A stretch of DNA of 64,000 bases. Origin: Cupriavidus alkaliphilus (GTDB lineage Bacteria; Pseudomonadota; Gammaproteobacteria; Burkholderiales; Burkholderiaceae). Made by a program: the position numbers and the translations under genes. Positions within the stretch are counted from its first letter, which is position 1, and the number at the start of each line of letters is the position of its first letter. Below are positions 1 through 64,000 of this stretch, in pieces. The stretch spans positions 248,001-312,000 of the forward strand of contig NZ_FMAD01000001.1 of the NCBI RefSeq assembly GCF_900094595.1. Direction: 5' to 3'. The notes under the pieces were generated by a model that saw only the letters and a list, made by a program, of their open reading frames with translations, did no database searches and had not been told where the DNA came from.

Positions 1-253
1 CGCCGCCTTCGCTGGTGGCTTCGACCTGGTAGCCGGGGATTTCCATCAGCAGCACCAGCGCGTCGAGATCGCCGGTCAGCACGACATTGCTGCCGCCACC
101 GAGCACCACCAGGGGCAGGCCTTCAGCGCGCGGGTCGGCAAGGGCCGTGACCAGGTCGGTCTCGCTGCGCACCTGCACCGCAAAGCGTGCGCGCGCATCG
201 AATCCGAATGTATTGTGGCGACGCAGGGGATAGAATTCGTGGAAATCTGCCAT
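1..253 (-). CDS. murB: UDP-N-acetylenolpyruvoylglucosamine reductase MurB, N-terminal part
   Basis: MurB is a cytoplasmic FAD enzyme that reduces UDP-GlcNAc-enolpyruvate to UDP-MurNAc in peptidoglycan synthesis. Reading the minus strand from the ATG at 253 gives about 84 residues before the window edge. They include RRHNTFGFDARA near the N-terminus and the FAD-binding stretch VVLGGGSNVVLTGD around residues 48-61, both typical of MurB. The C-terminal two thirds, with the substrate-binding and catalytic residues, lie outside the window. The gene is divergent from yajQ with about 120 bp between the starts, so promoters for both must sit there. The family assignment rests on the FAD motif and is firm even though the gene is partial. 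Confidence 0.9.
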   Translation of the reverse strand, partial: MADFHEFYPLRRHNTFGFDARARFAVQVRSETDLVTALADPRAEGLPLVVLGGGSNVVLTGDLDALVLLMEIPGYQVEATSEGG

Positions 254-376
254 GCAAGGGAAAGGTGACGCGGCCGCCGCTGGTGTGCGCGACCCGGAAC
301 TGCGAGGTAGGCTGGATTATACGGAAGGCGCCGTGCGCGGCCGGCTTCCGGGCATACGGATCACAAGGAGAATGCA

Positions 377-862
377 ATGCCGTCGTTTGACGTAGTGTGC
401 GAAGCGAACATGGTCGAGGTGAAGAACGCCGTCGAGCAGGCCAACAAGGAAATCTCGACGCGCTTCGATTTCAAGGGCTCCGACGCCCGGGTCGAGCACA
501 AGGAAAACGAACTGACCGCCTTTGCCGACGATGATTTCAAGCTGGACCAGGTCAAGGACGTGCTGATCAGCAAGATGGCCAAGCGCAACGTCGATGTGCG
601 CTTCCTGGATTACGGCAAGACCGAGAAAATCAGCGGCGACAAGGTCAAGCAGGTAATCACCATCAAGAAGGGCGTGACCGGCGACCTGTCCAAGAAGATC
701 GTGCGCATGATCAAGGACAGCAAGCTCAAGGTGCAGGCCAGTATCCAGGGCGACACGGTGCGCGTGTCGGGCACCAAGCGCGACGACCTGCAGAACGTGA
801 TCGCCATGCTGCGCAAGGATGTGTCCGAGGCACCGCTGGACTTCAATAACTTCCGCGACTGA
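377..862 (+). CDS. yajQ: YajQ family nucleotide-binding protein (UPF0234)
   Basis: This 161-residue protein matches the full length of the YajQ family, small cytoplasmic proteins with two ferredoxin-like domains. Some members bind cyclic di-GMP and act as effectors in Xanthomonas; a nucleotide/RNA-binding role has been suggested elsewhere. Visible signatures are [19 protein letters not shown] at the N-terminus, the [11 protein letters not shown] strand, [19 protein letters not shown] in the second half, and a C-terminus ending DFNNFRD. A good ribosome site (AAGGAG, 364-369) lies 7 bases before the ATG, which fixes the start. It stands alone, divergent from murB and convergent with the DUF192 gene. 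The family call is secure; the ligand in this organism is unknown. Confidence 0.95.
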
Positions 863-871
863 GCGGCACCC

Positions 872-893
872 GCGCCGGCTCCCTTGCCGGCGC
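872..893. terminator. GC-rich hairpin between convergent yajQ and DUF192 genes
   Basis: An 8-bp perfect stem (GCGCCGGC / GCCGGCGC) with a 6-base loop lies just after the yajQ stop. There is no T-run on either side, so termination by this hairpin alone is uncertain. Confidence 0.3.
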
Positions 894-909
894 CGCGCGC
901 GGCCGCCCA

Positions 910-1362
910 TCAGCGCGGCTGCGGCAATCCTCCGATCTTCGCGCCGGCCTTGATGCCCTTCTGCGCGAACCACCCCCGGTTCATTTCCAGCGCATAGCGG
1001 ATGGCCGCCTTCGGGCAATGGTTGTTTTCGGTACGCGGCGCCATGTCTTCGATATTGACGATAGTGCCGTCGTCGGCGAGAAACGCGATCGACAGCGGCA
1101 GCTCGGTATTGCGCATCCAGAAGCAGTGGCCCGCCTTCTGCTCGAACACGAACAGCATGCCCGCATTGGGCGCCATCGATTTCCGGTACATCAGGCCTTG
1201 CTCGCGCGCCGCGGGCGTGGCCGCGACTTCGGCCTGGATCGCATACATGCCCGCGGTCAGTGGCGCCACCGGCAGTGCGCCTTGGGCGTTGGCAACGCCG
1301 GCCGCCAGTGCGGCGATCACGAAACAGCAGCGTGAGGTCAGGGTCTTCGACAACAGGGGCAT
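910..1362 (-). CDS. DUF192 family exported protein
   Basis: The predicted product is 150 residues from the ATG at 1362. It begins with a hydrophobic signal peptide ending ANA-QG around residue 26, so export to the periplasm is likely. The mature part is a DUF192 domain: it carries the family features REQGLMYRKSMAPNAGMLFVF, HCFWMRNTELPLSIAFLADDG and IVNIEDM. DUF192 proteins are small beta-barrel proteins of unknown biochemical function found in many proteobacteria. Longer upstream extensions in the same frame have no signal peptide and run into the neighbouring gene, so the inner ATG is preferred. It is convergent with yajQ and lies downstream of the small Lys/Ala-rich gene, separated from it by a terminator. 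Confidence 0.8.
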   Translation of the reverse strand: MPLLSKTLTSRCCFVIAALAAGVANAQGALPVAPLTAGMYAIQAEVAATPAAREQGLMYRKSMAPNAGMLFVFEQKAGHCFWMRNTELPLSIAFLADDGTIVNIEDMAPRTENNHCPKAAIRYALEMNRGWFAQKGIKAGAKIGGLPQPR

Positions 1363-1452
1363 GATGGTCAGTCCGGGAAGGCTCGGCGTCGGGCAGCCGC
1401 AAGCATAACGCACGTTGCACCAGTGGCTGAGCATGGTGCAACCGGCACGAAA

Positions 1453-1488
1453 ACAAAAAAGGCAGGCGCCCTGGTGGCGACCTGCCTT
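1453..1488 (-). terminator. Intrinsic terminator of the Lys/Ala-rich gene
   Basis: AAGGCAGG/CCTGCCTT outer stem with an inner CGCC/GGCG stem. On the minus strand it is followed by a run of Ts (complement of AAACAAAAAA). It lies 44 bases after the stop of the small minus-strand gene. Confidence 0.8.
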
Positions 1489-1531
1489 GCTTTTGCTGCG
1501 GGCGCACGGCCCGGCAGTGGTGCCAGCCCTG

Positions 1532-1732
1532 TTATGCGGCCGGGGCCGCGGCAGCAGCGGTTTCCTTCTTCTTGCTGTGCTTCTTGTGGGTAGCCTTCTT
1601 CTTTGCGGTCTTCTTCGGGGCTTCCTTGGTGGCCGCGGCCGCGGGCGTGGCCGGATCGGCAGGCACAGCGGCCTGGGCGAAGGCGCCGGTGGCGAACAGG
1701 CCGACAACCAGTGCAGCGATCAGTTTTTTCAT
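1532..1732 (-). CDS. Small exported Lys/Ala-rich protein, unknown function
   Basis: The product is 66 residues. It starts MKKLIAALVVGLFATGAFAQ, a clear Sec signal peptide likely cleaved after about residue 19. The mature part is low-complexity: Ala/Pro/Thr first, then blocks of Lys such as KKTAKKKATHKKHSKKKE, ending in Ala. Composition resembles acid-shock (Asr-like) or PsiF-like periplasmic basic peptides, but low complexity makes homology unreliable and I do not assign a name. Signal peptide, own terminator downstream and an upstream region free of other genes argue that it is a real monocistronic gene. A histone-H1-like nucleoid protein is unlikely because of the signal peptide. Confidence 0.7.
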   Translation of the reverse strand: MKKLIAALVVGLFATGAFAQAAVPADPATPAAAATKEAPKKTAKKKATHKKHSKKKETAAAAAPAA

Positions 1733-1839
1733 GGCGTATTACCTCGAAGGATAAAAGCAGTCGGGAAAGTGGTGACGCGTGGTTGGACGTGTCCCCGACA
1801 AGAACGAGGCCGCTGTTGGCAGCGTTGACGGTCGATTTG

Positions 1840-2502
1840 TTAGCTTTTGTAACGTAAGCGCCGCTTGGCGCCGTTCGCCTGTCTGGTCTTGGAGACATGA
1901 GTGCGTGGCGCCGGGACAGGGCGCGCCGCTGGCGATATCAGCGCAAGGCCCGAGTCGGCGAGCGGCACCTCGCAGCATTGGCCGGGGGCAAGGCCGAGCG
2001 CGCGCAGGTCGAGCGCGCCGATTGCCACCCGGACCAGCCGCAGCGTCGGAAACCCCACCGCCGCCGTCATGCGCCGCACCTGCCGGTTCTTGCCTTCCCG
2101 GATCTTCAGCTCCAGCCACGTCGTCGGGATGGCGGCGCGAAAGCGCACCGGCGGGTGGCGCGGCCACAGCCAGCCGGGGGGTTCGATAGCGCGTACCGTC
2201 GCCGGCCGGGTCACGAAATCGCCAAGATCGACGCCGGCGCGCAAGCGGGCGAGGGCGTCCGCGTCGGGAATGCCTTCGACCTGCGCCAGATAGGTCTTTT
2301 CGAGCTTGTGGCGCGGGTCGGCGATGCGCGCCTGCAGCGCGCCATCGTCAGTCAGAAGCAGCAGGCCCTCGCTGTCGGCATCGAGCCGGCCGGCCGGATA
2401 GACGCCGGGCACCGACACGCACGACGCCAGCGTCGGCCGCGTCGGGTGTTCCGAGAACTGGCTCATGGTGCCAAACGGCTTGTTCAGGGCAATCAGGGTC
2501 AT
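1840..2502 (-). CDS. rluE: 23S rRNA pseudouridine synthase, RluE/RsuA family
   Basis: This 220-residue protein isomerises uridine in rRNA to pseudouridine. It starts MTLIALNKPFGTMSQF, has the catalytic loop PAGRLDADSEGLLLLTDDG (catalytic Asp in GRLDADSEG, about residue 41), and KLEKTYLAQVEG and GKNRQVRRMTAAVG further on. All are RsuA-type signatures. There is no N-terminal S4 domain, and the short length fits RluE, which modifies 23S rRNA near position 2457, better than RsuA or RluB. A TTG three codons upstream is an alternative start; the ATG at 2502 is preferred. The C-terminus is rich in basic residues. It is divergent from icd. Confidence 0.82.
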   Translation of the reverse strand: MTLIALNKPFGTMSQFSEHPTRPTLASCVSVPGVYPAGRLDADSEGLLLLTDDGALQARIADPRHKLEKTYLAQVEGIPDADALARLRAGVDLGDFVTRPATVRAIEPPGWLWPRHPPVRFRAAIPTTWLELKIREGKNRQVRRMTAAVGFPTLRLVRVAIGALDLRALGLAPGQCCEVPLADSGLALISPAARPVPAPRTHVSKTRQANGAKRRLRYKS

Positions 2503-2571
2503 GGGGCGCAAGTATGCCGCAGCGGCGCGTGTGCAGGTCGGTCAGGCCGGCCGGCTCGGGGTCCGGCCCGA

Positions 2572-2601
2572 TTGGCGGATGATGAAAAATTGCTGCATAA
2601 T
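2572..2601 (+). promoter_or_regulatory. Candidate sigma70 promoter of icd
   Basis: TTGGCG (2572-2577) and CATAAT (2596-2601) are separated by 18 bases, in the AT-rich patch before icd. An overlapping TATAAA (2601-2606) is an alternative -10. Predicted start near 2608, leaving a leader of about 170 bases. Confidence 0.4.
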
Positions 2602-2617
2602 ATAAAATTAGTCTTGT

Positions 2618-2631
2618 GTCTTATATAAGAC
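2618..2631. promoter_or_regulatory. Perfect 14-bp palindrome, candidate operator of icd
   Basis: GTCTTATATAAGAC is a perfect inverted repeat in an otherwise GC-rich context, and a partial copy (GTCTTGT) starts at 2611. It lies just downstream of the candidate promoter, a classical repressor position. Palindromes of this ATAAGAC type have, as far as I recall, been linked to GntR-type control of TCA-cycle genes in betaproteobacteria; I could not verify that here. Confidence 0.6.
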
Positions 2632-2780
2632 TGAAGCCGACCAGGCATGGCGCCGGCATGATGCATGGCAGTATGGGCGGGGCATCCAGGCCCGCTACAA
2701 TGCACAGCGCCATCTTCCCGAATCTCGCCGTCCGGCCACGAACCGGCGGCAGTCACAACCGTTCCGTAACTGGAGACGTC

Positions 2781-4031
2781 ATGTACCAACACATCAAGGT
2801 TCCGGCAGGCGAAAAGATCACGGTCAACCAGGACTTTTCGCTCAATGTCCCGGACAACCCGATCATTCCTTATATCGAAGGCGACGGTACGGGCCTCGAT
2901 ATCACCCCGGTGATGATCAAGGTGGTCGACGCGGCCGTGGCCAAGGCCTACGGCGGCAAGCGCAAGATCGCCTGGATGGAGATCTACGCCGGCGAGAAGT
3001 CGACCAAGGTCTACGGCCCGGACGTGTGGCTGCCGGATGAAACCCTGGACGTGCTGAAGGAATACGTGGTGTCGATCAAGGGGCCGCTGACCACGCCGGT
3101 CGGCGGCGGCATCCGCTCGCTCAACGTGGCGCTGCGCCAGCAGCTGGACCTCTATGTCTGCCTGCGCCCGGTACGCTACTTCAAGGGCGTGCCCTCGCCG
3201 GTGCGCGAGCCGGAAAAGACGGATATGGTGATTTTCCGCGAGAACTCGGAAGACATCTACGCCGGCATCGAATGGGCGGCAGAAAGCGACCAGGCCAAGA
3301 AACTGATCGCCTTCCTGCAGAACGAGATGGGCGTGAAGAAGATCCGCTTCCCCGCTACCTCGGGCATCGGCGTCAAGCCGGTGTCGCGCGAGGGTACCGA
3401 GCGGCTGGTGCGCAAGGCGATCCAGTATGCGATCGACAACGACAAGCCGTCGGTGACGCTGGTGCACAAGGGCAACATCATGAAGTTCACCGAAGGTGGC
3501 TTCCGCGACTGGGGCTACGAGCTGGCACAGAAGGAGTTCGGTGCCGAGCTGGTCGACGGTGGCCCGTGGTGCAAGTTCAAGAACCCGAAGACCGGCAAGG
3601 ACATCGTGGTCAAGGATGCCATCGCCGACGCCTTCCTGCAGCAGATCCTGCTGCGCCCGGCCGAATACTCGGTGATCGCCACGCTGAACCTGAACGGCGA
3701 CTACGTCTCTGACGCGCTGGCGGCGCAGGTCGGCGGCATCGGCATCGCGCCGGGCGCCAACATGTCGGACTCGGTGGCGATGTTCGAGGCCACCCACGGC
3801 ACCGCGCCGAAGTACGCCGGCAAGGATTACGTCAATCCGGGCTCGGAAATCCTGTCGGCGGAAATGATGCTGCGCCACATGGGCTGGACCGAGGCCGCCG
3901 ACCTGATCATCGCGTCGATGGAGAAGTCGATCCTGTCCAAAAAGGTCACCTACGATTTTGCGCGCCTGCTGGAAGGCGCGACGCAGGTATCGTGCTCGGG
4001 CTTCGGGCAGGTGATGATCGAGAATATGTAA
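2781..4031 (+). CDS. icd: NADP-dependent isocitrate dehydrogenase
   Basis: Icd oxidatively decarboxylates isocitrate to 2-oxoglutarate in the TCA cycle, producing NADPH. The 416-residue product has exactly the length of E. coli Icd. It shows the N-terminal [18 protein letters not shown] nucleotide/metal region, the substrate loop with [20 protein letters not shown], the motif [35 protein letters not shown], and the metal-binding [19 protein letters not shown] followed by [20 protein letters not shown], where the NADP-specific residues sit. The ATG at 2781 follows CTGGAGA and gives the family N-terminus [13 protein letters not shown]; the reading frame stays open upstream but that extension is not conserved. 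The gene is monocistronic, with an operator-like palindrome upstream and a strong terminator downstream. Confidence 0.97.
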
Positions 4032-4070
4032 GCACAGACTCCCGCCAGGGCGGGCGAACTGCCGACAAGA

Positions 4071-4106
4071 ACCCCGGTATCGGATACCCCGTACCGGGGT
4101 TTTTTC
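4071..4106 (+). terminator. Intrinsic terminator of icd
   Basis: ACCCCGGTA (4071-4079) pairs perfectly with TACCGGGGT (4092-4100), followed by a T-run. Confidence 0.9.
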
Positions 4107-4173
4107 TTGCCGGCTGACGCGGCGTTGGCTAGAACTTCTGGACTGACGGGCATACGGCCCGGGGGAGACTGGC

Positions 4174-4635
4174 ATGGACGATCCCTTCCGCCGCACCGCG
4201 TTCGGCGCGGCACTGTTCTACAAGGATCCGCTGGCGGCGCTGGACTGGCTGGAGCGGGCGTTCGGCTTCGAGCGCGTCATGGTGATCCGCGACCAGCAAG
4301 GGCAGCTGGTGCATTCCGAAATGCGTTTCGGCGACAGCTACCTGATGGTGGGCAGCGAATGGGCCGACTTTACCGCCAGCCCGGCGTCGATCGGGGACAA
4401 GAATACCCAGACCGTGCACGTGCATCTGCCCGACGGGCTCGACCAGCATTGCGAGCGGGCCCGGGCCGCCGGGGCCGTGATCCTGCGCGAGCCGCAGGAC
4501 GAGTTCTATGGTGACCGCACCTACACCGCCCGCGATGCCGAGGGCCATGTCTGGACCTTCGGCCAGACTGTGCGCAAGGTAACCAAGGAGGAGGCCGAAC
4601 AGGCCAGCGGCCTGAAGATCGACGGCTGGACCTGA
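4174..4635 (+). CDS. VOC-superfamily protein, PhnB-like glyoxalase fold
   Basis: The 153-residue product has the vicinal-oxygen-chelate fold pattern: FKDPLAALDWLERAFGFERV at the N-terminus, a central strand with SEMRFGDSYLMVG, then the second half VHVHLPDGLDQHCERARAAGA and QDEFYGDRTYTARDAEGHVWTFGQ, typical of PhnB/glyoxalase-like proteins. VOC proteins include isomerases, dioxygenases and antibiotic-binding proteins; the substrate cannot be read from sequence. The start is supported by GGGGGAGA (4161-4168) just upstream. It is monocistronic, between icd and the convergent cold-shock gene, and has its own hairpin terminator. The C-terminal HVWTFGQTVRKVT suggests a dimeric PhnB-like protein rather than glyoxalase I. 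Confidence 0.85.
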   Translation: MDDPFRRTAFGAALFYKDPLAALDWLERAFGFERVMVIRDQQGQLVHSEMRFGDSYLMVGSEWADFTASPASIGDKNTQTVHVHLPDGLDQHCERARAAGAVILREPQDEFYGDRTYTARDAEGHVWTFGQTVRKVTKEEAEQASGLKIDGWT

Positions 4636-4680
4636 ACCGGCGCGAGCGGGCGCTGCAAGGAAGGCCGGCTCAAAAACCAG

Positions 4681-4705
4681 AAAGCCCGGCGCCAGGCCGG
4701 GCTTT
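4681..4705. terminator. Bidirectional hairpin terminator between VOC gene and cspA
   Basis: AAAGCCCGGC/GCCGGGCTTT, a 10-bp stem with 5-base loop. There is a short T-run on the plus strand and CTGGTTTTT on the minus strand, so it can serve both convergent genes. Confidence 0.7.
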
Positions 4706-4867
4706 CGATCGGGTGTGCGTGTCGCTGATGCGAGCCGGTGCCCGCCGCGCCGCCCCTGGCGGCCAGCGGGGGCGCTGGCATCGGTCCCGTCCCGGGGGTT
4801 TGCATCCCCCACACCCTGGTTGACCGCTCCGGTGGCTCTGCGGCCGGGGATGCGGTCGCGGCGCGCT

Positions 4868-5074
4868 TTAGCTGGCGTCCTGGATATTGGTGGCCTGCTT
4901 GCCCTTCGGGCCCTGGACCACCTCGAACGAGACGCGCTGGCCTTCCTTCAGCGTCTTGAAGCCCGCCATCTGGATAGCCGAAAAGTGCGCAAACAGTTCT
5001 TCTTCGCCCTCGTCCGGCTTGATGAACCCGAATCCCTTGGCGTCATTGAACCATTTGACGATACCGCTTGCCAT
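4868..5074 (-). CDS. cspA: Cold-shock domain protein (CspA family)
   Basis: The 68-residue protein is a single cold-shock domain, an OB-fold that binds single-stranded RNA and DNA and melts mRNA structure. Both RNA-binding motifs are visible: RNP1 as KGFGFIKPD and RNP2-like LFAHFSAIQ. The start [11 protein letters not shown] is the usual one and follows a strong GGGGGAG site; an in-frame ATG four codons upstream lies in that ribosome site and is rejected. About 500 bp free of genes lies upstream, so a long 5' leader, common in cold-shock genes, is possible. Whether this copy is cold-induced or constitutive cannot be told. Confidence 0.95.
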
Positions 5075-5551
5075 ATACTCCCCCAACGAAATAGCAGATT
5101 TTCAAGCGGGGAAGCTTGCCAGCCAGACGGCACGGACTGCGGCGCCATGGCTGGCCGCGTGCTGAAATGCGGCCGGCGATGACGCGCGGCGAGGTGTGCT
5201 ATCGCGAGGTGGCCAGTCTGATTGCTGACTCGCCGCCGCGGGCCGTGGGCCTCCCTGCTCACGGATCACCCGCCTTGGCTGTTGCTTTGGCTCGTGGCCT
5301 TCGGTGGGTGTGCGACCGATTTTTCTGGCAAAGCCGGAGACTGTCAAGCTGGCGGATTCCCCACTGCCAGAAGGGTGTGGCAGGAACAGGACGGCGCCTG
5401 ATGTTACCGTTGCCATGAATCGGCGGCCGCCGGCCCGGCTTTTCGGACGGTGCGGCGACGTGCCTTGCAAGGCCTTCGGCGGAACTATCCGCTTCCATTT
5501 ACCCCGGAAAACCGGTGGCCGGACTCTTGAATCCACCGCCTTTTCCCCAAA
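5075..5551. other. Intergenic region between divergent cspA and clpS, no gene seen
   Basis: This stretch of nearly 480 bases holds only short open frames without family signatures or convincing ribosome sites. It must contain the cspA promoter and leader (minus strand). I see no tRNA, terminator or repeat in it. Confidence 0.6.
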
Positions 5552-5579
5552 TTGCAGAGTTGCGAGTAAGGGTTAGAAT
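5552..5579 (+). promoter_or_regulatory. Candidate clpS promoter with start point at the ATG
   Basis: TTGCAG (5552-5557), 16-base spacer, TAGAAT (5574-5579). Only 6 bases separate the -10 element from the clpS ATG, and no ribosome site is positioned for it, so the transcript may be leaderless. Confidence 0.5.
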
Positions 5580-5585
5580 AAAGCC

Positions 5586-5912
5586 ATGGCTACACGGCTT
5601 GCGAATGTCCCACAACGCGAAGCGGGCACCATCCTGGAGCGCAAAGAGCAGGCGCTGAAACCGCCTGCCATGTTCAAGGTGGTGCTGCTGAACGACGACT
5701 ACACTCCGATGGAGTTTGTCGTGATGATCCTGCAGCAGTATTTCAGCAGGGACCGGGAAACGGCGACGCAGATCATGCTGACCGTGCACCGGGAAGGTAA
5801 GGGCGTCTGTGGTATCTACACCAGGGATATCGCGGCGACTAAGGTCGAGCTGGTGTCAACGCACGCGCGGCAGGCGGGGCACCCCCTGCAGTGCGTGATG
5901 GAGGAAGCATGA
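5586..5912 (+). CDS. clpS: ATP-dependent Clp protease adaptor ClpS
   Basis: ClpS delivers N-end-rule substrates to ClpAP by binding the ClpA N-domain. The 108-residue product has a flexible N-terminal tail followed by the ClpS core. The core shows [20 protein letters not shown], with the residues that line the N-degron pocket, then [20 protein letters not shown] and a C-terminal [16 protein letters not shown]. The stop overlaps the clpA start (ATGA at 5909-5912), the usual coupling of adaptor and unfoldase. The ATG is close behind a -10-like hexamer and lacks a clear ribosome site, so leaderless translation is possible. Confidence 0.96.
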
Positions 5913-8203
5913 TTGCGCAAGAATTGGAAGTGAGCCTGCATATGGCTTTTGTCGAAGCCAGGCAGGCACGCCACGAGTTCATTACCGTGGAGCACCTGCT
6001 GCTGGCATTGCTCGACAATCCCACGGCAGCTGAAGTCTTGCGCGCCTGCGCGGCCAATATCGAGGACCTGCGCACCAGCCTTAAGAACTTCATCGCGGAC
6101 AACACGCCGGTGGTACCGGGTACCGACGAGGTCGATACCCAGCCCACGCTGGGTTTCCAGCGCGTGATCCAGCGCGCCATCATGCACGTCCAGTCGACTT
6201 CCAACGGCAAGAAGGAAGTGACCGGCGCCAACGTGCTGGTCGCGATTTTCGGCGAGAAGGATTCGCACGCCGTCTATTACCTGCAGCAGCAGGGCGTGAC
6301 GCGCCTGGACGTGGTCAATTTCATCAGCCACGGCATCCGCAAGGACCAGTCCGAGCCGGCCAAGCATGGCGAGGCGGCCGGCGAGGGCGAGGGCGGCGAC
6401 GGCAAGGAAAGCCCGCTCGAGCAATACACCCAGAACCTGAACGCGCTGGCCAAGGCCGGCAAGATCGATCCGCTGATCGGCCGCGAGAGCGAAGTCGAGC
6501 GCGTGGTCCAGGTGCTGTGCCGCCGGCGCAAGAACAACCCACTGCTGGTGGGCGAGGCCGGCGTCGGCAAGACCGCGATTGCGGAAGGCCTGGCGTGGCG
6601 CATCACCAAGAACGAGGTGCCGGATATCCTGGAAAAGGCCACCGTCTACTCGCTCGACATGGGCGCGCTGCTGGCCGGTACCAAGTACCGCGGCGATTTC
6701 GAGCAGCGCCTGAAGGGCGTGCTCAAGTCGCTCAAGGACAATCCCAACGCGATCCTGTTCATCGACGAGATCCACACGCTGATCGGCGCGGGCGCCGCCT
6801 CGGGCGGGACGCTGGACGCCAGCAACCTGCTCAAGCCGGCGCTGTCGTCGGGCCAGCTCAAGTGCATCGGTGCGACCACCTTCACCGAATACCGCGGCAT
6901 CTTCGAGAAGGACGCGGCGCTGTCGCGGCGCTTCCAGAAGATCGACGTGGTCGAGCCGTCGGTGGACCAGACCGTGCAGATCCTGCGCGGGCTGAAGTCG
7001 CGCTTCGAGGAGCACCATGGCGTCAAGTACGCGTCGTCGGCGCTGACCGCCGCGGCCGAGCTGTCGGCGCGCTTCATCACCGACCGCCACCTGCCGGACA
7101 AGGCCATCGACGTGATCGACGAAGCCGGCGCGGCGCAGCGCATCCTGCCGAAGTCCAAGCAGAAGAAGACCATCGGCAAGGGCGAGATCGAGGACATCGT
7201 CTCGCGCATCGCGCGCATCCCGCCGCAGAGCGTGAACCAGGACGACCGCAGCAAGCTGCAGACGCTGGAGCGCGACCTGAAGTCGGTGGTGTTCGGCCAG
7301 GATCCGGCGATCGAGGCGCTGGCGTCGGCGATCAAGATGTCGCGCGCGGGCCTGGGCAAGACCGACAAGCCGATCGGCTCGTTCCTGTTCTCGGGCCCCA
7401 CCGGCGTGGGCAAGACCGAGGTCGCCAAGCAGCTGGCCTTCATCATGGGCATCGAGCTGCTGCGCTTCGACATGTCCGAATACATGGAACGCCATGCGGT
7501 GAGCCGCCTGATCGGCGCGCCGCCGGGATACGTCGGCTTTGACCAGGGCGGCCTGCTGACCGAGGCCGTCACCAAGAAGCCGCACTGCGTGCTGCTGCTG
7601 GACGAAATCGAGAAGGCGCATCCGGATATCTTCAATATCCTGCTGCAGGTGATGGACCATGGTTCGCTGACCGACAACAACGGCCGGCGCGCCGACTTCC
7701 GCAACGTGATCATCATCATGACCACCAATGCGGGAGCGGAGACCATGAACCGCGCCACCATCGGCTTCACCAGCTCGCGCGAGCAGGGCGACGAGATGGC
7801 CGACATCAAGCGCATGTTCACGCCGGAGTTCCGCAACCGGCTGGATGCCACCATCAGCTTCCGCTCGCTCGATGAGGAAATCATCCTGCGCGTGGTCGAC
7901 AAGTTCCTGATGCAGCTGGAAGAGCAGCTGCACGAGAAGAAGGTGGAAGCCAGCTTCAGCGAGAAGCTGCGCAAGTTCCTGGCGCACAAGGGTTTCGATC
8001 CGCTGATGGGTGCGCGTCCGATGCAGCGCCTGATCCAGGACATGATCCGCAAGGCGCTGGCCGACGAGCTGTTGTTCGGCCGCCTGGTCTCCGGCGGCAA
8101 GGTGGTGGTGGATCTGGACGAACAGGACCAGATCAAGCTCGATTTCTCCGAGATCGAGCCCGAACCGCCCGAGGCGCCCGAGGAACAGCGCGCAGAAGCC
8201 TGA
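5909..8203 (+). CDS. clpA: ATP-dependent Clp protease ATP-binding subunit ClpA
   Basis: ClpA is the AAA+ unfoldase that feeds substrates, including those brought by ClpS, into ClpP. The 764-residue product has the Clp N-domain repeats (about residues 1-145, [14 protein letters not shown]...), a linker rich in Gly/Glu, then two AAA+ modules. D1 has Walker [14 protein letters not shown] near residue 214 and Walker [12 protein letters not shown]2 has [13 protein letters not shown] near 495, Walker [12 protein letters not shown] and arginine-finger region FRNRLDATI. The [25 protein letters not shown]-terminal motif and a ClpP-docking region are present. The ATG at 5909 overlaps the clpS stop. It has a strong terminator downstream, so clpSA is a two-gene operon. 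Confidence 0.97.
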
Positions 8204-8254
8204 GCGATATTCGGCCGCGTTGCCAGCACCGCGGTCGATCATCGGGCAAAATAG

Positions 8255-8287
8255 CAGGGCGGCCACACTGGCCGCCCTGTTTTTTTT
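8255..8287 (+). terminator. Intrinsic terminator of clpSA
   Basis: CAGGGCGGCC/GGCCGCCCTG, a 10-bp stem with 5-base loop, followed by eight Ts. Confidence 0.93.
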
Positions 8288-8330
8288 CCTGCCGCCCCAC
8301 GCCTCCAGCGCCCCGAAACCGAACGACCCG

Positions 8331-9338
8331 ATGTCATCCGCCGACCGCACGCGGCGCCGCCGCCTGCTGCTCAAGATCCTGCCGCTGGGCGCCTTGCCGG
8401 GCCCGATGCTTCATGCCACCGCCGCCAGCGCCGCCGATAGCGCCGCCAGCCACCGGCCGATCGCACTGGTGCTGCCGTTCCCGCCGGGTGGCAGCGTCGA
8501 CATCGTCGCCCGGCAGCTGCAGCCCGGGCTGAAAGCGGTGCTGGGGCAAACGGTGGTGGTGGACAACAAGCCGGGCGCGGGCGGGCTGATCGCGTCGAGC
8601 ACCGTGGCGCGCGCCCGTCCCGACGGCAATACGCTGCTGATGGCGTTCGACACGCATGCGATCAATCCGTTTGCCTATAAGCAGCTGCCCTACGACACCT
8701 TCCGCGATTTCTCGCCGATCTCGCAGCTGGTGCGTTTCCCGCTGGTGATCGCCGCCAACCCGGCGCTGCCGGCGTCGAACGTGCGCGAACTGGTGGCGCT
8801 GGCCAGGGCGAGGCATGACGGCGTGCGCTATGCATCGTCGGGCATCGGCAGCCTGAACCAGCTCGCGGCCGAGGCGCTCGCGACCGAGGCAGGCGTGCAT
8901 ATGCTGCACGTGCCCTACAAGGGCGGCGGCCCGGCGGTGCAGGCGGTGCTGTCCAATGAGGTCGACATCTTCTTCAGCAGTTACGCGGCGGTGCAGGCGC
9001 ACGTGGCCGCGCGCACCATCAAGGTGCTGGGCGTGACTGGCACCAGCCGGCTGCGCCAGTTGCCGCAGGTGCCCACGGTGGCCGAGCAGGGCCTCAAGGG
9101 CTTCGAGGCGTATTCGTGGATCGGCGTGTTCGGTCCGGCCGACCTGCCGGCGGCGACGGTGACGCGCCTCCACGGCGCGCTGGTCGAGTCGCTGCGCCAG
9201 CCGCGCGTGGTCGATGCGCTTGGCGCGCAAGGTTTCGAAATCGTCGGCGGCAGCCCGGCCGAGCTGGGCCAGCTGGTACGCCGCGAGCATGACAAATGGC
9301 AGGCGGTGGCGCGCAAGGCCAATATCCAGTTCGAATAA
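8331..9338 (+). CDS. Bug-family tripartite tricarboxylate transporter substrate-binding protein
   Basis: The 335-residue product belongs to the Bug (TctC-like) periplasmic binding proteins, which are greatly expanded in Bordetella and Cupriavidus. It has an N-terminal export signal with an arginine run (RTRRRRLLLKILPLGAL) that could be Tat- or Sec-type. The mature part shows hallmark features: ALVLPFPPGGSVDIVARQL, VVDNKPGAGGLIASSTVARARPDGNTLL, HMLHVPYKGGGPAVQAVLSNEVDIFF and LPQVPTVAEQGLKGFE. No TctA/TctB membrane genes are adjacent, which is usual for orphan Bug proteins, so the ligand and partner are unknown. The ATG at 8331 is taken because an upstream TTG-started extension overlaps the clpA terminator. 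Confidence 0.88.
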   Translation: MSSADRTRRRRLLLKILPLGALPGPMLHATAASAADSAASHRPIALVLPFPPGGSVDIVARQLQPGLKAVLGQTVVVDNKPGAGGLIASSTVARARPDGNTLLMAFDTHAINPFAYKQLPYDTFRDFSPISQLVRFPLVIAANPALPASNVRELVALARARHDGVRYASSGIGSLNQLAAEALATEAGVHMLHVPYKGGGPAVQAVLSNEVDIFFSSYAAVQAHVAARTIKVLGVTGTSRLRQLPQVPTVAEQGLKGFEAYSWIGVFGPADLPAATVTRLHGALVESLRQPRVVDALGAQGFEIVGGSPAELGQLVRREHDKWQAVARKANIQFE

Positions 9339-9382
9339 ACCAGTCCGGCGCCGCCGTGCGCCATGCGTCCGGGGGGATGCCG

Positions 9383-10231
9383 ATGGCAACGCAAGCAGAA
9401 ATGTTCGATCACGCCGTGGTGGTGTGCCCAGACCTCGATGCCGGCGCTCAGGCCTGGCAGCGGCTGGGTTTTACGCTGACGCCGCGCGGCTATCACACGC
9501 TGGGCTCGCAGAACCACTGCATCATGCTGCAGCGGGACTACCTGGAGCTGCTGCACGTGACCGCGCCCAGTCCCAGCCGTCAGTATTATTGGGACGCCCA
9601 GCAGCGCGGCGGCGGCTGTGCGGCGATGTCGTGCAAGAGCGCCGATGCCTTTGCCACCGCGGCGCGGCTGCGCGCGGACGGCTGGCATACCTCGGAACCG
9701 ATCGAATTCTCGCGTCCGGTGCGGCTGGACGATGGCAGCGAACATCCGGCCACCTTTCGCGTGACCGCGCTCGACGACGCCCCGGGAGCACGCTATTTCG
9801 TCTGCGAGCACCGCACGCCCGAGCTGCTGTGGCGGCCCGAATGGATGCGCCATGCCAACGGCGCGCACAGCATCGCGACCATGTTCCTGGTGGTGGCCCC
9901 CGCGCTGGTGGATGCCGCCGCGCGCGCCTATGCCGAACTGACCGGCGGCGAGCTGACGCAGCTGAGCGAACATGTCAGCAGCCTGGCGGTCGACAATGCC
10001 ACGCTGGTGCTCAGCACGCCGCAGGCGCTGGCATCGGCCACCGGCAGCGCGCATATCCGGCGCGAAGGGCCGGGGTATGCGGCGATCCGCCTGCGCACCC
10101 ACGACCTTGCGGCGGCCCGCGCTGGCTGGCGCGAGCAGAGCGTGCCGACCCACGACCTGGGTCCGCGCGAAACGCTGGTGCCGGCCGATGCCGCCAGCGG
10201 CGTGGCCTTGCTGTTCGAGCAGCAGGGCTGA
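9383..10231 (+). CDS. VOC-like protein with glyoxalase-like domain
   Basis: The 282-residue product resembles the glyoxalase_3-type VOC proteins. The N-terminus reads FDHAVVVCPDLDAGAQAWQRLGF, with the metal-ligand-position His at DHAVV, then HTLGSQNHCIMLQRDYLELLHV. A second half around residues 150-280 includes TPELLWRPEWMRHANGAHSI. The substrate is unknown; aromatic-ring dioxygenase or glyoxalase-type chemistry is possible. The ATG at 9383 is preferred over that at 9377 because the GGGGGG site (9371-9376) is well spaced only for the former. It follows the Bug gene by 44 bases and may be co-transcribed with it. A perfect palindrome follows the stop. Confidence 0.75.
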   Translation: MATQAEMFDHAVVVCPDLDAGAQAWQRLGFTLTPRGYHTLGSQNHCIMLQRDYLELLHVTAPSPSRQYYWDAQQRGGGCAAMSCKSADAFATAARLRADGWHTSEPIEFSRPVRLDDGSEHPATFRVTALDDAPGARYFVCEHRTPELLWRPEWMRHANGAHSIATMFLVVAPALVDAAARAYAELTGGELTQLSEHVSSLAVDNATLVLSTPQALASATGSAHIRREGPGYAAIRLRTHDLAAARAGWREQSVPTHDLGPRETLVPADAASGVALLFEQQG

Positions 10232-10239
10232 AATGCAAA

Positions 10240-10261
10240 CTGGCGCCCCGCGGGGCGCCAG
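10240..10261. terminator. Perfect 22-bp palindrome between convergent VOC and dut genes
   Basis: CTGGCGCCCC followed by GC and GGGGCGCCAG is a perfect 22-bp palindrome between two stop codons. There is no T-run after it, so it may act as a weak or Rho-assisted bidirectional terminator. Confidence 0.45.
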
Positions 10262-10287
10262 TACTTCATGCCGAGGCCGACAACCGG

Positions 10288-10788
10288 TCAGGCGCTGGCC
10301 TTGGCGTGATGCACGCCGGTCGAGCCAAAGCCGCCTGCACCGCGCTCGCTGTCCTGGCTGAACTCTGCCACCGTCGAGAACACCGGACGCAGCACCGGCA
10401 CGAACATCATCTGCGCAATGCGCTCGCCCGGCTGGATCACGATCGGCTCCGTGCCCGGCGCGTTGCGGTTCCAGACGCTGACCATGATCTGGCCCTGGTA
10501 GTCGGCATCGATCACGCCGATCGAATTGCCCAGCACTAGCCCCTTCTTGTGGCCCAGGCCCGAGCGCGGCACGATGGTCGCGGCCATGTACGGGTTGCCC
10601 ATGTGCACGGCAATGCCGGCCGGCACCAGCTGCGCCGGTGTGCCCGGCGCGATCGCGACGGGCGCGTCGACGCAGGCGTGCAGGTCGATGGCGGCAGCCA
10701 TCTCGCTCTGGTAGGCGGGCAGGCCCCATTGGTTCAGGCGCGCATCGAGCACCTTGATTTCGACGGTCGGGTTCAGAGGCTGGGTCAT
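10288..10788 (-). CDS. dut: dUTP diphosphatase (deoxyuridine triphosphatase)
   Basis: Dut hydrolyses dUTP to dUMP, keeping uracil out of DNA and supplying the thymidylate precursor. The 166-residue product matches homotrimeric bacterial dUTPases. The five motifs are visible: AAAIDLHACVD (motif 1), PRSGLGHKKG (motif 2), GVIDADYQGQIMVSVWN (motif 3 with catalytic Asp), GERIAQMMFVPV (motif 4) and the C-terminal SERGAGGFGSTG (motif 5). The ATG at 10788 gives MTQPLNPTVEIK; a TTG two codons earlier is rejected. It follows coaBC by 28 bases, the common dfp-dut order, and is the last gene of the ribF-ileS-lspA-coaBC-dut run. Confidence 0.97.
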   Translation of the reverse strand: MTQPLNPTVEIKVLDARLNQWGLPAYQSEMAAAIDLHACVDAPVAIAPGTPAQLVPAGIAVHMGNPYMAATIVPRSGLGHKKGLVLGNSIGVIDADYQGQIMVSVWNRNAPGTEPIVIQPGERIAQMMFVPVLRPVFSTVAEFSQDSERGAGGFGSTGVHHAKASA

Positions 10789-10816
10789 AAGCAATCTCGG
10801 GAATACGTTGCAAAAG

Positions 10817-12019
10817 TCAGGGCCGCGCGCGACCGGGCAGGCGCTGGCCGATGGCCGCGACCAGCTGCCGTGCCAGCGACAGCTTGTCGGCGCGCGGCAG
10901 CCGCGTCATGCCGGCGGCGTCGAACAGCACGATCTCGTTGTCGTCCAGGCCGAAGGTGTGGTGGCCGATATTGCCCACCAGCAGCGGCACGCCCTTGCGC
11001 TGGCGCTTCTGCTCGCCGTACTGCTCCAGGTTCTCGCTTTCGGCGGCAAAGCCGACGCAGTAAGGTGCGTCGGCGCGGGCCGCGACCGCGGCCAGGATGT
11101 CGGGGTTCTGCACGAACTGCAGTGTCGGCGTATCGGTATCGCTGGCCTTCTTCAACTTCTGCTGCGCGACTTCGGCCGGGCGCCAGTCCGCCACCGCGGC
11201 CACCGCGACGAAGACATCGATACCGGGCAGCTGCGCCATCACCGCGTCATGCATCTGCTGCGCGCTGCGCACGTCGGTGCGCATCACGCCGCGCGGTGTG
11301 GGCAGGCCGGTGGGTCCGGCTACCAGCAGCACTTCGGCGCCGGCCTCGCGCGCCGCGCGCGCGATCGAGAAACCCATCTTGCCGGACGACAGGTTGGTGA
11401 TGCCGCGCACCGGGTCGATCGCCTCGAAGGTCGGGCCGGCGGTGATCAGCATGCGCTTGCCTTGCAGCGGCTTGGGCTGGAAGAAGGCGATGATGTCGTC
11501 GAGCAGCTCCTCGGGCTCCAGCATGCGGCCGTCGCCGACTTCACCGCAGGCCTGGTCGCCGCTGCCCGGGCCCAGGATCACCACGCCGTCGGCACGCAGC
11601 TGCGCGGCGTTGCGCTGCGTGGCGGGCGCGGCCCACATCTGGCGGTTCATCGCCGGCGCCACCAGCAGCGGGCAGTCGCGCGCGATGCACAGCGTGCTCA
11701 GCAAGTCGTCGCACAGGCCGTTGGCCAGCCGCGCCATGAAGTCGGTGGATGCAGGGGCGATGACAATGGCGTCGGCCTCGCGCGAGAGGTCGATATGCGC
11801 CATGTTGTTGTCGATGCGCGCATCCCATTGCGACAGGAAGACCGGCCGGCCCGACAGCGCCTGCATCGTCACCGGCGTGATGAAATGCGTCGCCGCCTCG
11901 GTCATGGCCACCTGCACGGTGGCGCCGGCCTTGGTCAGCAGCCGGACCAGTTCGGCCGACTTGTAGCAGGCGATGCCGCCGGTCAGGCCGAGAACGATGT
12001 GCTTGCCGCGCAAATCCAT
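10817..12019 (-). CDS. coaBC: Bifunctional phosphopantothenoylcysteine decarboxylase/phosphopantothenate-cysteine ligase
   Basis: CoaBC (Dfp) carries out two successive steps of coenzyme A synthesis: it ligates cysteine to phosphopantothenate and decarboxylates the product to phosphopantetheine. The 400-residue length is typical. The N-terminal FMN flavoprotein domain shows LTGGIACYKSAELVRLLTKAGA, VAMTEAATHF and PAMNRQMWAAPATQRN, with the active-site Asn and substrate clamp region. The C-terminal CTP-dependent ligase shows MLITAGPTFEAIDPVRGITNLSSGKMG and AVAAVADWRP. It lies between lspA and dut on the same strand, with 47 bases to the former, and is likely co-transcribed. Confidence 0.97.
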   Translation of the reverse strand: MDLRGKHIVLGLTGGIACYKSAELVRLLTKAGATVQVAMTEAATHFITPVTMQALSGRPVFLSQWDARIDNNMAHIDLSREADAIVIAPASTDFMARLANGLCDDLLSTLCIARDCPLLVAPAMNRQMWAAPATQRNAAQLRADGVVILGPGSGDQACGEVGDGRMLEPEELLDDIIAFFQPKPLQGKRMLITAGPTFEAIDPVRGITNLSSGKMGFSIARAAREAGAEVLLVAGPTGLPTPRGVMRTDVRSAQQMHDAVMAQLPGIDVFVAVAAVADWRPAEVAQQKLKKASDTDTPTLQFVQNPDILAAVAARADAPYCVGFAAESENLEQYGEQKRQRKGVPLLVGNIGHHTFGLDDNEIVLFDAAGMTRLPRADKLSLARQLVAAIGQRLPGRARP

Positions 12020-12066
12020 GGTGGGGAACCTGGCTGGGAAGGGAAGGGGAAAGGTAGCGGCGCAGC

Positions 12067-12594
12067 TCAGTGCTTGCGCACCCGCCGCAGCTCGTCGACG
12101 ATCAGCAGCACCGCGCCCACCGTGATCGCGCAGTCCGCGACATTGAAAGCCGGCCAGTGATACCTGCCCACGTAGAAGTCCAGGAAATCGATCACGTGGC
12201 CGTAGGCCACGCGGTCGATCACGTTGCCGACCGCGCCGCCCAGGATCAGCGACACCGCGAAGCAGAACAGCCGCTGGCCGGTATGGCGGTACAGCAGCCA
12301 GACGATGAACGCGCCGACCACCACGCCCAGGCCGGTGAAGAACCAGCGCTGCCAGCCGCCGGCGTCAGCCAGGAAGCTGAACGCCGCGCCCTTGTTGTAG
12401 ACCAGCACCAGGTTGAAGAAGCCGGTCACCGGGCGCGATTCGCCGTAGCTGAAGCTGCGCACGATCACGATCTTGAAGAACTGGTCGAGCAGCACCACCA
12501 GCAGCGCAAAGGCCATCCACAGCAGCGGGGTGGTGCTGCCGGCAGCCTTGTTGCGGCGCGCCGGGCGCGTCGAACGGGACGTGGTCGATGCCAT
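12067..12594 (-). CDS. lspA: Lipoprotein signal peptidase (signal peptidase II)
   Basis: LspA is an inner-membrane aspartic protease that cleaves signal peptides of prolipoproteins after lipid attachment. The 175-residue product starts with a basic cytoplasmic tail and has four hydrophobic segments. The two catalytic aspartates lie in [19 protein letters not shown] and [12 protein letters not shown], and the motif [15 protein letters not shown] is present. The ATG at 12594 overlaps the ileS stop (TGATG), the usual ileS-lspA coupling; the reading frame continues upstream inside ileS but that is a shadow. The order ribF-ileS-lspA is conserved widely in proteobacteria. Confidence 0.97.
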
Positions 12595-15485
12595 CAGGCA
12601 TGGCTCCTGTGTTCGCCGGCGCCGAACAGGTTGCTGTCGCAGCGGCCGCAGAGGGTGGGATGGTCGGGGTTGTGGCCGACGTCGGCGCGGTAGTGCCAGC
12701 AGCGCTCGCACTTGGCATGCGCCGACGGGGTCACCGTCACCAGCAGGTCGCCGGCCTCGGGCGCGGGCGCGACCTTGGCCGACGAGGTCAGCAGCACGAA
12801 GCGCAGGTCGTCACCCAGGCTTTGCAGCGCCGCCAGCACCGGACCGCCGGCCTGGATGGTCAGCTCGGCCTGCAGCGACGAACCGATCTCGCCTTCCACG
12901 CGCACCGCTTCCAGCTGGCGCGTGACTTCGGCGCGCACTTCGCGCAGCGCATGCCATTTCTGCAGCAGGTCGTCGGCGTCGTCGACTTCCGGCACGGCGT
13001 AATAGGTGCTGGTGAAGATGGTGTCGTTGTGCTCGGTGCCATGGGCGAACACCTGCCACGCTTCCTCGGCGGTGAACGACAGGAACGGCGCCATCCAGTG
13101 CAGCATCGCCTGGGTGATGTGATACAGCGCGTTCTGCGCGGCGCGGCGCGCCTTCGAGTCCGGCGCGGTGGTGTACAGGCGGTCCTTCAGCACGTCGAGG
13201 TAGAAACCGCCCAGGTCCTCGGAGCAGAAGGTCTGCAGCTTGGCCACCACCGGGTGGAATTCGTAAGCCTCGTAGTGCGACAGCACTTCCTTCTGCAGCT
13301 GCGCGGTCAGCGCCACGGCGTAGCGGTCGATCTCCAGCCACTCGGCGGCCGGCAGCGCGTGCTTCCCATGGTCGTAGTCGGACAGGTTCGACAGCAGGAA
13401 ACGCAGCGTATTGCGGATGCGGCGATAGCCTTCCACCACACGCTTGAGGATCTCGTCCGAGATCGACAGCTCGCCGGAGTAATCGGTCGAGGCCACCCAC
13501 AGGCGGATGATCTCGGCGCCCATCTTGTTCGCGATGTCCTGCGGCGACACGGTATTGCCGATCGACTTGGACATCTTGCGGCCTTCGCCGTCGACGGTAA
13601 AGCCGTGCGTCAGCAGCGCCTTGTAGGGCGGCTTGCCATACAGCATCGAGGCGGTCAGCAGCGACGAGTGGAACCAGCCGCGATGCTGGTCCGAGCCTTC
13701 CAGGTACAGGTCGGCCAGGCGGCCGTCGGCATCGTCGGCGGTCGGTTCGTACAGGTCGTCGCGGTGCGAGCCGCGGATCACGGTCCAGTGCGTGGTGCCG
13801 GAATCGAACCAGACGTCGAGCGTGTCGCGGTTCTTCTCATACTGGCTGGCCTCGTCGCCCAGCAGTTCGGCCGGGTCCAGCGTCTGCCACGCTTCGATGC
13901 CGTGCTGCTCGACGCGCTTTGCGATCGCTTCCAGGAGCTCGGGCGTGCGCGGATGCAGCGCGCCGGTTTCCTTGTGCACGAAGAACGCCATCGGCACGCC
14001 CCACTGGCGCTGGCGCGACAGGGTCCAGTCCGGGCGGTGGGCGATCATGTTGTGCAGGCGCTGCTTGCCCCACGACGGATAGAACTCGGTCGCCTCGATG
14101 CCCGCCAGCGCGGTCTCGCGCAGCGTCGGCACGGGCTTGCCGTTTTCCTCGGCCGGGTCCACGTCCATGCCCGCGAACCACTGTGAGGTGGCGCGGTAGA
14201 TGATCGGCGTCTTGTGGCGCCAGCAGTGCATGTAGCTGTGGGTGTATTTGTGCGAATTGAACAGGTTGCCCGAGGCCTGCAGCGCCTCGACGATCTTCGG
14301 GTTGGCGTCCCAGATCGACAGCCCGCCAAACAGCGGCAGCGTGGCGGCGTAGACGCCGTTGCCCATCACCGGGCTGATGATGTCGCTGTCGGGCATGCCG
14401 TGCGCCTTGCACGACTGGAAGTCTTCCACGCCATAGGCCGGCGCCGAGTGCACGATGCCCGAGCCGGTGTCGGTGGTGACGTAGTCGCCCAGGTAGATCG
14501 GCGAGAGCCGGTCATAGCCTGCTTCCATCCGGGCCAGCGGATGATGGAAGCGGATCTCCGACAGCGCCGCGCCGGTGGTGGTGGCCACCACCTCGCCCTG
14601 CAGGCCGTAGATCTTCAGCTGCTCCTCGACGCGCTCGGTGGCGAGGATCAGGTGGCCGCGCGGCGTGTCGACCAGCGCGTATTCCACCTCGGGGTGCACG
14701 TTCAGCGCCTGGTTGCTCGGGATGGTCCACGGCGTGGTGGTCCAGATCACGATCCAGCCCGGCCTGGCGTCGATCCGCTCGACCGGCACCTTGAACGCGT
14801 GCGCCAGCTTGTCGGTCTCGGCGAACGGAAAGCCCACGTCGATCGACAGGTCGACCTTGTCCTTGTATTCGACTTCGGCCTCGGCCAGCGCCGAGCCGCA
14901 GTCGAAGCACCAGTTCACCGGCTTCAGGCCGCGGAACACGTAGCCCTTTTCCATGATCTTGCCGAGCGCGCGCAGTTCGTCCGCCTCGTTGCTGTGGTTC
15001 ATGGTCAGGTAGGGGTGGTCCCAGTCGCCCAGCACGCCGAGACGCTCGAAATCCACCATCTGGCGCTTGATCTGCTCGGTGGCATAGGCGCGCGCCTTGG
15101 CCTGGACTTCCTGCACCGGCAGGCCCTTGCCGAACTTCTTCTCGATCTGGATCTCGATCGGCATGCCGTGGCAGTCCCAGCCCGGCACGTAGACGGCGTC
15201 GAGCCCGGTCAGGCCGCGCGCCTTGATGATCATGTCCTTGAGCACCTTGTTGACGGCGTGGCCGATATGGATATCGCCGTTGGCATACGGCGGGCCATCG
15301 TGCAGCACGAACTTCTTCGCGCCCTTGCGCGCCGCGCGGATCTTCTTGTAGAGCTGCTTGTCCTGCCACTGCTTGACCCATTGCGGCTCGCGCTTGGGCA
15401 GGTCGCCACGCATCGGGAAGGGCGTGTCGAGCAGGTTGACGGGATACTTGTTCTTCTCGGACTTGGCGCGTTTGTCGTCAGACAT
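12594..15485 (-). CDS. ileS: Isoleucyl-tRNA synthetase
   Basis: IleS charges tRNA-Ile and edits valine. The 963-residue product is a bacterial class I enzyme. The HIGH-type motif is in [19 protein letters not shown] (about residue 70), the CP1 editing domain follows, including [16 protein letters not shown] and the [15 protein letters not shown] editing site, and the KMSKS loop is [14 protein letters not shown]. The C-terminal zinc-finger Cys pairs are [12 protein letters not shown] and [10 protein letters not shown]. The N-terminus [27 protein letters not shown] is normal. It sits 119 bases after ribF and is coupled to lspA. No T-box or similar leader is seen between ribF and ileS. Confidence 0.98.
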
Positions 15486-15604
15486 TTCGATTCTCAGGGC
15501 AATTCGGTTGGCGCGCGGCCGGCTGTGGCCGGCGGGCGCGCGTGAAGGCTGGGGCAGGCGGCGTGCGAACCGGGCCCGCGCAGCGGGGTGCGGGGCGCCG
15601 GCCG

Positions 15605-16645
15605 CTACCTAATTCGGTCGGTGGCCGAGGTGGCGAAATCGCGGCCGCCGCTGGCTTCCGCCGCCGCCGCGGCGCCTGGCGCCGTCAGGCCGAAGAAGGC
15701 GCGCGCATCGGCGCTGTCCTTGGCGATCGCGGCGGTGAGTTCATCCAGGGAGTCGAAGCGCGCCTCGTCGCGCAGCTTCTTCATGAATTCGACCCGCACC
15801 AGCTTGCCGTACAGGCTTTCATTGAAATCGAACAGGTGGACTTCCAGCAGCACCCGGCCGGCGTCCTCGATGGTGGGGCGCACGCCGATGCTGGCCACGC
15901 CGGGCAGCGGATGCTCGGCGATGCCGTGCACCTGCACCACGAAGATGCCGCTGACCGCGGGCCGCTTGTGCGAAATGCGCAGGTTCAGCGTCGGGAAGCC
16001 GAGGTCGCGGCCCAGCTTGCGGCCGTGGATCACGTGGCCGCTGATGGCGTAGCCGTGGCCGAGCAGGTGCCGCGCGTGCTCCAGGTCGCCATCGGCCAGT
16101 GCCTGGCGTACCGCCGAGCTGGAAATGCGGATGCCCCCTTCGGACACCGAGCCCATCTGCTCGACATCGAAGCCGTAGCGGCGCCCCGCCTCCTGCAGGT
16201 AGGCAAAATCGCCGGCGCGCCTGGCGCCGAAGCGGAAATCGTCGCCGACCAGCAGCCAGCGGGTATGCAGGCCATGCCAGAGCACGTTCTCGACGAATTC
16301 CTGCGGCGACTGGCCGGCAAAGTGGGCGTTGAAGTGTTCCACCACCACGCGATCCACGCCGTTGCGGCGCAGGCTTTCCAGCTTGTCGCGCAGCAGCGCG
16401 ATGCGGGTGGGGGCCTTGTCCGGCGTGAAGAATTCGCGTGGATGCGGCTCGAAGGTCATCACGCACAGCGGCAGGCCGCGCGCATCCGCCGCCGCGCGCG
16501 CGCGCGCAAGCAGCGACTGGTGGCCGCGATGCACACCGTCGAAATTGCCGATGGTGAGCGCGCAGGGCGCCCGGCTTTCGGCGTTGGGCAGGCCGCGGAA
16601 GACTTTCACGGGGACGGCGGGAAACGATTCGGGTAAAGCGAGCAT
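15605..16645 (-). CDS. ribF: Bifunctional riboflavin kinase/FAD synthetase
   Basis: RibF phosphorylates riboflavin to FMN and adenylylates it to FAD. The 346-residue product has the N-terminal FMN adenylyltransferase domain with [17 protein letters not shown] (about residues 33-50), [10 protein letters not shown] and [14 protein letters not shown]. The C-terminal riboflavin-kinase domain shows [25 protein letters not shown] and [23 protein letters not shown] with the catalytic Glu region. The ATG at 16645 gives [20 protein letters not shown]; an extension upstream is open but unconserved. It is divergent from the hybrid kinase and heads the ribF-ileS-lspA-coaBC-dut group. Confidence 0.96.
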
Positions 16646-16811
16646 TATAAGGCGAATGGGTCGGCTTGCCGCTGCCGCCGCCCCCGGCCGGTCCCCGCGC
16701 TGCGGCTTTTGTGCCGCAACCGGCCCTCCCGCCATGGCGCGATGCTACAAAAGGCGGCATGATAGGCGCCACTTTGGCTCACTACGGGACTGCTGCGGCA
16801 CGCCGCGCGGC

Positions 16812-18659
16812 ATGCCCGGCCTTACGCCCATTCCTGATTCCCAGTTGAAAGCGCTGACCTATCGGTTCTTTTCCCGGCTCCTGCCCCGGGGCCTGCCTCA
16901 GCCGAGCGCCCAGCTCGACGTCGAGACGCGCGCCAAGCTGATGGCGATCGTGCACAAGAATGCGCCAACCGCCATCGTCGCTTCGGTGCTGCTGCCCGCG
17001 CTGACCACCCTCGGCTTCTGGAACGACGTCAGCCGTGGCGCGCTGCTGGGCTGGTGCGCGGTGATGCTGCTGCTCACGGCGGGCGGGCTGTGGTTCTACA
17101 TCGGCTACCAGCGCGACCACGCCCTGATGAGCCGTTCCGCGCATACGCACAAGTGGTGGAACAATATGCGCGCGGTCGCTTTCCTGACCGGCGTGACCTG
17201 GGGCAGCTCGGCGCTGCTGCATTTGTATACAGCCTCGCCGGTGTTCTCCAGCGTGCTGTACCTGCTCACCCTCGGCGTGCTGGCCGGCGGCGCGGTGTCG
17301 CAGGCGCCGGTGCCGTCGAACCTGGTCTACGCCGGCGTGCCGATCATGGTGCCGAACCTCCTGATGGCGGAATTCGCCTTTCCCGGCCATGGCGTCTATG
17401 TGCAGGGCCTGCTGGCAATCTACGCGCTGATGCTGTCGCGCCACGCCTTCAACCTGCAGGTGACGCTGGTGCGCGCGATCCAGCTGGAGGGCGACAGCCG
17501 GCGCCTGGCCAAGCAGTTTCAGGACGAGAAGGAGCGGGCCCTGCATGCCAGCGAAGAGAAGTCGCGCTTCCTGGCCGCGGCCAGCCATGACCTGCGCCAG
17601 CCGGTGCATGCGCTGGTGATGCTGGTCGAGGCGCTGCGCGCGCGCAACCAGTCAAGCGCGCTGCATCCGCTGGTGGAGCAGGTGGCGGCGGGCACGCAGA
17701 CCATCGATCTGCTGTTCCGCTCGCTGCTGGACCTGTCCAAGCTGGAAGGACGCAAGGTCCTGCCGACGCTGGAGCCCTGCGAGCTGGGCGCGCTGATCCG
17801 CGACGTGATGAGCCAGTTTGCCGCCGACGCGCGCGAAAACGGGCTGACCCTGACCCCGCGCGTGCCGGACGAGTTGTACGCGATGGCCGAGCCGGTGCTG
17901 CTGCGCCGGGCCTTGTTCAACCTGGTGCAGAACGCGCTGCGCTATACCCAGCGCGGCGGCGTGCTGGTGACCGCGCGCCAGCGCCGCAAGCACGTGCGGC
18001 TGGAGGTGTGGGACACCGGCGCCGGCGTCACGCCCGAGCATCTGCCGGACATCTTCTCGCCCTACTACCAGGTCCACAACCCGCAGCGGGACCCGTCGCA
18101 GGGCCTGGGCCTGGGGCTGGCGATCTTCAAGGAATGCGTGCGACTGATGCGCGGCACCTATGGCGTGCGTTCGGTGCCGGGCAAGGGCTCGGTGTTCTGG
18201 TTCGCGCTGGCGCCGGTGCCGGCCGAGACCGTCGCCAGCGTGCGCGAGATGCGCGCCATGGCGCAGGCCGAGGAGGCCAAGCCCGATCGCCTGCGGGGCA
18301 CGGTGCTGGTGGTCGACGACGACAGCCAGATCCGCAAGGCCTGGATCGCGCTGATGGAGGCGTGGGGTATTCGCGTGGCCTGCGCCGCGCACGGTGCCGA
18401 GGCCGACAAGCTGTTCGCCCAGGGCCTGCGCCCGGACATCATCTTCTGCGACCTGCGCCTGCCCGGCAGCGAGAACGGCCTGGATTTGCTCGAGCGCTGG
18501 CAGAACACGCAGCCGCAGGCGCGCAGCGCATTGCTGACGGGGGATTTGAAGTCAGCCGCGCTGGCGGCGGCGGAAGAGGCGGGCTATTTCGTGCTGCCCA
18601 AGCCGGTGGACCCGGCCTCGCTGCGGCTGCTGCTGCGGCGCTGGCTGCGGCCGGCCTAG
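16812..18659 (+). CDS. Membrane hybrid sensor histidine kinase with C-terminal receiver
   Basis: The 615-residue product has an N-terminal membrane region (about residues 45-215, several hydrophobic helices and no periplasmic PAS domain), a short coiled coil, and a HisKA domain with FLAAASHDLRQPVHALVML (phosphorylated His near residue 259). The ATPase domain has the N-box LVQNALRYTQRGG, G1 DTGAGV and G2 GLGLGLAIF. A receiver domain fills the last 120 residues: VLVVDDDSQIRKAWIA, IFCDLRLPG with phospho-Asp near 547, and VLPKPVD. The SHDLRQP variant is typical of a class of hybrid kinases without HPt. The stimulus is unknown. It faces a LuxR-type response regulator gene tail to tail, its likely partner. 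The start is the ATG giving MPGLTPIPDSQ; upstream frame extension overlaps ribF regulatory DNA. Confidence 0.87.
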   Translation: MPGLTPIPDSQLKALTYRFFSRLLPRGLPQPSAQLDVETRAKLMAIVHKNAPTAIVASVLLPALTTLGFWNDVSRGALLGWCAVMLLLTAGGLWFYIGYQRDHALMSRSAHTHKWWNNMRAVAFLTGVTWGSSALLHLYTASPVFSSVLYLLTLGVLAGGAVSQAPVPSNLVYAGVPIMVPNLLMAEFAFPGHGVYVQGLLAIYALMLSRHAFNLQVTLVRAIQLEGDSRRLAKQFQDEKERALHASEEKSRFLAAASHDLRQPVHALVMLVEALRARNQSSALHPLVEQVAAGTQTIDLLFRSLLDLSKLEGRKVLPTLEPCELGALIRDVMSQFAADARENGLTLTPRVPDELYAMAEPVLLRRALFNLVQNALRYTQRGGVLVTARQRRKHVRLEVWDTGAGVTPEHLPDIFSPYYQVHNPQRDPSQGLGLGLAIFKECVRLMRGTYGVRSVPGKGSVFWFALAPVPAETVASVREMRAMAQAEEAKPDRLRGTVLVVDDDSQIRKAWIALMEAWGIRVACAAHGAEADKLFAQGLRPDIIFCDLRLPGSENGLDLLERWQNTQPQARSALLTGDLKSAALAAAEEAGYFVLPKPVDPASLRLLLRRWLRPA

Positions 18660-18703
18660 CGCGGCGGGCGCGCCCAGGCAGGCTGCGGGGAAGGTGGCTC
18701 GCC

Positions 18704-19363
18704 TTACTGGCGCAGCCGGAACCGTTCCATGCGCGACATCACCTGCATGCGGGTGCGCACGCCCAGGCGCTGCAAGATGGCGGACACGTGTTCCTTGACG
18801 GTGTTCTCGGTCAGCCCGAGCCGCCGCGCGATCACCTTGTTGGGCAGGCCTTCCAGCACCAGCGCCAGCACCGAACCCTGGCGCGGCGTCAGGCCCAGTT
18901 CGGCGGGCGTGACCGGAATGCCGTGGGCCGGGCCGAACGACTGCGCGCGCCCGTTGAGGGCTTCGTCGGTGGGGAAGGCGGTGTCGCCGGCCAGCACCTT
19001 GCGCACCGCGGCGGTGAAGGCATTGGCGTCCAGGTGCTTGCCGACGAAGCCGCATGCCGACAGCGCGCGGGCGCGGCCGACGATTTCAGGGGTGGCCTCG
19101 GCCGACATGAAGATAAAGCGCGCGCCCGGGATGACGGTCTTGAAGGTCTGCATGGCATCGAAGCCGGTACCGTCGTTCAGCCAGATATCGAGCAGCACGA
19201 TATCGGGGCGCAAGCCTTGCTGCAGGCTGGCCAGGGCCTCGCGGGCGCTGCCGGCGGCATGGACTGCCACATCCGGCATGACTTCGGCCAGGAAGGCGGT
19301 GGTCCCTGACAAGGCCATAGGATGATCATCGACCACCAACAACGTCGGTGCAGCGTTCGACAT
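18704..19363 (-). CDS. LuxR/NarL-family response regulator
   Basis: The 219-residue product has an N-terminal receiver domain (LLVVDDHPMALSG, phospho-acceptor in VLLDIWLNDGTG, FMSAEA and the conserved Lys in CGFVGKHLD). The C-terminal GerE/LuxR helix-turn-helix shows LTPRQGSVLALVLEGLPNKVIARRLGL followed by TENTVKEHVSAILQRLGVRTR. It is a NarL-type transcription regulator. It lies tail to tail with the hybrid kinase, 44 bp apart, so the two are separately transcribed though probably functionally paired; the kinase's own receiver suggests a branched or phosphatase arrangement. Targets are unknown. The ATG at 19363 is the only start that keeps the receiver complete. Confidence 0.9.
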   Translation of the reverse strand: MSNAAPTLLVVDDHPMALSGTTAFLAEVMPDVAVHAAGSAREALASLQQGLRPDIVLLDIWLNDGTGFDAMQTFKTVIPGARFIFMSAEATPEIVGRARALSACGFVGKHLDANAFTAAVRKVLAGDTAFPTDEALNGRAQSFGPAHGIPVTPAELGLTPRQGSVLALVLEGLPNKVIARRLGLTENTVKEHVSAILQRLGVRTRMQVMSRMERFRLRQ

Positions 19364-19604
19364 GCGAATTCCCGTTCAAATATCCCGTTTCGTCCTTGTT
19401 GTCACCTCTCCGGAAAACCTGAGTCATGCACAGGAATGGCGCGTGGACGTAGGGCCCACTCTAGCAGAGGGGGCGAAGCGTCACAATCCATCAATCGGGT
19501 TATAGGGCTTCGCTACCACAGGCCAGGAAACCGGCGCCTGTCCGGATCTCGTGAATTAAGCACGTACTGGTTTGGCTTTACCGGAGTTTAGCGCCTCGCC
19601 TTGG

Positions 19605-19610
19605 TAGAAT
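19605..19610 (+). promoter_or_regulatory. -10-like hexamer 6 bases before purN
   Basis: TAGAAT ends 6 bases before the purN ATG, the same geometry as at clpS. No good -35 element is seen and no ribosome site fits, so a leaderless transcript is possible. Confidence 0.35.
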
Positions 19611-19616
19611 TGCGCG

Positions 19617-20285
19617 ATGAAAAAAATTGTCATCTTGATTTCCGGGCGAGGCTCCAATATGGAAGCCATCGTCCGTGCCTGCGCGGACGGGGGCTGGCCC
19701 GCCCGGGTGGCGGCGGTGCTGTCGAACCGGCCGGACGCCGCGGGCTTGCAGTTTGCGCGCCAGCAAGGCATTGAAACCGGCGTGGTCGACCATCGCCAGT
19801 ATCCCGACCGGGCCGCCTTCGACGCGGCGCTGGCCGAGGCCATCGATGCCCATGCCCCCGATCTGGTGGTGCTGGCGGGTTTCATGCGTATACTCACGCC
19901 CGGCTTTGTCGACCGCTACGCGGGCCGGCTGCTGAATATCCATCCGTCGCTGCTGCCGTGCTTCCCCGGCCTGAATACCCACCAGCAGGCGCTGGATGCC
20001 GGTGTCAAGCTGCATGGCGCGACCGTGCATTTCGTGACCCCGGAGCTGGACCATGGCCCGATCGTGATCCAGGCCGCGCTCGACGTGCTGCCGGCGGATA
20101 CGCCCGCGACCCTGGCCGAGCGCCTGCTTGCGTGCGAGCACGTGATTTACCCCCGCGCCGTGCAGTGGTTCGTCGAGGACCGGCTGCAGCTGCACAATGG
20201 CGTGGTCAACGTTATCAACCCGGCCGAACCGCAATTGCTGATGGCCATCTCCGCCGCGACCCCGGCGGCAGGAGTCCAGGCATGA
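19617..20285 (+). CDS. purN: Phosphoribosylglycinamide formyltransferase PurN
   Basis: PurN transfers a formyl group from 10-formyl-THF to GAR in purine synthesis. The 222-residue product has the N-terminal IVILISGRGSNMEAIVRAC nucleotide-binding region and the catalytic core: AGFMRILTPGFVDRYAGRLLN, then the signature INHHPS-type segment NIHPSLLPCFPGLNTHQQAL, and LHGATVHFVTPELDHGPII with the catalytic Asp. The stop overlaps the rsmB start (ATGA), so the two are translationally coupled. The start MKKIVILISG is unambiguous. A TAGAAT element 6 bases before the ATG suggests a very short or absent leader. Confidence 0.97.
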   Translation: MKKIVILISGRGSNMEAIVRACADGGWPARVAAVLSNRPDAAGLQFARQQGIETGVVDHRQYPDRAAFDAALAEAIDAHAPDLVVLAGFMRILTPGFVDRYAGRLLNIHPSLLPCFPGLNTHQQALDAGVKLHGATVHFVTPELDHGPIVIQAALDVLPADTPATLAERLLACEHVIYPRAVQWFVEDRLQLHNGVVNVINPAEPQLLMAISAATPAAGVQA

Positions 20286-21685
20286 GCCGTACCCAGGCAG
20301 GAAACCGTTCCCCGCGCGGCGAGGGCCGCGCCCCCGCGCGCAGCAAGGGCAAGAGCAGCCCGATCCGCAAGTCGCCCAATGCCGGCGGTGCCAACGGCGC
20401 ACCTACGCGCACCCATGGCGGCCTGCATGCCACCCACATCCAGCATATCGATCGCCTGCTGGGCAAGGTCATGCTGTTCGCGCGGCCCGCCGATGCGGTG
20501 GTCAGCTACTACTTCCGCGAAAACGCCAAGCTCGGCCACCGCGAGCGCGGCATCATTGCCGAAGCGATCTACGCGGTGCTGCGCCGGCGCGTCGAGTTTG
20601 CGCAGTTTGCCGAGAGCGGCACCGGCGCGGCCTCGCGTCGCCTGGCGCTGCTGGGGCTGGCGGCGACGCTGGGCCGCGATGCGCTGTCGCCGTTCCTGTA
20701 TCCCGACGAAGCCGCGTGGCTGGACCGCCTGACCACCATCGAGCGCTCCAGCCTGGCCCCTCGCGTGCGCGCCAACCTGCCCGAGTGGCTGTACGACGAA
20801 CTGGTGCGCCAGCATGGCGAGGCCTTTGCCGCGGCGCTGGGCGATGCCTGGCTGCGCCCGGCGCCGCTGGACCTGCGCGTCAACCTGGGCAAGACCAGCC
20901 GCGAGGATGCGCTGGCCGAGCTGCAGGCCGCGGGCCTTGGCGCCGAGCCCACGCCGATGGCGCCGGCCGGCATCCGCATGACCGGCAAGCCGGCGCTGAA
21001 CCAGCTGCCGATCTTCGTCAACGGCCTGGTCGAGGTGCAGGACGAAGGCAGCCAGCTGCTGTGCAGCCTGGTGGCGCCGCGACGCGGCGAGATGGTGGTC
21101 GACTTCTGCGCCGGCGCGGGCGGCAAGACCCTGGCGCTGGGCGCGGCAATGCGCTCGACCGGCCGGCTCTATGCCTTCGACGTATCGGAAAAGCGCCTGG
21201 CCAACCTGAAGCCGCGGCTGGCGCGCAGCGGCCTGTCGAATGTCCATCCGGTGCTGATCGACTCCGAACGCGACGCCAAGATCAAGCGCCTGGCCGGCAA
21301 GGCCGACCGCGTGCTGGTGGACGCGCCGTGCAGCGGCCTGGGCACGCTGCGCCGCAATCCCGACCTGAAGTGGCGGCAATCGCCGGAGTCGGTACTGGAA
21401 CTGACCGCCAAGCAGACCGCGATCCTGGACTCCGCGGCGCGCCTGGTGAAGGGCGGCGGCCGCGTGGTGTACGCGACCTGCAGCGTGCTGGAAGCCGAGA
21501 ACGAGCAGATCGTGCGCGATTTCCTCGCCGCGCACCCGAACTTCCGCCTGGTGCCGGCCGCCGAAGTGCTGGCCGACCAGAAGATCGAAGTGCCGGGCCT
21601 GCCGGACAACGGCATGTTCGCCTTGTATCCCCACCTGCACCAGACCGATGGCTTCTTTGCCGCGGTGCTGGAACGCACCAGCTGA
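20282..21685 (+). CDS. rsmB: RsmB/NOP-family rRNA cytosine-C5 methyltransferase
   Basis: The 467-residue product has a basic, disordered N-terminal tail of about 55 residues, a helical NusB-like region, then a SAM-dependent RNA m5C methyltransferase domain. Motif I is VDFCAGAGGKTLALG; the catalytic Cys motifs are VDAPCSGLGTLRRNPDLKW (motif IV) and VYATCSVLEAENEQIV (motif VI). This identifies an RsmB-type enzyme acting on 16S rRNA, though exact position cannot be proved. It overlaps purN by 4 bases; the open frame upstream of the ATG at 20282 lies inside purN and is not used. The purN-rsmB order differs from the fmt-rsmB order of many bacteria but both pair a formyltransferase with the methyltransferase. 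Confidence 0.85.
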   Translation: MSRTQAGNRSPRGEGRAPARSKGKSSPIRKSPNAGGANGAPTRTHGGLHATHIQHIDRLLGKVMLFARPADAVVSYYFRENAKLGHRERGIIAEAIYAVLRRRVEFAQFAESGTGAASRRLALLGLAATLGRDALSPFLYPDEAAWLDRLTTIERSSLAPRVRANLPEWLYDELVRQHGEAFAAALGDAWLRPAPLDLRVNLGKTSREDALAELQAAGLGAEPTPMAPAGIRMTGKPALNQLPIFVNGLVEVQDEGSQLLCSLVAPRRGEMVVDFCAGAGGKTLALGAAMRSTGRLYAFDVSEKRLANLKPRLARSGLSNVHPVLIDSERDAKIKRLAGKADRVLVDAPCSGLGTLRRNPDLKWRQSPESVLELTAKQTAILDSAARLVKGGGRVVYATCSVLEAENEQIVRDFLAAHPNFRLVPAAEVLADQKIEVPGLPDNGMFALYPHLHQTDGFFAAVLERTS

Positions 21686-21743
21686 TCGCGGTTTGCAGCC
21701 GCGCCGCCCGCGCCGCGCGGGCGGCCCACACTGAATCTGCACC

Positions 21744-23141
21744 ATGAACGGTGAAACCCTGTCCGACCTCGGCGGCCTGAAGGACCTGAAGGCCTCGCAT
21801 TCGATGTTCGGCAAGATGCTGGACGACCTGATCCGCGATGCCGGCGGTCCCGGCTTCTTCTGGCAATGGCTGGTGCTGGCCGGCTGCCTGCTGGTGGCCT
21901 GGCCGCTGGCACGCTTCGTGGTGCGGCGGCTGGAGGCACGCTATGAAGGCTCGAGCTTCTCGGTGCGCTTCGCCGCCGCCAGCCTTGAGCGCGCCATGTT
22001 CCCGCTGGCCGGCTGGGCGCTGGTGCTGGTGGCCCGCTTTGCGCTGGCGCCGCTGATCCCGGTCAGTGTGCTGCGCCTGGCGCTGGTGCCGCTGTTCGGC
22101 ATCACCGCGCTGAATTTCACCTTCTATGTGTTGCGCCGCGTGATGTCCGGCAGTGGCCAGCTGCACGGCATGCTGCTGCTGGTGGAGAAGGTGCTGACCA
22201 CGCTGGTCTGGGTGGGCATGGCCCTGTACGTGCTGGGCGTGCTCGGCGACGTGGTGGGCTGGATGGAGAGCGTGCGCTTCTCCATCGGCGGCAAGCAGAA
22301 GATCAGCGTGGCCGAGACCCTGATGGCGGTGGTCTGGATCCTGCTGACGGTGCTGGTGGCGCTGTGGTTCGGCTCGTGGCTGGAAGAGCGGCTGATGCGG
22401 TCGGCCAACCTCGACGGCAATCTGAAGGTGGTGCTGACGCGGATTTCCAAGGCCTTGCTGCTGCTGGTATCGCTGCTGCTGAGCCTGTCGCTGGTGGGCA
22501 TCGACCTGACCGTGCTGTCGGTCTTCGGCGGCGCGCTGGGCGTAGGCCTGGGGCTGGGTTTGCAGAAGATCGCCAGCAATTACATCTCGGGCTTCATTAT
22601 CCTGCTGGACCGCTCGGTCAAGCTCGGCGACCAGATCACGGTGGACAAGTACACCGGCATCGTGTCGCAGATCCGCACCCGCTACACCGTGGTGCGCAAT
22701 GGCGACGGCGAGACGCTGGTGCCGAACGAGCAGCTGGTGGCGCAGTCGGTGCAGAACCATTCGTTCTCGAATACCAACGTGCGCGTGGCGACACGCGTGC
22801 AGGCCGACTACAGCGCCGACCCCGAAACCGTGATCGCGCTGCTGACCGAATGCGTGCGCACACTGCCGCGCGTGCTGCCCGACCCCGAGCCGGCCGCTTT
22901 CCTGGTGCTGTTCGCCGACAGCGGCATCGAGTACGAAGTCGCGGTCTTCGTGGCGGATCCGCAGAACGGCAAGCTCGGCGTGCAATCGGCGATGAACCGC
23001 GCGATCTGGCGCACGCTGCGTGAGCACGGCATCTCCATCCCGTACCCGCAGCGCGAGTTGCGTGTGATGCATGAGACGCTGCCTGCGGGCCCAGGCGGGC
23101 CAAAGGCGAGTACATTGCCAGAGGCAGCAAACGCCTCCTGA
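21744..23141 (+). CDS. MscS-family mechanosensitive ion channel
   Basis: The 465-residue inner-membrane protein has about five or six hydrophobic segments followed by the MscS pore helix and beta domain. The region VFGGALGVGLGLGLQKIASN and the following SGFIILLDRSVKLGDQITV (about residues 258-300) are the MscS pore and linker. VRNGDGETLVPNEQLVAQSVQNHSF is the cytosolic beta domain. Such channels open under hypo-osmotic stress to release solutes. It is longer than E. coli MscS (286), so it resembles YbdG/YnaI-type medium-length members. It is 58 bases downstream of rsmB and may be read from the same promoter. Confidence 0.9.
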   Translation: MNGETLSDLGGLKDLKASHSMFGKMLDDLIRDAGGPGFFWQWLVLAGCLLVAWPLARFVVRRLEARYEGSSFSVRFAAASLERAMFPLAGWALVLVARFALAPLIPVSVLRLALVPLFGITALNFTFYVLRRVMSGSGQLHGMLLLVEKVLTTLVWVGMALYVLGVLGDVVGWMESVRFSIGGKQKISVAETLMAVVWILLTVLVALWFGSWLEERLMRSANLDGNLKVVLTRISKALLLLVSLLLSLSLVGIDLTVLSVFGGALGVGLGLGLQKIASNYISGFIILLDRSVKLGDQITVDKYTGIVSQIRTRYTVVRNGDGETLVPNEQLVAQSVQNHSFSNTNVRVATRVQADYSADPETVIALLTECVRTLPRVLPDPEPAAFLVLFADSGIEYEVAVFVADPQNGKLGVQSAMNRAIWRTLREHGISIPYPQRELRVMHETLPAGPGGPKASTLPEAANAS

Positions 23142-23535
23142 GCGCCCCGGACAAAGGGGAGCGCCGCGCGGGCGACGAATGCGCCACCCGTGGAACGAAA
23201 ACCGTTGCGCCCCGTCCAAATCCGGGAAATAGCGTATGCTTGCGCCCTCGGCGATCCGGTAGAATGCCGGGTTGTCGCGGGTTGAGACATCCCGCTCCCA
23301 CATCAGACAGCCGCCAGATTGCAGCGGCTCGTACCCGGCTCGCTACATGAGCCGCTAGCCACGGCCGGCGCCGCGCGTGCCTGCCCTGGGGGAGCCCGGA
23401 GCGACTTCGGGTCCCGTGGCAAGCGCCAGACAGCTATCGCAATCAATAGATTCGCAGCTATTTTTTCTGCGCTTAGTGTGTACCGGCCCAGCCGGCTTGC
23501 ACGGGAAAGTCCCTGTTTAACCGACGGAGAACAGT
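23142..23535 (+). other. Structured intergenic region before the desaturase
   Basis: No gene is seen in these 394 bases. There is a -10-like TAGAAT at 23260-23265 with poorly spaced TTGCGC at 23240. Downstream is a perfect 8-bp stem AGCGGCTC (23323-23330)/GAGCCGCT (23349-23356), a GC-rich block, and a weak AATAG/CTATT hairpin with a T-run (23445-23467). This could be a regulatory 5' leader or a small RNA; I cannot assign a family. Confidence 0.4.
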
Positions 23536-24726
23536 TTGTTCGACACTATTCTTGACTGGGCCGCCAACGGCCTTGCCAACTGGACCTGGTGGGAGATCGT
23601 CATCTACACGCTCGTGATGACGCATATCACGATCGCCGGCGTCACCATCTTTCTGCACCGCTGCATGGCGCACCGGTCGCTGGATCTGCACCCCATCGCG
23701 CAACACTTCTTTCGCTTCTGGCTGTGGCTGACCACGGGCATGGTCACGCGCGAGTGGACCGCCATCCACCGCAAGCACCACGCCAAGTGCGAAACCGAAG
23801 ACGATCCGCACAGCCCGCAGACCCGCGGCATCCGCAAGGTGCTGCTGGAAGGCGCCGAGCTGTATCGTGCCGAGGCCAAGAACAAGGAAACCATCGCCAA
23901 GTTCAGCCATGGCTGCCCCAATGACTGGATCGAGCGCAACCTGTACTCGCGCTTCACCTGGCAGGGCGTGGGCCTGATGCTGATCATCGACCTGGCGCTG
24001 TTCGGCGTGATCGGCATGTCCGTGTGGGCGGTGCAGATGCTGTGGATCCCGATCCACGCCGCCGGCATCATCAATGGCCTGGGCCACTGGTGGGGCTACC
24101 GCAACTACGATTGCGAGGACGCATCGACCAACGTGTCGCCGTGGGGCCTGATCATCGGCGGCGAAGAACTGCACAACAACCACCACACCTATCCGACCTC
24201 GGCCAAGTTCTCGATCAAGTGGTATGAGTTCGACGTGGGCTGGGGCTATATCCGCGCGATGCAGGCGGTCGGCCTGGCCAAGGTCAAGAAGATCCCGCCC
24301 AAGGCGCGCCTGGTCGAGGCCCGTCCGGTCGACCACAATACGCTGGAAGCCATCATCGCCAACCGCTATGACGTGATGGCGCGCTACGCCAAGGCCGTCA
24401 AGGGCGCGTTCCGCCAGGAACTGGAAAAGCTCAAGGAAGGCCGCGTTGCCGAGTACCGCAGCTTCAAGCCCGCCAGCAAGTGGTTCCACCGCGAGGAAAC
24501 CAAGCTGGCCGCGCAGCAGCGCGAGCAGCTGGCGAGCATCGTCGAGCAGAACAAGGCGCTGCAGACCTTCGTCGAAATGCGCCGTGAACTGGCCGCCATC
24601 TGGGGCCGGTCCAACCTGACGCGCGAGCAGCTGCTGCAGCAGCTGCAGGCCTGGTGCCACCGTGCCGAGGCCAGCGGTATCCAGGCGTTGCACGATTTCT
24701 CGCTGCGCCTGCGCCGCTACGCCTGA
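23536..24726 (+). CDS. Membrane fatty-acid (acyl) desaturase
   Basis: The 396-residue product is a di-iron membrane desaturase related to the stearoyl-CoA/delta-9 acyl-lipid desaturases. The three histidine boxes are present: HRCMAH (residues 41-46), HRKHH (78-82) and HNNHH (about 213-217), with hydrophobic segments between. It introduces a double bond in acyl chains and would adjust membrane fluidity. The extended C-terminus (about residues 250-396) is helical and charged, as in the betaproteobacterial group. The start is TTG: GGAGA at 23526-23530 sits at correct spacing and no in-frame ATG precedes the first membrane helix. A strong terminator follows. The preceding 394 bases may hold a regulated leader. 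Confidence 0.92.
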   Translation: MFDTILDWAANGLANWTWWEIVIYTLVMTHITIAGVTIFLHRCMAHRSLDLHPIAQHFFRFWLWLTTGMVTREWTAIHRKHHAKCETEDDPHSPQTRGIRKVLLEGAELYRAEAKNKETIAKFSHGCPNDWIERNLYSRFTWQGVGLMLIIDLALFGVIGMSVWAVQMLWIPIHAAGIINGLGHWWGYRNYDCEDASTNVSPWGLIIGGEELHNNHHTYPTSAKFSIKWYEFDVGWGYIRAMQAVGLAKVKKIPPKARLVEARPVDHNTLEAIIANRYDVMARYAKAVKGAFRQELEKLKEGRVAEYRSFKPASKWFHREETKLAAQQREQLASIVEQNKALQTFVEMRRELAAIWGRSNLTREQLLQQLQAWCHRAEASGIQALHDFSLRLRRYA

Positions 24727-24755
24727 TACAATTCGGCCGCGCCGTATGGTTTGAC

Positions 24756-24786
24756 AAAGCCCCGCCCATGGCGGGGCTTTTGTTTT
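24756..24786 (+). terminator. Intrinsic terminator of the desaturase gene
   Basis: AAAGCCCCGCC/GGCGGGGCTTT, an 11-bp stem with a 3-base loop, followed by TTGTTTT. Confidence 0.93.
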
Positions 24787-24852
24787 AGATAAACTCCCCC
24801 ATGTTCTGGCCGGCCGCACCCTGTTGGCGGAGGTCTAGAGGAGTACCCGGAG

Positions 24853-26007
24853 ATGACCCCACAATCGATCAAGACCGTCGAGTTCGAGAAGCCGAACCTG
24901 GCGGGTGCCGAAAACGCCGCTGGCGCCAGCTGCGTGGCCCATGCTTGGGCCAAGGTGCCGCCGGTGCTGTCGCCCGATGAACGCCAGTCGCTGAAGGCGC
25001 GTATCCGCCGCTTGCTGAAGGAACGCAACGCGGTGCTGGTGGCGCACTACTACGTCGACGCCGACCTGCAGGACCTCGCCGAAGAAACCGGCGGCTGCGT
25101 CTCCGACTCACTCGAAATGGCTCGCTTCGGCCGCGACCACGAAGCCAGTACGCTGGTCGTGGCCGGCGTGCGCTTCATGGGCGAGACCGCCAAGATCCTC
25201 AGCCCGGAGAAGACCGTGCTGATGCCGGACCTGGATGCGACCTGCTCGCTCGACCTGGGCTGCCCGGCCGACGAGTTCGCCGCCTTCTGCGATGCGCACC
25301 CGGACCGCACCGTGGTGGTCTACGCCAACACCAGCGCCGCGGTGAAGGCGCGCGCGGACTGGATGGTCACGTCGAGCATCGGCCTGAAGATCGTCGAGCA
25401 CCTGCACGCGCAGGGCAAGAAGATCCTGTGGGCACCCGACAAGCACCTGGGCAGCTATATCCAGAAGCAGACCGGCGCCGACATGCTGCTGTGGCAGGGC
25501 TCGTGCCTGGTGCACGACGAGTTCAAGGGCATCGAGCTGGACCTGCTGCGTCGCGAATTCCCCAACGCCAAGATCCTGGTGCACCCGGAATCGCCGGAGA
25601 ACGTGGTGGCGCAGGCCGACGTGGTCGGTTCCACCTCGCAGCTGATCGAGGCCGCGCAGAAGCTGGACGCGACCGAATTCATCGTCGCCACCGACAACGG
25701 CATCCTGCACAAGATGCGCATGGCCGCGCCGGGCAAGCACTTCATCGAGGCGCCGACCGCCGGCAACAGCGCCACCTGCAAGAGCTGCGCGCATTGCCCG
25801 TGGATGGCGATGAACGCGCTGACCAACCTCGCCGAGGTGCTGGAGACGGGCCGCAACGAGGTCCACGTCGACCCGGCCATCGGCGTCAAGGCGGTGACCT
25901 GCATCAACCGCATGCTCGACTTCGCCGCCGCGCAGAAGCGCAACGTGCGTCCGTCATCCGACCTGGCGCAGGAACAGGCGCTGTTCCAGGGGATTGGCCC
26001 GGCATGA
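24853..26007 (+). CDS. nadA: Quinolinate synthase A
   Basis: NadA condenses iminoaspartate with dihydroxyacetone phosphate to quinolinate, using an oxygen-sensitive 4Fe-4S cluster. The 384-residue product shows [45 protein letters not shown] and [11 protein letters not shown] (first cluster Cys near 129), then [12 protein letters not shown] (second, near 217), the PESP-type loop [10 protein letters not shown], and [11 protein letters not shown] (third, near 315). The ATG follows CCGGAG. It overlaps nadC by 4 bases (ATGA). The start region of the protein is slightly longer than the E. coli enzyme. With nadC and the opposing nadB it makes up de novo NAD synthesis from aspartate. Confidence 0.97.
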
Positions 26008-26867
26008 GTGTGAATCCGATTTTCGAAAGCTATGGCGCGGCGCTGCAGGCAGCGTTGCAAGCCAATGTGCAGGCAGCCATCGCCGAGGATGTCGGCAGCG
26101 GCGACCTGACCGGCCTGCTGGTGCCGGCGGACAAGGCAGCGCACGCGCGCGTGATCGTGCGCGAGTCGGCGGTGCTGTGTGGACAGCCGTGGTTCGACGC
26201 GTGCATGCGTGCGGTCGACCCGGCGCTGGAAGTGCGCTGGCTGCAGGAAGAGGGCGCGCGCATGGCACCAGATTCCGTGGTGTGCGAGATCACCGGCCCG
26301 GCGCGTTCGCTGCTGACCGCCGAGCGCCCGTCGCTGAATTTCCTGCAGCTGCTGTCCGGCGTGGCCACCGCCACGCGCCGCTACGCCGACCTGATCGCCG
26401 GCACCCGTGCGCGCGTGCTCGACACGCGCAAGACGTTGCCCGGGCTGCGCCTGGCGCAGAAGTACGCGGTGCGCATCGGCGGCGGCGACAACCAGCGCCT
26501 GGCGCTGTACGACGGCATCCTGATCAAGGAGAACCATATCGCCGCGGCCGGCAGCATCGGCGCGGCGATGCGGGCGGCGCTGGCGCTCGATACGCAGGCG
26601 TCGGTGCAGATCGAGGTCGAGAGCCTGGCCGAACTGGAAGAAGCGCTGGCGGCCGGTGCCACATCGGTGCTGATCGACAACTTCACCGTGCCGATGATGC
26701 ACGACGCCGTGAAGATCAACCAGGGCAGGGCGCTGCTGGAAGTGTCGGGTGGTGTCAATGCCGACACCATCCGCACCTTTGCCGAAACCGGCGTCGACCG
26801 GATCTCGGTGGGCGCGCTGACCAAGGATGTGCGCGCGACGGATTACTCGCTGCGGATCATCGGCTGA
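26004..26867 (+). CDS. nadC: Nicotinate-nucleotide pyrophosphorylase (quinolinate phosphoribosyltransferase)
   Basis: NadC converts quinolinate and PRPP to nicotinate mononucleotide with loss of CO2. The 287-residue product shows [61 protein letters not shown] with the Arg and Lys that bind quinolinate, [14 protein letters not shown], and the C-terminal [20 protein letters not shown] followed by [10 protein letters not shown], all typical of the family. It is translationally coupled to nadA (ATGA overlap); the long upstream open frame lies inside nadA and is a shadow. The gene ends 20 bases before a bidirectional terminator shared with nadB. Confidence 0.97.
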
Positions 26868-26886
26868 GGCTTGTTCCGGCCAAATG

Positions 26887-26922
26887 AAAAACGGGGTGGG
26901 CCATGCGGCGCCACCCCGTTTT
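26887..26922. terminator. Bidirectional terminator between nadC and nadB
   Basis: AAAACGGGGTGG (26887-26898) pairs with CCACCCCGTTTT (26911-26922); a T-run is present in both directions. Confidence 0.9.
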
Positions 26923-26939
26923 GCTTGGCAAGCGCGCCG

Positions 26940-28532
26940 TCAACGCTTGCGGCCCGCAGGCGGCTGCATCACCGTCGGCAGCGCCTTGGGCAGCGCCTCC
27001 GGATAGTCCCGGCTGAAATGCAGGCCGCGGCTTTCATGGCGCGAGTAGGCGCTGTCGACGATCAGCGAGGCCACCTCCACCAGGTTGCGCAGTTCTAGCA
27101 GGTCGCGCGTGACGCGGAAATTGGCGTAATACTCGGCAATCTCTTCGCGCAGCAGCACGATGCGGTGCTGCGCCCGCTCCAGGCGCTTGCTGGTGCGCAC
27201 GATGCCGACGTAGTTCCACATCATGCGGCGCAGCTCGTCCCAGTTGTGCGACACCACGACTTCTTCGTCGGCATCGGAAACGCGGCTCTCGTCCCACGCC
27301 GGCAGCGTGATGCTGGGCGCGCCGGCCTTGTCCTGCGAGGCGATGTCTTCCGCGGCGGCGCGGCCGATCACCATGCATTCGAGCAGCGAGTTCGAGGCCA
27401 GCCGGTTGGCGCCGTGCAGGCCGGTGCAGGCGGTCTCGCCCACGGCATAGAGGTTGCCGATATCGGTGCGGCCCATGGTGTCCGTGACCACGCCGCCGCA
27501 GGTGTAGTGCGCGGCCGGCACGACCGGGATCGGCTCGCGCGTGATATCGATGCCCAGTTCCAGGCAGCGCGCATGTATGGTCGGGAAATGTTCTTTCAGG
27601 AAGGCCTCGGGCTGGTGCGTGATATCGAGATAGACGCAATCCAGTCCGCGCTTCTTCATTTCGAAGTCGATGGCGCGCGCGACCACGTCGCGCGGTGCCA
27701 GTTCGGCGCGCGCATCGTGCTCGGGCATGAAGCGCGTGCCGTCGGGCAGCTTGAGCAGGCCGCCTTCGCCGCGCACCGCTTCGGAGATCAGGAAGGACTT
27801 GGCGTAAGGGTGGTACAGGCAAGTCGGGTGGAACTGGATGAACTCCATGTTCGAGACCCGGCAGCCCGCGCGCCAGGCCATGGCGATGCCGTCGCCGGTG
27901 GCCGTGTCAGGATTGGTGGTGTAGAGGTAGACCTTGCCGGCGCCGCCGGCAGCCAGCACGGTGTGCGTGGCGGTGACGGTGTGGACCGCGCCGGTGCGGT
28001 CGTCCAGCACGTAGAGGCCATAGCAGCGGTTGCCCGGCAGCCCCATCTTGCGAGACGTGATCAGGTCGATCGCGAAGTGGTCTTCCAGGATGGTGATGTT
28101 CGGGTGCTGCGTGGCCTGCTGCAGCAGCGTGCTGACCACCGCATGGCCGGTGGCGTCGGCGGCGTGGATGATGCGCCGGCGGCTGTGGCCGCCTTCGCGC
28201 GTCAGGTGGAAGCCCAGCTCGGCCTGCGCGTCGCGGGTGAACGGCACGCCGCGGTCGATCAGCCACTGGATGGCCTCGCGCCCATGCTCCACGATAAAGC
28301 GCGTGGCCTCTTCATCGCACAGCCCCGCACCGGCAACGAGCGTGTCCTGGGTGTGCTCGTCGTGGCTGTCGCCGGAATCCAGCACCGCGGCGATGCCGCC
28401 TTGCGCCCAGTCGCTGGCACCCTGGGTCATGGCGCGCTTGCTGAGGATGGCCACCCGATGGGTGTCGGCCAGTTGCAATGCGACCGTAAGGCCGGCCAGG
28501 CCGCTGCCGACGATGGCGACGTCGAAATTCAT
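26940..28532 (-). CDS. nadB: L-aspartate oxidase
   Basis: NadB is the FAD enzyme that oxidises L-aspartate to iminoaspartate, the substrate of NadA. The 530-residue product begins [21 protein letters not shown] (dinucleotide-binding fold), then [21 protein letters not shown], the substrate region [23 protein letters not shown], and [20 protein letters not shown]. The C-terminal helical domain of the succinate-dehydrogenase flavoprotein family follows. The ATG at 28532 starts the FAD fold; upstream codons are an unconserved extension. It is convergent with nadAC. The gene is separately transcribed, and its own promoter must lie between 28533 and the rpmG terminator. Confidence 0.97.
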
Positions 28533-28661
28533 GGTGCAAGGAGAGCGCCGGCAGGGCGCTTGGCAGATTGGGGGAAACGGCAAAGTCTACACCCGGCGCG
28601 CCATCCCGTGCATCAATGCGCAGGGCCAAGGTGCAAACGGTGGGCAATATCGACGGGCAAC

Positions 28662-28689
28662 AAAAAGCCCCGCTGCAGGGCGGGGCTTT
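28662..28689 (-). terminator. Intrinsic terminator of rpmB-rpmG
   Basis: AAAGCCCCGC/GCGGGGCTTT, a 10-bp stem with loop TGCAGG; on the minus strand it is followed by TTTTTG. It lies about 20 bases after the rpmG stop. Confidence 0.85.
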
Positions 28690-28709
28690 CTGGTGGGAGA
28701 CCGGATCAA

Positions 28710-28880
28710 TTACTTGATCTTGGTTTCCTTGTAAGCGACGTGCTTGCGGGCGACGGGATCGAACTTCATGATCTCCATCTTTTCCGGCATGGTGCGCTTG
28801 TTCTTGGTGGTGGTGTAGAAGTGACCGGTACCTGCGGTCGATTCCAGCTTGATCTTGTCGCGGCCGCCCTTGCTTGCCAT
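28710..28880 (-). CDS. rpmG: 50S ribosomal protein L33
   Basis: L33 is a 56-residue protein of the large ribosomal subunit. It reads [20 protein letters not shown] then [20 protein letters not shown] and ends with [11 protein letters not shown], the standard betaproteobacterial L33. It lacks the CxxC zinc pairs of the C+ paralogue, so it is a C- type. It lies 13 bases downstream of rpmB on the minus strand and precedes a strong terminator. The gene is short and easily overlooked. Confidence 0.96.
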
Positions 28881-28893
28881 GATGTACTCCTAA

Positions 28894-29127
28894 TTAGACT
28901 TCGCCGCGTGCGCGCAGGTCGGCGAGCACGGAGTCGATGCCTTTCTTGTCGATCAGGCGCAGGCCGGCGTTCGAGACGCGCAGGCTCACCCAGCGGTTTT
29001 CGGATTCAACGAAGAAACGACGATTCTGCAGGTTGGGCAGAAAACGGCGCTTGGTCTTGTTGTTTGCGTGGGAAACGTTGTTGCCGACCATCGGCGCTTT
29101 CCCGGTCACTTGACAGACGCGTGCCAT
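28894..29127 (-). CDS. rpmB: 50S ribosomal protein L28
   Basis: L28 is a 77-residue large-subunit protein. The sequence [33 protein letters not shown] is split here as [12 protein letters not shown] and [18 protein letters not shown], followed by [20 protein letters not shown]. It matches bacterial L28. It is the first gene of the rpmB-rpmG pair; the upstream gap before radC holds its promoter. radC lies upstream on the same strand, the common radC-rpmB-rpmG neighbourhood of proteobacteria, although 190 bases separate them. Confidence 0.96.
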
Positions 29128-29317
29128 GAAGCACTCCTAAATCTTCTATTCGTGGACAATGTTCGCAACAGATCAACAAAAGGCGCGCGGGCCCGGACTG
29201 CAGCGGTTGAGACTTCAGCAAAACGGGCATTATAGACCGGATTCCCCCGGCGAATCAATGCTTTCTGTGCTCTGCCGGAGCCGGGTGTTGCGCTCCGGGC
29301 ATGTCGTGGCGTAGGCA

Positions 29318-30010
29318 TCACAGCCCGGGCAGGCGCTCGCAGGATTCCGCCAGCGAGCGGATGTCGTGCCCCGCCACGATGAAGTGGTCGAGCAGCCGCA
29401 CATCGATCAGGTCGAGCGTGCGCGCCAGTTCGCGCGTCAGGTGGATGTCGCTCTGGCTGGGCTCGGTGGTGCCGCGCGGATGGTTGTGGGCGACGATGAT
29501 GCCGGCGGCATTGTGGGCCAGGGCCTGGCGCGCGACCTCGCGCGGATAGACCGAGGTCCGCGTCAGCGTGCCGCGGAACAGCTCCTCGCTGGCGAGCATG
29601 CGGTTGCCCGGATCCAGGAACAGGCACATGAAGACCTCATGCTGCAGCGGTGCCAGGGTCAGGCGCAGGTAGCCGCGCACCGACTCCGGCGAGTCGAAGC
29701 CGGCGGGCAGGCGCAGCGACTCGGCCAGCGCGCGCCGCGCCAGCTCCGGGATGGCCTGCAGCTGGGCGAACTTCGCGGTGCCCATGCCTCGGACGCGGGT
29801 CAGGGCGTTCCCCTCGGCCGCGAACAGGGCGGTCAGCGAGCCAAAGCGGTGCAGCAGCTCGCGTGCCAGGTCCACGGCACTTTTGCCCGCCGCACCCACG
29901 CGCAGCAGGACGGCCAATAGTTCGGCATCAGACAGGGCGGCAGCGCCGCTTTCCAGCAGTTTCTCGCGGGGCCGCTCGCAGGCGGGCCATTTGGCAATGG
30001 TCATGGGCAT
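29318..30010 (-). CDS. radC: RadC family protein with JAMM/MPN+ domain
   Basis: The 230-residue product has an N-terminal UPF0758 helical region with a helix-hairpin-helix (ALTRVRGMGTAKFAQLQAI) and a C-terminal JAMM metalloprotease-like domain. The metal-binding motif reads HNHPRGTTEPSQSD, with the upstream Glu in EVFMCLFLDPGNR. RadC was once thought to be a DNA-repair gene; its true role is unknown. The start could be the ATG at 30010 or the one two codons later at 30004; neither has an outstanding ribosome site. It is divergent from slpA-ispH, with about 97 bp between starts. Confidence 0.92.
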   Translation of the reverse strand: MPMTIAKWPACERPREKLLESGAAALSDAELLAVLLRVGAAGKSAVDLARELLHRFGSLTALFAAEGNALTRVRGMGTAKFAQLQAIPELARRALAESLRLPAGFDSPESVRGYLRLTLAPLQHEVFMCLFLDPGNRMLASEELFRGTLTRTSVYPREVARQALAHNAAGIIVAHNHPRGTTEPSQSDIHLTRELARTLDLIDVRLLDHFIVAGHDIRSLAESCERLPGL

Positions 30011-30106
30011 CCAGGGTAGTCGCGTCGGGAACAGGGCCTGCGGCCCTGGGGCGGCGGGCTAGGGGCCAGTCGAATACAATACGGGTTGTTCCTTGGTTGA
30101 TCACCC

Positions 30107-30595
30107 ATGAATTTGCAAACTTTCGCGTCGGAAGCCGACGGCGGCACGGCTGGCCGCAAGACTGTCCAGGCCGACTCCTTCCTGACCCTGCACTACAGCA
30201 TCGCGCTCGAGAACGGCACCGAGGTCGTCAGCACGTTCGAAGAAAAGCCCGCCACGCTGCTGCTGGGCCAGGGCCAGTTCGCGCCGACGCTCGAGCAGGC
30301 GCTGCTGGGCATGCCCGAAGGCGAGCGCATGACCTACCGGCTGGCGCCGGAGCAGGCCTTCGGCCCGCGCAACGCCGAACTGCTGCAGTGGGTGTCGCTG
30401 GCCACGCTGCGCGAGAACAGCTCGTTCGAAGAGGACTACAGCCCGGGTGACCTGGTCGAGTTCAACGCGCCCGGCGGCGGCAAGTACGCCGGCGTGCTCA
30501 AGGAGATCGGCGAGACCGCCGCGTTGTTCGACTTCAACCATCCGCTGGCTGGGCAGACCATCCTGTTCGACGTGCAGCTGATCGGCATTCTCTGA
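30107..30595 (+). CDS. slpA: FKBP-type peptidyl-prolyl isomerase, SlpA-like
   Basis: The 162-residue product has an FKBP core: [44 protein letters not shown] and [19 protein letters not shown], then a flap-like insert and the C-terminal [23 protein letters not shown]. This is the SlyD/SlpA class, cytoplasmic proline isomerase/chaperones; it has no His-rich C-terminal tail, so it is SlpA/FkpB-like rather than SlyD. The position directly before ispH (35 bases) matches the fkpB-ispH pairing of enterobacteria. TACAAT at 30075 may be its -10 element. Confidence 0.93.
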
Positions 30596-30630
30596 ACGTC
30601 GCCACGTCGAACCTGTCCGGATACCGCAGC

Positions 30631-31596
30631 ATGCCCGACCTGACCCCCGCCCCCGACGCAGAAATCCTGATGGCCCAGCCGCGCGGCTTCTGCGCCGGCG
30701 TGGACCGCGCCATCGAGATCGTCGAGCGCGCGCTCGAGCGCTTCGGCGCCCCCATCTACGTCCGCCATGAAATCGTCCACAACGCCTATGTAGTGGCCGA
30801 CCTGCGCCGCAAGGGCGCGGTGTTCGTGGGCGAGCTCGACGAGGTGCCGGCCGGCGCCACCGTCATCTTCAGCGCCCATGGCGTGTCGCGCGAAGTGCGC
30901 GAAGACGCCGCCCGGCGCGGCCTGCACGTCTTCGATGCGACTTGCCCGCTGGTGACCAAGGTGCATGTCGAAGTCAGCAAGCTGCGCGCGCAGGGCTGCG
31001 AGATCGTGATGATCGGCCATCGCGGCCACCCCGAGGTCGAGGGCACCATGGGCCAGGCCAACGGCGGCATGGTGCTGGTCGAGTCGGTCGGCGATGTCGA
31101 GACGCTGCAGATCGCCGATCCGTCGCGGCTGGCCTACGTCACCCAGACCACGCTGTCGGTGGACGAGACCCGCGAGATCGTGGCCGCGCTCAAGGCCCGC
31201 TTCCCCGAGATCCGCGAGCCCAAGAAGCAGGACATCTGCTATGCCACGCAAAACCGCCAGGACGCGGTGAAGTTCATGGCGCCGCAGGTGGAAGTGGTGA
31301 TCGTGGTCGGCAGTCCCAACAGTTCCAACTCCAACCGCCTGCGCGAGCTGGCCGAGCGCCTGGGCGTGCCGGCCTATATGGTGGACGCGCCCGAGCAGGT
31401 GCGGCCCGAGTGGGTCGCCGGCAAGCGCCGCATCGGCCTGACCGCCGGGGCCTCGGCGCCGGAAGCACTGGCCCAGTCCATCGTCGAGCGCCTGCGCGAA
31501 CTTGGAGCGCGCCAGGTGCGTCCGCTCGACGGCATCGAGGAAAACATGGCGTTCCCGTTGCCGCGCGGGCTGCTGCCCACCAGCGCGGCCGCCTGA
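30631..31596 (+). CDS. ispH: 4-hydroxy-3-methylbut-2-enyl diphosphate reductase
   Basis: IspH performs the last step of the MEP isoprenoid pathway, reducing HMBPP to IPP and DMAPP with a 4Fe-4S cluster. The 321-residue product has the three cluster cysteines at residue 21 ([14 protein letters not shown]), near 105 ([11 protein letters not shown]) and near 203 ([13 protein letters not shown]). The other active-site motifs are [30 protein letters not shown] and [16 protein letters not shown]. It is downstream of slpA on the same strand and is followed by a strong terminator. This is an essential gene in most bacteria that use the MEP pathway. Confidence 0.97.
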
Positions 31597-31639
31597 GCGC
31601 GGCGCGGGTTCGCCCGCCGCTTGAATGCCTGGCCTGATA

Positions 31640-31672
31640 AAGGGGCGCCGCTGATGCGGCGCCCCTTTTTGT
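31640..31672 (+). terminator. Intrinsic terminator of slpA-ispH
   Basis: AAGGGGCGCCG/CGGCGCCCCTT, an 11-bp stem followed by a T-run. Confidence 0.93.
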
Positions 31673-31782
31673 TTCTGGCCTCTGCCGACCCGGGAATAAT
31701 GCGCGCTGCTGGTGCCGGGGTGCCCGCGATTCGTGCCGGGCGCTAATCAGGGTAATCCCCGAAGCTGGGGTTTTCCCTATTA

Positions 31783-31920
31783 TGGTGCGGCGCTACATTC
31801 TGCACATTAGAGAGAAGCACCACTCTAGTTAAATGAAACGCCTAATTAATAATGGTGCATTATGGGTGGTGCCGGCGCTGCTTCCTTGCCGCCTGGGGCG
31901 TCGCAGGCACGGTTCTTGTA
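31783..31920 (+). promoter_or_regulatory. AT-rich regulatory region with TGGTGC half-sites and a sigma54-like element
   Basis: Four copies of TGGTGC or its complement lie within 90 bases: 31783 (+), 31817 (GCACCA), 31853 (+) and 31867 (+), in a conspicuously AT-rich patch. TGGTGC is the half-site of NtrC-type enhancers. Downstream, GGCACG-N4-TTGTA (31906-31920) resembles a sigma54 promoter except that the -12 GC is GT. This would place NtrC-like enhancer sites 35-125 bases before a -24/-12 promoter of the liv operon. Confidence 0.4.
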
Positions 31921-32029
31921 AGAAGGAGGGGCGGCCGCGTCATGTGGGCGGGAATTGCCGCAATCTGTGCATTGGGGAAATTCCCTAGCTCAAATGCGCG
32001 GTAAATCGTAAAGGATGTTGCGTCGCGTA

Positions 32030-32057
32030 TTGCATCGACTAAGAAAGGGGATACAAT
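32030..32057 (+). promoter_or_regulatory. Candidate sigma70 promoter of the liv operon
   Basis: TTGCAT (32030-32035), 16-base spacer, TACAAT (32052-32057). Predicted start near 32064, leaving a leader of about 90 bases before the binding-protein gene. Confidence 0.5.
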
Positions 32058-32153
32058 GCGCGCGTTTCAAATTGAAACTAAACAACGGCGGTCCAGGGAA
32101 ACGTCCGGGAGGCGTTGCAAATCCCTGTTTTTGTGAATCCTAGGAGATCACTC

Positions 32154-33365
32154 ATGCAAATCACGTTTGCCAAGATTCTGCCGATCGCGGCCGCAGTGGC
32201 GCTGGTCGCAGCTTGCGGCAAGAAGGAAGAAAAGCCGGCGGATCCGGCCTCTTCGGCGCCGGCGGCAGCGGCTCCCGCAGCGCCTGCGGCCGGTGGCGGC
32301 GAGACCGTCGTCAAGATCGGCCACGCGGCCCCGCTGACCGGCGGCATCGCGCACCTTGGCAAGGACAACGAAAACGGCGCCCGCCTGGCCGTGGAAGAAG
32401 TCAACAAGTCCGGCCTGGAAGTCGGTGGCAAGAAGATCAAGCTGGAACTGGTCGGCGAAGACGATGCCGCCGATCCGAAGACCGGCACCTCCGTGGCGCA
32501 GAAGCTGGTCGACGCCAAGGTCGTGGCCGTGGTCGGCCACCTGAACTCGGGCGTGTCGATCCCGGCGTCGAAGATCTACAGCGATGCCGGCATCGTTCAG
32601 ATCTCGCCGTCGTCGACCAACCCGGACTACACCAAGCAGGGCTTCAAGACCACCTACCGCGTGGTCGCCACCGATGCCCAGCAAGGCCCGGCGCTGGCCA
32701 ACTACGCCGCCAAGACCCTGAACGCCAAGAGCGTGGCGATCGTCGACGACGCCACTGCCTACGGCAAGGGCCTGGCCGACGAGTTCGAGAAGACCGCCAA
32801 GGCGGCCGGCGTGAACGTGGTGGCGCGTGAAGCCACCAACGACAAGGCCACCGACTTCAAGGCCATTCTGACCAAGATCAAGGGCAAGAAGCCGGACGTG
32901 ATCATGTACGGCGGCATGGACGCCACCGGCGGCCCGTTCGCCAAGCAGGCCAAGGAACTGGGCATTGGCGCCAAGATCGTCGGCGGCGATGGCGTCTGTA
33001 CCGACAAGGTGGCCGAGCTGGCCGGCGATGCCGTGACCAACATCATCTGCTCGGAAGCTGGCCTGGCCCTGTCGAAGATGGAGACGGGTGCCGACTTCAA
33101 CAAGCGCTACCAGGCACGCTTCAACGCACCGGTGCAGATCTACGCACCGTTCACGTATGACGCGGTGATGGTCGTCGTCGATGCCATGAAGCGCGCCAAC
33201 TCGGCCGAACCGGCTGCCATCCTGGCTGAAATGCCCAAGACCAACTACAAGGGCGTGATCGGCAACATCGCCTTCGACGAGAAGGGCGACATGAAGGAAG
33301 GCACCATCACGCTGTACGAGTACAAGGACAAGAAGAAGTCCGTCCTCGACGTCGTGAAGATGTAA
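32154..33365 (+). CDS. livK: Branched-chain amino-acid ABC transporter, substrate-binding lipoprotein
   Basis: The 403-residue product is a Leu/Ile/Val-type periplasmic binding protein. Its N-terminus has a lipoprotein signal with lipobox LVAAC (Cys 21), followed by a Pro/Ala linker, so it is membrane-anchored. The mature fold reads KIGHAAPLTGGIAHLGKDNENGARLAVEEVN, split here as KIGHAAPLTGGIAHLG and ENGARLAVEEVNKSG, then VVAVVGHLNSGVSIPASKIY and ISPSSTNPDYTKQGFKTTYR. The ATG at 32154 has TAGGAGA seven bases before it. It is followed by its own terminator and a 212-base gap before livH, which would give more binding protein than permease. The actual ligand (Leu, Ile, Val or other) is not provable from sequence. 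Confidence 0.93.
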   Translation: MQITFAKILPIAAAVALVAACGKKEEKPADPASSAPAAAAPAAPAAGGGETVVKIGHAAPLTGGIAHLGKDNENGARLAVEEVNKSGLEVGGKKIKLELVGEDDAADPKTGTSVAQKLVDAKVVAVVGHLNSGVSIPASKIYSDAGIVQISPSSTNPDYTKQGFKTTYRVVATDAQQGPALANYAAKTLNAKSVAIVDDATAYGKGLADEFEKTAKAAGVNVVAREATNDKATDFKAILTKIKGKKPDVIMYGGMDATGGPFAKQAKELGIGAKIVGGDGVCTDKVAELAGDAVTNIICSEAGLALSKMETGADFNKRYQARFNAPVQIYAPFTYDAVMVVVDAMKRANSAEPAAILAEMPKTNYKGVIGNIAFDEKGDMKEGTITLYEYKDKKKSVLDVVKM

Positions 33366-33387
33366 TCTGGGCTTACCGGCCCATCCG

Positions 33388-33425
33388 AACGGCACCGTGA
33401 GTATTTTGCGGTGCCGTTCTTTTTA
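33388..33425 (+). terminator. Terminator between livK and livH
   Basis: AACGGCACCG/CGGTGCCGTT, a 10-bp stem, then CTTTTTAG. Partial read-through would explain higher livK than livHMGF expression. Confidence 0.85.
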
Positions 33426-33577
33426 GCCTCGCCTAATGTAGAAGCATCCTTACCATGGATGGAGCAGGGCAGGCCGCTCACCAGCAAACCAACCACCGCA
33501 ACGTTACCCATCACACACCATGGTCCCCCCGGCATCCACACCATGCCGTAAGGTCAGGGACTGAAGCAGGAGTTTTC

Positions 33578-34513
33578 ATGGATATCCTTATCCAGCAGAT
33601 CGTGAACGGTCTGGTGCTCGGCAGCATCTATGCGCTGATCGCACTGGGCTACACCATGGTCTACGGCATTCTCGGCATCATCAACTTCGCCCACGGCGAT
33701 GTGCTGATGATCGGCGCGCTGACCGCCCTGTCAGCCATCCTCGGATTGCAAAAGTTCGCTCCCGGCCTGCCTGAATGGCTGACGCTGGTGATCGCCACGC
33801 TGATCGCCATGCCGGTCTGCGCGATCCTGTCGTATTCGATCGAGCGGGTCGCCTACCGGCCCTTGCGCAATGCGCCACGACTGGCCCCGCTGATCACCGC
33901 GATCGGGGTTTCCATCATCCTCCAGACGATGGGCATGCTGATCTGGTCGCGCAACCCGCTGACGTTCCCGCAGCTGCTGCCCTCGGAGCCCATCGACATC
34001 GGCGCCACCGGCGCCACCATCACCGGCAAGGAAATGGTCATCATTGGCCTGGCCGTGATGGTCATGTCGGGCCTGCTTGCGCTGGTGAACCGCACCAAGC
34101 TCGGCCGCGCCATGCGCGCCACCGCCGAGAACCAGAAGGTCGCCGGCCTGATGGGCGTGAACCCCAATTTCGTCATCTCCGCCACCTTCATGATCGGCGC
34201 CACGCTGGCGGCGCTGGCCGGCGTGATGATGGCCACCAACTACGGCAACGCCCACTTCTACATGGGCTTTATCCCGGGCCTGAAGGCGTTCACCGCCGCG
34301 GTGCTGGGCGGCATCGGCAACCTGGCGGGCGCCATGGTCGGCGGCATGCTGCTGGGCCTGATCGAGGCGCTGGGTGCCGGCTATATCGGCGACCTGACCA
34401 ATGGCGTGTTCGGCTCGAACTACCAGGACGTCTTCGCCTTTATCGTACTGATCACTGTGCTCGTCTTCCGTCCGTCCGGCATCATGGGCGAACGCGTGGC
34501 CGACCGCGCCTGA
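33578..34513 (+). CDS. livH: Branched-chain amino-acid ABC transporter permease LivH
   Basis: The 311-residue inner-membrane protein is the LivH permease. It begins MDILIQQIVNGLVLGSIYAL, followed by GYTMVYGILGIINFAHGDVLMIGA (EAA-like part) and about eight membrane helices. The cytoplasmic loop NRTKLGRAMRATAENQKVA is the conserved coupling region with the ATPases. A ribosome site CAGGAG lies just before the ATG at 33578; the upstream frame extension has no support. It is 13 bases before livM, within the livHMGF operon. Confidence 0.95.
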   Translation: MDILIQQIVNGLVLGSIYALIALGYTMVYGILGIINFAHGDVLMIGALTALSAILGLQKFAPGLPEWLTLVIATLIAMPVCAILSYSIERVAYRPLRNAPRLAPLITAIGVSIILQTMGMLIWSRNPLTFPQLLPSEPIDIGATGATITGKEMVIIGLAVMVMSGLLALVNRTKLGRAMRATAENQKVAGLMGVNPNFVISATFMIGATLAALAGVMMATNYGNAHFYMGFIPGLKAFTAAVLGGIGNLAGAMVGGMLLGLIEALGAGYIGDLTNGVFGSNYQDVFAFIVLITVLVFRPSGIMGERVADRA

Positions 34514-34526
34514 GGAGAGCGAATCC

Positions 34527-35684
34527 ATGAATACCCCGATTCCATCCGCAGCCGCCGTCGCCGCACCGTCGAAGGTGCCGGCCAAGACCCTGGCCGCATT
34601 GATTGGCTTTTTGGTGGTTGCGCTGTGCGCGCCGTTTATCGTCCAGACCCTGGGCGGCAACTACTGGGTCCGCGTGCTGGACTTTGCGCTGCTGTACATC
34701 ATGCTGGCGCTGGGCCTGAACATCGTGGTCGGCTTTGCCGGCCTGCTTGACCTGGGCTATATCGCGTTCTACGCGGTGGGCGCCTACATGATGGCGCTGC
34801 TGGGCTCGCCGCACCTGGCGAACCAGTTCGAGTGGATCCAGCAACTGTTCCCCACCGGCATCCACCTGTCTATGTGGTTTGTATTGCCTCTGGCAATCCT
34901 GGTGGCCGCGACCTTTGGCGTATTGCTGGGGGCGCCGACGCTCAAGCTGCGTGGCGACTATCTCGCCATCGTGACGCTGGGCTTCGGCGAGATCATCCGT
35001 ATCTTCATGAACAACCTGGACCGCCCGGTGAACATCACCAATGGTCCCAAGGGGATCACGGCGGTGGACCCGGTGCATATCTTCGGCTTCGACTTCTCGA
35101 AATCGCATGAGATTTTCGGAATGAAGTTCACGCCGGTGTTCATGTACTACTACCTGCTGGTGTTCCTGGTCATCGTGATCGTGTTCGTGTGCCTGCGCCT
35201 GCAGACCTCGCGCATCGGCCGCGCCTGGGTCGCCATCCGCGAGGATGAAATCGCGGCCAAGGCCATGGGCATCAACACCCGCAACATGAAGCTGCTGGCA
35301 TTTGCCATGGGCGCGTCCTTCGGCGGCGCCTCCGGCGCGGTGTTCGGCGCGTTCCAGGGCTTCGTGTCGCCGGAATCGTTCACGCTGTGGGAATCGATCT
35401 ACGTGCTGGCGATCGTGGTGCTGGGCGGCATGGGCCATATCCCGGGCGTGATCCTGGGCGGCGTGCTGCTGGTGGGCTTCCAGGAGCTGCTGCGCGTGGT
35501 GGCCGAGCCGATGCAGACCGGCCTGTTCGGCCATGTGATCGTCGACGCCGAGGTGCTGCGCCAGCTGCTGTTCGGCCTGGCCCTGGTCGGCGTGATGCTG
35601 TACCGCCCGGCAGGCATCTGGCCGTCGCCGCGCAAGGAAGACCGCCCGGTGGTGCGCCGCGCGGGCAATATCGGCCGTCTGTAA
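34527..35684 (+). CDS. livM: Branched-chain amino-acid ABC transporter permease LivM
   Basis: The 385-residue permease is the second membrane subunit. An Ala-rich N-terminal tail precedes about ten membrane helices; the core shows LNIVVGFAGLLDLGYIAFYAVGA and LRGDYLAIVTLGFGEIIRI. A coupling loop LQTSRIGRAWVAIREDEIAAKAMG contacts the ATPases. TGAGGAGA lies before the ATG at 34527. It is 13 bases after livH and 13 before livG, so the genes are translated from one transcript. The C-terminus ends in a basic tail (SPRKEDRPVVRRAGNIGRL). Confidence 0.95.
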   Translation: MNTPIPSAAAVAAPSKVPAKTLAALIGFLVVALCAPFIVQTLGGNYWVRVLDFALLYIMLALGLNIVVGFAGLLDLGYIAFYAVGAYMMALLGSPHLANQFEWIQQLFPTGIHLSMWFVLPLAILVAATFGVLLGAPTLKLRGDYLAIVTLGFGEIIRIFMNNLDRPVNITNGPKGITAVDPVHIFGFDFSKSHEIFGMKFTPVFMYYYLLVFLVIVIVFVCLRLQTSRIGRAWVAIREDEIAAKAMGINTRNMKLLAFAMGASFGGASGAVFGAFQGFVSPESFTLWESIYVLAIVVLGGMGHIPGVILGGVLLVGFQELLRVVAEPMQTGLFGHVIVDAEVLRQLLFGLALVGVMLYRPAGIWPSPRKEDRPVVRRAGNIGRL

Positions 35685-35697
35685 ACCGGAGGAAGGC

Positions 35698-36474
35698 ATG
35701 AGCAACAACGATTTCCTCCTGTCGGTGCAGGGGGTCAACAAGCGTTTCGGCGGCCTGCAGGCCCTGTCCGATGTGGGCCTGCAGATCAAGCCGGGCGAGA
35801 TCTATGGGCTGATCGGCCCCAACGGCGCCGGCAAGACCACGTTCTTCAACGTGATCACCGGCCTCTACACCCCGGATTCGGGCGAGTTCGTGCTGGGCGG
35901 CAAGCCCTACCAGCCGACCGCCGTACATGAGGTGGCCAAGGCCGGCATTGCGCGCACGTTCCAGAACATCCGCCTGTTCGGCGACATGACCGCGCTCGAG
36001 AACGTGATGGTGGGACGCCACGTGCGCTCCAAGGCCGGCGTGTTCGGCGCGATCTTCCGCCCGCCCTCGGTGCGCCGCGAAGAAGAAGGCATCGAAGACA
36101 TGGCGCATGACCTGCTCGACTACGTCGGCATCGGCAAGTACGCCAACTTCACCGCGCGCAACCTGTCGTACGGCCACCAGCGCCGGCTCGAGATCGCGCG
36201 CGCGCTGGCGACCGAGCCCAAGCTGCTGGCGCTGGACGAGCCGGCCGCCGGCATGAACGCGACCGAAAAGGTCGAGCTGCGCGGCCTGCTCGACAAGATC
36301 AAGAACGATGGCAGGACCATCCTGCTGATCGAGCACGACGTGAAGCTGGTGATGGGGCTGTGCAACCGCCTGACGGTGCTGGACTACGGCAAGGTGATTG
36401 CCCAGGGCCTGCCGCACGAGGTGCAGAACAACCCCGCGGTGATCGAGGCCTACCTCGGCACCTCGGCGCACTGA
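35698..36474 (+). CDS. livG: Branched-chain amino-acid ABC transporter ATP-binding protein LivG
   Basis: The 258-residue ATPase energises import. It has Walker A IGPNGAGKTTFFNV (about residues 39-52), the Q-loop at FQNIRLFGDM, signature NLSYGHQRRLEIARAL in place of the usual LSGGQ, which is normal for LivG, and Walker B LLALDEPAAGMN. It follows livM by 13 bases with GGAGGAA as ribosome site. Its stop TGA overlaps a possible ATG (TGATG) for livF at 36474, and the real livF start is probably 18 bases further on. Confidence 0.95.
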   Translation: MSNNDFLLSVQGVNKRFGGLQALSDVGLQIKPGEIYGLIGPNGAGKTTFFNVITGLYTPDSGEFVLGGKPYQPTAVHEVAKAGIARTFQNIRLFGDMTALENVMVGRHVRSKAGVFGAIFRPPSVRREEEGIEDMAHDLLDYVGIGKYANFTARNLSYGHQRRLEIARALATEPKLLALDEPAAGMNATEKVELRGLLDKIKNDGRTILLIEHDVKLVMGLCNRLTVLDYGKVIAQGLPHEVQNNPAVIEAYLGTSAH

Positions 36475-36491
36475 TGGCGGGAGCGGACGTA

Positions 36492-37223
36492 ATGAATCAG
36501 CCTGCAATGAAACAGACAGTACTGAAGATCTCCGGCCTGAAGGTTGCCTACGGCGGCATCCAGGCCGTCAAGGGCATCGACCTCGAAATCCGCGACGGCG
36601 AGCTGGTCACGCTGATCGGCGCCAACGGCGCCGGCAAGACCACCACCATGAAGGCCATCACCGGCCTGCAGGGCTGGGTCGGCGGCGACGTGGAATACAT
36701 GGGCAAGTCGATCAAGGGCGTGCCCAGCTACGCGCTGCTCAAGCAGGGGCTGGCGATGGTGCCGGAAGGCCGCGGCGTGTTCGCGCGCATGACCATCACC
36801 GAGAACCTGCAGATGGGCGCCTACACGCGCAACGACGAGTCCGGCATCAAGGCCGACGTCGAGCGCATGTTCGGCATCTTTCCGCGGCTGAAGGAGCGCG
36901 CCAACCAGCTGGCGGGCACCATGTCCGGCGGCGAGCAGCAGATGCTGGCGATGGCGCGCGCGCTGATGAGCCAGCCCAAGGTGCTGCTGCTGGACGAGCC
37001 GTCGATGGGCCTGTCGCCGATCATGGTGGAGAAGATCTTCGAGGTCGTGCGCGACATCTCGGCGCAGGGCGTGACCGTGCTGCTGGTCGAGCAGAACGCG
37101 CGCCTGGCGCTGCAGGCCGCGCACCGCGGCTACGTGATGGAGTCCGGCCTGATCACCATGAGCGGGGAGGCCAGCCAGATGCTGGACGACCCCAAGGTGC
37201 GGGCCGCCTACCTGGGCGAGTAA
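36492..37223 (+). CDS. livF: Branched-chain amino-acid ABC transporter ATP-binding protein LivF
   Basis: The 243-residue ATPase is the second nucleotide-binding subunit. Walker A is LIGANGAGKTTTMKAI, the signature is AGTMSGGEQQMLAMARALMS, and Walker B is VLLLDEPSMGLSP, followed by the H-loop LLVEQNA. Two ATGs are possible: 36474 (overlapping the livG stop) and 36492, which has GGGAG well placed upstream and is preferred. A third in-frame ATG at 36507 is also possible. The E. coli LivF is 237 residues, which fits. It ends the livHMGF operon. Confidence 0.93.
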   Translation: MNQPAMKQTVLKISGLKVAYGGIQAVKGIDLEIRDGELVTLIGANGAGKTTTMKAITGLQGWVGGDVEYMGKSIKGVPSYALLKQGLAMVPEGRGVFARMTITENLQMGAYTRNDESGIKADVERMFGIFPRLKERANQLAGTMSGGEQQMLAMARALMSQPKVLLLDEPSMGLSPIMVEKIFEVVRDISAQGVTVLLVEQNARLALQAAHRGYVMESGLITMSGEASQMLDDPKVRAAYLGE

Positions 37224-37251
37224 GCGGCGCGCCGCCGCTCCGGTTTTTACA

Positions 37252-37403
37252 CCCCGCCGCTGCAAGAGGGGTGAGGGAGAGGGCGGGCGCTCGCAGGCGC
37301 AAGGCCTTTCCCCTTGCCGCGGGGCCCCGCGCGGGCTGGCTTAGGCCGGCTGCGCGGGTTCTGCGGCGCTGGCCCTCTCCCTCACTCCTCTGCGGCGCGG
37401 ATC
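37252..37403. repeat. Imperfect long inverted repeat between livF and argD
   Basis: The left arm (37252-37284, core GTGAGGGAGAGGGC) and right arm (37372-37400, core GCCCTCTCCCTCACT) are near-perfect complements over about 25 bases, with looser pairing beyond, enclosing about 85 bases rich in GC. It could form a long hairpin in the RNA. It resembles short interspersed repeats; I see no transposase or target duplication. Confidence 0.6.
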
Positions 37404-37420
37404 CCGGATCCGGCCGCAAA

Positions 37421-37453
37421 GCAAAAAGCCTCGCGCAATGCGAGGCTTTTTGC
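37421..37453. terminator. Bidirectional terminator between livF and argD
   Basis: CAAAAAGCCTCGC (37422-37434) pairs with GCGAGGCTTTTTG (37440-37452), with a 5-base loop. T-runs in both directions serve the liv operon and argD. Confidence 0.95.
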
Positions 37454-37474
37454 CGTCTGCGGATACCTGAAGGG

Positions 37475-38662
<1,188 letters not shown>

Positions 38663-38715
38663 GGCGGACTCCAGGGGTCGGCTTTAAACGATGGACGGAC
38701 GGGAGAGGGATCGAA

Positions 38716-38750
38716 CAAAAAGCAAAAAGCCACGGGGGTTGCCCGTGGCT
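38716..38750 (-). terminator. Terminator hairpin in the argD leader (candidate attenuator)
   Basis: On the minus strand AGCCACGGG, loop CAACC, CCCGTGGCT forms a perfect 9-bp stem followed by TTTTTGCTTTTTGTT. It lies upstream of argD rather than after a gene, 54 bases before the argD ATG. GGGGTGCC in the leader frame (38796-38789) can pair with GGCAACCCC in this hairpin (38743-38735) and disrupt it. Confidence 0.85.
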
Positions 38751-38778
38751 CGTTGACCTGAACAGACGCAATCGACGG

Positions 38779-38847
38779 TCAGCGGCGCGGCACCCCGGTG
38801 GGGAGCGACGTACGGAAGCTGCGGCGTCGGTTGAAGGTCATGTGCAT
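38779..38847 (-). CDS. Arg-rich leader peptide upstream of argD (candidate)
   Basis: A 22-codon frame, possibly leaderless, starts at the ATG at 38847, exactly where the upstream promoter predicts transcription to begin; a second in-frame ATG lies at 38841. It encodes six arginines: codons 7-9 (CGA CGC CGC), 12 (CGT) and 21-22 (CGC CGC), just before the TGA. All six codons are read by one tRNA-Arg (ICG anticodon). It is followed 28 bases later by a strong intrinsic terminator and then argD. This is the architecture of a ribosome-stalling attenuator; translation is not shown, and high GC content raises Arg frequency, so the call is inferential. Confidence 0.5.
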   Translation of the reverse strand: MHMTFNRRRSFRTSLPTGVPRR

Positions 38848-38854
38848 GCGGGCA

Positions 38855-38883
38855 AATATAAGGCGCACGGGCCCGGGTGTCAA
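38855..38883 (-). promoter_or_regulatory. Near-consensus sigma70 promoter of the argD leader
   Basis: On the minus strand TTGACA (38883-38878), exactly 17 bases, TATATT (38860-38855). The predicted start, 7-8 bases downstream, is the A of the leader ATG at 38847. Confidence 0.85.
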
Positions 38884-38941
38884 AACGAATTTTGGCGGGC
38901 CCGGGCATTGTTGCGCTGGCGGAACGGCTCGCGGGCGGCGC

Positions 38942-40000
38942 TCAGGCCGCCGGGGTGGCCGGGTGCAGGTCGGCCTCGGAGGTGAACGAGTCGGCGAAGA
39001 AGGCGTCTTCGTGCAGCTTGCACTGGCGGGTAAAGTCGCCGCGCGCGGCATTGATCATCACCGGCGCGCCGCAGGCGTAGACCTCGTGGCCCGACAGGTC
39101 GGGGAAGTCGGCGATCACTGCCTGGTGGACGAAGCCGGTGCGGCCCTGCCAGTTGTCTTCCGGCAGCGCGTCGGAGACCACCGGCACGTACTGGAAGTTG
39201 GGCAGGTCGCGCGCCCACTGCTCGGCCAGCGCGTGCATGTACAGGTCCTTGGGCCGGCGGCCGCCCCAGTACAGCGTCATCGGGCGCCGGATGCCGGTGT
39301 AGGCGGCATGCTCGACGATGGCCTTGATCGGGGCGAAGCCGGTGCCCGAAGCCAGCAGGATGATCGGCGCTTCCGATTCCTCGCGCAGGAAGAAGCTGCC
39401 CAGCGGGCCTTCGAAGCGCAGGATGTCGCGCTCCTTCATGGCCGGCTGGCCTTCCTTCGCGCCGAACACGTAGTCGGTGAAGGCGCCGCCCGGCATATGG
39501 CGGATATGCAGTTCGATCGGGCCGTCCTCGTGCGGCGGCGTGGCGATCGAATAGCTGCGGCGCTTGCCGTCGCGCAGCAGGAATTCGACATACTGGCCGG
39601 CCAGGTACTGCATGCGTTCGGTCGCGGGCAGCTGCAGCTTGATCGCGATCACGTCGTCGGCCAGGCGCTCCAGCGAAGTGACGCGGCACGGCACCTTCTT
39701 GATCGGGATGTCGCCGGCGCCATGGACCTCGCGGCATTCGATGGTGATGTCCGATGCGGCATTGGCGCAGCAGAACAGCGCGCGGCCCTCGGTCTTTTCC
39801 TGCGCGGTCAGCGCCGACGGGGCATGGTCGCCCTGCACGATGCTGCCTTCGAGCACGCGGCCCTTGCACGAACCGCAGGCGCCGTTCTTGCAGCCGTACG
39901 GCAGCCCGATGCTGTGGCGCAGGGCCGCGCCGAGGATGGTTTCGTCCGCGGCCACTTCAAACTTGTGGCCGCTGGGCATGACGGTTACTTGATAAGCCAT
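38942..40000 (-). CDS. Ferredoxin-domain NAD(P)H-flavin oxidoreductase (CDP-6-deoxyglucoseen-reductase-like)
   Basis: The 352-residue product has an N-terminal plant-type 2Fe-2S ferredoxin domain with Cys 37, 42 and 45 (YGCKNGACGSCKG) and a fourth at 77 or 78 (ALFCCANA). An FAD domain (RRSYSIATPP flavin motif) and a NAD-binding domain (ILLASGTGFAPIKAIVE and YACGAPVMI) follow. This is the arrangement of phenol-hydroxylase or benzoate-dioxygenase reductases and of AscD-type enzymes, with the ferredoxin at the N-terminus. It passes electrons from NAD(P)H to an unidentified partner; no oxygenase is next to it. The start is 9 bases from the divergent SDR gene, an unusually short gap. Confidence 0.82.
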   Translation of the reverse strand: MAYQVTVMPSGHKFEVAADETILGAALRHSIGLPYGCKNGACGSCKGRVLEGSIVQGDHAPSALTAQEKTEGRALFCCANAASDITIECREVHGAGDIPIKKVPCRVTSLERLADDVIAIKLQLPATERMQYLAGQYVEFLLRDGKRRSYSIATPPHEDGPIELHIRHMPGGAFTDYVFGAKEGQPAMKERDILRFEGPLGSFFLREESEAPIILLASGTGFAPIKAIVEHAAYTGIRRPMTLYWGGRRPKDLYMHALAEQWARDLPNFQYVPVVSDALPEDNWQGRTGFVHQAVIADFPDLSGHEVYACGAPVMINAARGDFTRQCKLHEDAFFADSFTSEADLHPATPAA

Positions 40001-40009
40001 AATCGGTCT

Positions 40010-41029
40010 ATGAGCCAAATTCTGTCGAAGCTGCAGCCCGCGCGATTCCCGCAACCACCGCAACTGCCGGCGCCAGCGCGCCGGCTGGGCCGCCCGCGCC
40101 TGCTGATCGTCGGCTGCGGGGATGTGGGGACGCGCTGCCTGCGTATCCTGTCGTCGCGCATGCGTGTCTTCGCCGTGACCTCGCAGCCGGCACGCCGCGC
40201 CGAACTGCGTGCCGCCGGCGCGGTGCCGCTGGTGGCGGACCTGGACCGGCCGGCCACGCTGGCACGGCTGCGCGGGCTGGCCACGCGGGTGCTGGACCTG
40301 GCGCCACCACCCGGGCAGGGCGAAGGCGATCCGCGCACGCGTGCGCTGCTCGCCATATTGCGCCGGACCACCTGGCGCCGGACCGCGTGGCGCCGTGCCA
40401 GGACGGCTGCCGGCATGCTTCCCGGCGAGCCCGCCATTCTACCCGACCGTACCCGGCCCCGCGCTGCGTTTGTCTACGCCAGCACCACCGGCGTCTACGG
40501 CGATCGCCAGGGCGCGCGCGTGGCCGAGTTCCATCCGGTGCGGCCGCAGACCGCCCGCGCGCGCCGGCGCGTCGCGGCGGAACAGGCGGTGCGGGGGTTC
40601 GGCCGCGATGCCGGCTGGCGCGCCAGCGTTGTGCGCATCCCCGGCATCTACGCCGAGGACCGCCTGCCGCTGGCCCGGCTCAAGCGCGGCACGCCGGCAC
40701 TGGTGCGCCAGGACGACGTCTATACCAGCCACATCCACGCCGACGACCTCGCGCGCATCATGGTGGCGGCGCTGTTCCGCGGCCGCCCGCAGCGCGTGGT
40801 CCACGCCAGCGACGATACCGAGCTGCGCATGGCGGATTACTTCGACCTCGTCGCCGAACGCCGCGGGCTGCCGCGTCCGCCGCGCATCACGCGCGGCGAG
40901 GCGCTCCAGGTGATCGACAAGACCCTGCTGAGCTTCATGAGCGAGTCGCGCCGGCTCGACAACCGCCGGCTCAAGCGCGAACTGCGTCTGCGGCTGCGCT
41001 ATCCCACCGTCGCCGACTTCTTCGGCTGA
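40010..41029 (+). CDS. NAD-dependent epimerase/dehydratase-like SDR protein
   Basis: The 339-residue product is an extended short-chain dehydrogenase/reductase-like protein. After a 25-residue Pro-rich tail it has a nucleotide-binding start LLIVGCGDVGTRCLRIL, YASTTGVYGDRQGARVAEF, and HIHADDLARIMVAALF, like YeeZ-type nucleoside-diphosphate-sugar epimerase homologues. The classical YxxxK may be altered: the usual Tyr-Lys pair is not clear, since the segment after TGVYGD reads RARRRVAAEQAV. It may therefore bind nucleotide without catalysing redox. It is divergent from the oxidoreductase with 9 bp between start codons, and is followed by the hut regulatory region. Confidence 0.75.
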   Translation: MSQILSKLQPARFPQPPQLPAPARRLGRPRLLIVGCGDVGTRCLRILSSRMRVFAVTSQPARRAELRAAGAVPLVADLDRPATLARLRGLATRVLDLAPPPGQGEGDPRTRALLAILRRTTWRRTAWRRARTAAGMLPGEPAILPDRTRPRAAFVYASTTGVYGDRQGARVAEFHPVRPQTARARRRVAAEQAVRGFGRDAGWRASVVRIPGIYAEDRLPLARLKRGTPALVRQDDVYTSHIHADDLARIMVAALFRGRPQRVVHASDDTELRMADYFDLVAERRGLPRPPRITRGEALQVIDKTLLSFMSESRRLDNRRLKRELRLRLRYPTVADFFG

Positions 41030-41092
41030 TTGCTCCAACGCATCCCCGTGCCGCTGGCACGGGGCTTGCAGCCCCACGGCGTCTTCCGATTC

Positions 41093-41104
41093 CTGTCTAT
41101 ACAG
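41093..41104. promoter_or_regulatory. HutC-like operator 1
   Basis: CTGTCTATACAG, a near-palindrome. The exact reverse complement CTGTATAGACAG occurs before hutH at 44786. It lies 64 bases after the SDR gene and some 240 before the ABC transporter. Confidence 0.6.
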
Positions 41105-41242
41105 CAACACTTTTCACGCGCCTGACTGGTGCCGGCGGTTCAAACCCGGGACCAGGACAGTGCATCGCCTAAAGGGCGGTTCCGCGATGAAATGCGCTTT
41201 TTAAGGCGATTATCCGCCTGGTTGCTTGGTGGAAGCCCTACG

Positions 41243-41271
41243 TTGACTTGTATATACAGGCATTGTTTAAT
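41243..41271 (+). promoter_or_regulatory. Hut promoter with HutC-like operator 2 in the spacer
   Basis: TTGACT (41243-41248), 17-base spacer, TTTAAT (41266-41271). CTTGTATATACAGG (41247-41260) fills most of the spacer and contains the palindrome core TGTATATACA, so HutC binding would block RNA polymerase directly. Predicted start near 41278. Confidence 0.7.
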
Positions 41272-41336
41272 GCCCGAAAACGAGCACGGCCACATGCATG
41301 GCCTGCCGTCGACGGACACACCAAAGGAGCGTACAG

Positions 41337-42305
41337 ATGAGGAATCCAAGCAGGTTTCGCGGTCGGGTGGCAGGGCAGGTGGCAGTGCTGGCTGCGGCCC
41401 TGGTGGCCGGCGCGGCGCAGGCACAGAACACGCCGGTAACGCTGGGCATGAGCGGCTGGACCGGCTTCGCGCCGCTGACGCTGGCCGACAAGGCGGGCAT
41501 CTTCAAGAAGAACGGCGTCGACGTCGAGATCAAGATGATCCCGCAGAAGGACCGCCACCTGGCGCTGGCCTCCGGCGCGATCCAGTGCGCGGCCACCACC
41601 GTGGAAACCCATGTGGCCTGGAACGCCAATGGCGTGCCCATCACCCAGATCGTGCAGCTCGACAAGTCCTACGGCGCCGACGGCCTGGCCGTGCGCGCCG
41701 ACGTGAAGAGCTTTGCCGACCTGAAGGGCAAGACCATCGGCGTCGATGCGCCGGGCACCGCGCCGTACTTCGGGCTGGCCTGGATGCTGAAGAAGAACGG
41801 CATGTCGCTCAAGGACGTGAAAACCACCACGCTGTCGCCGCAGGCCGCGGCGCAGGCCTTCGTCGCCGGCCAGAACGACGGCGCCATGACCTATGAGCCG
41901 TACCTGTCGACGGTGCGCCAGAACCCGGACAAGGGCAAGATCCTGGCGACCACGCTCGACTATCCGATGGTGACCGACACGCTCGGCTGCGCGCCCAAGT
42001 GGCTCAAGGACAATCCCAAGGCCGCCCAGGCGCTGGTCGACAGCTACTTCGAGGCGCTCGAGATGATCCGCAAGGAACCGGCCAAGGCCAACGACATCAT
42101 GGGTGCGGCGGTCAAGCAGACCGGCGAGCAGTTCGCCAAGTCGTCCGCCTACCTGCGCTGGCAGGACCGCGAGGCCAACAAGAAATTCTTCGAGGGCGAG
42201 CTCGCCAGCTTCAGCAAGGAAGCCGCCGCGGTGCTGCTGGACATCGGCGTGATCCGCCAGGTGCCGGACGTGACCAAGCTGTACGACGCGCGTTTCCTCA
42301 AGTAA
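41337..42305 (+). CDS. ABC transporter substrate-binding protein of the hut cluster (NitT/TauT type)
   Basis: The 322-residue product is a periplasmic binding protein of the nitrate/sulfonate/taurine (NitT/TauT) family. An N-terminal signal ends around AQA-QNT (about residue 29). The mature fold begins VTLGMSGWTGFAPLTLADKAG and shows GAIQCAATTVETHVAW, GKTIGVDAPGTAPYFGLAWML and VAGQNDGAMTYEPYLST. AAAGGAG lies just upstream of the ATG at 41337. It is the first gene behind the HutC-controlled promoter; because it heads a histidine-degradation operon, histidine or urocanate is the probable ligand, though this is inferred from context. Confidence 0.87.
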   Translation: MRNPSRFRGRVAGQVAVLAAALVAGAAQAQNTPVTLGMSGWTGFAPLTLADKAGIFKKNGVDVEIKMIPQKDRHLALASGAIQCAATTVETHVAWNANGVPITQIVQLDKSYGADGLAVRADVKSFADLKGKTIGVDAPGTAPYFGLAWMLKKNGMSLKDVKTTTLSPQAAAQAFVAGQNDGAMTYEPYLSTVRQNPDKGKILATTLDYPMVTDTLGCAPKWLKDNPKAAQALVDSYFEALEMIRKEPAKANDIMGAAVKQTGEQFAKSSAYLRWQDREANKKFFEGELASFSKEAAAVLLDIGVIRQVPDVTKLYDARFLK

Positions 42306-42333
42306 CCCGGCAGTTCTCAGGAGGCGTGACGTC

Positions 42334-43200
42334 ATGACGCAAGCCCGTATTGGTTCACCCGCCCCGGCCGCCGCCGTGGCGGCCCCCACCGGGGAAGCGC
42401 CGCAGCGACGGCGCCATCCGTGGCTGGCACCGCTGGTGCCGGTGGCGCCCAACACCCGCTGGATGCTGGGCCTGTCCTTCTTCGTGCTGTTCTTCGGCGT
42501 GTGGGCCGTGGTGACGCTGGGCGGCTTCGTGCCGCGCACGTTCCTGGCCGATCCGATGACGATGGCCAAAGAGGGCCTGATCCTGTTCACCGAGCACAAC
42601 TTCATCGGCGACATCGGCATGACGGTGTGGCGCGTGGTCGGCGGCTTCGTGCTGGCGGCGGTGATCGCGGTGCCGCTGGGCATCTTCATGGGCGCGTACA
42701 AGGCGGCCGAGGCCTTCTTCGAGCCCTTTGTCTCGTTCTGCCGCTACCTGCCGGCGTCCGCCTTTATCCCGCTGCTGATCCTGTGGGCCGGCATCGGCGA
42801 GGCGCAGAAGCTGCTGGTGATCTTCATCGGCTCGTTCTTCCAGATCGTGCTGATGGTGGCGGTGGCGGTCGGCGGCGCGCGCAAGGACCTGGTCGAGGCC
42901 GCGTACACGCTGGGCGCCAACAGCGCCGGCATCGTGCGGCGCGTGCTGATCCCGGGCGCGGCGCCGGAAATCGCCGAGATCCTGCGGCTGGTGCTGGGCT
43001 GGGCCTGGACCTACGTGATCGTGGCCGAGCTGATCGGCTCGTCGTCGGGCATCGGGCACATGATTACCGACAGCCAGGCGCTGCTCAATACCGGGCAGAT
43101 CATCTTCGGCATCATCGTGATCGGCTGCATCGGCCTGGTCTCGGACCTTGTCTTCAAGCGCGCCAACCAGCGCCTGTTCCCGTGGAGTTCGATCCAATGA
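42334..43200 (+). CDS. ABC transporter permease of the hut cluster
   Basis: The 288-residue permease has a Pro/Ala-rich cytoplasmic N-terminus of about 45 residues, then six or so membrane helices. The coupling segment is DLVEAAYTLGANSAGIVRRVLIPGAAPEI, split here as EAAYTLGANSAG and RRVLIPGAAPEIAEI, the EAA loop of NitT/TauT-type importers. It follows the binding protein by 28 bases and overlaps the ATPase gene by 4 bases (ATGA at 43197-43200). It would form a dimer with two copies of the ATPase. No other transporter gene lies in the cluster. Confidence 0.93.
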   Translation: MTQARIGSPAPAAAVAAPTGEAPQRRRHPWLAPLVPVAPNTRWMLGLSFFVLFFGVWAVVTLGGFVPRTFLADPMTMAKEGLILFTEHNFIGDIGMTVWRVVGGFVLAAVIAVPLGIFMGAYKAAEAFFEPFVSFCRYLPASAFIPLLILWAGIGEAQKLLVIFIGSFFQIVLMVAVAVGGARKDLVEAAYTLGANSAGIVRRVLIPGAAPEIAEILRLVLGWAWTYVIVAELIGSSSGIGHMITDSQALLNTGQIIFGIIVIGCIGLVSDLVFKRANQRLFPWSSIQ

Positions 43201-43976
43201 GCGCACTGTCCATCCAGCAGGTCTCGCGGACCTTCTCCAACCCGCGCGGCGGCCAGACGCTGGCGCTGCAGCCGGTCGATTTCGAAGTGCGCGACAACGA
43301 CTTCGTCACCATCCTGGGTCCGTCGGGCTGCGGCAAGTCCACGCTGCTGCGCATCGTCGCGGGCCTGGATACCCCGACCAGCGGGCGCGTGCTGCTCGAC
43401 GGCCAGCCGGTGTTCGCGCCCGGCGCCGACCGCGGCATGGTGTTCCAGTCGTACACGCTGTTCCCGTGGCTGACGATCGAGCAGAACGTGCGCTTCGGCC
43501 TGCGCGAGCGCGGCATGAGCGCGGCCGAGCAGAAAGAGCGCAGCGACTTCTTTATCCAGCGCGTGGGGCTGCGCGGCTTCGAGCACCATTTCCCCAAGCA
43601 GCTGTCCGGGGGCATGCAGCAGCGCACCGCGATTGCGCGCGCGCTGGCCAACGACCCCAAGATCCTGCTGCTCGACGAGCCCTTCGGCGCGCTCGACAAC
43701 CAGACCCGCGTGCTGATGCAGGAGCTGCTGCTCGGCATCTGGGAGGCCTCGCGCAAGACGGTATTATTCGTGACCCACGATATCGACGAGGCCATCTTCA
43801 TGGCCAACCGGGTGGCGGTGTTTTCCGCCAGGCCGGGTCGGATCAAGAGCGAGATCGCGGTCGATTTCCCGCATCCGCGCCATTACACGATCAAGACCAC
43901 TCCGGAGTTCTCCGCGCTCAAGGCGCGGCTGACCGAGGAAATCCGCGCCGAGGCCATGGCCGCGGCCGAGCACTAA
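43197..43976 (+). CDS. ABC transporter ATP-binding protein of the hut cluster
   Basis: The 259-residue ATPase has Walker A ILGPSGCGKSTLLRIVAG, Q-loop VFQSYTLFPWLTI, signature QLSGGMQQRTAIARALANDPK and Walker B ILLLDEPFGALDNQTR, followed by the H-loop LFVTHDIDEAIFMANR. It is of the nitrate/sulfonate/taurine class. Its ATG overlaps the permease stop. Six bases separate it from hutC, so transporter and regulator are on one transcript. A potential weak point is that no fourth subunit (inner-membrane second permease) is encoded, so homodimerisation is assumed. Confidence 0.95.
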   Translation: MSALSIQQVSRTFSNPRGGQTLALQPVDFEVRDNDFVTILGPSGCGKSTLLRIVAGLDTPTSGRVLLDGQPVFAPGADRGMVFQSYTLFPWLTIEQNVRFGLRERGMSAAEQKERSDFFIQRVGLRGFEHHFPKQLSGGMQQRTAIARALANDPKILLLDEPFGALDNQTRVLMQELLLGIWEASRKTVLFVTHDIDEAIFMANRVAVFSARPGRIKSEIAVDFPHPRHYTIKTTPEFSALKARLTEEIRAEAMAAAEH

Positions 43977-43982
43977 GACCTT

Positions 43983-44744
43983 ATGAACCACGCCGCCGGC
44001 ACCCCGACTTCCGCTTCTGCCTCTCCCACCGCGCTCTACCAGCAGGTGAAGGAGTACATCGCCCGCCAGATCCAGAGCGGCGCGTGGCAGCCGGGCGACC
44101 GGGTGCCGTCGGAGCAGGAACTGGTGAACCGCTTCGGCGTCTCGCGCATGACCGTCAACCGGGCGCTGCGCGAGCTGCAGGAGCAGGGCCGGGTGGTGCG
44201 CGTGGCCGGCGTGGGCACCTTCGTCGCCGAGCACAAGCCGCAGTCGACGCTGCTGTCGGTGGTCAACCTGCAGGACGAGATCCGCATGCGCGGGCACGAC
44301 TACGCCTGCGACGTGATCCTGGTGGAGCGGGTCTCGGCGTCGATCGAGGTGGCCGCGGCGCTGGAGCTGCGCACCGGCGAATCGGTGTTCCATTCCGTCT
44401 GCGTGCACCGCGAGGACGGCGTGCCGGTGCAGCTGGAGGACCGCTACGTCAATCCGCGCGTGGCACCCGACTTCATCACCCAGGATTTCAGCGAGACCCA
44501 GCCCGGCGAATACCTGCTGCGCCACGTGCCCTACGACCAGGTCGAGCATGTGGTCGATGCCATTGCCGCCACCCCGGAGCAGGCCGCGCAGCTGGAAATG
44601 CCGCCCACGCAGGCCTGCCTGATGCTGACCCGCCGCACCTGGACCAACGGCGTGCCGGTGACTTTCGTGCGCTGCCTGCACCCTGGCAACCGCTATCGCC
44701 TCGGCAGCCGCTTCCGCGCCGACGGCAACCCCGCGTTCGGCTGA
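43983..44744 (+). CDS. hutC: Histidine-utilisation repressor HutC (GntR family, UTRA domain)
   Basis: HutC represses hut genes until urocanate, the inducer in characterised systems, binds. The 253-residue product has an N-terminal winged-helix domain (ALYQQVKEYIARQIQSGAWQ, RVPSEQELVNRFGVSRMTVN, RALRELQEQGRVVRVAGVGTF) and a C-terminal UTRA ligand-binding domain ending with QACLMLTRRTWTNGVPVTF. It is autoregulated if the HutC-like sites at 41093 and 41247 are genuine. It lies between the transporter genes and hutH, with a third operator in the 63 bases before hutH. The UTRA domain also binds N-acetylglucosamine phosphate in other members, but the location makes HutC the clear choice. Confidence 0.95.
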   Translation: MNHAAGTPTSASASPTALYQQVKEYIARQIQSGAWQPGDRVPSEQELVNRFGVSRMTVNRALRELQEQGRVVRVAGVGTFVAEHKPQSTLLSVVNLQDEIRMRGHDYACDVILVERVSASIEVAAALELRTGESVFHSVCVHREDGVPVQLEDRYVNPRVAPDFITQDFSETQPGEYLLRHVPYDQVEHVVDAIAATPEQAAQLEMPPTQACLMLTRRTWTNGVPVTFVRCLHPGNRYRLGSRFRADGNPAFG

Positions 44745-44785
44745 TTTCACAAGAATCCGCCTGCTACCTGAAATTTTTACCTAAG

Positions 44786-44797
44786 CTGTATAGACAG
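44786..44797. promoter_or_regulatory. HutC-like operator 3 before hutH
   Basis: CTGTATAGACAG, exact reverse complement of operator 1, ends 10 bases before the hutH ATG and overlaps the AGGA ribosome site. Separate control of hutHUDIFG from the transporter is implied. Confidence 0.65.
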
Positions 44798-44807
44798 GAA
44801 CATACAA

Positions 44808-46382
44808 ATGACTGCCAGCCCACATGACCACGCCTCTCGTCCGCTGCTGACCCTGCAGCCGGGCCAAGTCACCCTGGCCGACCTGCGCCGCATCTACCGC
44901 GGCGAAGTGCGCCTGGCCATGGCCGATTCCGCCTGGGCCGGCGTGCGCGCCGCACAGGCCACGGTGCAGGACATCATCGACGCCGACGCCGTGGTCTACG
45001 GCATCAACACCGGCTTCGGCAAGCTGGCGCAAAGCCGCATCCCGCACGACAAGCTGGCGCAGCTGCAGCGCAACCTGGTGCTGTCGCACAGCGTCGGCAC
45101 CGGCCCCGACCTGGCCGGGGATACGGTGCGGCTGATCCTGGCAACCAAGGCGGTCAGCCTGGCGCGCGGCCATTCGGGCGTGCGGCCCGAACTGATCGAG
45201 GCCTTGCTGGCGCTGGTCAACCACGGCGTGACGCCGTGCATCCCGGCCAAGGGTTCGGTCGGCGCCTCGGGCGACCTGGCGCCGCTGGCGCATATGTCGT
45301 GCACGCTGATCGGCGTGGGCGAGGTGCTGGTCGACGGCAAGCGCGTGCCGGCCGCCGAAGGCCTGGCCCATGCCGGCCTGAAGGCCTTCGAACTGGGCCC
45401 GAAGGAGGGCCTGGCCTTGCTCAATGGCACCCAGGTGTCGACCGCGCTGGCGCTGGCCGGGCTGTTCGCCGCCGAAGACGCGTTTGCCGCGGGCCTGGTC
45501 GCCGGCGCGCTGTCGCTGGAGGCGATCAAGGGCTCGGTCAAGCCATTCGATGCGCGCATCCATGCCGCGCGCGGCCAGGCCGGCCAGATCGCCGTGGCCG
45601 GCGCGGTGCGCGCGATGCTGGATGGCAGCGAGATCGTCGACTCGCACAAGGCCTGCGGCCGCGTGCAGGACCCGTATTCGATCCGCTGCCAGCCGCAGGT
45701 GATGGGCGCGTGCCTGGACAACCTGCAGCACGCCGCGCGCATCCTGCAGATCGAAGCCAATGCCGCGTCGGACAACCCGCTGGTGTTCTCCGAGCAGGGC
45801 GATGTGGTCTCCGGCGGCAACTTCCACGCCGAGCCGGTGGCCTTTGCCGCCGACATCATCGCGCTGGCGATCGCCGAGATCGGCGCGATCTCCGAGCGCC
45901 GGCTGGCGCTGCTGCTCGATACCGGGCTGTCCGGCCTGCCGCCGTTCCTGGTGCGCGACGGCGGCTTGAATTCCGGCTTCATGATCGCGCAGGTGACGGC
46001 CGCCGCGCTGGCCTCGGAAAACAAGTCGCTGGCACATCCGTCCAGCGTCGACAGCCTGCCGACCTCGGCCAACCAGGAAGACCATGTGTCGATGGCCACC
46101 TATGGCGCGCGCCGGCTGGGCGAGATGGCGGCCAACACCGCGGTGGTGGTCGGCATCGAGGCGATGGCCGCGGCGCAGGGCATCGAATTCCACCGGCCGC
46201 TGAAGTCGTCGCCGCTGGTGGAGCAGGAACTGGCCCGCATCCGGGCGCGGGTGGATTTTGTGGAAGGCGACCGTTACCTGGCGCCGGATATCGAAGCGAT
46301 GAAGCAGTGGGTGGTGCAGGGGGATGCGGGGGCGGGCTGGCCGCAGGCAGTCAGGGCGATTTTGCCGACCAACGCAAGTTGA
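44808..46382 (+). CDS. hutH: Histidine ammonia-lyase
   Basis: HutH deaminates L-histidine to urocanate, the first step of catabolism. The 524-residue product has the MIO prosthetic-group triad Ala-Ser-Gly (about residues 153-155) in [20 protein letters not shown]. Other signatures are [48 protein letters not shown] and the C-terminal [21 protein letters not shown]. It is close to the usual family length of about 510. It begins the catabolic part of the operon behind operator 3, followed by hutU 86 bases later. Confidence 0.97.
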
Positions 46383-46468
46383 TGCGTATCCGGAAGCCGA
46401 CGACGCACCCAATGCCTTGACACCGATCTGATCGCGCCACCAGCGCCATCCCAAAAGGAGAACAACAC

Positions 46469-48169
46469 ATGAACGCTCCCGAATCCCAATCCCTGCAACG
46501 CGGCCAGCGCGAGATCCGCGCGCCGCGCGGGACCCAGCTGCACTGCAAGAACTGGCTGATCGAAGCCGCCTACCGCATGATCCAGAACAACCTGGATCCT
46601 GACGTGGCCGAGCGGCCGCAGGACCTGGTGGTGTACGGCGGCATCGGCAAGGCGGCGCGCAACTGGGAATGCTTCGACGCCATCCTGGACAGCCTGCGCC
46701 GCCTGGGCGAGGACGAGTCGCTGCTGGTGCAGTCGGGCAAGCCGGTCGGCGTGTTCCGCACGCACCCGGACGCGCCGCGCGTGCTGATCGCCAACTCCAA
46801 CCTGGTGCCGCACTGGGCGACGTGGGACAAGTTCAACGAACTTGATCGCGCCGGGCTCATGATGTACGGCCAGATGACCGCGGGCTCGTGGATCTACATC
46901 GGCACGCAGGGCATCGTGCAGGGTACCTACGAGACCTTTGTCGAGGCCGGTCGCCAGCACTACAACGGCGACCTGTCGGGCAAGTGGATCCTGACCGCGG
47001 GCCTGGGCGGCATGGGCGGGGCGCAGCCGCTGGCGGGCGTGCTCGCGGGCGCTTGCGTGCTGGCGATCGAGTGCCAGGAATCGCGCATCGACTTCCGCCT
47101 GCGCACGCGCTATCTCGACAAGAAGGCCACCACGCTCGACGAAGCGCTGGCGATGATCGCCGAGGCCACGGCCAGGAAGGAAGCGATCTCGGTCGGCCTG
47201 CTCGGCAACGCCGCCGACATCGTGCCGGAACTGGCACAGCGCGCGCAGGCCGGCGGCATGCGCCCGCATATCGTCACCGACCAGACCTCGGCGCACGACC
47301 TGGTCAACGGCTACCTGCCGCAAGGCTGGACCGTCGCGCAGTGGGAGCATGCGCGCCAGCACGATCCCAAATCGGTGGAAGCCGCCGCGCGCCCGTCCAT
47401 CGTCAGGCACGTGCAGGCCATGCTCGACTTCAAGAAGATGGGCGTGCCGACGGTGGACTACGGCAACAACATCCGCCAGGTGGCGTTCGACGAAGGCGTG
47501 CGGAACGCTTTCGACTTCCCCGGTTTCGTGCCGGCCTATATCCGCCCGCTGTTTTGCCGCGGCAAGGGTCCGTTCCGCTGGGTCGCGCTGTCGGGCGACC
47601 CCGAGGATATCTACAAGACCGACGCCAAGATGAAGGAACTGTTCCCCGAGGACAAGCACCTGCATCGCTGGCTCGACATGGCGCACGACCGCATCGCCTT
47701 CCAGGGCCTGCCGGCGCGGATCTGCTGGGTGGGGCTGGACGAGCGCCATCGCGCAGGACTGGCCTTCAACGAGATGGTGAAGTCGGGCGAACTGAAGGCG
47801 CCGGTGGTGATCGGCCGCGATCATCTGGACTGCGGCTCGGTGGCGTCGCCCAACCGCGAGACCGAAGCGATGCGCGACGGCTCCGACGCGGTATCGGACT
47901 GGCCGCTGCTGAACGCCCTGCTGAACACCGCCGGCGGCGCCACCTGGGTCAGCCTGCACCATGGCGGCGGCGTGGGCATGGGCTTCTCGCAACACTCCGG
48001 CGTGGTGATCGTGTGCGACGGCACCGACGCTGCGGCAAAGCGCATCGAGCGCGTGCTGTGGAACGATCCGGCCACCGGTGTGATGCGCCATGCGGACGCC
48101 GGCTATGACCTCGCCATCGCCTGCGCGCACGAGAAGGGCCTGGACCTGCCGATGGTGAAGGGCCTATGA
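46469..48169 (+). CDS. hutU: Urocanate hydratase
   Basis: HutU converts urocanate to 4-imidazolone-5-propionate with NAD as electrophilic cofactor. The 566-residue product matches bacterial urocanases, with [37 protein letters not shown] and [21 protein letters not shown], then the NAD-binding region [20 protein letters not shown]. The active-site Cys region is [18 protein letters not shown], and [20 protein letters not shown] is the C-terminal signature. AAGGAG lies just upstream of the ATG. Its stop overlaps the hutD start (ATGA), linking the two. Confidence 0.97.
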
Positions 48170-48768
48170 GCGTATCGCCGTTTCAATCATTCGCGCTGGC
48201 CGACATCGCCCCCACGCGCTGGAAGAACGGCGGCGGCAACACGCGCGAGATCGCGGTGTGGCCGCCGGGTGCCGGCATGGATGACTTTGTCTGGCGCCTG
48301 AGCGTGGCCGATATCGAACGCGATGGGCCGTTCTCGGCGTTTCCCGGCATCGACCGCCAGATCGTGCTGCTCGACGGTGCGGGGGTGGCGCTGCGCGCGG
48401 ACGACGGCAGCTTCAGCCATCGCCTGGCCAGCGTCGGCGAGCCGTTCGCGTTTTCCGGCGATGCCAGCCTGGAGTCCACGCTGCTCGATGGCGCCACGCG
48501 CGACTTCAACGTGATGACGCGGCGCGGATACTGCCGCGCGCGCGTCGAAGCGTTCCGCGCAGGGTTTGCGGTCAGCGCCGGCAGCCACACGCTGTGCCTG
48601 CTGGCCGTCAGCGGTACCTGGCAGGCAAAGAGCGACGCCCTGCGGCTGCAGCCGGGCGAAGGGTTGCTGTCGCGCGCGGCCGGTCCCGCATCGACGCACG
48701 CGTTTGAACCTGCCGGTGACGCGGCCCTGTGCCTGTGCGTCACCCTCGAGATGGAGCCTGGCCAATGA
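48166..48768 (+). CDS. hutD: HutD family protein
   Basis: HutD is a cupin-fold protein in many hut operons; it is not a core enzyme of the pathway. In Pseudomonas it has been proposed to modulate hut activity. The 200-residue product begins with [29 protein letters not shown], split here as [19 protein letters not shown], followed by [23 protein letters not shown] and [14 protein letters not shown], the characteristic HutD core. It overlaps hutU at its start and hutI at its end by 4 bases each (ATGA), so it is translationally coupled on both sides. Its molecular role here cannot be decided. Confidence 0.93.
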
Positions 48769-50018
48769 CACCGACTTCCTTGCCGTCCGCCCCCAGCGCG
48801 GATGGCGTCTGGCACAACTGCCACCTGCTGCCCGATGCCGATCCCGCGCAGGCGATCCGCGATGCCGCGCTGGTGGTCGAGCACGGGCGCATCGCCTGGC
48901 TTGGCGTGGCGGCGGACCTGCCCGCGGCCTGGCGCGGCGCACCGCGCCATGACGCCAACGGCGCCTGGATCACGCCGGGACTGGTCGATTGCCACACGCA
49001 CCTGGTCTACGGCGGCCAGCGCGCCGACGAATTCGCCATGCGCCTGGCCGGCGCCGGCTATGAAGAAATCGCGCGCGCCGGCGGCGGCATCGTGTCGACG
49101 GTACGCGCCACGCGCGCCGCCGACGAAGACACGCTGTTCGCGCAGGCCGCGGCGCGCCTGCGGCCGCTGCTGGCCGAGGGCGTCACCGCCATCGAGATCA
49201 AGTCCGGCTACGGGCTGAACCTGGAAGCCGAACGCAAGCAGCTGCGCGTGGCGCGCCGGCTGGGCGAGCATTTCGGCATCTCGGTCTACACCACCTTCCT
49301 CGGCGCGCATGCGCTGCCGCCGGAATACGCCGGCCGCGCCGACGACTATATCGACCTGGTCTGCAATACCATGCTGCCGGCGCTGGCCGGCGAAGGCCTG
49401 GTCGATGCCGTAGATGCCTTCTGCGAGTCGATCGGTTTCTCGATCGCGCAGACGGAACGGGTGTTCGACGCCGCCGCGCGCCACGGGCTGCGCGTCAAGC
49501 TGCATGCGGAGCAGCTCAGCAACCTCGGCGGCGCCGCGCTGGCGGCACGCCACCGCGCGCTCTCGGCCGACCATCTCGAGCATCTCGACGAAGCCGGCGT
49601 GGCCGCGATGGCCGAAGCCGGCACGGTCGCGGTGCTGCTGCCGGGCGCCTACTACTTCCTGCGCGACACCAACCTGCCGCCGATCGCGCTGCTGCGGCAG
49701 TATGGCGTGCCGATGGCGATCTCGACCGACCACAACCCCGGCACCTCGCCGGTGACATCGTTGCTGCTGATGATGAATATGGCCTGCACGCTGTTCCGGC
49801 TGACGGTGCCGGAGGCGCTGGCCGGCGTCACCCGGCACGCGGCACGCGCGCTGGGTGCCGCCGATCGCCATGGGCGGCTGGCAGCGGGGCGGGTTGCCGA
49901 TTTCGCGCTGTGGCGCATCGATTCGCCGGCCGAGCTGGCGTATTGGTTCGGCCGCAATCCGGTCGCTACGGTGGTGCGCCAGGGGCGCGTCCATGCGGGC
50001 GAGGGAGCCGTGGCATGA
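48765..50018 (+). CDS. hutI: Imidazolonepropionase
   Basis: HutI hydrolyses imidazolone propionate to N-formimino-L-glutamate. The 417-residue amidohydrolase has the metal-binding HxH in [40 protein letters not shown], the second metal His in [18 protein letters not shown], the catalytic His-Glu region [12 protein letters not shown] and [19 protein letters not shown]. The ATG overlaps the hutD stop; the frame upstream is open but inside hutD. It overlaps hutF by 4 bases. All family motifs are intact. Confidence 0.97.
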
Positions 50019-51418
50019 GCGGACAACTGTTTGCGCCGTTTGCGCTGCTGCCGGAAGGCTGGGCCCGCGATGTGCTGCTGGCCTGGGACGAGTCGGGCCG
50101 CTTCACCGCCGTGCAGCCGGGGGCAGCGCCTGCCGCTGGGGTGCCGCAGGCGGCGGGCCCGGTGCTGCCGGGCATGTCCAACCTGCATTCGCATGCGTTC
50201 CAGCGCGGCTTTGCCGGCCTGACCGAATTCCGCAGCCGCCCGCAAGGCGACGATCCGGCCGGTGCCGATTCGTTCTGGAGCTGGCGCACGCTGATGTACC
50301 GCTTTGCGCAGCGACTCTCGCCCGACACGCTGGAAGCGGTCGCCACCCAGCTCTACATCGAGATGCTGCGCGCGGGCTACACCAGCGTGTGCGAGTTCCA
50401 CTACGTGCATCACGACGAAGGCGGCCGGCCCTATGCCGATGCCGCCGAGATGTCGCTGCGGCTGCTGCGCGCGGCGCAGCGCACCGGCATCGGCATGACG
50501 CTGCTGCCGGTGCTGTACCAGACCGCGGGCTTTGGCGGCCAGCCGCCGCTGGCCGGGCAGCAGCGCTTCCTGCACGACACCGATGCGATGCTGAAGCTGC
50601 TGGAACGGCTGCACCCGGCGTGCGCCGAGTCCGGCGCGCGCCTCGGGCTGGCACCGCACTCGCTGCGCGCGGTGCCGGAGGCAAGCCTGGTGCATGCGCT
50701 GGCGGGACTGCGCGCGATCGACGCGCAGGCGCCGGTCCATATCCATATCGCCGAGCAGCAGAAGGAGGTCGACGACTGCATCGCCTGGTCGGGCACGCGC
50801 CCGGTGACGTGGCTGTTCGACCATGTCGAAGTCGATGCGCGCTGGTGCCTGGTGCATGCCACCCACATGGACTGGGACGAGCGCCGGCGCCTGGCGCACA
50901 GCGGCGCGGTGGCCGGCATCTGCCCGACCACCGAGGCCAACCTGGGCGACGGCGTGTTCGAGGCCGCGCCCTACCTGGCGCAGCAGGGCGCATGGGGCAT
51001 CGGCTCGGACAGCCATGCGAGCGTCAGCGTGGCGGAGGAGTTGCGGCTGTTCGAATACGGCCAGCGGCTCGGCCTGCAGCGCCGCAACGTGCTCGCATCC
51101 GACACCCACGCGCAGGTGGCCGACCGCCTGTACCTGGAAGCGGTGGCCGGCGGCGCACGTGCGTCGGGCCGCGCGGTGGCCGGGCTGGCTGCGGGCCAGC
51201 AGGCCGACTTCGTGGTGCTGGACGGCGCGCATCCGACCCTGGCGGGACTCGACGGGCCGCAGGCACTGGCCACGCACGTGTTCGCCTGCCACGGCCATGA
51301 GACACTAGCGGAAGTCCGCACCGCCGGCCGCAGCCGCGTGCAGCATGGCGCGCATCCGCTGCAGGCGGACGCCGGGCGCCTGTTCATCGCGGCGCGCGCC
51401 AGCCTATTGGCCAACTGA
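50015..51418 (+). CDS. hutF: Formimidoylglutamate deiminase
   Basis: HutF deaminates N-formimidoyl-L-glutamate to N-formyl-L-glutamate and ammonia, marking the five-step Pseudomonas-type route. The 467-residue amidohydrolase has the metal-ligand motif [57 protein letters not shown] and [14 protein letters not shown], with [12 protein letters not shown] and [21 protein letters not shown] carrying further metal ligands. It overlaps the hutI stop (ATGA at 50015). HutG follows 44 bases downstream, consistent with the deformylase step. No separate formiminoglutamase (arginase-type HutG) is seen. Confidence 0.95.
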
Positions 51419-51462
51419 AGGCCGACTGAAACCGGGCGCACGCCCACAGCATTGCAACCACC

Positions 51463-52275
51463 ATGTCCTTTTCCACCGATACCCCCGCCTTCACCCTGCA
51501 CCGGGGCACGCGCCCGCTGCTGGTATCGATGCCGCATGTCGGCACGCACCTGCCCGCATCGGTCTCGCAGCGCCTGACCGCCGAGGCCCGCACCGTGCCC
51601 GATACCGACTGGCACCTGGAACGCCTGTACGACTTCGCCCGCGCACTGGGCGCATCGGTGCTCGCGGCCACGCACTCGCGCTATGTGGTCGACCTGAACC
51701 GCCCGCCCGACAACGCCAACCTGTATCCCGGCCAGGACACCACCGGCCTGTGCCCGGTCGATACCTTCGACAAGACGCCGCTCTATGCCGACGGCAACGG
51801 TCCCGACGACGCCGAGATCGCCGCGCGCCGCGACGCGATCTGGCGCCCGTACCACCAGGCGCTGGCCGACGAACTGGCACGGCTGAAGGCTGCGCATGGC
51901 ACGGTCGCGCTGTGGGATGCGCATTCGATCCGTTCGGTGCTGCCGCGCTTCTTCGACGGCAAGCTGCCCGACTTCAACCTTGGCACCGCCAACGGCGACA
52001 GCTGCGACGCCGCGCTGGCCGGCCAGCTGCTGGAGCAGGCCAGCGCGGTGCCAGGCCATACCGCGGTGCTCAACGGCCGCTTCAAGGGTGGCTACATCAC
52101 CCGGCAATATGGCAAGCCGGGCGAGGGCGTGCATGCGGTGCAGCTGGAGCTGTCGCAGTGCGCCTACATGAGCGAGGAGTATCCGTTCGCCTATGACGAG
52201 GCACGGGCCACCGCGCTGCAGCCGGCGCTGCGCGGCATGCTGGCGATGGTGCTGGAGTTCGCCGAATCGCGGTGA
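51463..52275 (+). CDS. hutG: N-formylglutamate deformylase (N-formylglutamate amidohydrolase)
   Basis: HutG here hydrolyses N-formyl-L-glutamate to glutamate and formate, the last step after HutF. The 270-residue product belongs to the N-formylglutamate amidohydrolase family. Signatures are RPLLVSMPHVGTHLPASV, DTDWHLERLYDFARALGAS, ATHSRYVVDLNRPPDN and DAHSIRSVLPRFFDGKLPDFN, with YITRQYGKPGEGVHAVQLELSQ in the second half. This is not the manganese formiminoglutamase of the arginase fold. It is the last gene of the hut operon and convergent with the SMP-30 gene. Confidence 0.95.
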   Translation: MSFSTDTPAFTLHRGTRPLLVSMPHVGTHLPASVSQRLTAEARTVPDTDWHLERLYDFARALGASVLAATHSRYVVDLNRPPDNANLYPGQDTTGLCPVDTFDKTPLYADGNGPDDAEIAARRDAIWRPYHQALADELARLKAAHGTVALWDAHSIRSVLPRFFDGKLPDFNLGTANGDSCDAALAGQLLEQASAVPGHTAVLNGRFKGGYITRQYGKPGEGVHAVQLELSQCAYMSEEYPFAYDEARATALQPALRGMLAMVLEFAESR

Positions 52276-52282
52276 ATCGGCA

Positions 52283-52301
52283 GGGGCGCCGTGCGCGCCC
52301 C
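52283..52301. terminator. GC hairpin between convergent hutG and SMP-30 genes
   Basis: GGGGCGC/GCGCCCC, a 7-bp stem with a 5-base loop; no T-run on either side, so termination strength is doubtful. Confidence 0.35.
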
Positions 52302-52303
52302 GC

Positions 52304-53224
52304 TCAGGCAACGGCTAGCCCGAGGCGCAGGCGGTACAGCGACGTGCTCGCGGCGATGAACAACTCATTGCCCGCGGCGCCGCCGAAGGCAAGATTGCCG
52401 ACCTTTTCCGGCACCGGGATCTGCGCCATCCGCGCGCCGTCGGGGTGGAACACCTGTACGCCGCTGGCACTGCTGGTGAACAGCCAGCCGCGCCGGTCGA
52501 CGCGCAAGCCGTCCGGCAGTCCGGGCTCGATGACGGCGAACACGCGCGGCCGGGCCAGCACCCGCCCCGCAACGACGTCGAAGGCGACGATGTGGTGATG
52601 GGCTCCGTCGCGCAAGGCCGCCGAGGTATCCGAGACATAGAGTGTGTCTTCGCCGGGCGAGAAGGCCAGACCGTTCGGCTCGTCGAGGAAGTCGCTGGCC
52701 ACTTCCAGCGTGCCGGCGCCGGGATCGTAGCGGAATACATAGTTGTGCCGCAGTTCGGGATCGGCGCGATGGCCTTCCCGATCCGACACGATGCCATAAG
52801 GCGGATCGGTGAACCACAGCGTGCCATCGCGCTTGACGACGATATCGTTCGGCGAATTCAGCCGCCGCTCCTGATAGTGGCTGACCACCAGCTCGTCCTC
52901 GCCCCAGCGCGAGCCGTGGCGGCGCGTGCGCACGATGGCGCGGCGTCCGTGCGAGCAATGCAGCAGCGAGCCATCCGCTTCCAGCGCATGGCCGTTGGTA
53001 AATTCGACGCCGGTCCGCCACACCGACATGCCCTGCGCGGCGCTCCAGCACAGCATGCGGTCGTTGGGGATATCGCTCCACAGCAGCGCGCCGTCCTGCG
53101 GCAGCCACACCGGTCCCTCGCTCCAGGTGGCGCCGCCGGCCAGCCGTTCAAGCCGCGCACCGGCCAGTTGCAGCGCGCGTGCGCGCGCATCGAAAATCTG
53201 CACCGCTTCCATGTCGATCTCCAT
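52304..53224 (-). CDS. SMP-30/gluconolactonase-like protein
   Basis: The 306-residue product is a six-bladed beta-propeller of the SMP-30/gluconolactonase/LRE family. Motifs include GGATWSEGPVWLPQDGALLWSDI, LNSPNDIVVKRDGTLWFTDPPYG, and DEPNGLAFSPGEDTLYVSDT, with the metal-binding Glu (SEGPVW), Asn (SPNDIVV) and Asp of lactonases. Such enzymes open sugar lactones such as gluconolactone. It lies 24 bases downstream of a GntP-type permease on the same strand, suggesting uptake and use of a sugar acid or lactone. The substrate cannot be deduced. Confidence 0.85.
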   Translation of the reverse strand: MEIDMEAVQIFDARARALQLAGARLERLAGGATWSEGPVWLPQDGALLWSDIPNDRMLCWSAAQGMSVWRTGVEFTNGHALEADGSLLHCSHGRRAIVRTRRHGSRWGEDELVVSHYQERRLNSPNDIVVKRDGTLWFTDPPYGIVSDREGHRADPELRHNYVFRYDPGAGTLEVASDFLDEPNGLAFSPGEDTLYVSDTSAALRDGAHHHIVAFDVVAGRVLARPRVFAVIEPGLPDGLRVDRRGWLFTSSASGVQVFHPDGARMAQIPVPEKVGNLAFGGAAGNELFIAASTSLYRLRLGLAVA

Positions 53225-53248
53225 TTGCTCGCGTGATCACGCAGGCCT

Positions 53249-54631
53249 TCACACGAACTGCCACAACACCAGGATCAACCCCAGCGCGGTGATGCCGGCG
53301 ATGGTCGTCAGCACCGTCCAGCTCTTCAATCCATCGGCGACGTTCAGGCCGAGCATGCGCGTCACGATCCAGAAGCCGGCGTCGTTGACGTGCGAAACCG
53401 CCATGCCCCCCGCGCCCATCGCCAGCCCGAGCAGCGCCAGTTGATTGGCGCTGGGCGATGCCTGCGCGACCAGCGGCGCGATGATGCCGGCGGTGGTCAT
53501 CAGCGCCACCGTGGTCGGCCCTTGCGCCGCGCGCAGCAGCATCGCCAGCAGGAAGGCAAGGATGGCCAGCGGTAGCCCTGACGATTGCAGCGACGTTGCC
53601 AGCGCGGGGCCGATCCCGGTCGACACCAGAACCTTCGCGAACGCACCGCCGGCGCCGGTGATCAGGATCACCACCGACACGGCCGGGATTGCCGCGCCCG
53701 CCACCTCCGACACCGTCGCCAGCCGCGCGCCGCGCCGGATGCCGAGCAGGTAGGCGCAGAGCAGCAGGCCAAGCAGCAGTGCGACGTAGGGGATGCCGAG
53801 AAACATCAGCGCCGAACGGCCGATGGATCCCGCCGGCAACAGGATCTGCGCCACTGTTCCGGCCAGGATCAGCGCGATCGGCAGTGCGATCAGCGCGGCG
53901 ACGAGACCGGCGCGGGGCGGGGTGCCGCTGCCGAGGCGCGCAGGTTCGTGATGGTGCTGTGGGTCGTGCGGGCGACTGCGCGTCGCCTGGCCCAGCTCGG
54001 CGGCGATATCGGCGGCCATGGAGAACGGGCGCCGGGTCAGGCGGCTGGCCGCCAGCATGGTCGCGGCGCCCGTGACCAGCGCGACCGGCAGCCCGAGCAG
54101 CAGCAGGCGGCCGATATCGATGCCCAGTTCACCGGCCACCGCCACCATGCCGGGATGCGGCGGCAGCAGCGCATGCACCACCAGCAAGACCGCGCACACC
54201 GGCAGGCCGATCACCACCAGCCCAATGCCGCGGGTGCGCGCGAGGCCGTAGAGCAGCGGCATCAGCATCATGACGCCGACCTCGAAGAACACCGGAATGC
54301 CCACGCCAAACGCGGTGCAGACCATGGCCAGCGGGACGCGCTTGTCGCCGAAGCGCTCGATCAGCCGGTTGGCCAGCACCTGCGCGCCGCCGGACAGTTC
54401 GATCAGCCGCCCGATCATCGCGCCCAGGGCAATGATCACCGCGACATGGCCCAGCGTCTTGCCCAGCCCGCCCTCGATCGCATTGGCGAGCTCGGTCACC
54501 GGCACGCCCGCCGCAACGGCCACGCCGGTGGCCACCAGGATCAGCGCGAGGAAGGGGTGCAGCCGTGCGATCAGAATCAAGGCCAGCAACAGCAGGATTG
54601 CTGTGGCCCCGCCGATTATCAGTAGTGCCAC
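53249..54631 (-). CDS. GntP-family gluconate:H+ symporter
   Basis: The 460-residue inner-membrane protein belongs to the GntP gluconate permease family. It has about 12-14 membrane helices and shows HPFLALILVATGVAVAAGV, GGLGKTLGHVAVIIALGAMIG, GIPVFFEVGVMMLMPLLYG, HALLPPHPGMVAVAGELGID, VILITGAGGAFAKVLVSTG and SHVNDAGFWIV, all family motifs. Start is GTG at 54631 with GAGGAA seven bases upstream; that ribosome site lies inside the end of the b561-like gene, whose TAG stop is two bases away. The longer frame upstream has no transport features. Sits with an SMP-30 lactonase. Confidence 0.9.
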   Translation of the reverse strand: MALLIIGGATAILLLLALILIARLHPFLALILVATGVAVAAGVPVTELANAIEGGLGKTLGHVAVIIALGAMIGRLIELSGGAQVLANRLIERFGDKRVPLAMVCTAFGVGIPVFFEVGVMMLMPLLYGLARTRGIGLVVIGLPVCAVLLVVHALLPPHPGMVAVAGELGIDIGRLLLLGLPVALVTGAATMLAASRLTRRPFSMAADIAAELGQATRSRPHDPQHHHEPARLGSGTPPRAGLVAALIALPIALILAGTVAQILLPAGSIGRSALMFLGIPYVALLLGLLLCAYLLGIRRGARLATVSEVAGAAIPAVSVVILITGAGGAFAKVLVSTGIGPALATSLQSSGLPLAILAFLLAMLLRAAQGPTTVALMTTAGIIAPLVAQASPSANQLALLGLAMGAGGMAVSHVNDAGFWIVTRMLGLNVADGLKSWTVLTTIAGITALGLILVLWQFV

Positions 54632-54633
54632 GT

Positions 54634-55485
54634 CTATTCCTCGTGATCGGCCCGCCGTGCCGGCGCGAGTGGCGCGGGCGTGGGCCGGGGTTGCGAAGCA
54701 AAGCGGGCGATGCCCCAGCCGATGGGTGCGCGCCGGTTGCCGGGATGCCGCGGATCGGGGCCCCAGATGGCCTGGTAGGTGTCGATGCACCAGCCGGCCC
54801 GCTGCAGCGCCATCGCCAGCACCGCCAGCGTGAGCCACCAGGCGCACAACAGCAGCGGCATCCAGCGCGGCGCATCGGCAAGCACCAGGCCAATGGCGAT
54901 GGTTGCCATCGCCAGCGGCAGCGAACTCCAGCCTATGCCCTTGTGCACGCACTCGAACACCACCCGGCGCGCGCTCATGTCGTAATGGTCACCGCGCAGG
55001 CAGGCGCTGGCGGGGCCGCCCTTGCTGCCGCGCAACAGCCCGCTGCACAGCTGCAGCGCGGCGCAACCCGCCAGCAGCCAGCCGCAGGCGTGGTGCCAGA
55101 GCGCCAGCGAATCCGGCATGCCAGGGTGGCCGACGATCAGCAGCAAGCCTGCCGACATCAAAACCATGCCGCTGCCCTGCAACCACAAGTGGGCGTGCCA
55201 CCAGCTCTTGCGATCCAGCTCGTCGGGCCACGCTTGCGATGGCAACACCTTGCAGAAGCGGGCCGCCAGCATGCCGAGCGGCAGCAGCAGTCCCCAGCTC
55301 AGCACCATCAGGCGCCCGTGCCAGGCCACCGATGGCAGCACTTGGTGCGCGTCCGCGCGCGACAGCGGACGGCCAAGCCATTGCGCGGGCCAGCCCGGCA
55401 CTACGGCGGCGACGACGATGCCTGCACAAAGCGCGAGGCCGAGCGCCAGCGTCCAGCGCGCGCAGGCTGGCAGAGCGAGCGGCAT
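54634..55485 (-). CDS. Cytochrome b561-like multi-helix membrane protein
   Basis: The 283-residue product has six or more hydrophobic helices. It carries paired histidines at helix ends: H56 (VAWHGRLMVLSW), H97/H99 (WWHAHLWLQGSG), H131/H132 (LWHHACGWLLAG) and H181 (FECVHKGIGWSS). This spacing matches eukaryotic-type cytochrome b561 domains that bind two hemes. The last 50 residues are Pro/Arg-rich and soluble. A b561 domain alone would move electrons across the inner membrane; no DOMON or dehydrogenase partner is obvious. It is translationally coupled to the GntP permease (TAG then GTG two bases later). The start has AGGAGACACGAC just upstream. Function is inferred. Confidence 0.6.
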   Translation of the reverse strand: MPLALPACARWTLALGLALCAGIVVAAVVPGWPAQWLGRPLSRADAHQVLPSVAWHGRLMVLSWGLLLPLGMLAARFCKVLPSQAWPDELDRKSWWHAHLWLQGSGMVLMSAGLLLIVGHPGMPDSLALWHHACGWLLAGCAALQLCSGLLRGSKGGPASACLRGDHYDMSARRVVFECVHKGIGWSSLPLAMATIAIGLVLADAPRWMPLLLCAWWLTLAVLAMALQRAGWCIDTYQAIWGPDPRHPGNRRAPIGWGIARFASQPRPTPAPLAPARRADHEE

Positions 55486-55683
55486 GTCGTGTCTCCTGTT
55501 GTTCTTCTGATGTGCAACGCGCGGGCACTACCTTCTGCGCCGCAGCGGCCCCGGATCGGAACGTGGTGGCAACTATAGCGAGCGGGGTGCGATCCCTCTA
55601 ATCAATTGATGGCATACCTGGTTCACCGCGGGTTATGGGCTGCGGAATCTGCTGCAGAATCGGGCTGCGCAAGGTGGCGCGGG
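55486..55683. other. Intergenic region upstream of the b561-like gene
   Basis: Holds the promoter region of the b561-like/gntP/SMP-30 genes (minus strand). No gene or clear operator is seen. Confidence 0.5.
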
Positions 55684-55717
55684 CACAAAAAGAAAAAGCC
55701 CGGCGTGATGCCGGGCT
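55684..55717 (-). terminator. Intrinsic terminator of aspT-asdA
   Basis: On the minus strand AGCCCGGC/GCCGGGCT, an 8-bp stem with a 5-base loop, followed by TTTTTCTTTTTG. Confidence 0.88.
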
Positions 55718-55738
55718 GGAGGGATCGCGGGTACAGGC

Positions 55739-59144
<3,406 letters not shown>

Positions 59145-59563
59145 CGAAGGCTCCTGGAAAGAGTGAGGCAGGTTGGGCGAGTTGTGGCATCCGGGCGTGG
59201 GGGCGCTGGGGCTCGGCCTCGCAGGCGGCGCGCGCGCAGGTGCCGCGGTGCGTGACGCGGCATACCAGCCCTGGGCGCGAGGGCGATCATGGCGACGCTG
59301 GCCCTTTGCGGTGTCGGCACGCAGGCAACGCGTGCGACGGCATGGCCGTGTCGAGGCAGCGAAAGGATTATCTCTGCCGCTCCGGGGCCGGCGTAGTGAA
59401 AGCTTTTGTCGGTGAATTAAACGCAGTCAACATTGCGCGCACGGATGGCGCGGCTGCGCGCGGCGGGATGGATGGCGCGACGCAAAGGCGCGGCGCGCAC
59501 CCGCCGGAGGGAGGGGGCCGCCTCACCCGGACGGGTGCGGCGGCAGGGACGAATGCGACGGGC
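59145..59563. other. Intergenic region between aspT and the M48 protease gene
   Basis: These 419 bases contain the promoter region of aspT-asdA. No gene with recognisable signature is seen on either strand, and no terminator with a T-run follows the M48 gene. Confidence 0.55.
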
Positions 59564-60316
59564 TCAGCGCCCGCCGGCCAGGCGCGCTTCGATATGCTTG
59601 GCGCGCTCGAGCGAACCCGGGTGCGAACTCATCATGCTCGATTGCCCGCCATCGAGCGTCGACATCTTGCGGAATGCCGACGCCAGCGCCTGGCGGTTGG
59701 CGCCGTTCTTCGTCAGCAGGTCGAAGGAGTAATCGTCAGCCGCGGTTTCCTGGCGCTGCGAGAACTGCGCATTGACGAACTGCTCGGCCAGCGCGCCGAT
59801 CTGCGACGACGACAGCGCCGTCAGCGAAGCGATGCCGGTCGACCCCAGCAAGCCGCGCGCCGCGGCCGCGGTGTAGGCCACCTGCATCGCCGCCTTGGTG
59901 TGGCCCAGCGCCACATGGCCGATTTCATGGCCGACCACGCCACGCACCTCGTCGTCGCTGAGCAGGTCCATCAGCCCGCTGTAGACGCGCACGCAGCCGT
60001 TGGCCATGGCCCAGGCATTGATGTCCTTGGTCACGTAGACCTTGGCGTCGAGCGGCAGCCCGGTATTGCCCAGGCCACTCATCACGGTGGCCAGCCGCCG
60101 CGCGTAGGTGCTGTTGGCCGCCGCGATGGTGTTCTTCTTGTCCATCTCGGCGCAGGACTGGTCCGACAGCGTCTTGACGTTGCTGTCCGACAGCGTGGCG
60201 GCGGTGAACAGGCTGCCGCCGGCCTGGGTCAGGCTTTCCATGTTGGCGCCGGCACAGCCGGCCAGCAGCGCGGAACAGGCGAGGGCGGAAAGGGCAAGTG
60301 GGGCGAGTCGTTTCAC
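59564..60316 (-). CDS. M48-family metalloprotease lipoprotein
   Basis: The 250-residue product is a zinc protease of family M48, LoiP/YggG-like. It has a lipoprotein signal with lipobox LLAGC (Cys 21), so it is anchored in the membrane facing the periplasm. The zinc motif is HEIGH (residues 130-134) in VGHEIGHVALGHTKAA, and the third ligand Glu is in QETAADDYSFDLL. It probably degrades misfolded outer-membrane proteins, by analogy with LoiP and BepA. TPR repeats of BepA are absent. It lies between aspT and tRNA-Leu and is transcribed alone. Confidence 0.9.
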   Translation of the reverse strand: MKRLAPLALSALACSALLAGCAGANMESLTQAGGSLFTAATLSDSNVKTLSDQSCAEMDKKNTIAAANSTYARRLATVMSGLGNTGLPLDAKVYVTKDINAWAMANGCVRVYSGLMDLLSDDEVRGVVGHEIGHVALGHTKAAMQVAYTAAAARGLLGSTGIASLTALSSSQIGALAEQFVNAQFSQRQETAADDYSFDLLTKNGANRQALASAFRKMSTLDGGQSSMMSSHPGSLERAKHIEARLAGGR

Positions 60317-60502
60317 GTCGGGCTCCGGTCAAAGGCAATGCCATAGGATAGGAAGCGCGGCGGTGCTGTGCCAGTGGACGCAGTCCGACAGGCGCAGCGG
60401 GCGCGCAACACTGGCGCGACGGCAATGCCGATGCGGGCTGCTGGCCGGGAGGCTTGCGGCGCACTCGGGGACGAGGGCGCGGACGTTGGGGAAGTCTGGA
60501 GA

Positions 60503-60587
60503 TGGTGCCCGGGGTCGGACTCGAACCGACACGCCTTGCGGCGGGGGATTTTGAGTCCCCTGCGTCTACCTGTTTCACCACCCGGGC
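60503..60587 (-). tRNA. tRNA-Leu (anticodon CAA)
   Basis: On the minus strand the gene starts GCCCGGG and ends CCCGGGCACCA, with CCA encoded. The anticodon loop is CTCAAAA flanked by GGGGA/TCCCC, giving anticodon CAA (codon UUG). The variable arm CGCCGCAAGGCG is long, as in class II tRNA-Leu, and the T-arm GTCGGTTCGAGTCCGAC is normal. The length is 85 bases with CCA. It lies 186 bases upstream of the M48 gene on the same strand and has no neighbouring tRNA. Confidence 0.97.
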
Positions 60588-60752
60588 AGGTGTGACGGCA
60601 TCGGAACCGATGCCGGGCTGAGCCGGGGATTATGCCGGAAATCCCGCTACCGGACAACCGGCGCCGGGGCGGTCCGGGGTCACGCAAATCCGGTAGCATG
60701 GCGTCCAGTCCTGCGCCCGCCAACCGTACCGATTGCGCCGACCCCGACCGCC

Positions 60753-61673
60753 ATGACCGACCCAGACTTGCTTGCGCGCCTTGCCAGCCTGCCTTCGCAG
60801 GACCCCGCCTTCTATGACCGCGAGTACAACAACCGCGCCAATGTGCCGGACAACCCGGCGCATCTGGCGCGCTGGGCGCAGTGGTCCGCGCAGGTGCGCG
60901 CGCGCGGCCAGTACCTGGCGGACCTGAGCTATGCCGGCGCGGACGCGCGCCATGCGTCCGGCGAGACCCTGGACTACTTCCCCGCGCAGCGCGCCAACGG
61001 GGCCTTGCCGCCGCTGCTGGTGTTCGTGCACGGCGGCTATTACCGCGCGCTGGACAAGCACGACCACAGCTTCGTCGCCAGCGCGCTGCCGGCGCTGGGG
61101 GTGTCGGTGGCGGTGGTCAACTACACGCTGGTGCCGGCGGCGACGGTGCCGGAGATCGTGCGGCAGGTGCTGCGCAGCGTGGCCTGGCTGTACCGGCAGG
61201 CGGATCGTCTCGGCCATGACCCGCAGCGGCTGTTCGTGGCGGGGCATTCGGTGGGTGGCCACCTGGTGGCGATGCTGATGGCCGCGCGCTGGCCGCAGCT
61301 CGGCGCCGACCTGCCTGCGGGGCTGGTCCGCGGCGGGCTCTCCGTCAGCGGGCTGTACGACCTGGAGCCGCTGCGGCGCGCGGCCTTCCTGCAGTGCGAC
61401 TTGAAGTTATCCGAAGCCGATGTCGCGCGGCTGTCGCCCGCGTACATGGCGCCCGCCGACGAAGCACCGCTGGCGATCGCGGTGGGCGAACTGGAGGCGG
61501 CCGAATACCACCGCCAGCATGCGCTGATCCGCGCGGCGTGGCCGGCCAAGGTGGCGCATCCGGCGGCGAGCGACCTGGTGCTGCCGGACTGCCATCACTT
61601 CAATGTGCTGGACAGCCTGGTCAGCACGGAGGGCGCGCTGACGCAAGCGGTGCTGCGGCTGGTGGGGCGCTGA
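60753..61673 (+). CDS. Alpha/beta hydrolase, arylformamidase (KynB)-like
   Basis: The 306-residue product is an alpha/beta hydrolase with the oxyanion motif FVHGGYYRALDKHD and nucleophile elbow FVAGHSVGGHLVA (Ser near residue 166). The C-terminal His is in DCHHFNVLDSL. The HGGYY and GHSxGGH combination is typical of the kynurenine formamidase-like esterases of betaproteobacteria. The N-terminus YDREYNNRANVPD is the usual arylformamidase-like start. Formylkynurenine is a possible substrate but no other tryptophan-catabolism gene is adjacent, so a general esterase role is equally possible. It is divergent from tRNA-Leu. Confidence 0.78.
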   Translation: MTDPDLLARLASLPSQDPAFYDREYNNRANVPDNPAHLARWAQWSAQVRARGQYLADLSYAGADARHASGETLDYFPAQRANGALPPLLVFVHGGYYRALDKHDHSFVASALPALGVSVAVVNYTLVPAATVPEIVRQVLRSVAWLYRQADRLGHDPQRLFVAGHSVGGHLVAMLMAARWPQLGADLPAGLVRGGLSVSGLYDLEPLRRAAFLQCDLKLSEADVARLSPAYMAPADEAPLAIAVGELEAAEYHRQHALIRAAWPAKVAHPAASDLVLPDCHHFNVLDSLVSTEGALTQAVLRLVGR

Positions 61674-61695
61674 GCCGCCAGCGCGGGCCGGGACC

Positions 61696-62577
61696 TCAGC
61701 CCTCCAGCACGCGCAGCAGCGACGAGGTATCGTCCTTGCCCCAGCCCCGGGCCATCAGCGCGCGCAGTTGCGCCGAGGTGGCCTGCATCGCCGGCAGCTC
61801 CAGGCCGATTTCCTCGGCGATATCGCGCGCCAGGCCGAAGTCCTTGTCGTGCAGCCGCGCCTCGATGCCTGCGGCAAAGTTGCGCGCCACCATCTTGGGG
61901 CCCATCAGGTCGAGCATGCGGCTGCCGGCCATGCCGGTCGCCATGGCCTCGAACACGCGGCCGGTATCGACCTGCTGCGCGGCGGCAAAGCGCATCGCTT
62001 CGGCAATGCCTTCGATATTGACGACCTGGGCGATCTGGTTGCACAGCTTGGCGACCTGGCCGGCGCCGTGGTCGCCGATATGGGTGATGGTCTGGCCCAG
62101 CCGCTCGAGCAGCGGGCGCACGCGCTCCAGCATCTCGGCCTTGCCGCCGACCATGATGGTCAGCGTGCCGGCCTCGGCGCCCATGGTGCCGCCCGACACC
62201 GGGCAGTCGAGCGCCTCGATGCCGCGCGCGGCCAGCGCCGCGGCGATCTCGCGCGTGACGATGGGCGAGATGGTGCTGTGGTCGACGCAGATGGTGCCCG
62301 GCGCGGCCCCATGGATCACGCCCTGGGCGCCCAGCAGGACTTCCCGGACATCTTCGGACGAGGTCACGTTGGTGAAGACAACGCTGGCGCCGCGCGCCGC
62401 CTCGGCTGGGGTGAAGAACGGTTCTGCCCCCAGCGCGCGCGCGGCCTCGGCGGCCTCCGGGCGGCGCACGAAGGCGCGCACGGTGTGGCCGGCGGCCAGC
62501 AGGTGGCGCACCATGTGCGAGCCCATGGCGCCCAGGCCGATGAAGGCGATGGTGACGGGGGTGGGAGTCGTGCTCAT
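61696..62577 (-). CDS. NAD(P)-dependent 3-hydroxyisobutyrate-dehydrogenase-family oxidoreductase
   Basis: The 293-residue product is a beta-hydroxyacid dehydrogenase. The nucleotide-binding fold is AFIGLGAMGSHMVRHLLAAGH with the NAD(P) motif GLGAMG, the substrate motif is DCPVSGGTMGAEAGTLTIMVGG, and the catalytic Lys is in GAGQVAKLCNQIAQVVN. It may act on tartronate semialdehyde (GlxR/GarR) or 3-hydroxyisobutyrate; sequence alone does not decide. It lies 36 bases downstream of a branched-chain-type binding-protein gene, the two probably forming one transcript. ATG at 62577 starts a normal family N-terminus. Confidence 0.88.
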   Translation of the reverse strand: MSTTPTPVTIAFIGLGAMGSHMVRHLLAAGHTVRAFVRRPEAAEAARALGAEPFFTPAEAARGASVVFTNVTSSEDVREVLLGAQGVIHGAAPGTICVDHSTISPIVTREIAAALAARGIEALDCPVSGGTMGAEAGTLTIMVGGKAEMLERVRPLLERLGQTITHIGDHGAGQVAKLCNQIAQVVNIEGIAEAMRFAAAQQVDTGRVFEAMATGMAGSRMLDLMGPKMVARNFAAGIEARLHDKDFGLARDIAEEIGLELPAMQATSAQLRALMARGWGKDDTSSLLRVLEG

Positions 62578-62613
62578 GCCATGCTTCCTTTGTCGATACG
62601 TTGATGCGGCGGG

Positions 62614-63777
62614 CTACTTGTCGCCCGCATAGGCGAACTTGCCGTTGCGGATCACCCCCATCACGCGCGAACGCTGGTCGAAGCCCTGGTGGTCCTTCGG
62701 GTTCAGGTTCATCACGCCATTGGGGATGGTGAGGTTGGTGGTGGTTTCCAGCGCGTCGCGCATGGCCGCGCGGAACTCGCGCGTGCCGGGCTGGGCCCCG
62801 CTCTTGAGCGCGCGGCGGGCGGCATCGTCGAGCAGCATCCATGCGCCCCAGGCATCGCCGGCGAACTGCGTCACGCTGTCGGCGCCGTACTTTGCTTCGT
62901 AACGATTGACGAAGTCCAGCGCGACCCTGCGCACCGGATGGCTCTCCGGCAGCTGGCGCGCGACCACCACCGGCCCGGTCGGGAACAGTGTGCCTTCCAC
63001 GTCCTTGCCGCCCATGCGCAGGAAGTCCCAGGTGGCGATGCCGTGGGTCTGGTAGACCTTGCCCTTGTAGCCGCGCTCGCCCAGCGTCTTCTGCGGCAGC
63101 ACCGACGGCGTGCCGGCGCCGGCGATCAGGATCGCGTCCGGATTGGCCGCCATCAGCTTGAGCACCTGCCCGGTGACCGAGGTGTCGTTGCGCGAGAAGC
63201 GCTCGTTGGCCACCACCCGGATCTTGCGCAGCTCGGCCAGCTTCGAGAACTCGCGCCACCAGCTTTCGCCGTAGGCGTCGGCAAAGCCGATAAAGCCGAC
63301 CGTCCTGACGCCGTGGTTGCTCATGTACTCGGTCAGCACGGTAGCCATGTGCGAGTCGTTCTGCGGCATCTTGAAGGCCCAGCGGCGCTTGGGGTCGGCC
63401 TGCGGCTCGACGATGGCGGCCGAGGCGGCCAGCGCCACCATCGGGGTCTCGCCCTCGGCCACGGCGTCGAGCGCGGCGATCGCGGTGGGCGTGATGTTGG
63501 GGCCGACGATCACGTCGACCTTTTCCTCGGAGATCAGCTTGCGCACGTTGCGCACCGCGGCCGCGGGGTCGGTGCCGTCGTCCAGGATGATGTAGTGCGC
63601 CTTCTGGCCGCCCAGCGTCTGCGGCCACATCAGCACGGTGTTCTTGGACGGGATGCCGATGGAGGCGGCCGGCCCGGTGGTGGACACATCGATGCCGACG
63701 CGGATGTCGGCATGGGCGGCGCCGGCAAGGCACAGCGCGGCGGCAAGCAGCAGGGGGCGCAGGGGCAGCTTCAGCAT
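62614..63777 (-). CDS. ABC transporter substrate-binding protein, branched-chain amino-acid type
   Basis: The 387-residue product is a periplasmic binding protein of the Leu/Ile/Val-like family. A Sec signal peptide ends AHA-DIR near residue 23. The mature part shows VSTTGPAASIGIPSKNTVLM, IILDDGTDPAAAVRNVRKLI and VIVGPNITPTAIAALDAVAE, then TVGFIGFADAYGESWWREF and the late segment GDAWGAWMLLDDAA. No permease or ATPase genes are adjacent in the window, so either they lie elsewhere or the protein works with another transporter. It is upstream of the dehydrogenase gene on the same strand. Ligand unknown. Confidence 0.86.
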   Translation of the reverse strand: MLKLPLRPLLLAAALCLAGAAHADIRVGIDVSTTGPAASIGIPSKNTVLMWPQTLGGQKAHYIILDDGTDPAAAVRNVRKLISEEKVDVIVGPNITPTAIAALDAVAEGETPMVALAASAAIVEPQADPKRRWAFKMPQNDSHMATVLTEYMSNHGVRTVGFIGFADAYGESWWREFSKLAELRKIRVVANERFSRNDTSVTGQVLKLMAANPDAILIAGAGTPSVLPQKTLGERGYKGKVYQTHGIATWDFLRMGGKDVEGTLFPTGPVVVARQLPESHPVRRVALDFVNRYEAKYGADSVTQFAGDAWGAWMLLDDAARRALKSGAQPGTREFRAAMRDALETTTNLTIPNGVMNLNPKDHQGFDQRSRVMGVIRNGKFAYAGDK

Positions 63778-63857
63778 GGTCTCCTCCGTTCTTATATGTG
63801 ACGGGAAAGGATAGCCGAACTCGGCCGGCGCGGCACCGTGGCCCCGCGGCAGCGATG

Positions 63858-64000
63858 TCAGCGCACGCCCAGGCGCCAGAGCGAGGTCACTTCGGCCGAG
63901 CGGGCCGCGTGCAGGGGATCGGCGGCATCGGCCGCGCGCGGGTGGCGCGGGCGGATGTCGGAGCGGCCCAGCACCTTCAGCCCGGCCGCCTCGATCCAGC
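63858..64000 (-). CDS. Unidentified gene, C-terminal fragment
   Basis: The minus strand is open from the window edge to a TGA at 63858-63860, giving 47 residues ending SAEVTSLWRLGVR, with AAGLKVLGRSDIRPRHP upstream. It is upstream of the binding-protein gene on the same strand, about 80 bases away. I do not recognise the family; codon bias is normal, so it is probably a real gene cut by the window. Confidence 0.45.
   Translation of the reverse strand, partial: WIEAAGLKVLGRSDIRPRHPRAADAADPLHAARSAEVTSLWRLGVR

Follow-up and report, generated by a model that had tools for sequence, protein, structure and literature searches.

A candidate arginine attenuator with a predicted leaderless leader peptide upstream of argD in Cupriavidus

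The window, a stretch of 64,000 nucleotides of Cupriavidus alkaliphilus DNA, carries on its minus strand a short Arg-rich frame between a promoter-like sequence and an intrinsic terminator, directly ahead of argD. This raises the question of whether the expression of this arginine biosynthesis gene is adjusted by attenuation, that is, by a ribosome that would sense the supply of charged tRNA-Arg while reading the frame.

Layout of the argD leader and its conservation in Cupriavidus

The elements of the locus are the following:

38855–38883, minus strand: sigma-70-type promoter TTGACA-N17-TATATT, predicted by motif scan, with 7 nt from the −10 box to the ATG in 30/30 genus loci listed
38779–38847, minus strand: leader-peptide frame, predicted to be leaderless, 22 codons (MHMTFNRRRSFRTSLPTGVPRR) plus stop; frame and RR core are kept across genera
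38821–38829, minus strand: Arg codons 7–9 (CGA CGC CGC), a run that opens with CGA in 72/72 distinct leaders
38812–38814, minus strand: Arg codon 12 (CGT), the likely regulatory stall codon in Cupriavidus from folding of 27/27 distinct genus leaders
38793–38803, minus strand: segment 1:2 protector hairpin CCCC-ACC-GGGG, from the minimum-energy fold
38781–38796, minus strand: segment 2, the putative antiterminator strand within the frame (GGGGUGCCGCGCCGCU), from duplex energy and co-evolution
38727–38751, minus strand: intrinsic terminator hairpin, whose 5' arm doubles as the putative antiterminator partner
38720–38728, minus strand: U-rich tail of the terminator
37475–38662, minus strand: argD, acetylornithine transaminase (NF002985 equivalog), the proposed regulated gene

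The promoter, the ATG, the 22-codon frame with six Arg codons, the 28-nt spacing and the 9-bp hairpin with a T-run had been described in a sequence-only reading of this DNA, and we found them base for base as described. The leader ATG is at 38847, 7 nt past the −10 box, and the stop codon at 38781–38779; Arg accounts for 6 of the 22 codons, at positions 7–9, 12, 21 and 22 (CGA CGC CGC CGT CGC CGC). The terminator stem, a perfect 9 bp (10 if a G-T pair is counted) with a T-run, lies 28 nt past the leader stop. ArgD scores 784 bits against the NCBIfam equivalog model NF002985, with a cut-off of 568, and the gene upstream of the leader, on the same strand, encodes an oxidoreductase with 2Fe-2S, FAD and NAD domains.

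Between 38300 and 39300, TTGACA-N17-TATATT is the only promoter-like match (shuffled sequences give a mean of 0.1). Taken alone, the terminator is at chance level, with one found and 0.6 expected in shuffles, and the free leader RNA has no unusual stability (z = −0.9). Of the 1802 ATGs scanned on both strands of the window, only the one before argD has the full combination, defined as a frame of 12–45 aa with RR and at least three Arg, a −10 box 5–8 nt upstream and a terminator downstream.

Full-length ArgD is present in the window's genome and in 34 of 35 genomes of the same genus, the 35th being 54% complete. For the comparison within the genus we used the 30 argD loci listed, the window's own included. 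In all 30 the gap between the −10 box and the ATG is 7 nt, the frame has 21–22 codons and contains RR, and the spacing from stop to stem is constant. The peptides themselves differ (for example MNTAMLRRRARTLLPTGVPRG, MNYAINRRSYRTLLPTGVPRG and MNQRRNRRQSRTLPLSGVPRG) and retain the Arg pair or run, the RT Arg and the stop, while the C-terminal GVPRG is well conserved within Cupriavidus. The constant 7-nt gap in these loci fits the leaderless start that had been predicted, in which the leader peptide would be read from the first base of the mRNA, as is probable.

Distribution in the order and relation to RF02884

A covariance model, R1, was searched in 349 genomes of the order and matched 121 of them at E 0.01. 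Outside the family most R1 matches, among those listed, cover the terminator end only and were treated as chance. Seven R1 loci outside the family were inspected: L087–L089, from three other families, each have a full leader ahead of argD, and L090 and L102–L104 were rejected. In addition, 51 of 348 genomes of the order yielded a close ArgD (E 1e-140), which left 48 upstream regions outside the genus once three genus genomes had been dropped. An RR frame, a −10 box and a terminator occur together in 21 of these, from nine families; among the controls, the combination appeared in 1 of 480 dinucleotide-shuffled sequences and in none of the 48 reverse complements. R1 had already picked up six of the 21 (L087, L088, L123 and the three that belong to the window's family), and the candidates L152 and L156 are weak. 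The scan finds no leader in the other 27 regions, which include all nine of family f4 and all four each of families f21 and f30 and genus g36.

Two further observations concern the argD upstream regions of single families. The candidate leaders of L153–L156 (family f5), of which only L156 passed the scan, share a different pattern, around GRGA, and have fewer consecutive Arg codons. In L122 (family f8), where the scan finds no leader before argD, the short upstream frames resemble the end of the oxidoreductase gene read out of frame, so that argD may follow that gene closely.

Among the best 80 named argD loci, a set that overlaps the order genomes, 65 pass the scan and two more (L205 and L231) have a leader further upstream, which gives 67 of 80. 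The positive loci come from Cupriavidus, Ralstonia, Paraburkholderia, Caballeronia, Herbaspirillum, Collimonas and Undibacterium, with Noviherbaspirillum, Glaciimonas, Oxalicibacterium and uncultured bins as further titles; the 13 of 80 in which the scan finds no leader include Alcaligenes faecalis, Pollutimonas harenae, Collimonas humicola, Glaciimonas immobilis and a Caballeronia symbiont. The argD leader of L232, from a Caballeronia symbiont, is decayed, its frame stopping ahead of any Arg run. In the 65 named leaders, eight of which repeat an earlier one exactly over 100 nt, the gap from −10 box to ATG is 6 nt in 12, 7 nt in 50 and 8 nt in 3, a range of 5–8 nt being itself a criterion of the scan. 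The scan, which demands RR and the gap, was drawn up when leaders were already known; in 557 kb strand-bases of the named loci it gave one match that was not an argD leader.

On this comparative evidence, the leader is conserved in much of the order examined. Cupriavidus, Ralstonia and Burkholderia had been named beforehand as the genera in which to compare the DNA upstream of argD: the Arg codons, the stop and the hairpin are indeed retained in Cupriavidus, Ralstonia, Paraburkholderia, Caballeronia and the Burkholderia loci of the Rfam family, the rest of the peptide differing, and the leader also reaches beyond the family.

Across genera the peptides share little except the RR(R/RR) core (MNRIQSELRRRRSPLP, MNATTISLRRRSQPQRGLPCA, MKIFTDMSSPNIARRRSSFSEPGTMYE and MNTAMLRRRARTLLPTGVPRG), and this divergence around a shared RR fits codon sensing. 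The peptide itself, rather than Arg codons that would sense tRNA charging, could be the sensor, arresting in the ribosome in response to arginine or ornithine, as the nascent peptide SpeFL does, and the pathway of the downstream gene (ornithine/arginine) and the conserved GVPRG of the Cupriavidus peptides are in favour of this. Such arrest is nevertheless quite improbable, given that length, N-terminus and C-terminus all change across genera with little but RR kept, and that the conserved Cupriavidus C-terminus overlies segment 2, so that RNA pairing can explain its conservation.

The Rfam family RF02884 (BcKCsr7, 'Burkholderia sRNA 7') matches the window element over its full length (1–157) but weakly, at 22.7 bits (E 0.029), below the gathering score of 59, and a genome-wide search at E 0.1 gave no match for the window's genome. 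In that search RF02884 matches 190 of 299 family genomes, 133 of them above the cut-off, in 11 of 25 genera. We took 50 loci from these matches, the 30 best and 20 picked by hand from six other genera. The argD start follows the leader in all 50 (with one changed residue in the motif of L066), and 49 have an ATG at the equivalent place and an Arg pair or run in the frame (for example MNRFLSALRRRRSPLRPDAAGSSRTRA, MIRILNALRRRRSPLP, MNRIQSELRRRRSPLP and MNLIAIASIRRRRTLPQPGCRAARYRLR). The exception, L064, belongs to a small fragmented genome and has a decayed leader, with the ATG lost and the Arg run shifted. With L064 left out, L001–L080 comprise 72 distinct leaders, and the Arg run opens with CGA in every one of them; this codon is otherwise rare (3 of 102 Arg codons), as judged from only six window genes picked from the ORF list.

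In 30 Burkholderia-type loci the predicted length from the ATG to the end of the stem is 141–150 nt. The relevant entry of a 2024 review (PMC10987360) gives Bc_KC_sr7, which is the same as RIT34 and nc5U30, as 147 nt on chromosome 1 of B. cenocepacia (2,967,641–2,967,787), which is consistent with a transcript start at the ATG. In the consulted text of Sass 2017 (PMC5688073), 82 short 5'UTR transcripts are ascribed to processing or attenuation, and nc5U30 would, to judge from its name in the review, be one of these. RF02884/BcKCsr7 thus resembles the window element in its position before argD, its full-length match and its related leader and terminator, and differs in being described as an sRNA, with neither a leader peptide nor an arginine role in the parts of the descriptions consulted.

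It may be asked, then, whether the RNA is chiefly a trans-acting sRNA, with argD downstream by coincidence or as a minor target. This is how Rfam lists the Burkholderia homologue, the expression of which in B. cenocepacia is reported as confirmed in the review entry (PMC10987360). It is very unlikely to be the main role of the RNA, because argD follows in 50 of the 50 Rfam-derived loci, the Arg-codon frame is kept in 49, and processing or attenuation is what the text consulted of Sass 2017 (PMC5688073) invokes for its short 5'UTR transcripts.

Alternative pairing and ribosome position

An attenuator that responds to the ribosome would need a second structure that competes with the terminator. 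In the window, GGGGTGCC (38796–38789) is complementary to GGCAACCCC (38743–38735), with one bulged A, and in the other leaders too the segment downstream of the Arg codons, within the frame, pairs with the 5' arm and loop of the terminator. The pairing is GGGGUGCC..GGCU with AGCC..GGCAACCCC in Cupriavidus, GGAUGCCG..GGCU with AGCC.CGGCAUCC in L031, GGAAG.CCG..UGGCU with AGCCACGG.CUUCC in L077 and GGGGCGCC with GGCGAUCCCC in L078. The cognate duplex is better than mononucleotide shuffles at p < 0.05 in 43 of the 72 distinct leaders. Duplex swaps genus by genus within one family had a mixed outcome, and a wider swap test with 28 representatives was therefore made. Cognate pairs average −18.6 kcal/mol in this test and swapped pairs −15.7 kcal/mol; when row and column effects are removed, 0 of 20,000 permutations is as good as the cognate pairing, and the p value for 11 distant representatives is 5e-5, both values being indicative since the representatives are related and picked by hand. 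Taken one by one, only 15 of the 28 have their cognate arm in the top quarter of the row, and for L178 it ranks among the worst. Covariation inside the terminator stem was discarded as evidence, the stem being nearly invariant in alignment A1 and hence uninformative.

The pairing between frame and terminator that had been proposed from the window alone is thus supported by co-evolution, and the comparison of sequences argues for a mutually exclusive antiterminator that uses the terminator arm, weak in the window itself. Here the last codon of the leader (38784–38782) is CGC (Arg), whereas the 29 other genus loci listed have Gly; L194 (Cupriavidus sp. WGlv3) has the same Arg ending. This change breaks an antiterminator pair and would weaken the antiterminator of the window, where the duplex of segment 2 with the terminator arm has −20.4 kcal/mol compared with −25.1 kcal/mol in L002, which has the GGCU. 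As judged from its sequence, the window leader is a weakened example of the element. The view that the hairpin merely ends the oxidoreductase transcript and that the short frame is meaningless is hardly credible. That gene does lie upstream on the same strand and the hairpin could also stop its read-through, but a near-consensus promoter and a conserved frame stand between the two, and frame and hairpin arm show co-evolution.

The influence of the ribosome was predicted with an assumed footprint of 13 nt downstream of the first base of the A-site codon. In equilibrium folding the terminator dominates in most sequences at every ribosome position, and when the ribosome is moved from the stop to a stall at the first Arg the terminator drops by more than 0.1 in 26 of 135 leaders and rises by more than 0.1 in none. 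With the terminator dominant in all ribosome states, equilibrium folding was rejected as proof of a switch. In truncated transcripts, in which the 3' arm is not made, the 5' arm is paired upstream with a value of 0.76 for the first-Arg stall, 0.43 for the stop and 0.39 for no ribosome. The stall exceeds the stop by more than 0.2 in 99 of 134 leaders and is lower by more than 0.2 in 2 of 134, one of the 135 leaders having no value and being left out. One of the two leaders with the opposite order is that of the window (0.55 stalled, 0.77 at the stop).

A stalled ribosome frees more sequence to pair, and shuffled spacers are for this reason the fair control. For the first-Arg stall the overall values are 6.8 kcal/mol and, for the shuffled spacers, 5.5 kcal/mol; 83 of 135 leaders are above the shuffle mean, and 34 of 135 have p ≤ 0.05. 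In Cupriavidus the first-Arg stall is no better than shuffled spacers (mean p 0.59), and it was dropped as the active state in this genus, the RT Arg giving a better fit. The protector hairpin CCCC/GGGG is present in the minimum-energy fold when the ribosome is at codon 7 and absent when it is at codon 12. Sequestration of the arm is higher for a stall at the RT Arg (codon 12 of the window) than for the stop or for no ribosome in 27 of 27 distinct genus leaders, with genus means of 10.0 (RT-Arg stall), 6.4 (stop), 3.7 (free) and 6.5 kcal/mol (shuffled); the window comes last among the 27, with stall and stop values of 7.1 kcal/mol that are equal to one decimal. These models suggest that the effective stall codon in Cupriavidus is probably Arg12, not Arg7–9. 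The sequence-only reading had allowed a stall at codons 7–9 or at codon 12 to free segment 2, and folding in Cupriavidus favours codon 12 and goes against codons 7–9.

Proposed mechanism, related systems and arginine control

We consider it very likely, on the strength of these comparisons, that argD is controlled by a ribosome-mediated arginine attenuator that uses an intrinsic terminator and a leaderless leader peptide. From the observed sequence, conservation, frame, spacing and co-evolving alternative pairing we infer a start site, translation, stalling and an arginine response that would work together as follows. Transcription would start at or beside the A of the leader ATG, and a ribosome would initiate on the leaderless end and translate the Arg-rich peptide. 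With plentiful charged tRNA-Arg the ribosome would reach the stop and cover segment 2, so that the terminator forms and a short RNA of about 120 nt is released, the presumed counterpart of RF02884/BcKCsr7. Under a shortage of charged tRNA-Arg, the ribosome would stall on the Arg codons; segment 2, left uncovered, could then pair with the terminator at its 5' arm and loop, and RNA polymerase would read into argD. When the frame is not translated, the 1:2 hairpin (CCCC/GGGG in Cupriavidus) would let the terminator form.

Ribosome-mediated attenuators of the trp, his and leu type control amino-acid biosynthesis genes. The argD leader shares with them consecutive codons for the end product, an antiterminator and an intrinsic terminator, and a place directly before a biosynthesis gene. 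The frame is enriched in codons of the cognate amino acid (RR is in the frame in 67 of the 80 named loci too, a set for which it was a search criterion), a gene of the same pathway, argD, is directly downstream, and the intrinsic terminator is between frame and gene. It differs in having Arg codons and argD and, if transcription starts at the ATG, in having no Shine-Dalgarno region. The sequence-only reading held a leaderless leader peptide to be unusual; there is a described precedent, however, since in Sinorhizobium meliloti trpL, according to the sections consulted of PMC7298713, the leader ATG is the 5' end of the transcript and a terminated RNA, rnTrpL, is made. Both features are predicted for the argD leader as well, while the S. 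meliloti system concerns Trp, trpE(G) and the Alphaproteobacteria, with trans functions reported for rnTrpL (PMC7298713).

Other systems share single features, as described in the parts of the sources consulted. In the Salmonella speF leader, ORF34 has two consecutive Arg codons that sense arginine, but it controls ornithine decarboxylase through Rho, RNase G and the structure of the RBS, has a conserved peptide domain, and lies in a 516-nt leader with a Shine-Dalgarno sequence, not a leaderless one (PMC6386406). The ORF34 domain (DUF2618, PF10940) gave no Pfam match at E 0.01 to the window or a Burkholderia-type leader peptide, a search of low power at 22–27 aa. The Pseudomonas carA leader likewise precedes an arginine-related gene, with a leader peptide reported in P. 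aeruginosa and an attenuation that gives a short RNA proposed in P. syringae; it differs in that arginine control is transcriptional and attenuation is linked to pyrimidines, no Arg-codon switch being described in the text consulted (PMC4997734). The cysS leader motif uORFC-8-2 of the Rhodobacterales is also a codon-sensing attenuator proposed from comparative genomics, with tandem codons and a terminator, and differs in its Cys codons, its tRNA-synthetase gene and the class in which it occurs (PMC8632094, sections consulted).

The earlier claim that no argD attenuator had been described agrees with the literature searched, in which no title deals with one (supplements and most subscription papers being outside its scope), but has to be amended in that Rfam already lists the homologue from Burkholderia, as RF02884/BcKCsr7. 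The word argD is absent from the main texts, as far as consulted, of PMC4603805, PMC7563307, PMC8632094, PMC6321483, PMC7011215 and PMC2965389, and that of Sass 2017 (PMC5688073) has, to the same extent, neither argD nor arginine. As far as searched, the class of mechanism is known, and the amino acid and the gene are new.

The C-terminal domain of ArgR (PF02863) was detected in 0 of 150 genomes of the order and in 8 of 14 control genomes, which offers a possible reason for control by an attenuator. At 27 loci before argG, argF, argC or carA in eight genomes (argC being found in three of the eight), a frame of this kind, a −10 box and a terminator never occur together. The DNA upstream of argF (seven loci) has, in several cases, a GC-rich inverted repeat and a T-rich stretch right before the ATG. 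A short Arg-rich frame behind a −10-like site upstream of argF is common to two Cupriavidus genomes (MILAVKLRMRRERRLRDALRS and MILAITLRKRRERRLRDTLWP); in the argF loci L245–L252 the feature is about 230 nt before argF, and in the window's genome it stands at C21:245901, some 1.2 kb to the left of the window. Perhaps this is another arginine-linked leader.

A more speculative extension, to which we give only a small chance, is that much of this order, in which ArgR was not detected, controls arginine synthesis by the leaderless argD attenuator and that the terminated RNA (BcKCsr7 in Burkholderia), a tiny leaderless mRNA, has a further role in trans, exerted by the RNA or by the Arg-rich peptide, in the way reported for rnTrpL/peTrpL. 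The argD attenuator itself would give an Rfam 'sRNA' a specific and testable role and, as far as searched, would add arginine biosynthesis to the pathways under intrinsic-terminator attenuation. Because its regulation would depend on leaderless initiation, the element also provides a large natural set of leader peptides that apparently start at the first base of the transcript, useful for studies of such initiation. For the order, in which ArgR was not detected, it offers an answer to how argD may be matched to the supply of arginine.
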